NCBI GenBank assembly: GCA_945919375.1 | Contig: CAMEJD010000001.1 | Location: 62,001-126,000 of the forward strand | DNA from: an uncultured Clostridia bacterium | GTDB taxonomy: Bacteria; Bacillota; Clostridia; Christensenellales; UBA1242 | Length of the DNA: 64,000 nucleotides | Direction: 5' to 3' | The notes under the pieces: model-generated | Seen by the model: the letters and a program-made list of their open reading frames with translations, nothing else | What the model was told of the DNA's origin: nothing | Database searches by the model: none | Made by a program: the position numbers and the translations under genes | In this document: piece by piece, positions 1 to 64,000 of the stretch | How the letters are laid out: the number at the start of each line of letters is the position of its first letter | Numbering within the stretch: the stretch's first letter is position 1

Positions 1-518
1 CCATAGGCCTTTAGTCCGTTAAAAATCACTCCCCTAAAAACTAACTCTTCAAAAATTGCAGGCAAAAGAGCCATTGCAAGAATATTAAACACAAGCCAAT
101 ATCCATTGTTTATTGGAATCCCCCAATCTGTGTTTGGTTTTATGCCAAATAAATTAAAAATGGCATCAAACATTGATACAAAATTGTTAAATCCAAAAAT
201 ACAAACGAAAGCAATTATAATGCATAGCAAAACATTCAATATGTCAAGTTTAAAATCAATATGTGACGCCTGCATATAATCTATGTCACCTTTTTTGTTT
301 ACAATTAAATAAACAAGAAAAAATGCAAGTGGCGAAGCAAGTGTTGACATTGCCAAAAACCAAGGGGCACTCATTACCCCTTGAAGATTTGTATTTGTTG
401 TTCCGGCAACTATGGTTGCAACTAAAATCAATGCTAATGCGATTACATATGGTGCAAAAATTGAGTAGCAAAAAGTTTTCCCCGCATCATATTTTGTATA
501 AAAATTTCTTTTTGTCAT
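1..518 (-). CDS. CPBP family intramembrane glutamic endopeptidase (partial, 3' end outside window)
   Basis: Reading the minus strand from ATG at 518 (MTKRNFYTKYDAGKTFCYSIFAPYVIALALILVATIVAGTTN...) stays open to the window edge and contains the hallmark ...LLPAIFEELVFRGVIFNGLKAYG; multiple hydrophobic segments. Not in the ORF track because it runs off the edge. Confidence 0.85.
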   Translation of the reverse strand, partial: MTKRNFYTKYDAGKTFCYSIFAPYVIALALILVATIVAGTTNTNLQGVMSAPWFLAMSTLASPLAFFLVYLIVNKKGDIDYMQASHIDFKLDILNVLLCIIIAFVCIFGFNNFVSMFDAIFNLFGIKPNTDWGIPINNGYWLVFNILAMALLPAIFEELVFRGVIFNGLKAY

Positions 519-564
519 AAGGTTATTTTACAATATAATACAAAAAAGTGCAAACTATTTTATG

Positions 565-1614
565 CTACATTTTTTCTTGCAAGTTATATCTTATCTCCAT
601 TTCTTTTCCGTCACGAATAAGTTTTATATTTAAAATATCTCCACTACTATATTTATAAATTTCCAGTCTTAAATCTAGCACTGAATTTATTTTTACATTG
701 TTTATTTCAAGAATAATATCTCCATTTTTGAAGCAATTTTTACTTTCGCAATTTTGGTCAATTCCTGCAACAAACACTCCTTTTTGTGAAAAATCAATAT
801 TATTCCCTTTAAAGTATGCAACATCATTGTCAAGCGAAAAAATGCCCATATATGAAGATTTCCAATTAACATCTTGACTTACATTTTTTACAATGCTACT
901 ACCAATACTAATAGGAATAGCAAATCCAATACCTTCCGCTTCGCTTGCTTTTAGAGTGTTTATACCAACAACTTCGCCCTTGTAATTTATTATAGGGCCA
1001 CCACTATTGCCGGGATTAATGCTTGCATCATGTTGAATTAGATTTTGCATATAGGAAATGGTGCCATTACTATTTTCAAGTTCTACAGTTCTATTTATTG
1101 CCGAAATTATACCTTTGGTTACAGTGTGTTTAAAATCAAGTGAAAGTGGCGTACCAATTGCAATAATATCTTCGCCGGTTCTTGGTGCTTCGTTTGAGCA
1201 AACAAGATATGGCATATCTTTTGACGATTTTATAACTGCCAAATCTTGAGATTTATCTTTCCAAACAAGTGTTGCCACTGCATTTGTTTTATCGGCAAAA
1301 TAAATTGTAATATTTTTTGCACCAGAAATAACATGCTCATTTGTTAGGATATATCCCCCTTCTCTTATCGCAACACCACTGCCAATAGAATATCCACCAC
1401 TAACAGAGCAAGCAATACCAACAACGGCACTTTTTACATTTTCAACCAAATTTACTGTATCAACATTGTTTGTTATAGAAATTTGTCTTGGTGACATATC
1501 AACATACTCATATGTATCAGTATTTGTAACCAAGTTACACCCAAAGAGTGCAATTATTGGCAAAATAATTAAACAAACCAAAAATTTATCAAAAAAAATA
1601 ACTGCCCTTTTCAT
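565..1614 (-). CDS. HtrA/DegP-like trypsin-like serine protease with C-terminal PDZ domain, membrane/lipoprotein-like N-terminus
   Basis: ORF 565..1653; ATG at 1614 is preceded by AAAGGAG. GNSGGPI active-site motif (INPGNSGGPIINYKGEVVGINT), N-terminal IIALFGCN, C-terminal PDZ-like region. Lies just downstream of a walJ homologue, as htrC does in Bacillus. Confidence 0.9.
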   Translation of the reverse strand: MKRAVIFFDKFLVCLIILPIIALFGCNLVTNTDTYEYVDMSPRQISITNNVDTVNLVENVKSAVVGIACSVSGGYSIGSGVAIREGGYILTNEHVISGAKNITIYFADKTNAVATLVWKDKSQDLAVIKSSKDMPYLVCSNEAPRTGEDIIAIGTPLSLDFKHTVTKGIISAINRTVELENSNGTISYMQNLIQHDASINPGNSGGPIINYKGEVVGINTLKASEAEGIGFAIPISIGSSIVKNVSQDVNWKSSYMGIFSLDNDVAYFKGNNIDFSQKGVFVAGIDQNCESKNCFKNGDIILEINNVKINSVLDLRLEIYKYSSGDILNIKLIRDGKEMEIRYNLQEKM

Positions 1615-1649
1615 AATTCTCCTTTGGCAGTTATTTTTATTTGATTTTA

Positions 1650-2438
1650 TCACTTTAAATTAAATATTGCAGTTGGAACAAGTTTTGCCACAGAAATCCT
1701 AATATTCTCGCCCTCTATTACGCCATTTTCTTTAAGATAAGAGCAAACAGTGTTATACGCAAGTTGTTCTGTATTATTTTTTGTACTTAAGTGTGAAAGC
1801 ATAATTTGCTTTGTTCCACTTTTTGCCAAGAACAAGCAGGCTTTTGCACAAGCAATATTTGACAAATGTCCATTCTTTCCCAAAATTCTTGCTTTTAATT
1901 GCATTGGATATGTAGGATTATTTTTGAGCATTTCTTCATCGTGATTACTCTCCAAATAAACAAGTGAACTGCCACTTATTTTATTTAAGATTACATCAGT
2001 AGTATGCCCCAAATCTGTTATAATACTAATTTTTCTTCCATTATTTGATAGAATATACCCACTGCAATGAACACTATCGTGTGGAAGACTTGCCGTATCA
2101 ACTTGCAAATCTTTTATGTTAAATGCAAAATCACCAAATGCATACATTTGACTTGCATTTAACTTTTTCATCTTTGCATAAACAGCACCCATACCCTTTT
2201 CATGTACATACACTTTTGTTTTGTACTTTGATGCAAAAACATCAAGTCCCTTGATATGGTCACTATGCTCGTGAGAAATTAAAATTGCGTCTATATCTTG
2301 TGGCTCAACATTAAGACATTTTAATCTTTTGACAATTTCGGTTGCACTGATTCCAATGTCAACCAATACTTTTGCACTATCAGTTTCCACATAGGTTGAA
2401 TTTCCGTCACTGCCACTTGATAAATTGCAGACTCTCAT
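1650..2438 (-). CDS. walJ: MBL-fold metallo-hydrolase, WalJ/YycJ family
   Basis: [18 protein letters not shown] start and [10 protein letters not shown] metal-binding motif; typical YycJ length (262 aa). Confidence 0.88.
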
Positions 2439-2878
2439 ACATTTTGTACCCTAACCACAACATTTGCATAAACGCCTTCATAAAGCCTTACACGAAGTTT
2501 ATATATTCCCGCAAATTTTATCGGTTCTTTTAATTCAATTTTTCTTTTGTCAATATCAAAATTTCGTTTTTTAAATGCTTCAGCAATTTCTTTTGTTGTA
2601 ACTGCACCAAAAATTTTGCCATTATCTCCGCATTTTATCCCAACAACAATTTCTTTGCCTTCAAGATTTTTTGCCTTTTCTTTTGCTGCCAAAATCTCTT
2701 GTTCTTTGTGGTAATCTTGGGCAACCTTTTTGTTTACTGTATCGTTTAAATTTGAGTTATTTGCAATAACTGCAAGACCATTTTTTATCAAAAAGTTTTT
2801 TCCAAAACCATCTGCGACATTAACTATCTCGCCTTTTTTGCCAGTACCCTTTACATCTTTTTGCAATATAACTTTCAT
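2435..2878 (-). CDS. rplI: 50S ribosomal protein L9
   Basis: [37 protein letters not shown] is diagnostic of L9. Confidence 0.97.
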
Positions 2879-2988
2879 AATTTCTCCTTTTATGTATATA
2901 TTTTAGTTTAATTTTTGTGCATAAGTCAATAATAATTTAAAAAATAAATAAATATTTGTGAATAAAACAAAAAATTGAAAGGAGAAAT

Positions 2989-3306
2989 ATGGATATAATT
3001 TGCAGAGAAAGAAGTTGTGTTTATAACAAAGGATTTTCTTGTACAAGCAAAAAAATACTTATTGGCGGTAAAATAAATTGCACTGACTACCAAAAAAATG
3101 ATAATCAAAAGGACATTCCGGACACATCAAAAGGAATATTTGCCCAAAATCCACCAAAATATCACCCACATAGGGAAAGTAAAAAAGGTTGTATTCACTG
3201 CCAAGCAGACTGTTTGTTTCGTAATAATCAAACCTGCGAAGCAAACGGCATAACAATCAACTGCATAAAAAATAAACCACTCTGTGCAACCTATTTCAAG
3301 AAGTAA
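2989..3306 (+). CDS. Small cysteine-rich protein, two DUF1540-like segments
   Basis: GGAG upstream of ATG; repeated Cys spacing (IICRERSCVYNKGFSCTSKKILIGG...C and CIHCQADCLFRNNQTCEANGITINC). Confidence 0.6.
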   Translation: MDIICRERSCVYNKGFSCTSKKILIGGKINCTDYQKNDNQKDIPDTSKGIFAQNPPKYHPHRESKKGCIHCQADCLFRNNQTCEANGITINCIKNKPLCATYFKK

Positions 3307-3318
3307 TTTTTGCATCAA

Positions 3319-3350
3319 AAAAAAGTTTGAGAATATTCTCAAACTTTTTT
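3319..3350. terminator. Perfect 32-bp palindromic bidirectional terminator
   Basis: AAAAAAGTTTGAGAATATTCTCAAACTTTTTT between convergent genes; core is identical to the one at 10509-10538. Confidence 0.85.
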
Positions 3351-3354
3351 GATA

Positions 3355-6300
3355 TTATAGAGCCGCAGTAGTTTCTCCGTCTGTACATATTATAGTTGCA
3401 TTTTTTGAGGAATTACCCTTTATCGTTATTTTATTCCATTGTGCTAGTGTGCCTTGATAAATAACTGTAATATCATGACAATTCCAAAGTATTTCATCAA
3501 GATATTCAATACTTGTAGGCATTGTTATAGTCAAATTATCTTGGAACCCAAAGGCATTATGTCCTATCTTTTTTACTGTGTTTGGTATAACAATATTTTT
3601 TGAATCTTTAAATGATGAATTATTAAGTCTATAGAATGCATAATCATCTATAACTTCAATTCCCAAATCTTGTGGAATGGTACATTTCCTTCCTGCAACC
3701 ATTAAAGTTTTTGTTTTTTTATCAACAAGGCAATTACCCTCAACAGCATATCTTTCATTTTCACCCGACATAGTAATCTCGTTTAATGTATCAATCATAG
3801 CCAATGCCCCGCGACCTATCTTTACTATATCACTTGGAATTTCAATAGATTTAATATCCATATCATTTAATGCCCAATCTGCGATGACTTTTACATTTTT
3901 AATCATATCTAACGTAATTGATTTGTTTTCAACTGTCCCTCTATTTGCTCCCAACAGAAATCTATAATTTGGATTATCGTATGCTGTTGTAATAATTAAA
4001 CCATTCCCGTCTTCACTAAAAATATATTCAAATGCATCATCTTCTATTTCTGTTAAAGTACTTGGCAACTCTACATTAATAGTACTTGATCTATAACCAC
4101 CAAAGATATTTCTACCTACTTGTTCCAGTCCTACAGGGAATCTCATTTTTGTTATTTGTACATCATCAAATGCATAGTTTCCAACTTTCTTAATAATTCC
4201 TTTGAAGGTTATATTTCTCAAATTAGTGCATCCAGAAAATGCATAACTTGGAATTATATCTACAGTGCTAGGTATTTCTATACTTGCCAGTTTTTTGCAG
4301 TTATTGAATATGCTATCTGCAAATACAGTAACTCCATTTAGCATTTCTGCAGTAATATTTGCATTTAATGTATCTGCATTATATCCTACAAGATATTTAA
4401 CACTTGCATCTTCACTTGATGGCACAATAATTAATCCGTTTTCATCTGCAGTAAGATTTTTATACCAAGCCGTTTCTTTTGCTATGTCTAAATGTTTTAT
4501 GTTCTTTGGCAAATTTAGTGTTGTCAAGTTTTTCATACTTGAACCTATTTCAATGCTTTCCAATTGAGAATTTTCTGCAAAAGTAATAGTTTTTAATTGT
4601 TCAAATGAACCATGTTCATTATTATAATTGTCCCCCAATGTAAGTTCTTTTATTGCACTTGCAATTTCAATGCTTTCAGAATTCTTATAGTCACTTGAAT
4701 AAAATTCGTCAATAATTTCAGTATCATCTGAAGTCAAAATAAAATTTTTAACAGATGTATATCGAAAATCAGAGAAAAATCTTGAAGGAATTTTTAATGT
4801 GTTGATTGTAGAATTTCCAAAAATATCATAGTAACGAAATCTTTTTAATGTATTTGGCACTTCAAAAGTTTCAAATGTTATATGATTAAATGCATGTCGT
4901 TGAAATACCTGTACTCCCTTTAACATATCTGCAGTTATTGATGGATTAGAAGAATTTGGACTATACCCCAAAACATACTTAACATTATTATTATCATAAG
5001 CACTTGCTATTTTTAAACCATTTCCATCGGCTTGCATATTATTAAAATATTTTGTGTTATAAAATGCTTCTATTCCAATGTGTTCAAGTGAACTTGGTAA
5101 TTCAACTGTCTGTAAATTTGTTGCCTGACTAAATGCATTATTATCTATGCCCTTTACACTTGATGGAATTTTTATTGATGTTAAACCAGAACTTGCGAAA
5201 GCTCTCTCATCAATTCTAGTCACTGAACTTGGAATTGTTATACTAGTAAGACTTTTACACCCAGAAAACATACTATATGCTATTGATGTAATATTCTTTG
5301 GCAAAACCACAGATTTCAGGTTACTACATGATTGAAATAAGCCGCCCCCCAAACTTGTAATACTGTCTGGCAATGTTACTTTTTCTAGGCTTGTACAACC
5401 GCTAAACACACTATACCCTATTTTTTTAATTCCATTTGACAAAGAAATTGTGACAAGTTTTTCGCAAGAAGTAAATGCATAATCACCTATTGATTCAACA
5501 CTACTTGGTACAACAACCTTTTCAATTCCAACGCCATAAAATGCATATGCACCAATTTCTTTTACAATACCTGGTATTGTTGAAGACTTGCACCCGTTGA
5601 TAAGTTTTCCATTTTCTTTATTTATTATACAATTGCTATTAGCACTAGTATATTTTTTATTATTAGGGCTTACTACAATTTTTGAGAGCGAATTACAACC
5701 ATATAAAATTGGATATTTGCTATTGTAAGAATAAGCTCCCTCTCCAATGTAATTTACTGATTCAGGGATATAAATGCTTCCTAATACTTCACATCCACTA
5801 AATGCCCCTTCTCCAATATATTCCAATCTATTTGGTAGATTTATATTATTTAGCGACTTACAATAACCAAAGGCCTTTTCACCAATATATTCCAATCCAT
5901 TTGGTAAATTTATATTATTTAGCAAATTACAATAATAAAATGCACTCGAACCTATTTTCTTTAAACTATTTGGTAAGGAAACTGTTGTTAATTTATCGCA
6001 CCATTGGAATGTATTATCTTTTATTTCGCTTATTTCACCTGGTATTTTAATGTTTGTTATATCGGTATAGCTAAATGCACTTGACCCAATTTCTATAACA
6101 TTACTAGGAATATTGATTGATTTTAAATTCCAGCAGTAATAAAATGCACCATTCCCTATAAAAACGACACTATTTGGTAATTCTATTTTTTCTACATTAC
6201 CACAGTTAGATAAAGCATTGTCATATATAACTTTCACTCCATTTAACATCGTGCTTGTTAATGTTTTTGCTGTTACTTTCTCTGAGTCTGAACCTAAAAG

Positions 6301-9300
6301 AAATTTAACATTCACATCGTCATAAGCATTCACAATTTTTAATCCATTTACATCGCAAGAAAGGTTACGATACCAAGGGATAATAACATCTGAGCCACTA
6401 TTATTCGTACTTACGAATGTTTTTAGTCCTATATACGATATAGTACTTGGTAATGATAAAGATGTTAAGTTTGGAGTGTCAAACAACCTTTCTGGTAATT
6501 CTTTGACGCCTACAGGGATTTCAACACTTGTAAGAGCGTCGCAACTACTGAATGCTCTTTCATTTATTACCTTTACGCCAGCCAATTGTTCTTTTGTCAC
6601 TGTTGTCAAACTTGAATCAACCTTATATAAGAACTTTGTTTCATTATCTCTTGCCGTAAATATTGTTAATCCATTTGAAGTATTATTGTTTACTAAATTG
6701 CCGTCTACAATTTCAATAGATTTTACCTTATTCCCAAATGATATATTTTGAACATTAGCAAAATCTGAATTGTTTATATTAATTTTTTCAATATCATCAC
6801 CAAAAACTATTGTCTTTAAATTTCTTGTTGTTCCATTTGTACTTTGGAAAAAGAATTCTCCACTTTTAGTAAGTGTTAATGTTTCAAGTCCACTTGGAAG
6901 TGGCCTAAAATCCCAATCCTCGTTATAAATGCCCTCCAAGAAAGGAAGAGTTACATCTGTTAAATTAGGCGAATAAAGTGAATAGTCACTGATTTTTGTT
7001 ACTGTATCTGGGACTACTAGTTTTGTTAATGAACCAACATTTCTAAGTGCATTTTGTCCGATAGTTGACACTATATGTCCATCTATAGATTCTGGGATTG
7101 TTAATGATTTTGCTCCATTATCCCAATACTTTGTTATTGAAACCGTATTGTCTTTTAGGATCTTATATTCAAAAGTAACATTTTCAAGACTTGGTTTCAT
7201 TGTCATTTTGGATTGAGGGTTGTTTGATACCAAGCAAAAATCTTCTCCCATATCTTTAGTTAATTTTACTATACCATTCCTAGAGTTGACTGTTGCTATA
7301 ATATCTGTAAGATCAGAACCTATTGAATCTCTATTACCCTTCAAGACACTATATTCACCTTCCATTCCTCCAAAATACAAATACATTTCATCATATTTAT
7401 CAAAGTAATTCTTTACTTGAAAATTTTGATAATAATAATTCCCAGATTTGTCAAATGAAAAGTTTCCTTCTTCTCCTTCAAGATAAGCTTTTTTTATTGT
7501 GAGATGTTCGTCTTGAGTATTGTAATTTACTTTTACCACCTTTGTAGCATCATACCCAACAGAACTAAATTTAATATCACAAGGCATACTATTCCCTACA
7601 TCTAAAGAATTAGCCACGGTTTTTGAAAAACTAAATAAAGCAACTAATGTAAAATTTTTAACTCCATCTGGGATATTAAAACTGCCAACAATTGACATAT
7701 CTTCTTGAACACTATCGTCTCCTGGATACCATAGTACATCACTTTCACTAAGTGTCCCATTCATCATCGCTTCACAAAATGAATCAAAAGACCATTCACC
7801 TAATACAACATAAGCTTCACGAATTCCTCCGAACAATTGCTCAATATTTGATTCGTCAAAAGAAATCTTAAACTCTACTTTTTCTGCATCTTCTACTGCC
7901 GTGTAGTTTATAGCACAGCCGTAAAGACCTTCTCTATAATCTTCGATTGATTGAAGTACTAACTTATCTTGTGTTATTGTTGAAATTAAACTGTCATCAC
8001 TTTTTTTACACTCAATAATAAGATTTGCAATATATCCATTCAAATAATCATAACTTAAAATTTCATCTTCATTTACAAAATATATTATTGTTGCTTTTGA
8101 ATAACCTGATAAATCACTAATTTCTTTGTACCATTTTGTGCTATCATAAGAATCCTTGATACTAAAACAATTACTGTTTAGCCAACCATCATCTGCTATT
8201 TTGTGCTTTGCAATATCATCAGGAGATGTATCACCCTTTACTATACACATAGTTGGATTATAAAGATAACTTGTATTCCCAGAAAGGCTTATAGTCCTAT
8301 CTAGTGTTATTTTAACTTTTGTAGTATCTGTCGCAATATCAAATGAATATGCAAAATAATATTGTGTTGTTTTCATTTCACTGGTGTCAACTTCTATGTG
8401 TGTGATATTTCTATTTAACGCAGGAACAGAAGCCGTTCCAACAGTATTATTATCTTTATCCTTAAAATCAATTTGCATATTAAACGCAAAAGGAGAATTA
8501 AACTTGAATTCTTGAATTTCACTATCCGATAATAGGCTATAGTCTAATATAAGAGTAAACTTTTGCAATCCATTCATTCCATATATTTTGTCACTTCTTA
8601 TATTATTAGTTTCTGAATTATAATTGTTATATAATTCCTCGCCAATAATTTCACTTCTATTTAATAAATATGATTTATACTTATCTTCAATTGATGAAGA
8701 AACATCATTTTTAAGAGCAATTATACTTCCGCTTCTATATCTAGTAGTACCATTATCAATATAACTTGGCATATTATAACTAACAATCGCACTATCTGCA
8801 TTTTGTGGAACATCAAATACTGAATAAAAGTAAGATGGCTCACTTTTTTCTTTCATAGGTTCAATTATAAAACTTGAATTATCTTTTTGTCCCAAAGTAA
8901 TAGGTGCTTCACTTTGATTAGTATATAAATCATTCGAAAAAGATAAATCAACATCTTCTTGAGAAAGTAAAGCGGCATACAATGTACACAATCCTGAATA
9001 CTTAACCACAATTGTTATATCATTTGAAGTTAATTCGTTTAATTCAGCAAGAATCATTGTTCTTTCTGTTGCATTTTCATCAGATATACTTGCAGTTGGT
9101 ATTGTTGTGAGCTTTAATTCAACAGATTTTGCATTTTTGTATTCATCTCTTTCACATATTTCCAAAAATGAATTAACTTTTCTATTTATAACACTCACTT
9201 TTTCAATGAGAATATTATCATTGGCATTCATTTCTGCCATGGACATCTTTTCTGTTCCATTACTTAATATTGTATCAAGAATAAGAGGAAACGAAGTTAC

Positions 9301-10176
9301 TCCATCTGGTATTTGCAAATTTATTAGTGAATTCAACTTTAAGTCATCTGGAATGTCATCAACACTACTAAAACTAAAATTGTTATCAATTATATACTCA
9401 CTTAGTTCTTTGAAATTTCCATGTGAAGATTGTGGTTCTATAGATATACTAGTAATTTCATTACTTATAGTTGAACTGACATTTCTTGATGTATAGTATT
9501 TCCCAACACTTTCAACTCTTGGGTTTGTGTCAAGTACTGGCTTCGCATCTTGGTCAGCAGAGATTGTTAAACTATAATCAAATGTTGAATCTTTTATTGA
9601 TGTTTTTTCATCTTTTACAGAAAAACCAAGAACTATTGATTTTGTTTCATCTTTTGCTATACTATCAATACCACCAGTATAGTTTGCAAAACTATTAAAA
9701 TCACCGGTAAATGTTTGTCCTGAAACATTTGCCCAAACAGTATTATCGGCAATGTTTGTTATGCTTACAACAATATACCAAGTGTAGTTAGAATTAGAGT
9801 AGTCTATATTTATTTTGGTATCAGGAGTTTGGTCTGGATAAATGGCTGGTTCTCTTTGGTCTTGAAGTGTGTTGACATCAAGTCTTCCATCACTATATTT
9901 TTCAACTTCTGTCAAAGTACCATTTTCCAAAGCATTCGTTATGTATGTTGTACTTGTTAAATAATTAGATTTTGCAAGAAGTTTTGTGTCACTTGTTGCC
10001 TTTTCTTTGCTTGTGTACACTCTTGTTTTTATGTCAACAAAAGCATCTGTTACAACATAAGAAACACTACCACCAATTGTGTATGTAACATTTGTTGCAG
10101 CAATAACGCCAAAGCAAAACACTGCAATTGCTAAACAAACTGTTGCAACCGACAAGCATATCTTTAGTTTCTTCAT
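3355..10176 (-). CDS. Giant secreted protein with C-terminal BspA-like (LRR_5) leucine-rich repeats
   Basis: 2273 aa; N-terminal signal segment MKKLKICLSVATVCLAIAVFCFGVIAATNVTYTIGG; long tandem array of about 23-aa units (e.g. LTSITIPSSVTRIDERAFASSGLTSIKIPSSVKGIDNNAF). Confidence 0.92.
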   Translation of the reverse strand: MKKLKICLSVATVCLAIAVFCFGVIAATNVTYTIGGSVSYVVTDAFVDIKTRVYTSKEKATSDTKLLAKSNYLTSTTYITNALENGTLTEVEKYSDGRLDVNTLQDQREPAIYPDQTPDTKINIDYSNSNYTWYIVVSITNIADNTVWANVSGQTFTGDFNSFANYTGGIDSIAKDETKSIVLGFSVKDEKTSIKDSTFDYSLTISADQDAKPVLDTNPRVESVGKYYTSRNVSSTISNEITSISIEPQSSHGNFKELSEYIIDNNFSFSSVDDIPDDLKLNSLINLQIPDGVTSFPLILDTILSNGTEKMSMAEMNANDNILIEKVSVINRKVNSFLEICERDEYKNAKSVELKLTTIPTASISDENATERTMILAELNELTSNDITIVVKYSGLCTLYAALLSQEDVDLSFSNDLYTNQSEAPITLGQKDNSSFIIEPMKEKSEPSYFYSVFDVPQNADSAIVSYNMPSYIDNGTTRYRSGSIIALKNDVSSSIEDKYKSYLLNRSEIIGEELYNNYNSETNNIRSDKIYGMNGLQKFTLILDYSLLSDSEIQEFKFNSPFAFNMQIDFKDKDNNTVGTASVPALNRNITHIEVDTSEMKTTQYYFAYSFDIATDTTKVKITLDRTISLSGNTSYLYNPTMCIVKGDTSPDDIAKHKIADDGWLNSNCFSIKDSYDSTKWYKEISDLSGYSKATIIYFVNEDEILSYDYLNGYIANLIIECKKSDDSLISTITQDKLVLQSIEDYREGLYGCAINYTAVEDAEKVEFKISFDESNIEQLFGGIREAYVVLGEWSFDSFCEAMMNGTLSESDVLWYPGDDSVQEDMSIVGSFNIPDGVKNFTLVALFSFSKTVANSLDVGNSMPCDIKFSSVGYDATKVVKVNYNTQDEHLTIKKAYLEGEEGNFSFDKSGNYYYQNFQVKNYFDKYDEMYLYFGGMEGEYSVLKGNRDSIGSDLTDIIATVNSRNGIVKLTKDMGEDFCLVSNNPQSKMTMKPSLENVTFEYKILKDNTVSITKYWDNGAKSLTIPESIDGHIVSTIGQNALRNVGSLTKLVVPDTVTKISDYSLYSPNLTDVTLPFLEGIYNEDWDFRPLPSGLETLTLTKSGEFFFQSTNGTTRNLKTIVFGDDIEKININNSDFANVQNISFGNKVKSIEIVDGNLVNNNTSNGLTIFTARDNETKFLYKVDSSLTTVTKEQLAGVKVINERAFSSCDALTSVEIPVGVKELPERLFDTPNLTSLSLPSTISYIGLKTFVSTNNSGSDVIIPWYRNLSCDVNGLKIVNAYDDVNVKFLLGSDSEKVTAKTLTSTMLNGVKVIYDNALSNCGNVEKIELPNSVVFIGNGAFYYCWNLKSINIPSNVIEIGSSAFSYTDITNIKIPGEISEIKDNTFQWCDKLTTVSLPNSLKKIGSSAFYYCNLLNNINLPNGLEYIGEKAFGYCKSLNNINLPNRLEYIGEGAFSGCEVLGSIYIPESVNYIGEGAYSYNSKYPILYGCNSLSKIVVSPNNKKYTSANSNCIINKENGKLINGCKSSTIPGIVKEIGAYAFYGVGIEKVVVPSSVESIGDYAFTSCEKLVTISLSNGIKKIGYSVFSGCTSLEKVTLPDSITSLGGGLFQSCSNLKSVVLPKNITSIAYSMFSGCKSLTSITIPSSVTRIDERAFASSGLTSIKIPSSVKGIDNNAFSQATNLQTVELPSSLEHIGIEAFYNTKYFNNMQADGNGLKIASAYDNNNVKYVLGYSPNSSNPSITADMLKGVQVFQRHAFNHITFETFEVPNTLKRFRYYDIFGNSTINTLKIPSRFFSDFRYTSVKNFILTSDDTEIIDEFYSSDYKNSESIEIASAIKELTLGDNYNNEHGSFEQLKTITFAENSQLESIEIGSSMKNLTTLNLPKNIKHLDIAKETAWYKNLTADENGLIIVPSSEDASVKYLVGYNADTLNANITAEMLNGVTVFADSIFNNCKKLASIEIPSTVDIIPSYAFSGCTNLRNITFKGIIKKVGNYAFDDVQITKMRFPVGLEQVGRNIFGGYRSSTINVELPSTLTEIEDDAFEYIFSEDGNGLIITTAYDNPNYRFLLGANRGTVENKSITLDMIKNVKVIADWALNDMDIKSIEIPSDIVKIGRGALAMIDTLNEITMSGENERYAVEGNCLVDKKTKTLMVAGRKCTIPQDLGIEVIDDYAFYRLNNSSFKDSKNIVIPNTVKKIGHNAFGFQDNLTITMPTSIEYLDEILWNCHDITVIYQGTLAQWNKITIKGNSSKNATIICTDGETTAAL
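5813..5950 (-). repeat. Near-identical 69-bp tandem duplication within the LRR array
   Basis: CCAATATATTCCAATC(T/C)ATTTGGTA(G/A)ATTTATATTATTTAGC starts at 5813 and again at 5882; encodes LNNINLPN(G/R)LEYIGE. Confidence 0.85.
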
Positions 10177-10193
10177 AATTACCTACCCTTTAT

Positions 10194-10208
10194 TTGATAT
10201 AGTATCAA
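10194..10208. promoter_or_regulatory. Candidate regulator operator (dyad) in the divergent intergenic region
   Basis: TTGATA-TAG-TATCAA perfect dyad between the giant gene start and the XRE gene. Confidence 0.5.
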
Positions 10209-10230
10209 CAAAATATATTATAATATTACA

Positions 10231-10242
10231 GTATAATGATAC
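10231..10242. promoter_or_regulatory. Second candidate operator dyad
   Basis: GTAT-AATG-ATAC, sharing the GTATC/GATAC half-site with the 10194 dyad. Confidence 0.4.
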
Positions 10243-10298
10243 ATCACAAAGTGGCGTAAGTCAAACAAAATACATTAAAAAATGGTATAAAATTACAA

Positions 10299-10508
10299 AT
10301 GAATACATCGGGAATTATAGGTAAAAATATTAAAGAAGCAAGAAAGTTCTCCGGACTTACGCAAAAAAATGTGGCGCTTAAATTATTTATGACACAACAA
10401 CAGTATAGTAGGTTTGAAAATGGGAAATTTGAGTTAAATTATGAACAGATTTTAAAGTTATGTAAGTTATATAATGTCACGCCCAATGATATATTTGATA
10501 TAAAATAA
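10299..10508 (+). CDS. XRE (Cro/C1-type) HTH transcriptional regulator
   Basis: 69 aa; IGKNIKEARKFSGLTQKNVALKLFMTQQQYSRFENGKFELNYEQILKLCKLYNVTPNDIFDI matches the HTH_3 fold. Confidence 0.93.
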   Translation: MNTSGIIGKNIKEARKFSGLTQKNVALKLFMTQQQYSRFENGKFELNYEQILKLCKLYNVTPNDIFDIK

Positions 10509-10538
10509 AAAAAGTTTGAGAATATTCTCAAACTTTTT
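10509..10538. terminator. Perfect 30-bp palindromic bidirectional terminator
   Basis: AAAAAGTTTGAGAATATTCTCAAACTTTTT between XRE (+) and rplQ (-); identical to the core at 3320-3349. Confidence 0.85.
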
Positions 10539-10555
10539 GTTTTTATAAATTATAA

Positions 10556-11062
10556 TTAGATGAGTTCAACTATTGCAAGTTCACCGGCATCACCTTTTCT
10601 GGTTGATGTTTTGATAACTCTTGTGTAGCCACCAGCTGTTCCAAGTTCTTTTGCTCTTTCTGCATATTTTGGAGCATAAACATTGAAAATCTTTTCTACA
10701 AGAGGATAATTGATTCCTTCTGTTCTTGCTTTGTAGCTTTCAAGACTTTCTTTTTCTTGTCTTTCTTCTGGAATGTCATAAACAAAAGCCATAATTTTTC
10801 TTCTTGCAGCAAGTTTCTTTGGACCATCGTTAACGATTTCCTTTTGAACTTTAGCACCATTTTCTGTTATAGTTTTTGTAACTTTAACATTGTCTTCATA
10901 AGTGTTGATTGCAAGTGTAAGGATTTTTTCAGCTTTGCTTGCAACATTTTTTGCTTTTGCAACACTTGTTTCAATTCTACCATGTTTAAAAAGGTAGGAA
11001 ACTTGGTTTCTGAGTACTGCCATTCTTTGGTCTGTTGGTCTTCCTAATTTGTTGTTAGACAT
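10556..11062 (-). CDS. rplQ: 50S ribosomal protein L17
   Basis: MSNNKLGRPTDQRMAVLRNQVSYLFKHGRIETS...GGYTRVIKTSTRKGDAGELAIVELI. Confidence 0.97.
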   Translation of the reverse strand: MSNNKLGRPTDQRMAVLRNQVSYLFKHGRIETSVAKAKNVASKAEKILTLAINTYEDNVKVTKTITENGAKVQKEIVNDGPKKLAARRKIMAFVYDIPEERQEKESLESYKARTEGINYPLVEKIFNVYAPKYAERAKELGTAGGYTRVIKTSTRKGDAGELAIVELI

Positions 11063-11076
11063 AATTTTCTCCTTTA

Positions 11077-12030
11077 TTATTCTTCATCGTTCTTTAACCC
11101 CAAACCATAAGTTTGAAGTTTTGCAACGACTTCTTCTATAGATTTTAATCCAAGGTTTCTAACCTTTAACATATCACCTTTTGATTTTTTGATAAGATCT
11201 TCAACAGTGTTGATGTTTGCTCTTTTTAGGCAATTATACGATCTAACAGAAAGATCCATTTCTTCAATAGGCATTTCAAGAACTTTTGTTTGTTCATCTT
11301 CTTCTTTGCTTACCAAGATATTAACTCCTGACATTTCATCGCAAAGTTCAACAAACAAGCCAACATGTTCTTGGATAATTTTTCCTGCAAGGCTTACAAC
11401 ATCTCTTGCTGGAGTTGTTCCATTTGTTTCAACTTCCAAAGTTAATTTATCGTAGTTCATATCTTGTCCAACACGGGCATTTTCTACAGAATAACTAACT
11501 TTTTTAACAGGTGAATAAAGGGAATCAATTGCAATATATTCCAATGTATCAACTCTTTCTTTGTTTACAACATTTGGAACATATCCTCTACCTCTACCAA
11601 TGAGAACATCAAGTTGGAAAACTGAATCGTCATCAGCAGTGCAAATGTGAAGGTCTGGATTTAAAATTTCAACTTCATCATTTGGTTCAAAATCTCTTGC
11701 AGTGATTTCTCCTGCGCCTTTGTGATTTATTCTTAATATTGATGTAAAATCACGATCTTTATTTGTTGTCTTAACTGCCAATGTTTTGATATTTAAAACA
11801 ATATCAACAACATCTTCAGCAATGCCAGGAACTGTTGAGAATTCATGAGAAACACCAGCAATTCTAATAGCGATTGGTGCAGCACCAGGAAGAGCACCCA
11901 AAAGGGTTCTTCTCATTGCATTACCAAGTGTAAGACCCATACCACGTTCAAGTGGTTCAATGATAAATCTAGCGTAAGAGCCACCTTCAGTTTCTTCGCA
12001 AGTAATTTTTGGTTTTTCGATTTCCATCAT
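11077..12030 (-). CDS. rpoA: DNA-directed RNA polymerase subunit alpha
   Basis: RFIIEPLERGMGLTLGNAMRRTLLGALPGAAP plus alpha-CTD (RSYNCLKRANINTVEDLI). Confidence 0.98.
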   Translation of the reverse strand: MMEIEKPKITCEETEGGSYARFIIEPLERGMGLTLGNAMRRTLLGALPGAAPIAIRIAGVSHEFSTVPGIAEDVVDIVLNIKTLAVKTTNKDRDFTSILRINHKGAGEITARDFEPNDEVEILNPDLHICTADDDSVFQLDVLIGRGRGYVPNVVNKERVDTLEYIAIDSLYSPVKKVSYSVENARVGQDMNYDKLTLEVETNGTTPARDVVSLAGKIIQEHVGLFVELCDEMSGVNILVSKEEDEQTKVLEMPIEEMDLSVRSYNCLKRANINTVEDLIKKSKGDMLKVRNLGLKSIEEVVAKLQTYGLGLKNDEE

Positions 12031-12053
12031 AATAAATTATTCCTCCCTATCTA

Positions 12054-12674
12054 TTATCTTGAATACAACTCTATGATTAAGTGTTCTTTTATGTTAAGGT
12101 CAATATCTTCTCTTGTTGGTAATGCAAGTACTTTACCTTCTAGTGTATCACTGTTAAATTCAAGCCATTTTGGCATAACAATTTTCATACCTTTAAGTCC
12201 TTTGAACATATCAAGGTCTTTTTTGCTATCTTTAACTGCGATTACATCTCCAACCTTAACTTGATAAGATGGAATGTTTACTGTTTTACCATTAACTGTG
12301 ATTTGAGAGTGGTTTACAATTTGACGACATTCACTTCTTGATGAACCGATACCCATTCTGTAAACAACGTTATCAAGTCTTCTTTCAATCAATGATAACA
12401 TATTTTCACCGGTAATACCTTTCATTCTTTCAGCTTCTTCATAATATCTTCTGAATTGATTTTCAAGTATTCCGTATGCTCTTTTAACTTTTTGCTTTTC
12501 TCTTAATTGAGTACCATATTCGGTTACTCTTTTCCTACCTGTGCCATGTTGTCCAGGAGCAACAGGTCTTCTTTCCATTGCACATTTCTTTGAAGTACAT
12601 CTTTCGCCTTTAAGGAATAATTTGCATCCTTCTCTGCGACATTGTCTACAATCTGCGCCTATCATTTTAGCCAT
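12054..12674 (-). CDS. rpsD: 30S ribosomal protein S4
   Basis: S4 family sequence with [18 protein letters not shown] zinc motif and S4 RNA-binding domain. Confidence 0.97.
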
Positions 12675-12684
12675 GTTAATCTCC

Positions 12685-13083
12685 TTAAATTCTTCTTACT
12701 TTTGGTGGTCTGCAACCGTTATGAGCGATTGGAGAAACATCCTTAATTAAAGTAACACCGATTTCTGCTGCTTGAAGTGCTCTTATTGCAGATTCACGAC
12801 CGTTACCAGGTCCTTTAACATAAACTTCAACAGATTTAATTCCGTGTTCTTTTGCGACTTTTGCTGCATCTTCAACGCATTGTTGAGCTGCAAATGGTGT
12901 ACTCTTTTTTGAACCCTTGAAGCCAAGTTTTCCGCTTGAGCACCATGATAATGTGTTACCTTGAAGGTCTGTAAAGGTAATTGTTGTGTTATTAAATGAA
13001 GATTTAATATGCACTTGACCTTTATCAATGTTTTTACTTACTCTTTTCTTTTTTGTTACAGTAGCTTTCTTTACGTCTGCCAT
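12685..13083 (-). CDS. rpsK: 30S ribosomal protein S11
   Basis: [44 protein letters not shown]. Confidence 0.98.
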
Positions 13084-13098
13084 ACTAACTCCTTAATC

Positions 13099-13479
13099 TT
13101 ATAACTTACCTTTCTTTGATGAGCCACCAACGACTTTTCTTGGACCCTTTCTTGTTCTGCAGTTAGTTCTTGTGTTTTGACCACGAACAGGAAGACCTTT
13201 ACGGTGTCTTGTTCCTCTGTAGGAACCAATTTCTGTTAATCTTTTAATGTTGAGTGATACTTCTTTTCTTAAATCTCCTTCAACTGTTAAGTTGTGTTCG
13301 ATATAGTTACGAAGTTTAGCAACATCATTTTCATCCAAATCTTTTACTCTTGTGTTTGGATCAATTTTTGTTTCAGCCAAAATTTCATTAGCAGTATGTC
13401 TACCAATTCCGTAGATATATGTTAAACCAATTTCAACTCTTTTTTCTCTGGGTAAATCAACACCAGCGATTCTTGCCAT
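13099..13479 (-). CDS. rpsM: 30S ribosomal protein S13
   Basis: [34 protein letters not shown]...[17 protein letters not shown]. Confidence 0.98.
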
Positions 13480-13573
13480 ATTTTCCTCCGAAATCTTTTA
13501 AAATAATTTTTTAATCTATATAGACGAACTCACAAATAATCAGCCGCTTGTGATTTCGTTGTTTTCAAATTTA

Positions 13574-13690
13574 TTAACCTTGTGTTTGTTTATGAGATTT
13601 GTCTTTTGAACAAATAACCATAACCTTGCCTTCACGTTTGATAACTTTACATTTATCACACATAGGTTTTACTGATGGTCTTACTTTCAT
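13574..13690 (-). CDS. rpmJ: 50S ribosomal protein L36
   Basis: Read from sequence (below ORF-track cutoff): [38 protein letters not shown], 38 aa, with RBS and infA-rpmJ-rpsM order. Confidence 0.97.
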
Positions 13691-13729
13691 AATCTCTCCT
13701 TTCAATTATCAATTTAAGAATAATCTTAT

Positions 13730-13948
13730 CTATTTTATTCTATAAGTTATTCTGCCTTTTGTCAAATCGTAAGGGCTCATTTCTATTTTTACCTTATCGC
13801 CTTCCAAAATTTTTATATAATTCATTCTAAGTCTACCTGAGATATATGCGTTAATCAAAACACCATTTTCCAAGCGAACTTTAAAGGCTGTGTTTGGTAA
13901 AACTTCTTCAACTACCCCTTCAAATTCTATCACATCTTCTTTCGACAT
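13730..13948 (-). CDS. infA: Translation initiation factor IF-1
   Basis: [70 protein letters not shown]. Confidence 0.97.
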
Positions 13949-13960
13949 ACAAACTCCTTT

Positions 13961-14227
13961 TTAGATTATGCTTAAATTATCAATTGTTTTTCTTATTTCA
14001 CTATCAAGAATTTTTTGGTTTCCCCTAAACTTTTCTTGAATACTTTCAATAATTTGACCTGTCGGTCTTAGATGCTTAAATTTTTTCTTTTTTGGGTTTT
14101 GGATTGTCCTTTGTTTCCCATCAACAACATAGGCATAACCATTTTCAACATTTTTTACAATGTACAAATGTCCGTTATCTCTACCTTGTGTGGACACAAC
14201 AACCATACCCTCTACAATTTCTAGCAT
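13961..14227 (-). CDS. KOW-domain RNA-binding protein (L14e-like)
   Basis: 88 aa between map and infA; GMVVVSTQGRDNGHLYIVKNVENGYAYVVDGKQRTIQNPKKKKFKHL. Confidence 0.85.
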   Translation of the reverse strand: MLEIVEGMVVVSTQGRDNGHLYIVKNVENGYAYVVDGKQRTIQNPKKKKFKHLRPTGQIIESIQEKFRGNQKILDSEIRKTIDNLSII

Positions 14228-14238
14228 AGATTTTCCTT

Positions 14239-14982
14239 TTATAACGATAGAATCTCCACACCATTTGCTGTAACAATTACTGTGTTTTCATAATGTCCTG
14301 CTGGCAAGCCGTCATCAGTTTTAATTGTCCAACCATCATCTTCCATATATATGTATCTTTCCCCCATTGTTATCATAGGCTCAATTGCAAGACACATATT
14401 TTCTTTTACGGTGATTCCATGATTTGGTTTTCCATAATTTGGAACTTCTGGATCTTCGTGCATATTATGACCAATTCCATGACCGACTAATTCACGAACG
14501 ACACCATAACCAAAACTTTCTGCATATGTTTGAATTGCATTTCCAAGTTCACCAAGTTTTGCACCTGGTCTTAAATGCTTTATGCCTTCAAAAAAGCATT
14601 GTTTTGTTACATCAATAAGTTTTTGTTTTTCTTTGGATATTTTTCCTACTGGGAATGTTCTTGCGGCGTCACCATTGTAACCGTCAACAATAGTTCCAAT
14701 ATCAACAGAGATTATGTCACCTTCTTTCAAAATAATGTCTTTTGAAGGAATACCATGAACAACAGTTTCATTAACTGATGTACAAATGCTTGCAGGATAG
14801 CCTTCAAAGCCTTTAAATGAAGGAATAGCACCATTATCTATTATAAACTTTTCTACCAATTTGTCAAGTTCATAAGTTGAAATTCCGGGACGAATTTGTG
14901 ACTCTGCATACCTTAATGCATCACCAACAATTTTGTTTGCCTTTCGCATTCCGTCAAAATCTTGTTGTGTTCTACAAATCAT
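14239..14982 (-). CDS. map: Type I methionine aminopeptidase
   Basis: HGIPSKDIILKEGDIISVDIGTIVDGYNGDAARTF...GHGIGHNMHEDPEVPNYG. Confidence 0.97.
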   Translation of the reverse strand: MICRTQQDFDGMRKANKIVGDALRYAESQIRPGISTYELDKLVEKFIIDNGAIPSFKGFEGYPASICTSVNETVVHGIPSKDIILKEGDIISVDIGTIVDGYNGDAARTFPVGKISKEKQKLIDVTKQCFFEGIKHLRPGAKLGELGNAIQTYAESFGYGVVRELVGHGIGHNMHEDPEVPNYGKPNHGITVKENMCLAIEPMITMGERYIYMEDDGWTIKTDDGLPAGHYENTVIVTANGVEILSL

Positions 14983-15003
14983 ATAAAAACCTTCTTTATT
15001 TCA

Positions 15004-15618
15004 CTATAATTCTTTTGAAATTTTTTTAAAAACTTCAGAAGAATCTCCATTCCCATCAACTTCTACAAGTTTGTTTAGTTTCTTGTAATAAGCAATGAGT
15101 GGTCTTGTTTCGTTTTGAAATACATCAAAACGATTTTTTAATACTTCTTCGGTATCATCTTCCCTTGTAATAAGCTCAACTCCACACTCATCACAATAAT
15201 TCGATTTGTGCGTTTTTGTGTTGTAAATAGTATTACATTTTGGACAAACACGCCTACCCAAACTTCGTTCAAGTAATGTATTATATCCAACTTTAAGATA
15301 GATAACCTTTGTTATATTTGAAATCTTATCAAGTGCAATTGCTTGTGATAATGTTCTTGGAAAACCGTCCAAAACGTAACCGTTTGCAGTGTCACTTTGT
15401 CCAAGTCTTGCCCTTACCAAATCAATAACAATTTCATCTGGAACAAGTTTCCCAGAGTTGATATATTCTTCTGTTTTTATTCCCAACATTGTTTTATTTT
15501 TGATATTTTCCCTTATTATATCTCCCGTTGAAATAACCGGAATATCATAAGTTTGTTTCAAGAAATTTGACATTGTGCCTTTTCCACTTGCCGGTGCACC
15601 TAATAAAATTATGTTCAT
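15004..15618 (-). CDS. adk: Adenylate kinase
   Basis: MNIILLGAPASGKGTMSNFL, DGFPRTLSQA, zinc-binding lid CPKCNTIYN...CDEC. Confidence 0.97.
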   Translation of the reverse strand: MNIILLGAPASGKGTMSNFLKQTYDIPVISTGDIIRENIKNKTMLGIKTEEYINSGKLVPDEIVIDLVRARLGQSDTANGYVLDGFPRTLSQAIALDKISNITKVIYLKVGYNTLLERSLGRRVCPKCNTIYNTKTHKSNYCDECGVELITREDDTEEVLKNRFDVFQNETRPLIAYYKKLNKLVEVDGNGDSSEVFKKISKEL

Positions 15619-15694
15619 ATAACCTCACTATTTATATATTAACCGAATACAAAAGCCTAAAAAGACTTTTGTATTCATAATATATTAAATAATC

Positions 15695-17014
15695 TTATTT
15701 CAAAAATCCTCTATAATTTCTCATTAACATTTGAGCATCAAGTTGTTTGTCTAGTTCCAATGCAACAGAAACCAAAATCATAAGACCGGTAACACTGAAT
15801 GCATTGATAAGTGTTGAATCAAGACTTGTTGTTGCAAGTGCATTGAACACCAAACTTGGGACTAATGCAATAAATGCCAAATAAATTGCGCCAAATAATG
15901 TTAATCTTGAAGATATTTTCCCCAAATATTCGGCAGTAGGTTTCCCTGCTCTTATTCCTGGGATAAATCCACCATTTTGTTGAATTTGTTTACTTACATC
16001 TTCTGGGTTGAATGTTATTTGTGCATAGAAATATGCAAAGAATAAGATTAACAAAGCAGTTGCTACAATATAAACCCAAGATGCTGTTCCCATATATTTT
16101 GTCCACCAATCTGCAAATGGAGTATTTGGCCAGAAAATGCTAATAAGCATTTGTGGGAAAGATACAATTGCATTTGCAAAGATGATAGGGATAACACCTG
16201 TTGCATTCACTTTGATAGGAATGTTGGTAGATTGACCACCATACATTTTTCTACCTTTAACTTGCTTTGCGTATTGGACCGGTACTTTTCTTTCTGCGTT
16301 ATCAATAAATACAATCAATGCAAATATAACAACAACAGCAAGTAAAAATACTAAAATTGTCCAAATATAATCAATATTTTGTCCAACACCTTGAAAAGCG
16401 GTGTAAAGACCAGTACAAGCAGTTGACAAAATACCAACAAAGATTAGAAGTGACAAACCATTTCCAACCCCAAGGTCAGTAATTCTTTCACCTAACCAAA
16501 CTGTAAACATTGCACCACTAATTAAAACTAATGCAATAAATGTACAAGTTAACCAAGTAGGAACTCCTGCACCCAACATTCTTGTATCAATAAAACCTTC
16601 ACTGTTTGCATATGAAACAACAATACCAATTGCTTGAGCAGTTGCCAAAACTAAAGCACAAATACGGGTGTAAAGATTGATTTTCTTTCTCCCCTCTTCG
16701 CCTTGCTTTGAAATTCTTTCCAAAGAAGGAATTGCAACAGCCAAAAGTTGAATAATAATTGATGCACTAATATATGGCGAAACACCAAGTGCAAAGAATG
16801 AGGCATTGGCAAGAGCACCACCAGAGATTGAGTTTAGCAATCCAAGGAAAGTTACTCCGCCACTCATTTGTGCAGAATCTTCAAGTGCTCCGGGACTAAT
16901 GCCAGGAACCGTTAACCAACACCCAACTCTATATATGAATAAGAGTAGTAATGTTAGTAACATTTTTTTTCTTAAATCTTTTATTTTGAATGCGTTAATG
17001 AATGTTTTAAACAT
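15695..17014 (-). CDS. secY: Preprotein translocase subunit SecY
   Basis: Polytopic 439 aa with VGCWLTVPGISP and GEEGRKKINLYTR; canonical operon position. Confidence 0.97.
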   Translation of the reverse strand: MFKTFINAFKIKDLRKKMLLTLLLLFIYRVGCWLTVPGISPGALEDSAQMSGGVTFLGLLNSISGGALANASFFALGVSPYISASIIIQLLAVAIPSLERISKQGEEGRKKINLYTRICALVLATAQAIGIVVSYANSEGFIDTRMLGAGVPTWLTCTFIALVLISGAMFTVWLGERITDLGVGNGLSLLIFVGILSTACTGLYTAFQGVGQNIDYIWTILVFLLAVVVIFALIVFIDNAERKVPVQYAKQVKGRKMYGGQSTNIPIKVNATGVIPIIFANAIVSFPQMLISIFWPNTPFADWWTKYMGTASWVYIVATALLILFFAYFYAQITFNPEDVSKQIQQNGGFIPGIRAGKPTAEYLGKISSRLTLFGAIYLAFIALVPSLVFNALATTSLDSTLINAFSVTGLMILVSVALELDKQLDAQMLMRNYRGFLK

Positions 17015-17460
17015 TAGATCACCTCAGCTTTTCCACCGGCTTTTTCGATTTTTTCGATAGCACTCTTTGTAAATTTTTTAGCTTTAACAGTAAGAGGCTT
17101 TGTAAGTTCACCATTGCCAAGTACTTTTAAACCGTATGGCTCGATTTTGCCTACAACTCTATTTTCGTATAAAAGTTCTAGTGTAATAACTGAGTTTTCT
17201 TCAAATTGTTCAAGGTCTGCAACATTGCATGTTGAATATCTTTTTTCAAAATTGTAATTGTTAAAACCTCTAATTGGTAATTTTCTTGCGAGTGGAAGTT
17301 GTCCACCTTCAAATCCTGGTCTAACGCCACCGCCACTTCTAGCATTTTGGCCTTTATGACCCTTACCACTTGTTTTTCCTATACCACTACCAATTCCACG
17401 ACCTACTCTAACCGAAGCAGTTCTAGAATTTTTAGCTGGAGAAAGTGTTTGAATATCCAT
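17014..17460 (-). CDS. rplO: 50S ribosomal protein L15
   Basis: [48 protein letters not shown]. Confidence 0.97.
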
Positions 17461-17469
17461 TTGTTCCTC

Positions 17470-17658
17470 CTATATCTCTTCAACCTTTACGAGATGTGCA
17501 ACTTTGGCAACACTGCCTCTAACGCTTGCATTATCTGGTAAAACGACTGAATGATTTAATTTTTTAAGTCCTAATGCCTCGGTAACTTTTGCTTGATTAC
17601 GATTGTAACCAATTGGACTTCTTACCAAAGTAATTTTTAATTTCTTTTCTTGTGCCAT
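17470..17658 (-). CDS. rpmD: 50S ribosomal protein L30
   Basis: [43 protein letters not shown]. Confidence 0.96.
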
Positions 17659-17666
17659 AATTCCTC

Positions 17667-18203
17667 CTAGATTTCCTCAACTGATTTTCCACGAAGTGCG
17701 GCAATCTGTTCTTTTGTTCTGATGCTTCTAAGTCCTCTTATAGTAGCCTTTACAGAATTGATTTTGTTTGTTGAACCGTGAATTTTTGTCACAATATCTT
17801 TAACGCCTGCAAGTTCAAGCACTGCACGAGCACCACCACCTGCAATAATTCCACAACCTTCTTTTGCTGGAAGTAAGTGTATTTTTGATGTACCATACTT
17901 ACCAACTGTTTCGTGTGGGATTGTTCCGTTTATAAGGTTAACTGGTTTCATATCTTTTTTAGCTGCTTGAGTTGCTTTTTCAATAGCCATTGGAACTTCT
18001 TTGGCTTTGCCAGTTCCCATTCCAACATTACCTTTTCTATCTCCGCATACAACAACAGCTGAGAATCTTAAAGTTCTACCACCTTTAACAACCTTTGTTA
18101 CTCTTCTTACAGCAACAAGGTTTTTATCGATGCCTTCATCTTCTCTTCTTGTTCTTTCTTCTCTTGGGGCTCTAGCCTTTTTAACTTTTTCTTGTTCTGC
18201 CAC
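17667..18203 (-). CDS. rpsE: 30S ribosomal protein S5
   Basis: [42 protein letters not shown]. Confidence 0.97.
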
Positions 18204-18212
18204 GATAACCTC

Positions 18213-18581
18213 CTAAAACTCAAGTCCAGCACTTCTTGCGCCATCGGCTAATGCTTGAACTCTACCTGTATAAATATATCCACCTCTGTCAAAAACTACA
18301 TTCTTAATTTTTGCTTTTAGTGCTTTTTTTGCAACAGCTTCACCAACAAGTTTTGCTTGTTCAGTTTTGCTTTTGCCCTTTAATTCTTTTTCAAGATCTT
18401 TATCTAAACTTGATGCAGAAACTAATGTTACGCCCTTTGTATCGTCAATGATTTGAGCATAGATTGCAACATTACTTCTATAAACACTAAGTCTTGGACA
18501 TTCACTTGTTCCAGAGATTTTTTCTCTAACACGAATATGTCTAAGAACTCTTTCTTCGTTTCTATCTCTCTTATTAAACAT
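18213..18581 (-). CDS. rplR: 50S ribosomal protein L18
   Basis: [41 protein letters not shown]...[28 protein letters not shown]. Confidence 0.97.
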
Positions 18582-18594
18582 TTATGCTCTCCTC

Positions 18595-19146
18595 CTATTT
18601 CTTAGCGCCCTTTCCGGCTGCTTTACCAACTTTTCTTATAACAACTTCGTCACTATAACGAATTCCGTAAGCATGATATGGTTCAACTTTTCTTAGATCT
18701 CTTATTTTTGAAGCCACTTGACCAACTTTTTGTTTGTCAATTCCTTTTACAACGATTTCTGTTTGTGAAGGACATTCAAATGTGATGCCGTCTTCTTCAG
18801 GAATGTCAATTGTATGTGAATAACCAACATTAAGTACAAGTTTGTTACCTTGTTTTACAACTTTGTAACCAACACCATTTATAACAAGCTTCTTTTCAAA
18901 TCCATGAGTAACACCTGTTACCATGTTATTGATAAGTGCTCTATATAAACCGTGTTTTGCTTTTGTTTCATTTTCTTCATTTGCTCTTGTAAGTTCAACT
19001 TTGTTACCGTCAACCTTAACTGTGATAAGCCTGTCAACATTTTCTGTTAATGTACCTTTTGGTCCTTTAACTGTAACAACACCGTCTTTTTGTGTAAGTT
19101 CAACTCCTGCTGGCAAATCAATATGCTTTCTACCTATTCTTGACAT
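18595..19146 (-). CDS. rplF: 50S ribosomal protein L6
   Basis: MSRIGRKHIDLPAGVELTQKDGVVTVKGPKGTL. Confidence 0.97.
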   Translation of the reverse strand: MSRIGRKHIDLPAGVELTQKDGVVTVKGPKGTLTENVDRLITVKVDGNKVELTRANEENETKAKHGLYRALINNMVTGVTHGFEKKLVINGVGYKVVKQGNKLVLNVGYSHTIDIPEEDGITFECPSQTEIVVKGIDKQKVGQVASKIRDLRKVEPYHAYGIRYSDEVVIRKVGKAAGKGAKK

Positions 19147-19155
19147 ACTATCCTC

Positions 19156-19554
19156 CTACCATACAAAAGCCAATACTTCACCACCGACACCTAGTGAACG
19201 AGCTTTTTTATCTGTTAAAATACCTTTGTTTGTTGAAATAAGGGCAATTCCAAGACCATTTATAACCTTTGGAAGCTTATCTTTTTCTGCATAAACTCTA
19301 AGACCTGGCTTTGATATTCTTCTAAGTCCTTGGATAACACTTTCGCCATTGCTATCATACTTTAATGTAACTACAATATTTTTAATGTTTCCATTTTCAA
19401 CAAGTTTTGCTTCTTTTATATAACCTTCTTCAACCAAAATGTTCAATATTGACATTTTTTCATTTGAAGCTGGAATAGAAACTTCTGTGTGCTTTGCCGT
19501 AATTGCATTACGAATACGGGTAAGCATATCTGCGATTGGATCTGTTAAAATCAT
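19156..19554 (-). CDS. rpsH: 30S ribosomal protein S8
   Basis: [29 protein letters not shown]...[28 protein letters not shown]. Confidence 0.97.
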
Positions 19555-19563
19555 ATTACCTCC

Positions 19564-19749
19564 TTACCAACTAGCCTTCTTAACACCAGGGATTTCGCCC
19601 TTTGATGCAAGCTCTCTAAAACATATTCTGCAAATACCATACTTTTTAAGTACTGAGTGAGGACGACCACAGATTGTACATCTTGTGTATTCTCTTGTAG
19701 CAAATTTTTGCTTTCTTTTTTGTTTTTCTTTTAACGCTGTTTTTGCCAT
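19564..19749 (-). CDS. rpsN: 30S ribosomal protein S14, zinc-binding type
   Basis: 61 aa with [38 protein letters not shown]. Confidence 0.97.
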
Positions 19750-19758
19750 AATTTCCTC

Positions 19759-20307
19759 CTATCCTCTAACTTTGAATGGCATACCCATTTTTTCAAGTAA
19801 TGATTTTGCCTCTTTATCCGACTTTGCACTTGTAACTATGATAACATCAAGACCTCTGATTTTATCAAGTTTATCATATTCTATTTCTGGGAATATAAGT
19901 TGTTCTTTAATTCCCAAAGCATAGTTTCCTTTTCCATCAAAAGCTTTTGTACTAACGCCTTTGAAGTCACGAACTCTTGGAAGAGCAATTGAAATCAATC
20001 TATCCAAAAATTCATACATTCTATCGCCACGAAGAGTTGCCTTTGCGCCAACTTTTTGTCCTTGACGAACTTTAAAGTTAGAAATTGCTTTCTTTGCTTT
20101 TGTTGCAACTGCTTTTTGTCCAGCGATTGCTGTCAATTCATCAACAGCGATTTGAAAACTTTTTGAGTTATCTTTAACTTCACCAAGTCCCATATTAAGT
20201 ACAATTTTACTAATTTTTGGAACTTCGTTTATATTTTTGTATCCAAACTCTTCTCTAAGAGCAGGAACAACTTGTTCTTTATATAAAACTGATAATCTAC
20301 TTTTCAT
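19759..20307 (-). CDS. rplE: 50S ribosomal protein L5
   Basis: [36 protein letters not shown]. Confidence 0.97.
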
Positions 20308-20798
20308 TATTCCTCCACCTTAGTTGTTTTCTTTGTTGTAGTCTTTTTTGTTGTTGTTTTTGTTGCTGTTTTTTTTGCAGGAGCTTTCTTTGCAGGTTTT
20401 TCTGCTGTTTCAACAACTTTTTCTTCTTTTGCTACTTTTTTTTCTGTTTTTGCTTGTTTTTTAACTTTTTTTGCATCAGCTTTGTCTAAACTTGCTCCAC
20501 ATTTTTTGCAAACTCTTACCTTTTTACCATCAACATCTTTGTGAGCAACTCTTGTTGCTTTTCCACAATCTGGACAAATAACCATAACATTTGATGCTTC
20601 AATTGGAGCAGCTTTTTTTATTATTCCACCTTTGTCTTCTTGTGATTTTTGTTTTTGGTGTTTTGTAACAATGTTTACATTTTCAACAAGTACTTTGTTT
20701 GATTTTGGAGAAACTTCTAAGACTTTGGCTGTTTTGCCTTTTTCTTTTCCTGTGGTAACTACAACTGTGTCACCTTTTTTAACAAATAATTTTGCCAT
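20307..20798 (-). CDS. rplX: 50S ribosomal protein L24 with long Lys/Thr/Ala-rich C-terminal extension
   Basis: KOW core plus [10 protein letters not shown]...CKKCG, then about 50 residues [51 protein letters not shown]. Confidence 0.95.
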
Positions 20799-20812
20799 TT
20801 ACCGTTCTCCTC

Positions 20813-21181
20813 TTATATAACTTCTGGAGCAAGTGATATAATCTTCATATATCCCTTATCTCTAAGTTCTCTTGCAATAGGTCCAAAGATACGAGTACCT
20901 TTTGGTTGTTTTTGAGCATCAATGATAACTGCTGCGTTATCATCAAATCTGATGTGTGAACCATCTGGACGACGAAGTCCCTTTGTTGTTCTAACAATAA
21001 CTGCTTTAACAACATCACCTTTTTTAACGCTTCCGCCTGGAGTTGCACTCTTTACAGATGCAACGATTACATCTCCAATATTTCCGCTTCTTCTAAAAGA
21101 ACCGCCCAAAACACGGATACACATAATTTGTCTTGCACCTGTGTTATCAGCAACTTTTAATCTAGTTTGTGGTTGTACCAT
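20813..21181 (-). CDS. rplN: 50S ribosomal protein L14
   Basis: [44 protein letters not shown]. Confidence 0.98.
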
Positions 21182-21192
21182 ACAGTTTCCTC

Positions 21193-21456
21193 CTATCTTG
21201 CCTTTTCAACAATTCTTACAACTCTGAAGTATTTATCTTTTGAAATGTGTCTTGTTTCAGCGATTTCAACTGTGTCGCCGATGCCACATTCATTATTTTC
21301 ATCATGAGCTTTGAATTTTGTTGTTTGTTTTACGACTTTTTTATAAAGTGGATGCTTTCTTGCTGAAACAATGGCAACTACAACAGTTTTATCCATTTTT
21401 CCAGCACTTACAACTGTCCCTATTTTGCTAGGACGATTATTTCTTTCTAATTCCAT
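21193..21456 (-). CDS. rpsQ: 30S ribosomal protein S17
   Basis: [70 protein letters not shown]. Confidence 0.97.
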
Positions 21457-21465
21457 ATCTTCCTC

Positions 21466-21654
21466 CTATGCCTTTTTTTCTTTTAATAATGTATTAACCC
21501 TTGCAATATCTTTTTTAACATTGTGGATTTGCATAGGATTTTGTAAGTTGCCGGTTGCTTGTGAAAAACGAAGATTGAATAATTCTTGTTTTAGGTCAAC
21601 AAGTTTTTGATTTAATTCTTCAACTGTTAAACTTCTAAGTTCTTTAATTTTCAT
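21466..21654 (-). CDS. rpmC: 50S ribosomal protein L29
   Basis: [43 protein letters not shown]. Confidence 0.97.
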
Positions 21655-22069
21655 TGTTAGCACCACCTTCTTCTTTCTTGATGAACTTTACTTTGCAAGG
21701 AAGTTTGTGACCTGCAAGTCTTAATGCTTCTCTTGCTGTTGCTTCATCTATACCATCCATTTCGAATAGTACTCTGCCTGGTTTAACAACTGCAACCCAG
21801 AATTCTGGAGAACCTTTACCAGAACCCATACGAGTTTCTGCAGGTTTCTTTGTTACAGGTTTATCAGGGAATATTTTAATCCAAACATGACCACCACGTT
21901 TAATGTATCTTGTCATAGCGATACGAGCGGCTTCAATTTGGTTTGATTTAATCCAACATGGTTCTGTTGCAACAAGACCATATGTTCCATATGTCAAAGT
22001 ATTACCTCTTGTAGCAACACCTGTCATTCTGCCACGATGTACTCTTCTTCTTTTTACTCTTTTTGGCAT
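21644..22069 (-). CDS. rplP: 50S ribosomal protein L16
   Basis: [60 protein letters not shown]. Confidence 0.97.
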
Positions 22070-22074
22070 TAACA

Positions 22075-22749
22075 TTAGTCTTGTCCTCCTTTGTTAGAAT
22101 TTTGTTCTTTTTTATCAAGGATATCACCTTTATAAATCCAAACTTTTACACCAAGTTTACCATAGTTTGTGTAAGCAGCAGTAACACCGTAATCAATGTC
22201 TGCTCTGATTGTTTGAAGTGGAAGACTTCCTTCCATATAAGTTTCGCTTGTTCCAATAGTGTTTGCACCATTAACAACACCGCTAACTCTAACTTTACAA
22301 CCCTTTGCACCTGCTTTCATAACTCTTTGCAAAGCTTGTTTTAATGCTCTCTTGTAAGCAACACGTTTTTCAAGTTGAGCAACAATGCTTTCTGCAACAA
22401 GTGTTGCATCAAGATCTGGTTTCTTAACTTCTTTAACATTGATTACAAGATTTTTTGTAGGTCCAATAACTTTTGAAAGTTGTTTTTTAATAACTTCAAT
22501 ATTTGCACCTTTTTGTCCAATAAGAATTGCAGGTCTACCTGTATAAACATTTAATACAAGTCTTTCCTTTGTTCTTTCAATTTCTACTTTTGAAATTGAA
22601 GCTTGGGCATAATTCTTTTCGAAAAATTTTCTAATTTTGTTATCTTCAAGAAGGAATTTGGCAAAATCTTCTTTGCTTGCATACCAAGAAGAATCCCATG
22701 GTTTGTTAATTCCTACTCTAAATCCAACTGGACTAACTTTTTGTCCCAT
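22075..22749 (-). CDS. rpsC: 30S ribosomal protein S3
   Basis: [45 protein letters not shown]. Confidence 0.98.
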
Positions 22750-22766
22750 TATTTTGCCTCCTTACC

Positions 22767-23153
22767 TTATTTCACCTTATTACCAAGAATCATGGTAATG
22801 TGTGATGATCTCTTTAATAATCTATTTGCTCTACCTCTTGCACGAATATCCAAACGTTTGAGTGTAGGTCCTGGTCCAACATAGCATTCTTCAACAAATA
22901 AATCTGCTCTGTTTAAACCTTTGAATTCTGCATTTGCAATAGCAGAATTTAATAATTTTAAGCATACTTGTGCGGCTGAAGTTGTTGAGTTTTCAAGCAA
23001 TGCAACTGCTGTGTCAACATCTTTACCTCTTACTGTGTCAAGAACGATTCTTACTTTTGAAGGACTCATTCTAACATATTTTACTTTTGCACTTGGGCGA
23101 GTATCTTTGTTTTCGATTCTTGCTTGTGCTTTTTCTCTAATTCTTGTTGCCAT
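22767..23153 (-). CDS. rplV: 50S ribosomal protein L22
   Basis: KYVRMSPSKVRIVLDTVRGKDVDTAVALLEN...GPTLKRLDIRARGRANRLLKRSSHITMILG. Confidence 0.97.
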   Translation of the reverse strand: MATRIREKAQARIENKDTRPSAKVKYVRMSPSKVRIVLDTVRGKDVDTAVALLENSTTSAAQVCLKLLNSAIANAEFKGLNRADLFVEECYVGPGPTLKRLDIRARGRANRLLKRSSHITMILGNKVK

Positions 23154-23163
23154 ATTTTACCTC

Positions 23164-23457
23164 TTATGCCTTAACAGGAGCTGTTGCTGTTGTTGTCGAC
23201 TTTTTACCTGCGTGTCCTTTGAATGTTCTTGTTGGAGCAAATTCACCAAGTTTATGTCCAACCATTTCGGCTGTGCAATAAACTGGAATATGTTTTTTAC
23301 CATTGTGAACTGCAAATGTGTATCCAACAAATTCAGGATAAATTACTGATGAACGAGACCAAGTTTTGATTGGCTTTTTGTTAGCTGGATCCATTTCTTG
23401 AACTCTTTTCATAAGTCTTGGGCAAACATATGGTTTTTTCTTTAATGATCTACTCAT
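23164..23457 (-). CDS. rpsS: 30S ribosomal protein S19
   Basis: [60 protein letters not shown]. Confidence 0.98.
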
Positions 23458-23468
23458 ACTATTCTCTC

Positions 23469-24296
23469 CTAATTGATTCTCTTAACAATTAACTTGTTAG
23501 ATGCTTTCTTTGCTTTTCTTGTCTTTAAGCCAAGAGCTGGTTTACCCCAAGGTGTAAGTGGAGATTTGTGTCCAACAGGGCTCTTACCTTCACCACCGCC
23601 GTGTGGGTGATCGTTAGGGTTCATAACAACACCACGAACTGATGGTCTTACGCCCATATGTCTTTTTCTTCCTGCTTTTCCAAGAGATACAAGTTCATGG
23701 TCAACATTACCAACTGTACCAATTGTAGCTTTGCAAGTAAGAAGGACTTTTCTCATTTCACCACTTGGCATACGAAGTGTTGCATACTTGCCTTCTTTTG
23801 CCATAAGAGCAACTTCGGCACCAGCACTTCTTGCCATTTGTCCACCTTTTCCAGCACTAAGTTCAATATTGTGAACAACTGAACCTACTGGGATATATTC
23901 AAGTGGGAGTGCATTTCCGACTTTTATTTCAGCATCTTTACCACTCATAAGTGTTTCACCAACACTAAGTCCAAGTGGAGCCAAGATGTATCTTTTTTCT
24001 CCATCTGCATATGTTAACAATGCAATGTACGCACTACGATTTGGGTCGTATTCAATTGCTGTAACTTTTGCAGGGATTCCATCTTTATTTCTTTTGAAAT
24101 CGATAACTCTGTATTTTTGTCTGTTTCCGCCACCGATATGACGAACTGTTATCTTACCACTAGCATTTCTGCCTGCAGTTTTCTTTTTTGTTCTAAGCAA
24201 GCTTTTTTCAGGAGTAGTTTTAGTTACTTCTTCAAAAGTTGCTGATGTATAAAATCTTCTACCAGCTGATGTTGGTTTGCTTGATTTAACTGCCAT
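23469..24296 (-). CDS. rplB: 50S ribosomal protein L2
   Basis: [42 protein letters not shown]...[32 protein letters not shown]. Confidence 0.98.
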
Positions 24297-24310
24297 AACT
24301 AATTATCCTC

Positions 24311-24613
24311 CTATGATAAACTTTCAAAGAACGCAATTGGTTTTGAACTTTCTTTAAGTGTTACAATTGCTTTTTTGTAATCACTTGTTTTTCCAACTGT
24401 TCTTCCTGATTTTGTATTTTGTGACTTTTCTTTACCTTTAACTTTAACGGTATTTACATTTTCAACTTCAACATTGAAAAGTTCTTCAACAGCTTTTCTT
24501 ATTTGAACTTTGTTGGCACTGTTTGCAACTTTGAATGTGTAAACTTTACCTTGGATTCCTTGATAAGATTTTTCTGTGAGAATAGGTTTAATAATAACAT
24601 CATGAGCTTTCAT
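24311..24613 (-). CDS. rplW: 50S ribosomal protein L23
   Basis: DVIIKPILTEKSYQGIQGKVYTFKVANSANKVQIRKAVEELFNVEVENVNT. Confidence 0.97.
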   Translation of the reverse strand: MKAHDVIIKPILTEKSYQGIQGKVYTFKVANSANKVQIRKAVEELFNVEVENVNTVKVKGKEKSQNTKSGRTVGKTSDYKKAIVTLKESSKPIAFFESLS

Positions 24614-25236
24614 TATTCTGCATAAACCTCCTCTAATTTTTTAACTGCCTTTTTTGTTAAAACAACATTTTTGTTACTAACAAGGTCATAAACATTAACA
24701 AGGTCTGATGTTGTAACATAAGCACTTGGAATGTTTTTTGAAGCACGAAGTGCATCATTGTTTAATTCATCCAAAACAATAACTGTGTTTGCGTCAAATT
24801 TGAATGCATCCAAGAATTCTTGAACTTTCTTTGTTTTTGCTTCTTCCAAAGCAAATTCGTCCAATATTGTTAATTCTTTTTGAGCAAGTTTTTGACTGAT
24901 TGCACTTAAGAATGCAGCTCTCTTTGCAAACTTGTTTACCTTTTTAGAAAAATCTCTTGGCTTTGGAGCAAATACTACACCACCACCAATAAATTGTGGA
25001 CCCTTTGTTGAACCTTGTCTTGCATGTCCTGTATGTTTTTGTTTCCAAGGTTTCTTTGCATGTCCTCTAACTTCACTTCTTGTGAGTGCAGATTTTGTTC
25101 CTTGTCTTTGGTTTGCATTGTATGCAACAACAACTTCATGAATAAGTGGTTCGTTGTATTCAACACCAAAAACATCATCTTTTAATGTGATTGAGCCAAC
25201 TTCGGCATTTTGCATATTATAAACTTTAGCTTTCAT
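24613..25236 (-). CDS. rplD: 50S ribosomal protein L4
   Basis: ANQRQGTKSALTRSEVRGHAKKPWKQKHTGHARQGSTKGPQFIGGGVVFAPKPRDF. Confidence 0.97.
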   Translation of the reverse strand: MKAKVYNMQNAEVGSITLKDDVFGVEYNEPLIHEVVVAYNANQRQGTKSALTRSEVRGHAKKPWKQKHTGHARQGSTKGPQFIGGGVVFAPKPRDFSKKVNKFAKRAAFLSAISQKLAQKELTILDEFALEEAKTKKVQEFLDAFKFDANTVIVLDELNNDALRASKNIPSAYVTTSDLVNVYDLVSNKNVVLTKKAVKKLEEVYAE

Positions 25237-25248
25237 CAGTTAACTCCT

Positions 25249-25881
25249 TTATGCTTTTACTGACTCAGTAACTGTTACAACTGTTCCTCTTGGACCAGGT
25301 ATGCAACCTTTAATGAGTAAGATATTACGAGCAGAATCGACCTTAACAACTTCCAAGTTTTGGATTGTTACTCTCTCGTGACCATAGTGTCCAGCAAGGT
25401 GCTTGTTTTTAAATACACGACTTGGTGTACTATTTGCACTCATTGAACCTACTTCTCTGTGAACAGGTCCTGTACCATGGGTCATTTTTAATCTATGTTG
25501 ATTCCATTTTTGGATAACACCTGTAAATCCACGACCACGTGTAAGTCCTGTAACATCAACCTTGTCTTTTTCATTGAAGATATCGCAAAGGATTGATGTT
25601 CCAATTTCATAATTTTGTGAATTGTCGAGTCTTAATTCTCTTAAAACTCTGCTTGCAGGAACATTAGCTTTTTTTAATGTTCCCATTTGTGCTTTGTTTA
25701 CTCTTGATTCTTTTGTTTCATCAAAAGCAACAACAACACTATTGTAGCCTTCTCTTGCCATTGTTTTAACTTGAACAACTTTGCAAGGACCAGCTTCAAC
25801 AACTGTTACTGGAACAACCAAACCATCAGGTGTGAAGATTTGTGTCATTCCAAGTTTTTTGCCTATTATAGCTTTATTCAT
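25249..25881 (-). CDS. rplC: 50S ribosomal protein L3
   Basis: [40 protein letters not shown]...[14 protein letters not shown]. Confidence 0.98.
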
Positions 25882-25895
25882 TTTCTTCTCCTTCC

Positions 25896-26204
25896 TTATA
25901 GTTCGATTTTTATATCAACACCAGCAGGCAAATCTAATTTCATAAATGCATCAGTTTGCTTTGGTGATGTTGGGTACACATCTATCATTCTTTTGTGTGT
26001 TCTAGATTCAAATTGCTCACGACTGTCTTTGTCTTTGTGTGGTGAACGAATAACTGTTACAACTTCTCTATCTGTTGGAAGTGGAACTGGTCCAACCACT
26101 TTGGCACCACTCTTGCTTGCTGTGTTGATAATTCTTACACATGCTTGGTCAAGAAGTGAATGATCGTACGACTTAAGTTTGATTCTAATTTTTTGTGTTG
26201 CCAT
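25896..26204 (-). CDS. rpsJ: 30S ribosomal protein S10
   Basis: [75 protein letters not shown] at 26204 preceded by AGGAGG, so the longer ORF start at 26297 is unlikely. Confidence 0.97.
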
Positions 26205-26420
26205 TTTTAACCTCCTGTAATCTCTTGCCAACAAGTTACTATAAAGTAACCCATTTATTTTAGTCAACACACTATGCCGTGTGTTTGCAAGTGACATCTA
26301 AAATAAAAAGGCTTGTTGGTCGCTCCGCTTTAAGCGAAACTTGTCAGTGTAAATTATCCTTTTCCGCTTGCGTAGGAACAAGGTAACTTCACACCTCAAC
26401 CCGAAAGTATGCCACTTTAC
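26205..26420 (-). promoter_or_regulatory. Structured 5' leader of the S10 operon (about 215 nt)
   Basis: Non-coding; on the minus strand contains ATTTTAGATGTC...ACACACGGCATAGTGTGT...GACTAAAAT, GTTACTTTATAGTAAC, and TTTCGCTTAAAGCGG dyads before the rpsJ RBS. Confidence 0.6.
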
Positions 26421-26425
26421 AAGCC

Positions 26426-26455
26426 ATTGTAATACATTCCCCCTAGCCTTGTCAA
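26426..26455 (-). promoter_or_regulatory. Sigma-A-type promoter for the S10-spc-alpha superoperon
   Basis: Minus strand TTGACA-18 nt-TACAAT, about 220 bp upstream of rpsJ. Confidence 0.75.
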
Positions 26456-26626
26456 CACCTTTTTTCATATTTTTTAAAATATTTTAATACACATATATTT
26501 ATAGTATAATAATATAAGTATAAAACATATTTAAAGTAATAGTAGCCATTATATAACCCATTAATAAATTCAAATCTTAATTAAATTTATTTTTTTGAAA
26601 CAATTAACAACCAAATTTTTTCAATA

Positions 26627-26657
26627 AAAAAATGACCTACTAAGTTAGGTCATCTTT
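26627..26657 (-). terminator. Hairpin terminator for engB
   Basis: AATGACCTA-CTAAGT-TAGGTCAT overlapping the gene end, followed by T-rich sequence on the minus strand. Confidence 0.6.
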
Positions 26658-27230
26658 TAAATCATTTTCTATTATTTGCAAAATTTTATCTCTATTGTAA
26701 TGAGTTTCGCTTGAATAAGGAATGATATTATTTGTTGTTACAAATAGCCCTTGCGCTATGTTCTTTATATATACTGAAATTTTTGATTTTGCAACTTTGT
26801 CAATTTTTGTTGCAATAATTGTGAATGGTCTGTTTGTATAGGTCAAATATTCAAGCATACGTTTGTCTAGTTCACTTGGACTATGCCTTATATCAACAAG
26901 CATAAACACTCTTTTAAGGCACTTTGAATATTTTAGATAATCTTCCATAAGAGTCGCCCACATAAGTTCATTTTGCTTGCCCGCTCTATGATAGCCGTAT
27001 CCCGGCAGATCAACAAACCTGAAACTACCATTTATTTGAAAATAGTTAATAAGTCTTGTTCTGCCGGGTTCACTTGATGTTTTTGCCAACTTTTTTACGC
27101 CCATAATGGAGTTTATAAAACTACTTTTCCCAACATTACTTCTCCCTACAAAAGCAAATTCATTGCCACCTTCAATTATATCTTTTGCTTTTGCAATGCT
27201 TGTTAAAAATTCCACTTTTTGTATTTTCAT
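26640..27230 (-). CDS. engB: Ribosome biogenesis GTP-binding protein EngB/YsxC/YihA
   Basis: FVGRSNVGKSSFINSIMG, GRTRLINYFQINGSFRFVDLPGYGYH, ATKIDK. Confidence 0.96.
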   Translation of the reverse strand: MKIQKVEFLTSIAKAKDIIEGGNEFAFVGRSNVGKSSFINSIMGVKKLAKTSSEPGRTRLINYFQINGSFRFVDLPGYGYHRAGKQNELMWATLMEDYLKYSKCLKRVFMLVDIRHSPSELDKRMLEYLTYTNRPFTIIATKIDKVAKSKISVYIKNIAQGLFVTTNNIIPYSSETHYNRDKILQIIENDLKDDLT

Positions 27231-27261
27231 ATGTACATATTAGCAAATATAATTATTTTTT

Positions 27262-29143
<1,882 letters not shown>

Positions 29144-29195
29144 AATTTTCTCCTTTCTAATATTTTAACCTTTATAACCTATTCATAAAAAATAG

Positions 29196-29280
29196 AAAAC
29201 TTGCCTTATTTTGCATATGTTGTCAATTTTTGACATAAGATTTAGTAGGTTTTCATCAAAAATGATAACTAGCAAGTTTT
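29196..29280. repeat. Long-range inverted repeat in the groES divergent intergenic region
   Basis: AAAACTTGC (29196-29204) and GCAAGTTTT (29272-29280) enclosing TGTCAATTTTTGACA and TCATCAAAAATGA dyads. Confidence 0.55.
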
Positions 29281-29296
29281 GGGAGTTCAAGAAAGT

Positions 29297-30064
29297 ATGA
29301 CAAAAAATTTTAGTTCCAGCAGAAAATCAAGATTTTTTTCTATATTTTTTATGCTAATTTCATTTGCTTTGTGCGTAAGCCTTGCCGGAGTATTTTCAAG
29401 TTTAATAACCGTTGGTGGATTTTCTAATATAACGAGTGGCGATGCAAAAAGTTCAGCCTTTGTTGTTTATGCTGTAAGTTTATACAAAACACAAACAAAA
29501 GCACAAGCTAGAGAAATGAGTGAAGTTGCCATGCATAAAAATGGTGCAGGATATATTTTTCAAGATGACGAAGCATTTTATGTTTTGGCATCTTGCTACG
29601 AAAATAAATCCGATGCAGAAAAAGTTGTTGCAAACTTAAAAGAAAACGGAGTTGCAAGTTCAATAAAAGACCTAAACTTTGATGAAATTTTGGTAAAATC
29701 AAAAATGACAGAGCAAGAAAAAACAGTGCTTATTAAGGCACTGTCATCATTTAAGGCGTTATATAAAAAATTATACGATTTGTCTGTTTCTATTGATACA
29801 AAACTATTAACCGAAATTCAGTCAAAAGTTTTACTTAATGATATAATTTCCGAGCAAAACAGAATTCAAACCAATTTTGAAACAATTTTTAATAGCAAAC
29901 TAACTTCCACTTTGCTTGAAATAAAACTTTCACTTTCCAACACAAAAAATATACTAAACAACCTTGCAGATTTTTCTTCAATAGACATTCCCTACACTTC
30001 ACAAGTAAAAAACACGTATTTTCAAGTTTTGTTTGAATATAAATCACTTTCCTCAAAAATATAA
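29297..30064 (+). CDS. Membrane-anchored protein with SPOR-like domain
   Basis: One N-terminal TM segment (FFSIFFMLISFALCVSLAGVFSSLITVGGF), then FVVYAVSLYKTQTKAQAREMSEVAMHKNGAGYIFQDDEAFYVLASCYENKSDAEKVVANLKENGVASSI (SPOR-like). ATG at 29297 preferred over TTG at 29279. Confidence 0.6.
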   Translation: MTKNFSSSRKSRFFSIFFMLISFALCVSLAGVFSSLITVGGFSNITSGDAKSSAFVVYAVSLYKTQTKAQAREMSEVAMHKNGAGYIFQDDEAFYVLASCYENKSDAEKVVANLKENGVASSIKDLNFDEILVKSKMTEQEKTVLIKALSSFKALYKKLYDLSVSIDTKLLTEIQSKVLLNDIISEQNRIQTNFETIFNSKLTSTLLEIKLSLSNTKNILNNLADFSSIDIPYTSQVKNTYFQVLFEYKSLSSKI

Positions 30065-30095
30065 AAAATTGCTCCACATTTAGAGCAATTTTTAA
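30064..30095. terminator. Bidirectional hairpin terminator
   Basis: AAAAATTGCTC-CACATTTA-GAGCAATTTTT between convergent genes. Confidence 0.75.
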
Positions 30096-30097
30096 TT

Positions 30098-32773
30098 TTA
30101 TGAGAATAGTTTTCTTACATAGTCATATGCAACAATTTGAACCATAGTTCTATTCATAGGGCTGGTAATCAAGAATGCTTGACCAACTCCTGCGGTAACA
30201 ATTGTGTCTTGCTCTTGTTGGTTAATTTCACCACTCTTACGGTAAAGTTCAACAAGGTCGTTCATATCACTTGGTGCAAGAGAGAAAATCATTGAGTATT
30301 GGCTGGCATTGATAACTGCCGTTGATTGTCTTTCAATTTCTGGAGCACCAACAAAGTCCTTAATATTTTGTGTAATAACAATTTGCATACCACCATACTT
30401 ACGAATTCTTTTTGCCATTTGTGCCATAAAGTCAAGCGCAATTGGATATTTTGGGTTAATGAACATATGGGCTTCATCAACTGCAACAATAACTTTTCTA
30501 TTTACATGATACTTTGAGTTAAAGTCTTTGTTTTTGATAATTTCGTTCATCAAATACTTAAAAATGATAAGCATTTGTGCATTTGCAATAACTTGGTTAT
30601 TATTTGCAAGCAATGATTGGAAGTTGAATGTAATAAAGTTTTCTTTTGTTTCCAAACTTGTTGGACCATTCCATAGTTTACTATTTCTTCCACCTTTTGC
30701 AAACTTTTTGATATATGTTTCAACAACGTTAAGGTTGTTTAGTACATATTGGTTTGTTTCTGTGTGTAATCTTTCAATGATATAATCATACAAATCATCA
30801 AAGGTTGGGAACTTGTCTGCCGGCATTGTTGAAAAATTTGAGTGCTCGGTTATTCCCTTTTTTTTGTAAACATCAACAACCATTGAGTTTAAAAGTTCAA
30901 ATGGGTCAGATTCAATTCCTTCCAAAATTACACGGAAAAATTGTTCCAAAAATTGTAAGTGCTGTGCAAAGGTGTCCGAACTTGAATCATTGTCGTCTTC
31001 AATTATATTTCCTTCCTCATCTTTCTTTTGAATAAGAGATGTGGTGTCATCTTGAAGTGATGTCATAACATGGAATGGGTTAATAATACCCATTTGGGAT
31101 GAACCAACATCAATAATTTTACCTTTAAGATTTATTGCAAGGTTTGTATACTCGTTTTCGGGGTCAAGAATGAACACTTTTGTGTTATCTGCCGCAAAGT
31201 TAGTCAAAAGGGTCTTTGTTGCATAAGACTTACCAGAACCAGACTTCCCGATAATCATCATATTTGAGTTTACTCTTTCACGATTTCTTGCAAAAAAGTC
31301 TACAAATACCGGGAACTCATTATCTCCAATATAAAAACCATTTGGGTCTTGAAGTGCCCCAGAGATAAATGGGAAAATTGCCGCCATACTTGTTGTTGGA
31401 ATTCCACGCCTGCAATCTTTTACATTGTCACGCATACTTAGGTTTGAACTAACAAATGCATCAACTTGCCTTCCAAACATTTCGGTATACTTAAAACCTT
31501 CTTGTCTTAATATTGCTCTAACTTCTTTTCTTGCTGGATCTTCACATGTGATAAATACATTACAATCAAAAAGTTGTTCGTTGTTATTTTTCAAACTAAC
31601 AAGCAAATTTTGAAGAGTTTCAAGGTGAGTTTCATTTTCAATTTGTTTACTTGTTGAACCTGTACGGGCAAACTTTCCTTCCATTTCCATTATAGCTTTG
31701 TCAATTGCCTTTTCCGATTCGTATTTCTTTTGTGGTTTTATTTTTGTGACAACTTTTGTACGGTCAAGTGTGTAGAATGACGCACCCCACGCATCTGGCA
31801 CTTGAATTGGGTAATCTGCAATTACAAATTGTCTGTATGGTTTGTTATCAATTAAAACCTTTCCCGCCTGAAACTTAACTTTTTTTGGTGCAACCCAGTT
31901 GAAATATTGGTTCATTGGAATTGCATCAAGTTCTCTTTGGTCAAATTCCTTTCCATACATTGCTTTCATAAAAATAAGCAAATCTTTTCCTGTAAGGACT
32001 TTTGATGTTATTGGTGTTACTGCTTGAATCAATGTTGTTACAATACCATTTACTGTGTTTTCCAAAATTTCTCTATCTTTGTCAAAAACTACCATATAAA
32101 AATAATCTTTGTAAATCTTGTCTTGACGATTTCTTCTTTCCATTTGAGAAACACGTTCTTCAAAAACACCCGCTCTTACTTCAACTTCTTCCTTTGTAAT
32201 TTCGCCTTCGTACATAAGTTCCATAAGATTATCGTACTTTTTGTCTTCGGCATAAATGTAGTTATCTAGAACCATTGCCTTGTTTAACTTGATTATTGAT
32301 GCAGTTTGGTCTTCATTTAATCTACGCAAAGCATTTGCAAAAGTATTTATACACATATCCCTTTTGTATTCATTAAGCAAACTAAATACAATAGGTTGGA
32401 TTTCAATTACTTGTGCATAATACTCCTTAAAATCAATAAATCTATCTTGATAAAGACCGTTAAATGGAATCAACTCTTCAATTGGAGCATTTCCTTTAAC
32501 CTTTTTTTGTGAGTATTTTTTTTGTTGAGCAAAAAATCTGAACAAATACCCAAGAGTTTGATATAACCTCATATTGTCAGAAATTTTGAAAAATAAAGAA
32601 ATTACGATTGCACACCAAGCAATGCCTATCCAGTAGTTTAGTCCACTCGCAAAATTACTTAAGAAAAACCCTAATGCTCCAGCAACACCAATCATACCAA
32701 AGATAATATCACCCAAGGTAACATTTTTTACAATCTCAATTTTTACGTTTGTTTTTCTTGGAATAATTCTCAT
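30098..32773 (-). CDS. VirB4/TraE-like conjugation ATPase with N-terminal PrgI-like membrane segment
   Basis: 891 aa; Walker A MMIIGKSGSGKSYATKTLL, Walker B KVIVAVDEAHMFINP; N-terminal two-TM region (GDIIFGMIGVAGALGFFLSNFASGLNYWIGIAWCAIVISLFF). Confidence 0.88.
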   Translation of the reverse strand: MRIIPRKTNVKIEIVKNVTLGDIIFGMIGVAGALGFFLSNFASGLNYWIGIAWCAIVISLFFKISDNMRLYQTLGYLFRFFAQQKKYSQKKVKGNAPIEELIPFNGLYQDRFIDFKEYYAQVIEIQPIVFSLLNEYKRDMCINTFANALRRLNEDQTASIIKLNKAMVLDNYIYAEDKKYDNLMELMYEGEITKEEVEVRAGVFEERVSQMERRNRQDKIYKDYFYMVVFDKDREILENTVNGIVTTLIQAVTPITSKVLTGKDLLIFMKAMYGKEFDQRELDAIPMNQYFNWVAPKKVKFQAGKVLIDNKPYRQFVIADYPIQVPDAWGASFYTLDRTKVVTKIKPQKKYESEKAIDKAIMEMEGKFARTGSTSKQIENETHLETLQNLLVSLKNNNEQLFDCNVFITCEDPARKEVRAILRQEGFKYTEMFGRQVDAFVSSNLSMRDNVKDCRRGIPTTSMAAIFPFISGALQDPNGFYIGDNEFPVFVDFFARNRERVNSNMMIIGKSGSGKSYATKTLLTNFAADNTKVFILDPENEYTNLAINLKGKIIDVGSSQMGIINPFHVMTSLQDDTTSLIQKKDEEGNIIEDDNDSSSDTFAQHLQFLEQFFRVILEGIESDPFELLNSMVVDVYKKKGITEHSNFSTMPADKFPTFDDLYDYIIERLHTETNQYVLNNLNVVETYIKKFAKGGRNSKLWNGPTSLETKENFITFNFQSLLANNNQVIANAQMLIIFKYLMNEIIKNKDFNSKYHVNRKVIVAVDEAHMFINPKYPIALDFMAQMAKRIRKYGGMQIVITQNIKDFVGAPEIERQSTAVINASQYSMIFSLAPSDMNDLVELYRKSGEINQQEQDTIVTAGVGQAFLITSPMNRTMVQIVAYDYVRKLFS

Positions 32774-32863
32774 AAATTGTCCCCTAATATAATATTCTAC
32801 CTAAATATTACTACATTTTTCATAAAAATAAAAACAAATAACAAAATTATTTAAAAAATGTGT

Positions 32864-32899
32864 AAAAAAATACCAAGAGAAATTCTCTTGGTATTTTTG
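32864..32899. terminator. rpmF terminator
   Basis: AAATACCAAGAGAAATTCTCTTGGTATTTTTGT. Confidence 0.8.
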
Positions 32900-32906
32900 T
32901 TTATAA

Positions 32907-33104
32907 TTAATTTTTCTTTTCTTTCTTTTCAGTTTCAACAACTTGTTTTCCGTTGTAATATCCGCATTTTGGACAAACCTTGTGTGGTTGTTTTTGTGCA
33001 TGACATTCTGGACATTCAACCAAAGTTGCAACTCCCGCTTTGAAGTTTGCTGAATTTCTCTTATTTCTTCTTGCTTTTGATACTTTACGCTTTGGAACTG
33101 CCAT
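32907..33104 (-). CDS. rpmF: 50S ribosomal protein L32
   Basis: MAVPKRKVSKARRNKRNSANFKAGVATLVECPECHAQKQPHKVCPKCGYYNGKQVV. Confidence 0.97.
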   Translation of the reverse strand: MAVPKRKVSKARRNKRNSANFKAGVATLVECPECHAQKQPHKVCPKCGYYNGKQVVETEKKEKKN

Positions 33105-33198
33105 TTTATCCTCCTATATTCAACCTGCCCTACTTTGGCAGTTTATTTTACTTAAAACATTATATATACATTTTTTGCTGTTGTCAACAAAAATTTTG

Positions 33199-34395
33199 TT
33201 ATTTTGTAAGTCTTACGCAATCTCTTGCGATAACAAGCTCTTCATTTGTTGGAATGCGATAAACCTTTACTTTGCTATCGTCAGTTGAAATTTCGCCGAT
33301 TACTCCACGAGCAAGGTTATCATTCTTATTTTTATCAAGTTTGATACCCATAAATTCAAGCCCTTGCAAGCATTCTTCACGGATTTCTTTACTATTTTCA
33401 CCAACACCACCAGTAAATGCAATAGCATCAACACCGCCCATCGCTGCGGCATAACTTCCTATATATTTTTTAACTCTATAACAAATCATATTTTGAGCCA
33501 AAACTGCTCTTTTGTTTCCTTGCTTTATAAGGTCGTCATTATCTCTCATATCACCAGAAACACCATTGATTCCAAGAACACCACTCTTTTTGTTCATATA
33601 TACCGTAAGTTCTTTTAATGTCATTCCTGTTTTTTCGCTTAGATATTCCAAAACAGATGCATCAATATCTCCACATCTTGTTCCCATAACAAGACCTTCA
33701 AGTGGAGTAAAGCCCATTGACGTATCAACGCTTTTGCCACCTTTTTCTGCACACAAACTTGAACCATTGCCAAGGTGAACTGTGATAAATCTTGTTTGTT
33801 CAATTGGTTTGTTTGTAAGCTTTGCAAGTTCGCCACTAACATATTTGTGTGATGTTCCATGAAAACCATATTTTCTTATTTTAAATTCTTCATAATCTCT
33901 ATATGGAAGTCCATACATATATGCATAATCTGGCATTGTTTGATGGAATGCGGTGTCAAAAACTGCAATATTTGGCTTACCTTTGCAAAGTGCCATACAA
34001 GATTTTATTCCTGCAATATTTGCCGGCATATGAAGTGGACCAAGTGGTTTTAGTTCTTCCAAGTTTGCAAGGACTTTGTCATCAACGATAACTGAATCTT
34101 TGTAAATTTCACCACCATGAAGGACTCTGTGCCCAAATGCCTCAACTTCGTCAAGAGATTTTAGCACACCAATTTCTTTGTCTGTTAAAACACTCAAAAC
34201 CTTGTTCATTGCCTCGCTGTGAGTTGGGAAAAATTCATCAAATTTATATTCTTTGCCATTTACTTTGTAAACAACAAATGAATCTTTTGCTCCTATTTTT
34301 TCGCAATTTCCTTTTGCGATAACTTTTTCACCATTCATATCAAAAAGTTGATATTTAAGTGAACTACTACCTGAGTTAATAACTAATACTTTCAT
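33199..34395 (-). CDS. ackA: Acetate kinase
   Basis: MKVLVINSGSSSLKYQLFDM...FDTAFHQTMPDYAYMYGLPYRDYEEFKIRKYGFHGTSHKYVS. Confidence 0.98.
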   Translation of the reverse strand: MKVLVINSGSSSLKYQLFDMNGEKVIAKGNCEKIGAKDSFVVYKVNGKEYKFDEFFPTHSEAMNKVLSVLTDKEIGVLKSLDEVEAFGHRVLHGGEIYKDSVIVDDKVLANLEELKPLGPLHMPANIAGIKSCMALCKGKPNIAVFDTAFHQTMPDYAYMYGLPYRDYEEFKIRKYGFHGTSHKYVSGELAKLTNKPIEQTRFITVHLGNGSSLCAEKGGKSVDTSMGFTPLEGLVMGTRCGDIDASVLEYLSEKTGMTLKELTVYMNKKSGVLGINGVSGDMRDNDDLIKQGNKRAVLAQNMICYRVKKYIGSYAAAMGGVDAIAFTGGVGENSKEIREECLQGLEFMGIKLDKNKNDNLARGVIGEISTDDSKVKVYRIPTNEELVIARDCVRLTK

Positions 34396-35378
34396 TCTTT
34401 CTCCTTTTTACATTGCAACACTGTGATTGCTGTCAAATAAACTATATCCATAACAGTTGCACCCCTTGACAAATCGTTTACAGGTTTTTTTAGCCCCACT
34501 GTTATTGGACCTATTGCATAAAGTTTTCCAAAATATGAAATTGCTTTATAGCATATATTAGCCGAATTTAATTCGGGAAATACCAAAACATTTGCTCCAC
34601 CATAAAAATCTTTGCCCTGCCCCATTTTTAGGTTGGCTACATTTTTAAGCAAAGCACTATCCAATTGAACTTCGCCAACTGATTTTATGTTTTTGTTATT
34701 CAACTTGAACATTTGCTGTGACTTGCTCATTTTTTGAGTTGATTCACTGTTTGCACTACCATATGTGGAATATGACAAAAAGGCAACTTTCGGTTCTTTT
34801 TTGGTTAATGCTTTATATTCGTCCGATGCTCTTTTGGCAATAACTGGCAACTGCTCAACACTTGGATTTTCAATCAGTCCACAATCGGTCATAATAAATG
34901 GGTTGTCAGTTAATCCATTTTTGCCAACAATTAGTGTGTAGGAATTTACAAAACTATTCTCATTTTTAAGCAATTGTAATGCGGGTTTTAGATTATCTTT
35001 TGTGCTAACTTCTGCACCGCCGACCATTCCGTCTGCATAGCCACATTTGACTAGCATTGTTGAAAAATAATGTGGGTTTAGAATAAGTTTTTTTGCTTCG
35101 TCAAGAGTTAGTCCTTTATTTTTTCTTGCATCAAATAAATTTTGTGCCAAAATTTCCGTCAGTTGGGATGTTTTTGGGTTGATTATATTAAACTTGCCAA
35201 GATTTTTGTTTTGCATAACAAGTGAGCTTTCATCGCCAATAAGCACCGGCTCACAAACTCCAAGTTTTTTGAGTTTTTGCACAGCCTTTATTGTTCTATC
35301 CGAGAAACTTGCTTCTGGAAAGACGATTTTTTTGTTGCTATTTTTTGTCAGTTTTAATAATTGATTGCAAAAATTCAT
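34392..35378 (-). CDS. pta: Phosphate acetyltransferase
   Basis: PTA family sequence (KIVFPEASFSDRTIKAVQKL...DGMVGGAEVSTKDNLKPALQLLK); start MNFCNQLLKLTKNS; 4-bp overlap with ackA. Confidence 0.96.
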   Translation of the reverse strand: MNFCNQLLKLTKNSNKKIVFPEASFSDRTIKAVQKLKKLGVCEPVLIGDESSLVMQNKNLGKFNIINPKTSQLTEILAQNLFDARKNKGLTLDEAKKLILNPHYFSTMLVKCGYADGMVGGAEVSTKDNLKPALQLLKNENSFVNSYTLIVGKNGLTDNPFIMTDCGLIENPSVEQLPVIAKRASDEYKALTKKEPKVAFLSYSTYGSANSESTQKMSKSQQMFKLNNKNIKSVGEVQLDSALLKNVANLKMGQGKDFYGGANVLVFPELNSANICYKAISYFGKLYAIGPITVGLKKPVNDLSRGATVMDIVYLTAITVLQCKKEKE

Positions 35379-35445
35379 ATTTATCCTTCTAATAGTGCAT
35401 TTACTTTCATATATTAACTTATACAAATATTTTTGTCAATTTTTT

Positions 35446-36402
35446 ATGAAAAAAAAGTTAGTCTTGTCAATACTTGTTACAATTGTAATTTTGTGTCTTG
35501 TTATATCACCACAAAAGTATATTTCAATAACAAATAATGCGATAGAGATTTGGGCAAAAGTTTTACTTCCCGCACTTTTCCCCTTTTTTATTTTTACAAG
35601 ACTTTTAACAAGTATTGGATGCGTTCAAAATGCAAGTTTGATATTCAAAAATTCAACCTATAAGTTATACAAAACACCACCGATTAGTGGTTATGCATTT
35701 TTTATTAGTATTCTCAGTGGTTATCCTGTTGGGAGCAAACTTGTAAGCGATTTGTATGAAAGTGGGCAAATATCAAAATTGGAAGCAAAAAAGACGCTAA
35801 CATTCACATCAAACTCTGGGCCTATGTTTATTTTGGGAAGTGTTGGAATTGGAATGCTTAAAAATCAAAAAATAGGATTTATTTTGTTATTTTCACATAT
35901 TCTTGGTGCAATTTTTAACGGACTTTTGTATAGAAATATAAAAGGTGAAAACACATACAAAAAATCAAGAAATTTTTCCACAAATTCGGGAGATTTGACT
36001 TTATCCGTAAACAACTCAATAACTTCAATTTTAACAGTTGGTGGAATGGTTGTTGTTGCTTTTATTATCATTGAAATTTTAAATAGTTTTAATATATTTT
36101 TTCCAATTATATTTATCCTTTCAAAAATCGGTTTAAATCAAAATATTGCAACAGGAATAATAAATGGATTTTTTGAGATTACAAAAGGTTGTTTGTCGGT
36201 TTGTTCTCTTGATATTATACCGATACTTAAAACAACAATTTTATCGTTTATTATCTCTTTTGGCGGACTTTGTACCACCTTGCAAGCAATGGTATTTTTG
36301 CAAGAAATTACAACATACAAATTCTTTATTTTGCAAAAAATAACACACGCAATTTTGTCGTGTTGCATGTGCATTCTTTTGTGTGTAATTTTTGGAATTT
36401 AA
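35446..36402 (+). CDS. YlbJ-like sporulation integral membrane protein (nucleoside-recognition/Gate domain)
   Basis: ISITNNAIEIWAKVLLPALFPFFIFTRLLTSIGC...GYPVGSKLVSDLYESGQISKLEAKKTLTFTSNSGPMFILGSVGIGML. Confidence 0.8.
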   Translation: MKKKLVLSILVTIVILCLVISPQKYISITNNAIEIWAKVLLPALFPFFIFTRLLTSIGCVQNASLIFKNSTYKLYKTPPISGYAFFISILSGYPVGSKLVSDLYESGQISKLEAKKTLTFTSNSGPMFILGSVGIGMLKNQKIGFILLFSHILGAIFNGLLYRNIKGENTYKKSRNFSTNSGDLTLSVNNSITSILTVGGMVVVAFIIIEILNSFNIFFPIIFILSKIGLNQNIATGIINGFFEITKGCLSVCSLDIIPILKTTILSFIISFGGLCTTLQAMVFLQEITTYKFFILQKITHAILSCCMCILLCVIFGI

Positions 36403-37232
36403 CCCTCAAAATATTCAGCCAAATCACTCTTTAATTCCATATACAAAAATCTTAGATTTTTTACCGATTTTGCAATGTAATTTAGTGCAACAATAAACGC
36501 ACTAACATTGTTTATATCTCCATTCTTTGCACAAGAAATTAAATTGTTAATCAAATAGACAAGGTCATCCTTTATGTCTTGCTTTATATGTTTTTCAAGT
36601 TCAATTGCTTCAAGCATTTGGTTTGAAATTCTTATAATTTTTTCAAAAAATTGATTATCTTTTTCATTTTTCAATTTTTCGGTTTTGATTTCTTCCTGAA
36701 CCTTTTGTTGTCTTTCTTCTTCGTTTTCAACTTCTTTTTGTTCAACTTGAATTGCTTTTTGCTCAAGTTCTTCATCATCTTTATTTTCTTGTTGAGTTGA
36801 ATTATCCTTCATTCCAAAGCAATATGAAATTGCATCTCTAAATGGTTTTATTACTGTTTTTGAAAAATTTTCAAACTCGCCAATTTCTTCGCTTTGAAAA
36901 TAATTTTTTAAGAAATCTCGCATATTTAACTTATTATCTCTTATATCCACCAAGATACAAAAGACAAGTGGCAAAACAATTGCCTTGCTTTCTGGCATCA
37001 TAAAATAACCATCTTTGGTTGGGAGTTTTACTTTTGCACGATTAAATTCTTTGTCAAAATTAAAACTTTTCATACATTCAGCAATAAGCCCATATATCTC
37101 TGGCGACTCACTGATATCTTGCAACACTTTTCCAATCATATTTTCGGCAAAAATAAATCTTCCTGCCGACAATTCGTCCAAATCACTTAAGCATGCTTGA
37201 ACACCTTTTAATGCTTTATCGTTTAACATCAT
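36399..37232 (-). CDS. Hypothetical protein with charged coiled-coil segment
   Basis: 277-aa ORF with RBS-like AGGAG; EELEQKAIQVEQKEVENEEERQQKVQEEIKTEKLKNEKDNQ. Confidence 0.7.
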   Translation of the reverse strand: MMLNDKALKGVQACLSDLDELSAGRFIFAENMIGKVLQDISESPEIYGLIAECMKSFNFDKEFNRAKVKLPTKDGYFMMPESKAIVLPLVFCILVDIRDNKLNMRDFLKNYFQSEEIGEFENFSKTVIKPFRDAISYCFGMKDNSTQQENKDDEELEQKAIQVEQKEVENEEERQQKVQEEIKTEKLKNEKDNQFFEKIIRISNQMLEAIELEKHIKQDIKDDLVYLINNLISCAKNGDINNVSAFIVALNYIAKSVKNLRFLYMELKSDLAEYFEG

Positions 37233-37412
37233 TTTCTCCTACTTTGTTAGTTTAGCATATTCGACAAAAATTGACAACAACAAAAAATGATTTTTGTTAA
37301 TACCTTTTAACAAAACAACAATACACATCAAAGCGAATTTTGATAAAAAATATTCTATAAATTGACTAAAATAAAATACTATGCTAGTATTATATATATT
37401 TTAGGAGAAAAA

Positions 37413-37961
37413 ATGGAAGAATACGAGCAAACATCAACAGTAAACAAACTAATTGTCCTTTATGTTTTGGAACAGATTGAAATACCACTAACAGAGCAAT
37501 CAATTGTTGATATTTGTCATGGCAAAAACAATTGGATAAAAAATTATATGGACTGCAAGGAAACAATTTATAATCTTGTTGATGCTGGTTTTATCTACAA
37601 AACAAATGGGAACAGTGAAGAAGACAGATACACCATAACCTACACCGGTAGAAACTGTCTTTCGTACTTTTATGAAAGAATTGACCCAGAGATGCTTGAA
37701 CAAATTTCAAAGTACGTAAAAGAAAATCGTATTGCTTTTAAGCGTTCTCAAGAATATGTTAGCACTATTGACAAAAATAGTGATGGCAGTTACACTGTTT
37801 GTTTAAAAATTAGGTCTGCCCTTATTGACGAACCTATGTTTGAAATAAAGATAAAAGCACCTTCTAGGCAAAGTGCGATGGGTGCAGTAAATATTTGGAA
37901 AGAAAAAGCACACTTGATTTATGAAAATGTTTATGAATCTTTGATTGATAGTGATTTATAG
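37413..37961 (+). CDS. DUF4364-family protein
   Basis: TVNKLIVLYVLEQIEIPLTEQSIVDICHGKNNWIKNYMDCKETIYNLVDAGFI; AGGAGAAAAA upstream of ATG. Confidence 0.75.
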   Translation: MEEYEQTSTVNKLIVLYVLEQIEIPLTEQSIVDICHGKNNWIKNYMDCKETIYNLVDAGFIYKTNGNSEEDRYTITYTGRNCLSYFYERIDPEMLEQISKYVKENRIAFKRSQEYVSTIDKNSDGSYTVCLKIRSALIDEPMFEIKIKAPSRQSAMGAVNIWKEKAHLIYENVYESLIDSDL

Positions 37962-37969
37962 GAGTATTT

Positions 37970-38977
37970 ATGGAAAATAACTTAAATATGAATACTAATA
38001 CAAGTTTGAATAATGACAACACACAAACAAAAGCCCCAGTTTTGAAACCCATTTTAAGCATAAGAAATCTTACAAAAAAATATAAAGAGAGATATGCAGT
38101 AAACAACATTTCACTAGACATATATTCAGGTCAAATTGTTGGATTTTTGGGGCCAAATGGTGCCGGAAAAAGTACAACCATAAAAATGCTTACAGGACTT
38201 GCAAGCATAACAAGTGGAGATGCCTATATTTATGGGCATTCTGTTAAAACCGATTTTGAAAAAGCAATTACTTATGTTGGTGCAATGATAGAAATTCCCG
38301 AATTCTATCCGTACCTTTCTGGATATAACAACCTAAAATTTTTTGCAAAATTGTCTGGTGGCATTGCCCCATCCCGAATTGATTATGTTGCAACGCTTGT
38401 TGGACTTAAGAACAGAATAAAAGACAAGGTATCAAATTATTCCCTTGGTATGAAACAACGCTTGGGTGTTGCACAAGCATTACTCAACAACCCAAAATTG
38501 CTAATTCTTGATGAACCAACAAATGGTCTTGATGCAAATGGCATAAGAGAATTTAGAATGATGTTAAAAGACCTTGCCACTCGTGAGCATATTTCAATAT
38601 TTATTTCAAGCCACATATTAAGTGAAATGGAAAACTTGTGTGACACCATTGCTATTATTGACAAAGGTCAAATAATTGAAGTAAAACCACTTGAAGAAAT
38701 AAAAAGAGAGTGCACAATTGCTGGCTCGCAATTTATCAAATGCAATGCACCCAACTTTGCAGGAAAAACAATATTTGATAAATTTGGCATAAAGTGTCTT
38801 ATTCAAGGCGACAAAGTGTTCTTCAACTCAAAAGATAGTTATATGCTTTCACAAGCGATTGTTGAACTTACAAAAAAGAAAATACTTGTCTATGGTGCAG
38901 GAAATGTTGACTATTCTCTTGAAGATGTGTTTATAAACATTGTAAAAGAGCACAACAAAACCACTTCCATAAGTTAA
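37970..38977 (+). CDS. ABC transporter ATP-binding protein
   Basis: Walker A GFLGPNGAGKSTTIKML, signature YSLGMKQRLGVAQALL, Walker B LLILDEPTNGLD. Confidence 0.97.
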   Translation: MENNLNMNTNTSLNNDNTQTKAPVLKPILSIRNLTKKYKERYAVNNISLDIYSGQIVGFLGPNGAGKSTTIKMLTGLASITSGDAYIYGHSVKTDFEKAITYVGAMIEIPEFYPYLSGYNNLKFFAKLSGGIAPSRIDYVATLVGLKNRIKDKVSNYSLGMKQRLGVAQALLNNPKLLILDEPTNGLDANGIREFRMMLKDLATREHISIFISSHILSEMENLCDTIAIIDKGQIIEVKPLEEIKRECTIAGSQFIKCNAPNFAGKTIFDKFGIKCLIQGDKVFFNSKDSYMLSQAIVELTKKKILVYGAGNVDYSLEDVFINIVKEHNKTTSIS

Positions 38978-38987
38978 AGGAGAAAAA

Positions 38988-40724
38988 ATGAAAAAAATAT
39001 TTAAGTTAGCAAATGCCGAATTCAACAAAATATTTTTAAGACCGTCAATTTTTATTTTGACCGCTTTTCTTATTATCTCGCTTGTTGTTAGCAATGTTTT
39101 ATACAAACCATCAACAACACCTTCAAGTTCGTTTTATGAAAATGCCGAAACCGTTGGAAAAATATACACTTTGTTTAATGGAACAACCAACAATCCACTT
39201 ACAAAATTGAATATAGAAAAAGATTTGGACAGTGTGAACATCAAAATCTACAATGAGTATGAAGACCTTACAAAAAGTGATGAACTAAAAACCTTTCAAG
39301 ATAAATTATCTGAACTTGACAAAGATTTAACAGAAACACTTAAAGATGAAAAAATAAATATTACGTCACCTTCTTACAACAGAAATCAGGTTGTATCAGA
39401 CTTGACAGAAATAAAAACAAAACTTTCAGACTTTTTGAGTTACTTGCCTACACTAAAAACAAAAGCAATAAACTTTTATATAACCTACACACAATACGAC
39501 ACAATTTATGACAATGTAAAAAAAGTGTATTCAGCATTTCCACAAACATTCAATGACAAAACAGAAAAACAATACTTCTTGGATTTTTGTGATTCAATTT
39601 TGGAACATTATTCAGTAAAAAAATCAATTACAATATTAAGCCAAGTTCAAAATGAAAAAATTGAAATTTCAAAAGACAACTATAACAAACTTGTAAACGA
39701 TTACTATACCACAACAAAGCAAAAACTTGATGAAGTATATGATAATGAAATCCAAGAATTTTACAAAACAAATAACAATAGCACTGAACCCGCCGACCTA
39801 AAAAAAATGCAAAAGTTGATACTCAACTATAACTCATTTGAAAAAATGAATGCCACCCTTCTTAACAACAAATTTATGCTACTTAAAGTTGGCGAAAAAA
39901 CAGACACAGAAATTAAAGACATAATTGGATATAGCGAAATATCAAAATATCAAGTAAACGAACAAATACAAATTTATGATTATTTGATAGAGAACAACAA
40001 ATTTGATTATAATTACCTAAAATCATTTAACTTTAACATAAATTCCGGCGAAACAACAAATGCTTATGATTACACAATTTACACAATGCAAATATTGAAT
40101 ATCTTAATAATTATATTCACAATATTCTATGCTTGTAGCACAATTGCCGGCGACCAAACAACTGGGACAATGAAAATGATTGCAATAAGACCTTACACAA
40201 GAACAAAACTTTTTGCTGGAAAATTCCTTTCCTGCTTAATGTTTGGAATAATGCTTTCTGTTATTGCATTCTTTGCTTCTTTTATTGTTGGAATAATATC
40301 CTTTGGGCTTCCTATGATGAATTGTTTGGTTGTATTTGATGCAAGGATTATTGTAACTATCAACCCAATATTATTGCTTTTAATTTATCTATTGTCTTGT
40401 ATCGTCAACCTATTGTTCTACATCTCGCTTGCGATGTTTGTTTGTTTAATCTTTAAATCAAACACACTTTCAGTGTTCTTGACATCAATACTATATGGAA
40501 CACAATTGATTCTTTGTGGTGTTGTAAATAATGTTTGGTTAAAATACACGCCATTTGCCCATTTTGATATTTTCAAATACTTTGGCAATAGTTCGTTTGG
40601 TTTTTTAAAAATGAATATACTTCCCGATACTAACTTTGCGACAAGCGGACTTATTCTTGGGCTTATGATTGTTATTATGAATATAATTTCAAACTTCATA
40701 TTCCAAAAACGAGATATTACCTAA
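38988..40724 (+). CDS. ABC-2 type transporter permease with large extracytoplasmic domain
   Basis: One N-terminal TM segment, about 320-aa hydrophilic region, then several TM segments (STIAGDQTTGTMKMIAIRPYTRTKLFAGKFLSCLMFGIMLSV...). Confidence 0.88.
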   Translation: MKKIFKLANAEFNKIFLRPSIFILTAFLIISLVVSNVLYKPSTTPSSSFYENAETVGKIYTLFNGTTNNPLTKLNIEKDLDSVNIKIYNEYEDLTKSDELKTFQDKLSELDKDLTETLKDEKINITSPSYNRNQVVSDLTEIKTKLSDFLSYLPTLKTKAINFYITYTQYDTIYDNVKKVYSAFPQTFNDKTEKQYFLDFCDSILEHYSVKKSITILSQVQNEKIEISKDNYNKLVNDYYTTTKQKLDEVYDNEIQEFYKTNNNSTEPADLKKMQKLILNYNSFEKMNATLLNNKFMLLKVGEKTDTEIKDIIGYSEISKYQVNEQIQIYDYLIENNKFDYNYLKSFNFNINSGETTNAYDYTIYTMQILNILIIIFTIFYACSTIAGDQTTGTMKMIAIRPYTRTKLFAGKFLSCLMFGIMLSVIAFFASFIVGIISFGLPMMNCLVVFDARIIVTINPILLLLIYLLSCIVNLLFYISLAMFVCLIFKSNTLSVFLTSILYGTQLILCGVVNNVWLKYTPFAHFDIFKYFGNSSFGFLKMNILPDTNFATSGLILGLMIVIMNIISNFIFQKRDIT

Positions 40725-40729
40725 CATAT

Positions 40730-40768
40730 AAAAAAGAGATTTGATATAATTCAAATCTCTTTTTTTTG
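40730..40768. terminator. Bidirectional hairpin terminator
   Basis: AAAAAAGAGATTTGA-TATAAT-TCAAATCTCTTTTTTTT. Confidence 0.85.
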
Positions 40769-41371
40769 TTTTAGATATTCTTTCAAAAGACCAACATTTT
40801 CACTGGCATATTTAACACATTCTTGGTGCTGTTCATCCACCCTTTTTGTTCCATGAGTTTTGCTGTTTAAAAAATGAATGCAAGTGTGCCCACCCTCACC
40901 ATTATCGGTTTGAATATCAAACCCATGTGGCATACCATTTGTTGAACCTGCATAAAAATTACCATCAATCTCTACCCAAACCGGTCGTCTTGTCCACGAC
41001 CACTCATTTCCATATACTTTTTTAAATATGGCGGTATTATCTTTGTCTATCGTTTGAACATCGGCATGATTGTATCCACCAAATCTTTTTACATAATATT
41101 CCGTTTTGCTTTTTATATCAATAACTCTAACAACAACATATTTTGTAAAATGTTCGTTCATAAAGTTAAACCAATCAAGTGACAATACTTTTACTGTTTT
41201 TTCATTATAGTTTGTATTATGATTTTCATCTTCATATTTATCATTTATTTTTTGTTGGTCGCCTGCAAAAATTGTATTTGACCCCAAAAAATTTGGATAT
41301 GGGCAAAAACTTCCAAAGCATAGAGAAACAAATAAAATGCTAAATACAATACTAACAAATTTTGAATTCAT
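40751..41371 (-). CDS. Secreted hypothetical protein with conserved C-terminal 'NGMPHG...GHTCIHFLNSKTHG' domain
   Basis: Signal-like N-terminus from MNSKFVSIVFSILFVSLCFGSFC; WSWTRRPVWVEIDGNFYAGSTNGMPHGFDIQTDNGEGGHTCIHFLNSKTHGTKRVDEQHQ. The ORF is open to 41431. Confidence 0.65.
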   Translation of the reverse strand: MNSKFVSIVFSILFVSLCFGSFCPYPNFLGSNTIFAGDQQKINDKYEDENHNTNYNEKTVKVLSLDWFNFMNEHFTKYVVVRVIDIKSKTEYYVKRFGGYNHADVQTIDKDNTAIFKKVYGNEWSWTRRPVWVEIDGNFYAGSTNGMPHGFDIQTDNGEGGHTCIHFLNSKTHGTKRVDEQHQECVKYASENVGLLKEYLKQKKEI

Positions 41372-41447
41372 ATTTGTATTTTGCTTTATTTTTTTATTTT
41401 TATTTATATTTATAATAATTTTTAATATCAAACAATAAATATAATAT

Positions 41448-42491
41448 ATGAAACAAATTAAAATTATATTTTTAATTATTGGAACAATTATTGGTGCCGG
41501 CTTTATTTCCGGAAAAGAAGTTTTTGAATTTTTTAGTAAATTTGGATATTATTCTTATTTAGTTATTTTGCCAATGTTTTTTTGCTTATATTATTTTATT
41601 ACAAAACTACTTTTAATTGGCGCTAATAATAAAATAAATAATATTGAAAAATTAAATTTAATTATTTTTAAAAAAGATAATAAAATAATTAAAGTTTTTA
41701 CTTTTTTATCTTTTATTATTTTGTCATCCACAATGATAAGTGCAATAAACACATCCTTTAATGTTGAGTGGTTCTCACCAAAACATTTTTTAAACTTGGC
41801 ACTCTTGCTTGTTATTTCTTGCATTGTTTTGCACTATGACATATCAAGTTTGCTTAATATTTGTGGTTTTTTGCTTCCAATGGTTTTGTGTGTTTTGATA
41901 ATTGTTTGTTTTGCGAATTTCAACTCGCCGACAAATATTATATTAAATAGTATTGTACTTATGCCATACAATGCACTAAATTATGTTTGTAGAAATGTGT
42001 TTTTATCTTACTTTGTAATTGCAAAATCATCTTTTGGACTTAATACAAAGCAATGCAAGAGAATAGGCTTTTTTGCTTCGGTAATATTGTGTCTTGTTAT
42101 GATATTTATAATTACTTGTGAATTGTGCAACCATAAAGCACTAGACTACCCTATGCCACTATTGTTTCTTGCAAGCAAAAATAATATTTTGTATATAATT
42201 TATTTTTGTTGCATTCAAGTCGCCATCTTAACAACCCTATTTTCTACCCTTGTAACTTTGAAATCATTTTTTCATTTTAAGAAAAATATAACAAACATTA
42301 TCTTGCCAATTTTAATTTGCATTGTTTTAAGTTTAATTAAGTTTGATACCTTTGTTAGCATTCTGTATCCAATTGTTGGAATACTTGGGTTTTACTTCTG
42401 CTATGCTCTAACGTTTTCTAACCTTTCGCTCCAAAATCCCAACAAGCATATACATAACGCATGCAATAAGACACAAAACAAGAGTACTTGA
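41448..42491 (+). CDS. YkvI-family membrane transporter-like protein
   Basis: MKQIKIIFLIIGTIIGAGFISGKEVFEFFSKFGYYSY; about 10 TM segments. Confidence 0.8.
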   Translation: MKQIKIIFLIIGTIIGAGFISGKEVFEFFSKFGYYSYLVILPMFFCLYYFITKLLLIGANNKINNIEKLNLIIFKKDNKIIKVFTFLSFIILSSTMISAINTSFNVEWFSPKHFLNLALLLVISCIVLHYDISSLLNICGFLLPMVLCVLIIVCFANFNSPTNIILNSIVLMPYNALNYVCRNVFLSYFVIAKSSFGLNTKQCKRIGFFASVILCLVMIFIITCELCNHKALDYPMPLLFLASKNNILYIIYFCCIQVAILTTLFSTLVTLKSFFHFKKNITNIILPILICIVLSLIKFDTFVSILYPIVGILGFYFCYALTFSNLSLQNPNKHIHNACNKTQNKST

Positions 42492-43217
42492 CATAACCAA
42501 ATCAAGATTAAACACTTGACCGCCGTATACTATCAAATAACCAAGTCCTGCCTTACTAACAAGATACTCACCCATAATAGTTCCAACCCAACTCATTCCC
42601 ACATTGATTTTTAGTACTGACACAAAGTCAACAAATGCATTTGGAATTATAAGTTTAAACAATATTTGGAACTTGTTTGCCCCCATTGACTTCATAAGGG
42701 CAATTTTGTCTTTGTCACAGTTAAGAAAGGCAGAAAGCATAGAAAGTGTTGTTATTACAATGCAAATAAGTATACACATTGTAATTATCGCACTCGTACC
42801 CGCACCTACCCAAATTATAATAACAGGGCCAAGTGCTATCTTTGGCAAGGCATTAAGTACAACAATATATGGGTCCAATATCTTTCTTAACTTTTCACTC
42901 CACCAAAGAAGAATTGCAATAAACACTCCCAAAAATGTAGCAAGTAAAAAACCTATCAGCGTTTCATAAACAGTAACACCAATATGATAAATCAAATTCC
43001 CCGTTTTAAAAGTTTCAATCAATGTTTTTATCATTCGTGATGGCGAACTTAAAAAGAATGGGTCAATAGCATTTGTCATTGTCAATATTTCCCACAAACC
43101 CAAAACAACAACCAAAATTAACACTTGGGCTATTATTGTTGTCGCCTTATCTACTTTTATCTTTTTCAAGTACCTTTTATGCTCATTTGTGTATGCTATT
43201 ATTGTTTTCTTTTTCAT
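42408..43217 (-). CDS. ABC transporter permease (SsuC/TauC/NitT type)
   Basis: BPD_transp_1 type sequence; SMGANKFQILFKLIIPNAFVDFVSVLKINVGMSWVGTIMGEYLVSKAGLGYLI. Confidence 0.92.
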   Translation of the reverse strand: MKKKTIIAYTNEHKRYLKKIKVDKATTIIAQVLILVVVLGLWEILTMTNAIDPFFLSSPSRMIKTLIETFKTGNLIYHIGVTVYETLIGFLLATFLGVFIAILLWWSEKLRKILDPYIVVLNALPKIALGPVIIIWVGAGTSAIITMCILICIVITTLSMLSAFLNCDKDKIALMKSMGANKFQILFKLIIPNAFVDFVSVLKINVGMSWVGTIMGEYLVSKAGLGYLIVYGGQVFNLDLVMSSTLVLCLIACVMYMLVGILERKVRKR

Positions 43218-43971
43218 TTGATAACTCCTTCCAAATCAAATCAAAATACTTTGAAAAATCTTTATTCTCTCTTTTTTCAAGTGGAGTTAGATTTTTTGGT
43301 AAATTGATATCAATTATGCATTTGACTTTTGCCGGGCGTTTTGTTAACACTAGTACCCTATCCGACATTGAAATTGCTTCGCTTATATCATGAGTCACAG
43401 CAATAACAGTTTGTTTTTCTTCTGTAATTATTGAATGCACATCATCACAAACATTAAGTTTTGTTTGATAATCAAGAGCAGAAAATGGTTCATCAAGCAA
43501 AAGTATCTTTGGTTCAAGACAAAGCGTTCTAATTAGTGCCGCCCTTTGTCGCATTCCCCCAGACAATTCACTTGGATAACTATTTTTAAACTCATATAAG
43601 CCATATTGCTTTAAAAGATATTCCACTCTTTTTAGACATTCTTCGTCCTTTGCTTTCTTTTTTAACTCAAGTCCAAGAGTTACATTCTTATATATTGTAC
43701 GCCACTCAAACAATTGGTCTCTTTGAAACATATATCCAATGTCAACATTTTTACCAATTGCTTCGCCATCAAGTAGTACTTCACCTTTTGATGGTTTTAA
43801 TAGCCCTGAAATCAGCGAAAGAATGGTCGTTTTCCCACAACCACTTGGGCCAACAATACTCAAATATTCATTCTTGTTTGCAGAAAAACTCAAATTTTCA
43901 AGAGCAAGAGTTTCGCCTTCTTTTGTGTGATAAGAAAGTGATATATCGTTTAATTTTAGGTAATCTTTCAT
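43183..43971 (-). CDS. ABC transporter ATP-binding protein (SsuB/TauB type)
   Basis: VGPSGCGKTTILSLISGLL, ELSGGMRQRAALIRTL, LLLDEPFSALD. Confidence 0.94.
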   Translation of the reverse strand: MKDYLKLNDISLSYHTKEGETLALENLSFSANKNEYLSIVGPSGCGKTTILSLISGLLKPSKGEVLLDGEAIGKNVDIGYMFQRDQLFEWRTIYKNVTLGLELKKKAKDEECLKRVEYLLKQYGLYEFKNSYPSELSGGMRQRAALIRTLCLEPKILLLDEPFSALDYQTKLNVCDDVHSIITEEKQTVIAVTHDISEAISMSDRVLVLTKRPAKVKCIIDINLPKNLTPLEKRENKDFSKYFDLIWKELSNEKENNNSIHK

Positions 43972-44020
43972 TTGTATATTACTCCTCAAACCATTGTACT
44001 TAAAAAGCAAAAAAAATGTT

Positions 44021-44051
44021 AAAAAAGAGCAACTCTATTGCTCTTTTTTTT
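44021..44051. terminator. Hairpin terminator downstream of the substrate-binding protein gene
   Basis: AAAAAAGAGCAA-CTCTA-TTGCTCTTTTTTTT. Confidence 0.65.
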
Positions 44052-44063
44052 ATTTTATTTTTG

Positions 44064-45080
44064 TTAGTTAAAATATTTCATAACTTTGTTTGCAATTTTT
44101 GTATCTACAACACTATCAAACTCAACTTTTTTGTCAAGTTCACCTGCCGAGATTATAATATCTTGCAATCTATCAAAGGCTTGTTTTGTCATTGCTGGAT
44201 TATCTACCCATGCATCAACATCAATATAACTTTGAATTGACTTTACAATACTTTCATCGCTGATACCACTAAATGATGGTTTTAGGCTTGTTTTTATTTC
44301 GTCAACAGTTGCTTTAAGCAAGAACCTATAACCTCTGTACACAGCCCTTAAAAATCTTTCTGCCAACTTTTCATTTTCTTCCAAAAAACCTTTTTTTGCA
44401 GTAAATGCAGTGTATGGGACTTCACCGCTCAATGTTCCAACACTTGCAACAAGGCTATAGCCTTTGTTTGCACAAAGTTCGCTTGCAGTTGGTTCAAACA
44501 AAGTGCAAAAATCTGCATTTGTTGAATCAAACACGCTAGCGGTCAAGTTGAATGCAACATCAGTTCTTAAATTAACTTCGTTTGTTCCTGTTCCAATATT
44601 TAACCCCGCTTGTTTTATGGCGTATTCAAGAGTCATTGCAGGAACTCCACCCTTTCTTCCGCCAATTATTTCTTTGCCTTTTAGGTCATTTAAGGTAAAG
44701 TTTGTGTAACTATGTTTTGCAACAATAAAAGAACCATCCCGTTTTGTAAGTTGCCCAAATACAACCGGCTTATCTTTTGCGCCACCTTCGGTAACATAAA
44801 TTGTGGCTTCGGGTCCCATAAGTCCAATATCTGCATCATTTGAAAGCAATGCAGTCATAACTTTGTCTGCCCCACCACCATTTGTTAGTTCAATTTCAAT
44901 TCCGTCATCTTTAAAATATCCATTGTTTATTGCAACATAAAGTGGTGCATAAAAAATACTGTGAGTCACTTCGTTTAATCTTATCTTTGTCAACTCATTT
45001 TTGTTATTATTTCCACACCCAAAAAGAGTGAAAGAAAAAACCGAAACCAAAGCAACAAGCAGTAAGCATAACTTTTTCAT
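44064..45080 (-). CDS. ABC transporter substrate-binding lipoprotein (NMT1/SsuA-like)
   Basis: Lipobox-like SFTLFGCGNNNK; LNEVTHSIFYAPLYVAINNGYFKDDGIEIELTNGGGADKVMTALLSNDADIGLMGPE. Confidence 0.92.
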   Translation of the reverse strand: MKKLCLLLVALVSVFSFTLFGCGNNNKNELTKIRLNEVTHSIFYAPLYVAINNGYFKDDGIEIELTNGGGADKVMTALLSNDADIGLMGPEATIYVTEGGAKDKPVVFGQLTKRDGSFIVAKHSYTNFTLNDLKGKEIIGGRKGGVPAMTLEYAIKQAGLNIGTGTNEVNLRTDVAFNLTASVFDSTNADFCTLFEPTASELCANKGYSLVASVGTLSGEVPYTAFTAKKGFLEENEKLAERFLRAVYRGYRFLLKATVDEIKTSLKPSFSGISDESIVKSIQSYIDVDAWVDNPAMTKQAFDRLQDIIISAGELDKKVEFDSVVDTKIANKVMKYFN

Positions 45081-45201
45081 TTTTCCTCCTTTCCAAATTA
45101 TGTTATTCTTCTTGATTTTATTTTGTTAATTATTTTAATAATTTGTATTGTGTTTTCATAAATTTAATGATATAATAAGTTATAATTTTTAGGAGGAACA
45201 A

Positions 45202-45435
45202 ATGCTTTCACTAATACTTGAACAAACATTATTGGAATTTTTACAAACACCAAACAAGATTGTTGGAATAGTTTTGGCTATGCTTGGTCTTGCTCTTTCT
45301 ATCTTGGCAAAGAAGATTACAAAAGTTGTTAGAAAGGTTGACAAAGTTAGCGAAAAAGACCCAATATACTATTGCCTACTCGGTTTTGCACTATGCTTAA
45401 TTTTGGTTGGACTTATTTTAACAATATTCAACTAA
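45202..45435 (+). CDS. Small membrane protein, hypothetical
   Basis: 77 aa, AGGAGG RBS upstream, two hydrophobic segments, followed by terminator. Confidence 0.75.
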   Translation: MLSLILEQTLLEFLQTPNKIVGIVLAMLGLALSILAKKITKVVRKVDKVSEKDPIYYCLLGFALCLILVGLILTIFN

Positions 45436-45444
45436 TAAAAATTG

Positions 45445-45475
45445 AAAAGCACTGACAAATTGTCAGTGCTTTTTT
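45445..45475 (+). terminator. Rho-independent terminator
   Basis: AAAAGCACTGACA-AAT-TGTCAGTGCTTTTTT. Confidence 0.85.
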
Positions 45476-45494
45476 GTGCATAAAAAAAGAAGCA

Positions 45495-46076
45495 TTAGTC
45501 TGCTTCTTTTGGAAATTTTTTTTGTTCAATCTTTTCATGTTTTTTTATCAAACTTTCTATCTTTTTCAAGGTTTTGTCAAGATTTATATTTTCGATAACA
45601 TAGTCATAATTTTTGGCATAACTCAATTCAAATTCCATCCTTGAGATTCGTAAATCAATATCATGGTCACCACGTTCTTTTAACCTTCTTATCAATTCTT
45701 CTTTTGGCGCGGTTAAGAATATTGACAAAACTTCTACTTTGTTTTTTAAGGCAAGTGTTAATCTTGTTTGCCCCAAAACACCAATGTCTTTTATATAATG
45801 ATATTCTCTTTTTGCAACTTCGTCCAATGAAGAATTAAGAACCCCATAAAAGTTTTGGTGTATTTCTTCATGTTCAAAAAGTTCACCATCTTTTATCTTG
45901 TTTTCAAAGTCTTCCCTTGACACGTATATGTATGGATTATGCATATCTCCATCAGTTCTTCTTGGTGGACGAGTTGTGCAAGTTTGCATAAGTTTTATGT
46001 TTGGATATTTTTCCAAAATTTTTGTTATAACCGTATTTTTACCAACCCCTGCAGACCCTGAAATAATAATTAACAT
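45495..46076 (-). CDS. gmk: Guanylate kinase
   Basis: MLIIISGSAGVGKNTVITKILEKYPNIKLMQTCTTRPPRRTDGDMHNPYIYVSREDFENKIKDGELFEHEEIHQNFYG. Confidence 0.92.
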   Translation of the reverse strand: MLIIISGSAGVGKNTVITKILEKYPNIKLMQTCTTRPPRRTDGDMHNPYIYVSREDFENKIKDGELFEHEEIHQNFYGVLNSSLDEVAKREYHYIKDIGVLGQTRLTLALKNKVEVLSIFLTAPKEELIRRLKERGDHDIDLRISRMEFELSYAKNYDYVIENINLDKTLKKIESLIKKHEKIEQKKFPKEAD

Positions 46077-46194
46077 AGTAACCTCTTTTTTTAAATTTAA
46101 AGCATATTAAGTATATTAAGTATTTCAAATAATGTCAATACAAATAGGTATTTTATTCTACAAAATCTTGCATATTTTTTGAAATTTATTCAAA

Positions 46195-46232
46195 TAAAAA
46201 AGACCGATAATTACTCTTCTTTTCGGTCTTTT
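46195..46232. terminator. Hairpin terminator
   Basis: AAAAAAGACCGA...TCGGTCTTTTG. Confidence 0.65.
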
Positions 46233-46247
46233 GATTTCTACAATACA

Positions 46248-47183
46248 TTATCTTTCAAATTCTTCATCTATACGATTTGCCAACAACAATGTTGATATTT
46301 TTGGAAAATTAAACTCTTTGTGATAACCACGTTCTGTCATAAGTGAACTGTCCTTCATAAGGCCTGAGCCCTTACCCTTTCCTTGAGCAATTGCATTTTT
46401 GTCAAGACCATCAACTATATCTCTTTCATAGACACTATCGCAATAAAGTTTTTTATCTCCAAAATCAACTTCAACCATTGCATGATTGCCCAGTCCAATG
46501 ACACTTGCATTAAGTCCAATCTTTTCAAATATATAAGCTAATATGCAAGAATCAGAAAGACAAGTCCCTGAATAATTGCAAAGTTCGTAGTACATTTCTT
46601 TCAAGATTTCTTTATTTATGTTTTCGTGATAGATTTTTTCGTTTGCAATACGCATAAATTTAGTCAAAACATCATCATATTTTATGTTATTAACGATATA
46701 ATCAAACATTTTTTGTGCATATGCTATTTTTGTTGCAGTATCTTCCTGCCCATCAACTAAAATGCCACAATTATCAAGCAATTGCATAATTTTTTTATCT
46801 ATACCATCAGCAAGTTCCTTTGATGTCTTGTTCCCAACAGAATTTTCTAATAAAACATAATACTTATTAAGTGCAGAATGTTTTATCATATCAATTGCTT
46901 TTTCTTCAAGTGTTTTTTCTTCAAAGTTACTTGATTTTAACACCTTTGTTTCATCGCTTGCTTGCGATAAATTGGTTAAATTATCAAAACTTTTATCTTT
47001 ATCGCTTGTAGTTTTTGCCGTTACCGTAAAATTGCCAGCAGGGATTTTAATGTCAAAAGATAGTTTTGCATCATTCTGCTCTGTTTTAACCTGTTTTGTT
47101 GGCTCTGCATATTCATCTTTTTGAATTTTACCCACACTAGGCTTATCTTTTTTTCTTCTTTTAAAGATATTAAACATAATCAC
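46248..47183 (-). CDS. Transglutaminase-like domain protein
   Basis: Cys/His/Asp transglutaminase-like signature: CNYSGTCLSDSCILAYIFEKIGLNASVIGLGNHAMVEVDFGDKKLYCDSVYER; no signal peptide. Confidence 0.6.
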   Translation of the reverse strand: MIMFNIFKRRKKDKPSVGKIQKDEYAEPTKQVKTEQNDAKLSFDIKIPAGNFTVTAKTTSDKDKSFDNLTNLSQASDETKVLKSSNFEEKTLEEKAIDMIKHSALNKYYVLLENSVGNKTSKELADGIDKKIMQLLDNCGILVDGQEDTATKIAYAQKMFDYIVNNIKYDDVLTKFMRIANEKIYHENINKEILKEMYYELCNYSGTCLSDSCILAYIFEKIGLNASVIGLGNHAMVEVDFGDKKLYCDSVYERDIVDGLDKNAIAQGKGKGSGLMKDSSLMTERGYHKEFNFPKISTLLLANRIDEEFER

Positions 47184-47268
47184 CTCAACTATACTTAAAT
47201 TATATTATCGGAAGTTTTGTTTAAATACACCAAAAGTATAGTCAATCAAAACTGATATTAATTTAAAC

Positions 47269-47343
47269 TGTGATGCCGTTATTTATTACGAATTTGCATT
47301 AGCAAATTGAATTATGAATGCAATGAACAAAAGCAACATCACA
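47269..47343. repeat. Intergenic hairpin element bounded by TGTGATG/CATCACA
   Basis: TGTGATGCC...AATTTGC-ATTA-GCAAATT...AACATCACA in non-coding DNA. Confidence 0.5.
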
Positions 47344-47390
47344 TAGTTAATTTTATCTCAAAAGTTGACAGTTGTCAATACTTCTGCATA

Positions 47391-47420
47391 AAAAATGCAG
47401 GCTACTAGACCTGCATTAAA
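47391..47420 (-). terminator. Hairpin terminator
   Basis: AATGCAGG-CTACTAGA-CCTGCATT. Confidence 0.5.
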
Positions 47421-47434
47421 ATCAACCTTTTGAT

Positions 47435-47932
47435 TTACTTTTTAATTGCTAAATAACTTGCAATAAGTCCAGCAAGTGCATCAACTAGAACAAGTACAAG
47501 AGCAAACCAACCTGCGTAATTACCAGCACTAGCACTTCCAAAACTATAAGCTTCGCAATTTGATGGAACAACTATCATTGCAACAATAGCCATAACAACT
47601 ACTGCAAGAGCCATGATGATAAGTCCAAGTCCAACAACTTTGCCAAATGTTTTGTTTGAAACAATTTTTGCATCGTATAACAATTTCAAAATTGCACAAA
47701 CAGCCATAAGTGATGCGAAGATGATAAGTAATAAAACAACTGTTGCAAGACCTGCATTTGCATCAAAGTTTAAAAGGTCGTAACCCGATGCATTGCTAAC
47801 AATTTCTCTGCCAGCAATTGTCATTTTGGAACTAATAAAAGGCATTGCAAGTAAGCCAAATACTACACCAGAAAGCACAAGCGCAAGAAAGTCTGCAAGT
47901 GTTTTACCAAATTTTGAAGATTTCTTTGTCAT
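47435..47932 (-). CDS. Hypothetical four-TM membrane protein
   Basis: 165 aa; four hydrophobic segments; GGAGG upstream of ATG. Confidence 0.7.
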   Translation of the reverse strand: MTKKSSKFGKTLADFLALVLSGVVFGLLAMPFISSKMTIAGREIVSNASGYDLLNFDANAGLATVVLLLIIFASLMAVCAILKLLYDAKIVSNKTFGKVVGLGLIIMALAVVVMAIVAMIVVPSNCEAYSFGSASAGNYAGWFALVLVLVDALAGLIASYLAIKK

Positions 47933-48065
47933 ATTCCCCTCCTACTTTTTTAGGATATTAAAAATCCATTAATTTGTCAAACAAATATGTTAATTATTAG
48001 GAATATTTGAATAGACTTAGCATTTTTGTTGCAATTTTAATACTACGACTTTTTATTGTAACAAA

Positions 48066-48098
48066 AAAAAGTCTGCTTTGTTGCAAACTCTTTTTTGT
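48066..48098 (-). terminator. Hairpin terminator downstream of xfp
   Basis: GTTTGC-AACAAA-GCAGAC followed by T-tract on the minus strand. Confidence 0.55.
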
Positions 48099-48104
48099 TT
48101 ATCT

Positions 48105-50459
48105 TTATTTTTCATTCCAATTCCAATTTTCAATTTCCGGCATATCAACGCCATATTCTCTTATATAGTCATAATGCTTTGCAAGTTTGTCGTTTAATTC
48201 TTTTTCAATATTTGTTTTTGTATTTTTATCTATATCAAGGTATCTTAATGCTTTTAATACAAGATGATATCTATCCAAATGATTCCTTACTCGCATATCA
48301 AATGGTGTTGTAATTGTGCCTTCTTCTCTGTATCCAGCAACATGGATATTTGTGTTATGCCTATTATACGTTAATTGGTGTATAAGTTGTGGATAGCCAT
48401 GAAATGCAAAAATTATTGGCTTGTCTTTTGTGAATAATTCGTCATATTCTTCATGAGTAAGTCCATGTGGATGTGATTCACTGGAAATTAGTTTCATAAG
48501 GTCAACAACATTAACAAACCTTACATTAAGTTTTGGCAAGTAATGTTTTAATAGTTTTACTGCGGCCAAAGTTTCAAGTGTTGGAGTGTCACCACAACAT
48601 GCCATAACAAGGTCTGGATTTTTTGTGTTATTAAGTCCTGCCCACTTCCATTCGCTTGCACCTTTCTTGCAATGTTCTTTTGCTTCTTTCATAGAAAGCC
48701 ACTGATATGAATCTCTTTTTGAAGCAACAATAACATTAACATAATTTTTGCTTTTTGCACAATGATCATAGCAAGAAAGCAAACAATTTGCATCTGCTGG
48801 CAAGTATATTCTTACAACATCTGCCTTTTTGTTTGCAATATGGTCCAAAAATCCCGGGTCTTGATGCGTAAACCCATTGTGGTCTTGTTGCCAAATGTTT
48901 GATGTTAAAATTAAATTTAGTGAAGAAATAGGAGCACGCCAAGATATTTCGTTGCATACCTTAAGCCATTTTGCATGTTGAGCAACCATACTATCTACAA
49001 TTGTTGCAAATGCTTCGTAACTGTCAAACATACCATGCCTACCTGTTAAGATATACCCTTCAAGCATACCTTCGCAAATATGTTCCGAAAGCATAGAGTC
49101 CATTATTCTACCATCAAGTGCCAATTTTTCGTCAGTTGGCAAAATTTTGCTTGCAAATGTTCTATTCTCATTATCAAATGCTTTGTAAAGTCTGTTACTC
49201 ATTGCCTCATCTGGGCTAAATATTCGATAATTCTTTTTGTTCTCTTTAAACAATTCTTTGATGTACCCACCAAGTTCGTACATATCTTGAGTTTTCATTG
49301 TTCCATGCCCAGAGAATTTTACTTCAAAATCTTCAAGACTTGGAGTCTTTAATTCCTTTAGTAATAGCCCGCCATTTGCAAATTTACTTGCCGTCATTCT
49401 TTTGTCACCCTTTGGTAAAATATCGGCAATTTCTTTATTTAATTTGTAATTTTTATCAAAAAGTTCATCTGGATTATAACTTTTTAACCATTTTTCAAGC
49501 AATTTTAAGTGACTTTCATTTTCCATTGTAAGTGGAATTTGGTGTGCCCTAAAACTATTTTCAATTTGCTTTCCGTCAACAACCTTTGGGCCTGTCCAAC
49601 CTTTTGGTGTTCTAAGAATTATCATTGGGAAAGGTGTGTAAGAATAGTCCTTGCTCTCTTTTGCTTTTTTTTGAATGTCAAAAATGTCTTTTATGGCACT
49701 ATCCATTGCCTTTGCCATTGCTTTGTGCATTGTCATAGGGTCAGAACCTTCAACAAAATATGGTTTATAACCATAGCCTTCAAAAAGTTTTTGAATTGTT
49801 GAGTGTGACATACGAGAAAGTATTGTTGGGTTGCTAATTTTGTAACCATTTAGGTGAAGTATTGGAAGCACTGCACCATCACGAGCAGGGTCAATAAATT
49901 TATTCAAGTGCCAAGAAGTTGCAAGTGGCCCGGTTTCGGCTTCTCCATCCCCAATAACTGCTGTTGCAATAAGATTTGGGTTGTCAAGCACTGCACCATA
50001 TGCATGAGCAAGACTGTAACCAAGTTCTCCACCTTCATGAATTGACCCCGGTGTTTCTGGAACACAATGAGAGCCTATTCCTCCTGGAAATGAGAATTGT
50101 TTAAACAGTTTTTGCATACCCTGTTTGTCTTGCGAAATATTTGGATATACCTTGCTATATACCCCCTCAAGATAACTATTTGAAACCAAAAAGTTTCCAC
50201 CATGTCCAGGACCGGAAATAAAAATCATATTAAGGTCATATTTTGTTATAACTCTATCGCAATGAGCATACACAAAATTTTGACCAGGTACCGTTCCCCA
50301 ATGCCCCACAAGTTTTTTCTTTATGTCTGCCTCGCATAGTTTATGGTCACGAAGTAAGGGATTGTCAAGTAAATACAATTGAGCAGCACTCAAATAGTTT
50401 GCTGCACGCCAATATTTATTTAATGTTTCAAAATATTTCTCTGTTGAAAATTTGTCCAT
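48105..50459 (-). CDS. xfp: Phosphoketolase (xylulose-5-P/fructose-6-P)
   Basis: 784 aa; KYWRAANYLSAAQLYL, LVGHWGTVPGQNFVYAHCDRVI, GPGHGGNF, SFPGGIGSHCVPETPGSIHEGGELGYSLAHAYGAVLDNPNLI. Confidence 0.98.
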   Translation of the reverse strand: MDKFSTEKYFETLNKYWRAANYLSAAQLYLLDNPLLRDHKLCEADIKKKLVGHWGTVPGQNFVYAHCDRVITKYDLNMIFISGPGHGGNFLVSNSYLEGVYSKVYPNISQDKQGMQKLFKQFSFPGGIGSHCVPETPGSIHEGGELGYSLAHAYGAVLDNPNLIATAVIGDGEAETGPLATSWHLNKFIDPARDGAVLPILHLNGYKISNPTILSRMSHSTIQKLFEGYGYKPYFVEGSDPMTMHKAMAKAMDSAIKDIFDIQKKAKESKDYSYTPFPMIILRTPKGWTGPKVVDGKQIENSFRAHQIPLTMENESHLKLLEKWLKSYNPDELFDKNYKLNKEIADILPKGDKRMTASKFANGGLLLKELKTPSLEDFEVKFSGHGTMKTQDMYELGGYIKELFKENKKNYRIFSPDEAMSNRLYKAFDNENRTFASKILPTDEKLALDGRIMDSMLSEHICEGMLEGYILTGRHGMFDSYEAFATIVDSMVAQHAKWLKVCNEISWRAPISSLNLILTSNIWQQDHNGFTHQDPGFLDHIANKKADVVRIYLPADANCLLSCYDHCAKSKNYVNVIVASKRDSYQWLSMKEAKEHCKKGASEWKWAGLNNTKNPDLVMACCGDTPTLETLAAVKLLKHYLPKLNVRFVNVVDLMKLISSESHPHGLTHEEYDELFTKDKPIIFAFHGYPQLIHQLTYNRHNTNIHVAGYREEGTITTPFDMRVRNHLDRYHLVLKALRYLDIDKNTKTNIEKELNDKLAKHYDYIREYGVDMPEIENWNWNEK

Positions 50460-50620
50460 GTGTCACTCCTATATTTTTTAGTATACTAAAAATTTTAAAA
50501 AAAAGAAAAGAAAATATGCAAAATAGTATTTTATTTTTTAAAAATATTAAACTTATTATAAAACAACATCTAACTTTACTTTTTTATGCTATTATGGTAT
50601 ACTAAAATAAAAGGATAGTT

Positions 50621-51277
50621 ATGATTGAATCAAAATCGTGGAATTGGGCAATGGTGGACAAGGATGATAAATATTGGAACTCACCTGCTCCAGAGTTTTA
50701 TTATTTGGCAGATAATTGGAAAAATAAAAAATTTAAAAAGATTTTAGATGTTGGCTGTGGTTATGGAAGAAACAGCATATATCTTGCAAAGCAAGGGTTT
50801 TGTCTTGATGGTTTTGATTTATCAGAGTTAAGCGTTGAGAGAACAACAGAAAATGCAAAAAAACAAAACCTAAACTTTGATAATTTTGTAGTTGCTGATA
50901 TGCTAAATTTCCCATACCCAGACAACACTTTTGATGGACTTATTGCCTACAATGTTATATCGCACACAGATATTGAAGGATTTAAGAAAACTTTAAATGA
51001 AATAAAAAGAGTGCTAAAACCAGATGGCGAAGCATACTTTACCCTTGGTTCAAAAAAATCATTTTGGTTCACTAATCCAAAATGTACCTATGTTGATGAA
51101 AATACAAGAATAAGAGTTGAAGATGGTCCAGAAAACGGAATACCACATTTTTATATTGATGATGAAGATTGTTTAACACTTTTCAATGACTTTAAATTAA
51201 TAAGAGTGCAAGAAGTTAGAGAATTAACTCACTATGGAACATTTAGTCCACATTACCATATTTGGATAAAAAAATAA
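50621..51277 (+). CDS. Class I SAM-dependent methyltransferase
   Basis: KILDVGCGYGRNSIYLAKQGFCLDGFDLSELSVERT motif I. Confidence 0.92.
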   Translation: MIESKSWNWAMVDKDDKYWNSPAPEFYYLADNWKNKKFKKILDVGCGYGRNSIYLAKQGFCLDGFDLSELSVERTTENAKKQNLNFDNFVVADMLNFPYPDNTFDGLIAYNVISHTDIEGFKKTLNEIKRVLKPDGEAYFTLGSKKSFWFTNPKCTYVDENTRIRVEDGPENGIPHFYIDDEDCLTLFNDFKLIRVQEVRELTHYGTFSPHYHIWIKK

Positions 51278-51420
51278 ACAGCAAATTTTCTTGCTGTTTT
51301 TTTATTATATGTTGTTTGTCCATTTGTTTCTAAAGTATTCTCACAATTATTGCAATAATAATAGTAACCATATCTACTTAACTGTTCTACTACCAAATGT
51401 TTACATTTATAACAATACAT
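51253..51420 (-). CDS. Small zinc-ribbon-like protein (double CxxC), 55 aa
   Basis: Read from sequence, below ORF-track cutoff: MYCYKCKHLVVEQLSRYGYYYYCNNCENTLETNGQTTYNKKTARKFAVYFFIQIW*; GGAG 12 nt upstream. Confidence 0.5.
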   Translation of the reverse strand: MYCYKCKHLVVEQLSRYGYYYYCNNCENTLETNGQTTYNKKTARKFAVYFFIQIW

Positions 51421-51436
51421 ATTACAAAATGCTCCA

Positions 51437-52210
51437 TTAAAAATATTTGCCGGTAAATCCCAAAATCCATTTTAGCGGAAAGATTCTGTTTGCAAAGTAT
51501 GCCCATTTCATTGAATCTCCAATAATGTACATAGGTTTTGATTTTTTCTTGTTTGCAATTTTGTACATTTTCTTTGTTGCATATTCTATTGTCATTCTTT
51601 TTGGTTCACGCTTATCAATTTGCTTTGCACTTTCTTCAATTTTGTTACCATATCTAAAATTTGTATCAAAAGTTTTTACTCTATTTTTTGAAAAATTTGT
51701 TCTAACATCTCCGGGGCAAATACACAAAACATCAACACCACTATCTTTTAGTTCCATTCTAAGTCCATAAGAAAGCATACTTACTGCCGACTTTGATGCA
51801 CTATAGTGTGTTCTAAATGGAACGGCAAAAAATGCACACGCAGAGCTTATATTTACAATTCTTGACCCCTTGTTCATATATTTTAGAGCCCCTTTAATGC
51901 AAGACAAAGTCCCAAAATAATTTACATCAAACATCGCCTTTGCCTTGTTTGTATCAATAAGTTCAGTCGCACCATACACAGCATAGCCGGCACAATTGAT
52001 TAGCATATCAATATGCCCAAACTTTTCGCCAATACAATCAAAAGTATCAAAAACTTCTTGTTCATTACTTACATCGCAAAAATATTCAGTATCTGTATTT
52101 TCTTCAATGCTCTTGTCAAGTGTTATCACTTTATCACCATTTTTTGTGAACAAATCTTTAAGCCCCATACCTATTCCACTCTTTGCGCCTGTTATTACAA
52201 TTATTCTCAT
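51437..52210 (-). CDS. SDR-family NAD(P)-dependent oxidoreductase
   Basis: IVITGAKSGIGMGLKDLF, INCAGYAVYG, HYSASKSAV. Confidence 0.94.
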   Translation of the reverse strand: MRIIVITGAKSGIGMGLKDLFTKNGDKVITLDKSIEENTDTEYFCDVSNEQEVFDTFDCIGEKFGHIDMLINCAGYAVYGATELIDTNKAKAMFDVNYFGTLSCIKGALKYMNKGSRIVNISSACAFFAVPFRTHYSASKSAVSMLSYGLRMELKDSGVDVLCICPGDVRTNFSKNRVKTFDTNFRYGNKIEESAKQIDKREPKRMTIEYATKKMYKIANKKKSKPMYIIGDSMKWAYFANRIFPLKWILGFTGKYF

Positions 52211-52302
52211 TTTTTCTCCTAACTTTAATTATATTACCATAAAACAAAAATATTGCATATAATTTTGACAAAAATTTTTTAAAATGATAAATTTATATAG
52301 TA

Positions 52303-52875
52303 ATGAATTTAGGGTCAAAAAAAGCAATCATAAAAGCCTTTTTAATTGTGCAAACAATTTTGATAGTAACAATTTCTTTGTCAATGATATTGTTGCTGTA
52401 TTTTTATTTTGATTTTTTGCACCCATACAAAGAATACTTGCCGGACAATTTTTTTAAAGAAGAATTTTTAATTCCAACATTATATACATGTTTGTATGTT
52501 GTTTATTATGGAATATTCACAATATACTTAAGGAAAAAATTATTCCAAAACAAAGAACAATTTTACAAAAATATGGCGCCATATAGGTTTATTGCCATAA
52601 CAAGTATATTCTTTGGTATTATTGGTTTTATACTTATGACAATCTCTGCATTCAAAAAAGATGATGGACTTGATGAACAACCTTTATATCACAAACCAAA
52701 GAAACCCAAAAAGGTAAAAATTAAATATCCGAAATATGTAAAAAAACAACTAAAGTACGTAAAACATCAAAAAAGATTAGGATATATTTCAAAAGAACTA
52801 TACGAAAAAAAATGTAATGAAATTATAAAAAACTACAATATTTTAATAAAAAATCAACAAAAAAATGCAAATTAA
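52303..52875 (+). CDS. Hypothetical membrane protein with basic C-terminus
   Basis: Three hydrophobic segments then KKPKKVKIKYPKYVKKQLKYVKHQKRLGYISKELYEKKCNEIIKNY; followed by terminator. Confidence 0.65.
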   Translation: MNLGSKKAIIKAFLIVQTILIVTISLSMILLLYFYFDFLHPYKEYLPDNFFKEEFLIPTLYTCLYVVYYGIFTIYLRKKLFQNKEQFYKNMAPYRFIAITSIFFGIIGFILMTISAFKKDDGLDEQPLYHKPKKPKKVKIKYPKYVKKQLKYVKHQKRLGYISKELYEKKCNEIIKNYNILIKNQQKNAN

Positions 52876-52895
52876 CTTGCATTTTTTATTTTTTA
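52860..52895. terminator. Bidirectional hairpin terminator
   Basis: AAAAATGCAA-ATTAAC-TTGCATTTTTTATTTTTT. Confidence 0.75.
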
Positions 52896-53416
52896 TAATA
52901 ATCAACAGTCACAGTGCCATAATCTTTTGTATCAAACTTTTCAAAATATTCACTTTTAAAAGGTCTTTGTTTATCTCTTTCACAAACAATGATTCCGTCT
53001 TCGTTTAGCAAATCAAATTTGTAAATTTTTTCCAAACAATCTTCATAAACTCCACTTGCGTATGGTGGGTCAACAAGTATTAAATCAAACTTTTGCTTAA
53101 AAGTTTTTAATGCATTTTTGTAATCATAATTTATAACTTTATAATTATCACATTTAAGTGCACTTAAATTTTGTTTTGTAAGTTTTATGCTACGAATATC
53201 TTTATCAACAAAATAGACATACTTTGCATCTCTGCTCAAGGCTTCAATTCCAAGTGCCCCACTTCCACTAAATAAATCCAATACAATTTTATCTGGCACA
53301 AAAAACTGCAACTTTGTAAATATTGCTTGTTTAACCTTGTCGCCGGTTGGTCTAATATTGTCTGATGTTGGGGATGACAATTGTTTTCCCCTAAACTTTC
53401 CTGCTATAACTCTCAT
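52886..53416 (-). CDS. rsmD: 16S rRNA (guanine(966)-N(2))-methyltransferase RsmD
   Basis: MRVIAGKFRGKQLSSPTSDNIRPTGDKVKQAIF...LDLFSGSGALGIEALSRDA...LILVDPPYASG. Confidence 0.95.
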   Translation of the reverse strand: MRVIAGKFRGKQLSSPTSDNIRPTGDKVKQAIFTKLQFFVPDKIVLDLFSGSGALGIEALSRDAKYVYFVDKDIRSIKLTKQNLSALKCDNYKVINYDYKNALKTFKQKFDLILVDPPYASGVYEDCLEKIYKFDLLNEDGIIVCERDKQRPFKSEYFEKFDTKDYGTVTVDYYKK

Positions 53417-53443
53417 ACTTTAAGTATAGCAAACATTAAAAAT

Positions 53444-54475
53444 TTAATCAATCAATAAATTTGTTCTTGAGTTATTAAGTCCAGTCAAAATTTCGTAATT
53501 TGTAACTTTTGTTATTTTTGACCAATAGTTTGCATTATAAAAGACTGTAACAAAATCGCCAACGTTTGCCAAAACATTTGAAACATCAATCATGAATAAA
53601 TCCATACAGACATAACCAATTGAACTAATCTTTTTGTTATAAATTTCAACTTGAAAATTATTTGATAAACTTCTCGGAATGCCATCAGCATAACCAAGTG
53701 GAATCAATGCAATTTTCATATTCTTATTTGCTATAAAACCATTTTGATAACCAACATTTTCACCAGTTTTTATATCCAAGATTTTTATAATCTTGCTCTC
53801 AATTTTCATAACAGGCTTCAAGTTGTCGTCACCATATCCATAAAGACTTATACCACACCTAACAAAACTTGCAAACTGGACATTATAGTTTATCATATTA
53901 CTTCCACCAATATGTACAATTGGTGAAAATTTTTTATCTATTAAATCTACATATCCTTTAAATATTTCTATCTGATTGTTCGTTATATTTTTATCATCAG
54001 TTTTATAAAAATGAGTAAAAATGCCTTCAAATTTAACTTTTTTTGATGTTTTTAATAGTTTTTGTATGTTTTTTAGTTCGTTTTTATCTTTCAACCCAAA
54101 TCTATTCATTCCTGTATTTATTTTTATATGGATATTTATTGCAATATTTTTTTGTAATATTTCTTTCAATTGTTTTTCGCTTTCAACCATAACAGAAATA
54201 TTATACTCTGATGCCAATTCATAGTTGATGCAATGTCCTAAAATTAAGATAATTGACGACTTGTTTATCTTTCTTAAATCAATCGCTTCATACAAATTTT
54301 GAACTGCAAAAAAATTACAATATTTGCCCAAAATTTTTACAACGGCTTTCGCATTGTGACCATATGCATTTGCCTTTACAACAGCACATATATTTTTGTT
54401 TGATTTTTGCTTTAGATATAAATAATTGTCTATCAAATTTTGTTTTAAAATAATTTTGTTTGAAAAATATTTCAT
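53444..54475 (-). CDS. alr: Alanine racemase
   Basis: VVKANAYGHNAKAVVK PLP-lysine motif, INTGMNRFGL, IALIPLGYADGIPRSLSN. Confidence 0.95.
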   Translation of the reverse strand: MKYFSNKIILKQNLIDNYLYLKQKSNKNICAVVKANAYGHNAKAVVKILGKYCNFFAVQNLYEAIDLRKINKSSIILILGHCINYELASEYNISVMVESEKQLKEILQKNIAINIHIKINTGMNRFGLKDKNELKNIQKLLKTSKKVKFEGIFTHFYKTDDKNITNNQIEIFKGYVDLIDKKFSPIVHIGGSNMINYNVQFASFVRCGISLYGYGDDNLKPVMKIESKIIKILDIKTGENVGYQNGFIANKNMKIALIPLGYADGIPRSLSNNFQVEIYNKKISSIGYVCMDLFMIDVSNVLANVGDFVTVFYNANYWSKITKVTNYEILTGLNNSRTNLLID

Positions 54476-54510
54476 ATAAATATATACAAACTAATTATAA
54501 TTTTTGACAC

Positions 54511-54538
54511 AAAAAAATCACTACTAAAAGTGACTTTA
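54511..54538 (-). terminator. Hairpin terminator downstream of the ArsR-family gene
   Basis: AGTCACT-TTTAGT-AGTGATTTTTTT on the minus strand. Confidence 0.55.
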
Positions 54539-54895
54539 ATTTTCTGATATGTGAGCAACCGCCTGACCTATAATATTTTTTATGTGGTCATCGGAGAATG
54601 TATAAAAGACTTCTTTGCCCTGCTTCCTGCATTTTATTAAATTTGCATCTCTCAAAACTTTTAGTTGATGTGAAACTGCACTTTTTGTCATATCCAATAT
54701 ATTTGCAATATCACAAACACAAACTTCGTTGTCATCAAGCAATGTAAGAATGCTTATTCTTGTGTTATCACTCAAAATATGGAATAAATTTGAAAGCGAA
54801 ATAATCGCCCTGCTTTTTGAAAACCCTTTTTTATACATTTTTACAACATCTTCATGTATCATTTTGCAGTCGCACGAAATAACACAATTCCCCAT
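54536..54895 (-). CDS. ArsR/SmtB-family metal-responsive regulator (CadC-like)
   Basis: NTRISILTLLDDNEVCVCDIANILDMTKSAVSHQLKVLRDANLIKCRKQGKEVFYTFSD; ELCVCDL-like CVCD motif and N-terminal CVISCDC cysteines. Confidence 0.92.
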   Translation of the reverse strand: MGNCVISCDCKMIHEDVVKMYKKGFSKSRAIISLSNLFHILSDNTRISILTLLDDNEVCVCDIANILDMTKSAVSHQLKVLRDANLIKCRKQGKEVFYTFSDDHIKNIIGQAVAHISEN

Positions 54896-54908
54896 TTTTC
54901 ACCTCAAG

Positions 54909-54924
54909 TTGAATATTTGTTCAA
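54909..54924. promoter_or_regulatory. Candidate ArsR-family operator
   Basis: TTGAA-TATTTG-TTCAA dyad just upstream of the arsR-type gene. Confidence 0.6.
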
Positions 54925-55015
54925 TCAATATCATTTTACATAATGTTTTCTTATTTGTCAATATTTTTGTATATTTTTTCTTTGTATGCTCAAAATAATC
55001 GCAAGGGAGGACAAA

Positions 55016-55234
55016 ATGGTTATTGTAAATTATATAGCATTTATTTTGCTTGCTATTGGCGGACTTAATTGGGGACTTATTGGATTTTTTAACTACAACC
55101 TTGTTTCTGCAATTTTTGGTCCAGAACCAAACATTTGGAGTTCAATAGTTTATATCTTGGTTTTTGCAAGTATGCTTTGGCTTTTGTTTGCAATCATTTA
55201 CTCAAATGGTGTAATCAATTTCACTCATATGTAA
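55016..55234 (+). CDS. DUF378 small membrane protein
   Basis: MVIVNYIAFILLAIGGLNWGLIGFFNYNLVSAIFG; GGGAGG RBS. Confidence 0.85.
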   Translation: MVIVNYIAFILLAIGGLNWGLIGFFNYNLVSAIFGPEPNIWSSIVYILVFASMLWLLFAIIYSNGVINFTHM

Positions 55235-55235
55235 C

Positions 55236-55262
55236 AAAAAAGTGGCAAATGCCACTTTTTTC
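55236..55262. terminator. Bidirectional terminator
   Basis: AAAAAAGTGGCA-AA-TGCCACTTTTTT. Confidence 0.8.
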
Positions 55263-55280
55263 TTTACGCTTAAAAGTAAA

Positions 55281-56213
55281 TTATAGATCTCTACTTTCTT
55301 CCTTTTTGCTTATTTTTGTATTATTAATACTTAAAAGTTCTTGTTTTACATCTTTCAAGTACTTTAAAACACTTTTTGGTTTAGCACCTACCATTGCACA
55401 ATCTATATGATACATTATCTCCTTTCTTCCTTCATCGGAACGCATAAGTGCATCCAACTTCTTTTCGGCACTAGCCATTGACGTGTTTTTTCTTTGCCAA
55501 TTATTATATTCTTCTCTATCATATACCCAAAGTGTACGACTTAAAAGTTGAATATTAGTTAAGTTATCTGTGGAAAATGGCTCACCAATAGGTTTAAGTG
55601 CAGTAGAGTATAACACCTTTAATTCATATAAATTTGGCGCCAACCTATCTTGAATACTTCCAAAAGCGCTTATATCGGCCTGCTTTAATTTTTCCGGATT
55701 TAACTTATTCAAATCCAAATCATAACCAGCACGTCTTGCAAGTTCGGTCAAAAATAATCTCTTTGACCTGCCATTACATTCCCTAAATGGGTGCAAAACA
55801 TTCAATTCGTTTGAATAATAGGCAAAAAGGTCAACAAATTCATTTGGTGTAAGATTTTGTAGATAATTATCTTTTTTTAGATTGTCAAACAACTCTTTTA
55901 TGCCCTCATTTATGTTCTCAACATAATAAAATGTGTTTGAACCTTTTATCATATTGATTGTTCTAACCTTTCCTGCCCATGGATACAAATCGTCAAGCAA
56001 ATACTTGTGAATATAGCACAAGCCTTCAAAAGTCATTGGCAATTTTTGAATAATATTGTTTTTATATAAATCCAAAGCCTTTATTGATGTAACTTTGTAT
56101 TCTATATCAAGCATTTCATCTTTGTTAATTATGCCCAGTTTGTTATCTAAATATGGATGATTATCTTGTTCTTTTTCTGTATATTCATCATAATATAATC
56201 TATAGTTATCCAT
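55281..56213 (-). CDS. Fic/DOC-domain protein (VbhT-like AMPylating toxin)
   Basis: Fic core LHPFRECNGRSKRLFLTELARRAGYDLDL; flap region GSNTFYYVENI; AGKVRTINMIKG. Confidence 0.92.
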   Translation of the reverse strand: MDNYRLYYDEYTEKEQDNHPYLDNKLGIINKDEMLDIEYKVTSIKALDLYKNNIIQKLPMTFEGLCYIHKYLLDDLYPWAGKVRTINMIKGSNTFYYVENINEGIKELFDNLKKDNYLQNLTPNEFVDLFAYYSNELNVLHPFRECNGRSKRLFLTELARRAGYDLDLNKLNPEKLKQADISAFGSIQDRLAPNLYELKVLYSTALKPIGEPFSTDNLTNIQLLSRTLWVYDREEYNNWQRKNTSMASAEKKLDALMRSDEGRKEIMYHIDCAMVGAKPKSVLKYLKDVKQELLSINNTKISKKEESRDL

Positions 56214-56412
56214 TTATGTTGTCCTTTTTATATTTAGATAAAATTTTTGCAACTTCTTCTTGGGCATTTTTTTTGCCATTTGCAATATCAATTAACGTTT
56301 GTTTATCTTGGTTTGTAAGTTTGTAGCCTTCAAGTTCCCAAGATTTGTCAATATGATTTATTACTTTTTGTAAATCAACTGACAATTCGTTTATTTGTTT
56401 TTGAATATCCAT
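56206..56412 (-). CDS. VbhA-like Fic antitoxin
   Basis: 68 aa, 8-bp overlap with fic; contains inhibitory (S/T)xxxE(G/N) motif as SWELEG. Confidence 0.85.
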   Translation of the reverse strand: MDIQKQINELSVDLQKVINHIDKSWELEGYKLTNQDKQTLIDIANGKKNAQEEVAKILSKYKKDNING

Positions 56413-56501
56413 ATCTATCCTTCTATATATAGAATATCATTATTCGTTAATTTAGTCAATATTGATAAAATATTTTTTACAATTTTGTATATGCTATTTG
56501 T

Positions 56502-57059
56502 ATGAAAAAAATTTTATTATATCTCAGTGCTTTTGTTCCGTTATATTTTTTAATTTTAATAAAAATAATAATTGACCTAATAAATGGTAATTTATCATGG
56601 AATTTTTTGAACACTATATCACTTGTTATGTTTTTAATTTTAATGATTTTGGGAATATTTGGAGCAAGTCAAGCAATTGCACATAAAAGCACAAAAACAA
56701 CAAAAATTGAGATAATTTCACAAAAAAACATAACAGAGAAATACTTTTTGGGGTATTTTTCTCTATTTGTGTTATTTGCGCTAACTTTTGAATTGGAAAA
56801 AATAAGTATGTTTGTTGTGTTTATATTTATTATTATATTGATTGGAATAGTTTACATAAAAAACAATTTATTTTATATTAACCCCTTCTTAAACATTTTG
56901 GGATATAATTTTTATCAAGTTGAATATATGAATTTGGAAACAAATCAAAAAAATAATGCAATCTTTTTTTATAAAGGCGATTTTGATATATCAAAAAAAT
57001 ACTGCTTATCAAAACTCTCTCACGAAAACTTTAATATGATAGAAAATTATGAAGAATAA
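56502..57059 (+). CDS. Hypothetical multi-pass membrane protein
   Basis: 185 aa; hydrophobic segments; terminator follows at 57065. Confidence 0.65.
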   Translation: MKKILLYLSAFVPLYFLILIKIIIDLINGNLSWNFLNTISLVMFLILMILGIFGASQAIAHKSTKTTKIEIISQKNITEKYFLGYFSLFVLFALTFELEKISMFVVFIFIIILIGIVYIKNNLFYINPFLNILGYNFYQVEYMNLETNQKNNAIFFYKGDFDISKKYCLSKLSHENFNMIENYEE

Positions 57060-57064
57060 AAGAA

Positions 57065-57090
57065 AAAAGGCAAAATACTTTGCCTTTTCT
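57065..57090 (+). terminator. Hairpin terminator
   Basis: AAAAGGCAAA-ATAC-TTTGCCTTTT. Confidence 0.7.
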
Positions 57091-57116
57091 ATACTTTTTT
57101 AATTATTTCTTATTTT

Positions 57117-57737
57117 TTATTTGCTGTCTTTGTTTTCATCGTCTGGATTTTCTATTTCAATAACATTATTTTCTTTTGCAAGCAAATCTTTGAAAGTCTT
57201 TCTTGTTTTCTTAATTTTTGCAGAAACAACAAATGTATCAATCAAATCAAGCACACCTTCCAAAATTAGTATTGTTCCCATTGAATATAACAAAACATTT
57301 TCAACCGATGGGCAACATACCAAAATAATTCCACAAACCATTATTACTAGTGCAATCAAAAAGTCAAACCACCAATATTTTGCACCATGCCTTCTGCAAT
57401 CAAATGACCATTGCATTGAGAACAAACTTTTAATAATGAATACAAGTCCAAATGTAAAACCAAGTACCCCACTGTTTATCAAATAATCAGCAGATGAGAA
57501 CAATACAATTCCCAAAGCAAAGTCTGCCATTCCCAAAATAAACCCAAATGGTTCAATTCCGTACATAAAGTAACTTATACATTTGATAAGTCCCATAACA
57601 AGGACTATACTTGCAAATAAATATACAATTGTTAACTTTGTAAAGTTTGGACATGCAATAAACAATATACCAATAATAATGCTCGCCAATGCTTCAATTA
57701 TTGAAATGGATTTTATTTTTCTAAAAAATTCCTTCAT
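57117..57737 (-). CDS. DUF308/HdeD-like membrane protein
   Basis: ATG at 57737 with GGAG upstream; IIEALASIIIGILFIACPNFTKLTIVYLFASIVLVMGLIKCISYF. Confidence 0.7.
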   Translation of the reverse strand: MKEFFRKIKSISIIEALASIIIGILFIACPNFTKLTIVYLFASIVLVMGLIKCISYFMYGIEPFGFILGMADFALGIVLFSSADYLINSGVLGFTFGLVFIIKSLFSMQWSFDCRRHGAKYWWFDFLIALVIMVCGIILVCCPSVENVLLYSMGTILILEGVLDLIDTFVVSAKIKKTRKTFKDLLAKENNVIEIENPDDENKDSK

Positions 57738-57878
57738 ATTTTCTCCTTTTAAATTATCGCAATGATTATACAATAGAATTTACAAAATACAAAGTAATTT
57801 TAAGACATGTTTTACAATTTTAAACATAATGTGCAAAATTGTTTAATAACATAGATTGAACATCTATTCAACTGTAAT

Positions 57879-58385
57879 CTATAACAAAGATAATTCATCA
57901 TCATTTACATTTTCAACAATTTTAAACTTATGTGACAGCATATGCATATTTTGGTCAAACTTGCACTTTCCAACAAATTTCTCTTTTGCCAAAAAGTATT
58001 TAATCCAAAGTTTGTCATCTTCCAACATTCTTTCAACAGGAATATTATTTTCGTCATACCAATTTGGCAACATTTCTTCCGTTTCTTTAATCTCTCCAAC
58101 ATAGTCCGAACAAGTGTAGATATGAACAAACATATTCACATGTTCACCTTTATACCAAACATCAAAAGCAATTTTCCCGACCATTACATAATCAATCGGA
58201 GTTACGCCAATTTCTTCTTGAGTTTCTCTTACCATTGCTTGGTCAATGGTTTCACCAAAGTCTTGTTTCCCTCCAATTCCATTCAATGTCCCTTTTGCAA
58301 AACCCCTTTTCTTCTCACCAAGCAAGATTTTGCCTTCTTTTTGTATCAAAAGAAGGGTTGAGTTGATTGTTCTTAAATTTTCCAT
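57879..58385 (-). CDS. NUDIX hydrolase (8-oxo-dGTP diphosphatase-like)
   Basis: Nudix box GGKQDFGETIDQAMVRETQEEIGV. Confidence 0.93.
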   Translation of the reverse strand: MENLRTINSTLLLIQKEGKILLGEKKRGFAKGTLNGIGGKQDFGETIDQAMVRETQEEIGVTPIDYVMVGKIAFDVWYKGEHVNMFVHIYTCSDYVGEIKETEEMLPNWYDENNIPVERMLEDDKLWIKYFLAKEKFVGKCKFDQNMHMLSHKFKIVENVNDDELSLL

Positions 58386-58880
58386 ATTTTCATCCTTTTA
58401 AATTTTATTTGACTGTTAATAAAAAAAAATGACAAAATAAATACAGCCAAAAATTATTTTGCTTATTATTTTGCCATTCTAAAGAATTACTTCTCCAAAA
58501 ATCCAATAACCGGAATGGTCGAAATGGTTATAATTATGGTACAATAAAATGAATAAATTGTCAATAGTTAATTAATTATTTTGATATGATAAAATTAATC
58601 GCAAAGTGTTGTTTTTGATGTCAATATTTCGACAATTACTATAATTGTATTCATATGTTTAATATTTGTTGAATTTGAATATCTTTATTTAGTTGTTTAC
58701 AAATAAAAAATCTCCAAAAGAAATTAATTCTTCTTTATGGAAAAATTTATTTTTTATTAATTATAATAAGATTATTTAAAATTTTTATTAAATTTTAATA
58801 TTTAATACTTAAAATCCAAAAATGATATTTTTAGATATGAATTTAACTAATAAATAATGTGAATATTCCCACAACACATA

Positions 58881-58962
58881 TTGTTTTTGCAAAATATCAT
58901 TGCAAAACAATGTCATTTGCAAAACAAATTTCATTCCTGTTAGGAAATATCATTGTAAACAA
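58881..58962. repeat. String of short hairpins separated by ATC/GTC/TTC-type spacers
   Basis: CATTG-CAAAA-CAATG (58898-58912), ATTTG-CAAAA-CAAAT (58915-58929), TTCC-TGTTA-GGAA (58934-58946), then a partial ATCATTG-TAAA-CAA. Confidence 0.6.
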
Positions 58963-58997
58963 AAAGAAAAGCATAAAATAGTAGCTTTTCTTTTTGT
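58958..58997 (-). terminator. tmRNA terminator
   Basis: Minus strand AACAAAAAGAAAAGC...GCTTTTCTTTTTGTT directly 3' of the tmRNA CCA end. Confidence 0.8.
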
Positions 58998-59002
58998 TTG
59001 TT

Positions 59003-59349
59003 TGGTGGAGACGGCGAGAGTTGAACTCGCGTCCGAAAAGAATAAAGTGGATTTTTCTACATGTTTATTTTGTGATTTGGTTTAACTTAAAAAACTTGCA
59101 CAAACACAATTTCTTTAAGCGAGTCAAAAATAAGATTGAAAGTTTGACACCTTTCAAAATTTTGTGTCTATCCTATCTAATAAACTCGACACACATTTAT
59201 TAGATTGCTAATTGCACTTAGGCAGCCATAGCAACGGCATTATTATTGTTTGCGTTTAAGCATTTCTTTGTTCTTTTAGGTATTGCAAAGAAAAATACCA
59301 CATGCTTTGCGTCCAGTTTATCACTCCCCGTCAAATCCGGAACGTCCCC
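59003..59349 (-). ncRNA. ssrA: Transfer-messenger RNA (tmRNA)
   Basis: 5' GGGGACGTTCCGGATTTGACGGGG... and 3' ...GGACGCGAGTTCAACTCTCGCCGTCTCCACCA; 7-bp acceptor pairing; tag ORF inside; smpB adjacent. Confidence 0.97.
59218..59253 (-). other. tmRNA proteolysis-tag ORF, (A)ANNNNAVAMAA*
   Basis: GCA AAC AAT AAT AAT GCC GTT GCT ATG GCT GCC TAA on the minus strand. Confidence 0.85.
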
Positions 59350-59400
59350 AAATGTAAACGCATATACAATATATAATTTTATTATTATTTTGTCAACATG

Positions 59401-59856
59401 CTAAATATACCTGATTTCTCTTTCCATTGCTCGTTTTATGTCGTTATTTTTTAATGTATCTTTTTTATCATAAAGTTTTTTACCTTTTCCAAGACCTATT
59501 TCAATTTTAACAAGGCCATTCTTTAAAATCACTTTAAGTGGTACAAGCGCATTACCTTTTATTATGGTTTGCTTTTGTAGTTTGTCAATCTCTTGTCTAT
59601 TTAACAACAATTTTCTATTTCTATTTTGATCGGGAATATAACTTGTTGTTTTTTCATAAGGTTTAATAAAAGCATTTTTTAGCCATACTTCATTATTTTT
59701 TATTGTAATAAACGAATCATTTATATTTATTCCACCATTTCTAACCGACTTAACTTCACTGCCCAAAAGTACAATTCCCGCAGTATATGTTTGTGAAATA
59801 AAATAATTATGGTACGCTTTTTTGTTGTTGCTAATTATTTTTTCGCCATCAGCCAT
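59401..59856 (-). CDS. smpB: SsrA-binding protein SmpB
   Basis: KIISNNKKAYHNYFISQTYTAGIVLLGSEVKSVRNGGININDSF...GLGKGKKLYDKKDTLKNND. Confidence 0.97.
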   Translation of the reverse strand: MADGEKIISNNKKAYHNYFISQTYTAGIVLLGSEVKSVRNGGININDSFITIKNNEVWLKNAFIKPYEKTTSYIPDQNRNRKLLLNRQEIDKLQKQTIIKGNALVPLKVILKNGLVKIEIGLGKGKKLYDKKDTLKNNDIKRAMEREIRYI

Positions 59857-59868
59857 ATTACTCTCCTT

Positions 59869-61959
59869 TTAAACAAGTTCAAAATCAACTTTTCTATCAA
59901 ACACATTTGCATTAACAACTTTTATTTTTACCTTGTCACCCAAACTATAAACATGAGCATTACCTTTTAATTTTAAAGATTTTTCCATATATAAATAGCT
60001 ATCTTGTGGCAAGTTTTCAATTTTAACAAGACCTTCAACAGTGTTTTCAAGTTCCACATATATACCATAATTTTGCACACCTGAGATTATGCCTTCAAAT
60101 TCTTCTCCTATATGGTCTTTTATATAAACTGCTTTGAACAAATCATCAACATCTCTTTCTGCTTCATCGGCATTCTTTTCCATTTCGCTTGACCTAAAAG
60201 ATGAGTCTAACACAAAATCGGAAAGTTCAAGTTTTCTATTTTTGCTAACTTTTTTGTGCAAATATTCTTTTATTATCCTATGAATAGTAAGGTCGGGATA
60301 TCTTCTTATTGGCGAAGTGAAATGACAATAATCTTCAAGAGCAAGTCCAAAATGCCCAAGTGGTTCATCAAGATATCTTGCTTTTTGTAAAGAACGCAAA
60401 ACAACTTTGTTCAATGTTTCACTATAATCTTTATCTTTTGTTTTTTCTAGTATGCTTTGCAAAAATTGTGGAGTGACATCTGTAACTTCATCAGTTTCTA
60501 TCCCCAAATTTTTCAAGAATGCACAAACACTTTTTATCTTGTCCAACACTGGCTTTTCATGTACACGATAAACGAATGGAACATCTTTTAACTTGTAATG
60601 CTTTGCAACAGTTTCGTTGGCAACCACCATAAAATTTTCAATAAGCCTGTGCGCATCATTCCTTTCTCTTTTCTTGACAAAACTAACATTATAGTTTTCA
60701 TCAACAGCGATTTCGGGTTCTGCAATATTCAAATCAAGCATTCCAGCATCTTTTCTTCTTTGTTCCAATATTTTGGATAGTTTGTTCATTTCAAGCAAAA
60801 TGTCTTTAATATCTTTGAGTTTATTGCTTTCATTTTCATCACCGCAAAGAACTTGATAAACTTGGTCATAAGTTAATCTATGGCAAGAACAAATAACACT
60901 TTCATATATATCGTGAGAAACAATTTCACCTTGCTTATTTATCTCCATTTCACAAGTAAGTGTCAATCTGTCAACACCTTCATTAAGCGAACATATACCA
61001 TTTGACAATTCTTTTGGAAGCATTGGTAAAACCATATTTGGGAAATATACACTTGTTCCACGAGTGTATGCTTCTTTGTCGAGTTCTGTGTTATATTTTA
61101 CATAGTTACCGACATCCGCTATATGCACGCCAAGTAAATAGTTTTCGCCTTTCATATCCAAAGATACTGCATCATCAAAATCCCTTGAATCAGCACCATC
61201 TATTGTAAATATTTTTTTGTTTCTCAAATCAACTCTATTAACATAGTCATTAAGTTGCAATCTTTGTGGAATTGCCCTTGCTTCACTCATTACACTGTTT
61301 GGAAATTCTTCATAAAGTTTATGCTCACGAATTATACCAAGTTCCAAACTGGCAATATCATCACTCTCACCTAACACTTCAACAACTTCACCCGAGAGTT
61401 TGTCTGTATTGTTTTTATTTAATTTTACAACAACCCTATAACCCTGTTTTGCGCCCTTTGTCATATTTTGTGGCACAAAAATATCTTTTGATAATTTTTT
61501 ATTATCTGGGATAACAAATGCATTTTTTTTGTTTACATAAGTTATTGTTCCAACAATAGTTTTATTTGTATTTTCCAAAATTGAAACGACTTCACATTCT
61601 GTTACTTCTTCTGTTTGTTCAAGAATTTTTGCAAGAACTAAATCTCCGTCCATTGCACCATTCAATTTTTTGGGAGCAATAAAAAAGTCTGGCAAAGTTC
61701 TATCTTGTGGCACTAAAAATGCATATCCTTTACTGTTGCCAATAACCTTACCTTTTATAAGTTTTTTATCTTCACCTGTGATTTTAAATTCACCCTTTCT
61801 CTTTTCAAAAATCTCTCCACGAGCAAGCATTGAGTTTATTACACTTTTTATTTCTTTTGGTGTTTTTGTAAATCTTCCAGCAAAAAATAAAATCATATCA
61901 TCCTTGCTTTTGAATTTGATTTTGCTTGTTTTTAAAAATTCCAATATTTTTTGTTTCAT
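59869..61959 (-). CDS. rnr: Ribonuclease R
   Basis: RNB motif IFTIDGADSRDFDDAVSLDMKGENYLLGVHIADVGNYV, HFTSPIRRYPDLTIHR, S1 domain at C-terminus; ATG at 61959 (MKQKILEFLKTSKIKFKSKDD). Confidence 0.97.
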   Translation of the reverse strand: MKQKILEFLKTSKIKFKSKDDMILFFAGRFTKTPKEIKSVINSMLARGEIFEKRKGEFKITGEDKKLIKGKVIGNSKGYAFLVPQDRTLPDFFIAPKKLNGAMDGDLVLAKILEQTEEVTECEVVSILENTNKTIVGTITYVNKKNAFVIPDNKKLSKDIFVPQNMTKGAKQGYRVVVKLNKNNTDKLSGEVVEVLGESDDIASLELGIIREHKLYEEFPNSVMSEARAIPQRLQLNDYVNRVDLRNKKIFTIDGADSRDFDDAVSLDMKGENYLLGVHIADVGNYVKYNTELDKEAYTRGTSVYFPNMVLPMLPKELSNGICSLNEGVDRLTLTCEMEINKQGEIVSHDIYESVICSCHRLTYDQVYQVLCGDENESNKLKDIKDILLEMNKLSKILEQRRKDAGMLDLNIAEPEIAVDENYNVSFVKKRERNDAHRLIENFMVVANETVAKHYKLKDVPFVYRVHEKPVLDKIKSVCAFLKNLGIETDEVTDVTPQFLQSILEKTKDKDYSETLNKVVLRSLQKARYLDEPLGHFGLALEDYCHFTSPIRRYPDLTIHRIIKEYLHKKVSKNRKLELSDFVLDSSFRSSEMEKNADEAERDVDDLFKAVYIKDHIGEEFEGIISGVQNYGIYVELENTVEGLVKIENLPQDSYLYMEKSLKLKGNAHVYSLGDKVKIKVVNANVFDRKVDFELV

Positions 61960-62100
61960 AGTGTCAGTATAATATTTTTTGTATAAAAAATCAAATGAGT
62001 ACAAAAAATAATCAATGAGCATACAAAATTTTACATAAAACACTTTATTTTTTTCAATAAATTTGCTAAAATATCTGACGTAAAGAAAAAGGAGAAAATT

Positions 62101-62445
62101 ATGGCTGAAACAAAAAGTAAATCTACTTCAAGTAGCAAAAGTAGTTCATCAAAAAGTACTACAAAAACAAAAAGAACAAGAACTGTTTGGGGACTTAACA
62201 AAATAAGTTTTTGGACAATTGGCGCAATGGCAATATTGTACCTTGTTGCATCAATACTTGCATTGTGTGGAGTAAACCTTAAAATAGTTCAAGCATTACA
62301 AGGATTCGCAACTGCAATTGCAATTTGTATTGTTGCTTACCTTGCTTGGAAATATGTTAGGTCAAAACAAGCAGTTTGGAAAGTTTTGTATTTCGTACTC
62401 TTGTTAGTTGTACTTCTTGGAATTATTCTTCCACTTGTTGTTTAA
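62101..62445 (+). CDS. Hypothetical membrane protein with Ser/Lys-rich N-terminus
   Basis: MAETKSKSTSSSKSSSSKSTTKTKRTRTVWG plus three TM segments; AAGGAGAAAA RBS; terminator follows. Confidence 0.75.
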   Translation: MAETKSKSTSSSKSSSSKSTTKTKRTRTVWGLNKISFWTIGAMAILYLVASILALCGVNLKIVQALQGFATAIAICIVAYLAWKYVRSKQAVWKVLYFVLLLVVLLGIILPLVV

Positions 62446-62451
62446 TAAAAC

Positions 62452-62484
62452 AAAAAATTTGGACATTTTTGTCCAAATTTTTTT
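62452..62484 (+). terminator. Rho-independent terminator
   Basis: AAAAAATTTGGAC-ATTTTT-GTCCAAATTTTTTT. Confidence 0.85.
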
Positions 62485-62665
62485 GTCACACTTTGTTTAC
62501 TTTGAGGTTTTTGTAAGGTATCATATCTACGAAACAGGGAAATCTGTTTCAATTCATATCTTTTCATATCCTTATTTTATAACAAAACGAAAACAATTTT
62601 TATACCATTTATCCTTTAAGTTTATTGCAAAACTCTTTTATATGCATTTTATTCGTTTTGTTAGC

Positions 62666-62697
62666 AAAAAGCCGAAACTAAATGTTTCGGCTTTTTT
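62666..62697. terminator. gap terminator
   Basis: AAAAAGCCGAAAC-TAAAT-GTTTCGGCTTTTTT. Confidence 0.85.
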
Positions 62698-62703
62698 GTT
62701 TTT

Positions 62704-63968
<1,265 letters not shown>

Positions 63969-64000
63969 TTTGCATCTATGTGAAATATTAACTTCAACAA

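What the first reader, a model, noticed from the sequence alone, without database searches (positions are those of the whole stretch)
30098..32773. Orphan, monocistronic PrgI-VirB4-like ATPase in a housekeeping neighbourhood
A complete 891-aa VirB4-type ATPase (GKSGSGKS Walker A, VAVDEAHMF Walker B) with an N-terminal two-TM PrgI-like segment sits between groES/SPOR and rpmF-ackA-pta. It is bounded by terminators on both sides (30064-30095 and 32864-32899). There is no relaxase, VirD4, VirB6, VirB8, integrase or att-like repeat within the window. VirB4 normally powers type IV secretion as part of a large set. An isolated chromosomal copy suggests either an unlinked secretion system or a domesticated motor with a new role such as DNA uptake, protein export or envelope work.
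Basis: partly seen in the sequence, partly recalled or inferred. Interest (0 to 1): 0.6.

Follow-up and report, generated by a model that had tools for sequence, protein, structure and literature searches.

The report
Family-wide relaxase-free secretion system ATPase
The "lone" gene is the motor of a DNA/protein-injection machine whose other parts sit elsewhere in the same genome; nearly every member of this family of tiny-genome gut bacteria keeps the machine, without the enzyme needed to launch DNA, which suggests it was tamed from a mobile element and may connect these probable symbionts to their partner cells.

Summary
In detail: an intact 891-aa VirB4 ATPase lies alone at 30098-32773(-), with inverted-repeat terminators on both sides and no other transfer gene in the window. 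It is not an orphan at genome scale. Profiles built from relatives find VirB6, a VirB2-type pilin, VirD4 and a 2,485-aa membrane-anchored surface protein together on another contig of the same genome (C5: 68-81 kb). In other genera the same parts form one cluster with virB4. The machinery is a core trait of the family (GTDB UBA1242, about 1-Mb genomes): VirB4 in 142/147 and VirD4 in 145/147 genomes, all 38 genera. Core VirB4s form one branch, separate from ICE copies living in the same genomes. virB4 is under strong purifying selection (dN/dS 0.05). MobL relaxases occur in only 26% of genomes, none in the core clusters read. Best explanation: one ancestral domestication of a mollicute-ICE-like conjugation module into a resident, relaxase-less type IV secretion system, probably for contact with partner cells, as in Patescibacteria. 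Parts, conservation and ancestry are shown; function is inferred. Published work calls UBA1242 probable obligate symbionts without naming an apparatus. Novelty: new variant of a known kind.

The parts
30098..32773 (-). virB4 (Mbov_0397-type T4SS ATPase), 891 aa
   Evidence: present in 142/147 family genomes
32582..32719 (-). N-terminal two-helix membrane segment (residues 19-64), VirB3/PrgI-like by topology only
   Evidence: for position; PF12666 not matched
31226..31249 (-). Walker A, GKSGSGKS (residues 509-516)
   Evidence: present in all 32 core VirB4s examined
30461..30487 (-). Walker B, VAVDEAHMF (residues 763-771)
   Evidence: 4AG5 alignment
32781..32785 (-). ribosome-binding site AGGGG, 7 nt before ATG
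   Evidence: read from sequence
32794..32823 (-). possible sigma-70 promoter (ATGAAA-18-TAGAAT, 9 of 12); weak evidence
   Evidence: such sites are no commoner than in shuffles
32866..32898 (.). inverted repeat with T-tracts, terminator between rpmF and virB4
30064..30093 (.). bidirectional terminator between virB4 and the convergent 29279-30064 gene

Best explanation
The gene is the VirB4 motor of a split type IV secretion system that is a core, vertically inherited trait of the genome-reduced gut family UBA1242 (Christensenellales). The rest of the recognised machine (VirB6 channel, VirB2-type pilin, VirD4 coupling ATPase, and a giant membrane-anchored surface protein that probably makes cell contact) lies at one locus on another contig of the same genome. 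The system descends from a conjugative element of the Mbov_0397/CD1115 type that lost its relaxase, integrase and partition genes near the base of the family and became resident. Most likely mechanism: the surface protein and pilin bind a partner cell, VirB4 and VirD4 drive assembly and load substrate, and VirB6 forms the inner-membrane channel. Most likely cargo is protein (candidates: the fast-evolving large proteins encoded beside virB4, such as c9), as part of the partner-dependent lifestyle proposed for this family. Shown: parts, co-occurrence, ancestry, purifying selection, scarcity of relaxase. Inferred: assembly, cell contact, protein cargo, symbiotic role.
For: Partners in the same genome: VirB6 at C5:68151-69938, pilin at C5:70190-70444, VirD4 at C5:70918-72873, read as a cluster with a 2,485-aa surface protein. 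Families: pilin PF18895 E 8e-9; VirD4 PF02534 E 1e-54 and CD1115 family above cut-off; VirB6 matches MMCAP2_0566 E 3e-22 and Mbov_0396 E 3e-14, below cut-off; among Foldseek's best PDB matches for VirB6 are several R388 VirB6 chains, not significant. Other genera carry VirD4-VirB2-VirB6-VirB4 in one cluster. Family prevalence: VirB4 142/147, VirD4 145/147, 38/38 genera, against MobL relaxase 38/147, 14/38 genera. Tree: 32 core VirB4s on one side of a branch (100/99), 5 ICE copies on the other, including two from the same genomes. VirB4-VirD4 distance r = 0.95, VirB4-GroEL r = 0.78, both p about 0.0005. Median dN/dS: virB4 0.047, virD4 0.084, groEL 0.152. The surface protein is homologous to ICE surface proteins at the same position. 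Lifestyle: PMC12306168 infers obligate symbiont/parasite for UBA1242. Precedent: PMC12102498.
Against: No cell-wall hydrolase (VirB1) or VirB8 homologue was identified, so the machine may be incomplete or use unrecognised parts. Cargo is unproven: c9 has no known fold and its position beside virB4 is broken in this genome (c9 is at C7:48338-50116). MobL mobilisable elements exist in a quarter of genomes, including a split one here, so DNA transfer is not excluded. Only PF03432 and MobL relaxases were tested; other relaxase families were not. GroEL is a poor species clock here. All genomes are assembled from metagenomes.
Confidence: 0.6

Rival explanations
1. The resident system is still a conjugation machine: relaxases supplied in trans by small mobilisable elements (MobC-like, MobL, excisionase, tyrosine integrase) use the core VirD4/VirB apparatus to move DNA between cells.
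For: MobL elements without any T4SS of their own occur in genomes whose only VirB4/VirD4 is the core copy, e.g. G024, G026, G033 and the window genome. Core VirD4 belongs to the CD1115 conjugation family and keeps the P-loop.
Against: MobL relaxase in only 38/147 genomes against 142-145/147 for the machine. In the listed places where MobL directly abuts a virD4, that virD4 is the longer ICE-type copy. A helper for selfish elements would not be expected to stay near-universal under dN/dS 0.05.
Confidence: 0.22
2. Decaying remnant of an ICE, or a recently acquired island gene without function.
For: Sequence family is that of ICE ATPases; ICE copies of the same type circulate in the order; virB4 has moved relative to sister genomes.
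Against: Full length, dN/dS 0.047, near-universal, one clade, base composition like the host (GC 0.334 against 0.318).
Confidence: 0.02
3. DNA-uptake machine (ComB-like): the T4SS imports environmental or partner DNA as a nucleotide source for cells that cannot make nucleotides.
For: UBA1242 lacks nucleotide synthesis (PMC12306168); a relaxase-free T4SS is compatible with import.
Against: ComB is a diderm precedent lacking VirD4 (general knowledge), whereas VirD4 is as conserved as VirB4 here. No competence genes were tested.
Confidence: 0.08
4. VirB4 is an independent domesticated motor for envelope work, unrelated to the C5 genes.
For: Separate locus and transcription unit in the window genome.
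Against: Same genes form one cluster in other genera; VirB4-VirD4 distances correlate at r = 0.95.
Confidence: 0.04

Closest known systems
Mollicute ICE transfer module (ICEA of Mycoplasma agalactiae; Mbov_0395/0396/0397)
   Same: VirB4 is closest to Mbov_0397, VirB6 to Mbov_0396/MMCAP2_0566, pilin to Mbov_0395; a surface-exposed protein is essential in ICEA (PMC6030558).
   Different: Here no transposase or integrase, no linked relaxase, scattered on the chromosome, near-universal in a family, vertically inherited. Scores fall just below the curated cut-offs.
Patescibacteria (Saccharimonadia) chromosomal T4SS
   Same: Lineage-wide, chromosomal, mostly relaxase-less monoderm T4SS with VirB2-like pilin in genome-reduced partner-dependent bacteria; essential for epibiotic growth in one species (PMC12102498, PMC12857230).
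   Different: Different phylum; VirB4 here carries its own N-terminal membrane segment, whereas no VirB3-VirB4 fusions were found in Patescibacteria; giant surface protein linked to VirD4. Not placed on one tree here.
MobL-type ICEs of the same order (G037, G040, G043 and second copies in G020, G028)
   Same: Same set: VirD4, giant surface protein, VirB2, VirB6, VirB4 in one row.
   Different: ICEs carry MobL-type relaxase (not found in the stretch of G020 read), integrase, ParA, SSB, and form a separate VirB4 group.
Rickettsia scattered T4SS
   Same: T4SS genes dispersed over the chromosome of a genome-reduced lineage (mentioned in PMC12102498).
   Different: Diderm system, unrelated lineage; from general knowledge, not tested.
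Streptococcus suis 89K T4SS
   Same: Gram-positive T4SS reported to export a protein (PMC12857230), showing that protein cargo is possible.
   Different: Island-borne, strain-specific, canonical VirB1/3/4/6/8 set.

Membership tests
Type IV secretion system (monoderm, MPF-FATA-like) | VirB4 ATPase with Walker motifs | tested here: met
Type IV secretion system (monoderm, MPF-FATA-like) | VirD4 coupling protein in the same genome | tested here: met
   G000:C5:70918-72873, PF02534 1e-54
Type IV secretion system (monoderm, MPF-FATA-like) | VirB6-like polytopic channel protein | tested here: met
   Profile E 1e-35 in G000; NCBIfam 3e-22, sub-cut-off; R388 VirB6 chains among best but non-significant folds
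Type IV secretion system (monoderm, MPF-FATA-like) | VirB3/PrgI component | tested here: inconclusive
   two-helix N-terminus of VirB4 present, PF12666 not matched
Type IV secretion system (monoderm, MPF-FATA-like) | VirB8 and VirB1 (cell-wall hydrolase) | tested here: inconclusive
   none recognised in the C5 cluster by Pfam/NCBIfam; rest of genome not searched
Conjugative system / ICE | cognate relaxase linked to the transfer genes | tested here: not met
   no PF03432 or MobL in the core clusters read; MobL in 38/147 genomes
Conjugative system / ICE | integrase and element boundaries around virB4 | tested here: not met
   no integrase hit in window, longest flanking direct repeat 15 nt inside two genes
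Mbov_0397 family ICE ATPase (NF045975) | score over curated cut-off 590 bits | tested here: not met
   571 bits, full-length match
Partner-cell T4SS of the Patescibacteria type | required for growth on a partner cell | not testable with these tools
   uncultured lineage
Partner-cell T4SS of the Patescibacteria type | chromosomal, near-universal in a reduced-genome lineage, relaxase mostly absent | tested here: met
   genomes about 1 Mb
Partner-cell T4SS of the Patescibacteria type | VirB4 falls in the Patescibacteria clade | not tested
   no Patescibacterial VirB4 was placed on the tree

The most novel reading that the evidence does not exclude
A whole family of genome-reduced Clostridia has independently turned a conjugation machine into an indispensable organelle for living on or from other cells, with a giant surface protein as its contact device and lineage-specific large proteins as cargo: a Firmicutes counterpart of the Patescibacterial epibiont machine.
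Probability: 0.4. Interest if true: 0.85.

Novelty: new variant of a known kind. Interest (0 to 1): 0.66.

Why it matters
UBA1242 bacteria are common in animal guts, lack pathways for amino acids, nucleotides and lipids, and were proposed to draw metabolites from a partner by unknown intercellular connections (PMC12306168). A near-universal, relaxase-free T4SS is a concrete candidate for that connection. If so, conjugation machines were tamed for partner-dependent life at least twice in monoderm bacteria, and the question becomes testable by localisation, enrichment and co-culture. It also shows that a VirB4 judged "orphan" from its neighbourhood can belong to a split but otherwise recognisable system. 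I found no paper reporting a T4SS in UBA1242 in the library searched, which holds open-licence papers only.

Tried and rejected
ICE remnant: rejected by intactness, selection and distribution. Lone domesticated motor: rejected by partners in the same genome and correlated evolution. PF12666 (PrgI) for the N-terminus: no match. PF03432 relaxase search: none in the window genome, but this model misses MobL; a MobL profile then found a split copy at contig ends C6/C20. c9 by Pfam, NCBIfam and Foldseek: no known relative. Homology of c9 to the large proteins after virB4 in other genera: none detected. The c3 giant lipoprotein beside virB4 in another clade is not related to the C5 surface protein. 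G040's GroEL gave a mis-picked frame (21% identity); outgroup rows were not used in the correlations. The first pattern for VirD4 Walker A was too strict; alignment A2 shows GTTGxGK in all five rows.

Full report
What is there. The ORF at 30098-32773(-) is complete (891 aa). It carries Walker A at residues 509-516 and Walker B at 763-771, matches TraG/VirB4 P-loop models, the mollicute-ICE VirB4 model NF045975 over its full length (571 bits against a cut-off of 590) and the VirB4 crystal structure 4AG5 over its motor domain. Inverted repeats flank it on both sides and a good ribosome-binding site precedes it. The two hydrophobic helices at the N-terminus are present, but the PrgI Pfam model does not recognise them. 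Nothing else of a transfer system is in the window.

The gene is not an orphan in its genome. Flanks of relatives were clustered. In several genera virB4 sits in a row: VirD4, small pilin, large lipoprotein, VirB6, VirB4, large variable protein. Profiles of those proteins were used against the window's own genome (G000, 1.16 Mb, 26 contigs, 96.8% complete). VirB6, the pilin and VirD4 are all on contig C5, at 68.2-72.9 kb, directly followed by a 2,485-aa protein with a signal peptide and one C-terminal membrane helix. Pfam and NCBIfam agree on the pilin (PF18895, Mbov_0395) and VirD4 (PF02534; CD1115 family over cut-off); VirB6 matches the MMCAP2_0566/Mbov_0396 models below cut-off. A predicted VirB6 model (mean pLDDT 72) gives several R388 VirB6 chains among its best PDB matches, but none is significant.

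How the split arose. In sister genomes of the genus, virB4 follows rpoA-rplQ and is followed by c9, a roughly 600-aa protein. In the window genome c9 is on C7 (read) and virB4 lies between rpmF and the groES region, so virB4 has been moved in this lineage (inference from the comparison). In the genus, VirB6-pilin-VirD4-surface protein stay together.

It is a core trait of the family. G006, in the window's genus, has its virB4 on a contig of the same length and at the same position as in the public record of genome UBA1242, which places the window in the family GTDB calls UBA1242; this is an inference from matching contigs. Among 147 family genomes at least 90% complete, VirB4 is in 142 and VirD4 in 145, in all 38 genera. 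In one genus member that lacks VirB4 (G013), c9, its neighbour in sister genomes, is missing too, as an assembly gap would produce. Outside the family, 24 genomes of other families show full-length relatives in three only; these sit in clusters with ParA and a MobL-type relaxase, and in part integrase and SSB genes, as in ICEs.

Ancestry and selection. In a maximum-likelihood tree, 32 core VirB4s are one side of a branch with support 100/99 and five ICE copies the other, including ICE copies from genomes G020 and G028 that also hold a core copy. Distances of VirB4 and VirD4 correlate at r = 0.95 over 28 genomes although they lie at different loci in many of them; VirB4 against GroEL gives r = 0.78. 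Median dN/dS within the genus is 0.047 for virB4, 0.084 for virD4 and 0.152 for groEL. The simplest reading is one old acquisition, inherited vertically and kept.

Relaxase. PF03432 finds none in G000. A profile of MobL relaxases finds them in 38 of 147 genomes. In the free-standing elements read, they are small units with MobC-like gene, MobL, excisionase and tyrosine integrase and no T4SS of their own. In the listed places where MobL directly abuts a virD4, that virD4 is the longer ICE-type copy. G000 holds one such element, split over the ends of C6 and C20. So the core system lacks a linked relaxase, yet mobilisable elements that could use it are around.

What it probably does. The surface protein is homologous (profile comparison) to the proteins at the same place in the ICEs and to its counterparts in other genera; a surface protein is essential for transfer in the M. 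agalactiae ICE (PMC6030558). I infer that it and the pilin make cell contact. Next to virB4 lie large, soluble or lipoprotein genes that change fast: c9 is about 30% identical within the genus where VirB4 is 86%, and the more than 3,300-aa lipoprotein of another clade is 35% identical where VirB4 is 77%. c9 is predicted to fold (mean pLDDT 75) into nothing known. They are candidates for cargo, but this is inference from position and rate only. The family lacks pathways for amino acids, nucleotides and lipids and was described as probably an obligate symbiont or parasite drawing metabolites from a partner (PMC12306168). The nearest precedent is the relaxase-poor chromosomal T4SS of Patescibacteria, needed for epibiotic growth in one species (PMC12102498, PMC12857230). 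I therefore favour a resident protein-translocating T4SS for contact with partner cells at about 0.6, with conjugation served by relaxases in trans as the main rival.

Limits. The genomes used are fragmentary assemblies, those with a record title nearly all metagenome-assembled; the window genome was read in stretches, not annotated whole. No VirB1 or VirB8 was recognised. Only MobL and PF03432 relaxases were searched. No tree joined these sequences to Patescibacterial VirB4s. Function is untested.

Noticed in passing
window 27262-28851 (groEL) and family genomes: GroEL diverges faster than VirB4 in the genus (about 73% against 86% identity to G000) and was not found in G020 (95% complete), G025 (93%) and G034 (84%); in G019, G022 and G030 it is only 35-38% identical.
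   Followed up: partly
G000:C6:71563-74053 (L241) and G000:C20:10655-11183 (L242): A MobL mobilisable element with tyrosine integrase and excisionase is split over the ends of two contigs of the window genome.
   Followed up: partly
G000:C5:73090-80547 (L167:591-8048): 2,485-aa type I membrane surface protein without Pfam domains; 46-50% identical within the genus.
   Followed up: partly
L060 12633-22667 and about 40 further loci: A lipoprotein of more than 3,300 aa starts within about 260 nt of virB4's end in another clade; unrelated to the C5 surface protein.
   Followed up: partly
L105 15048-15302 and similar (c34): Small 78-84 aa probably helical protein conserved behind the variable post-virB4 gene in one group of genera; could be a chaperone.
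   Followed up: no
window 29279-30064: The convergent neighbour's SPOR domain is only a weak match (E 0.19, below cut-off).
   Followed up: no
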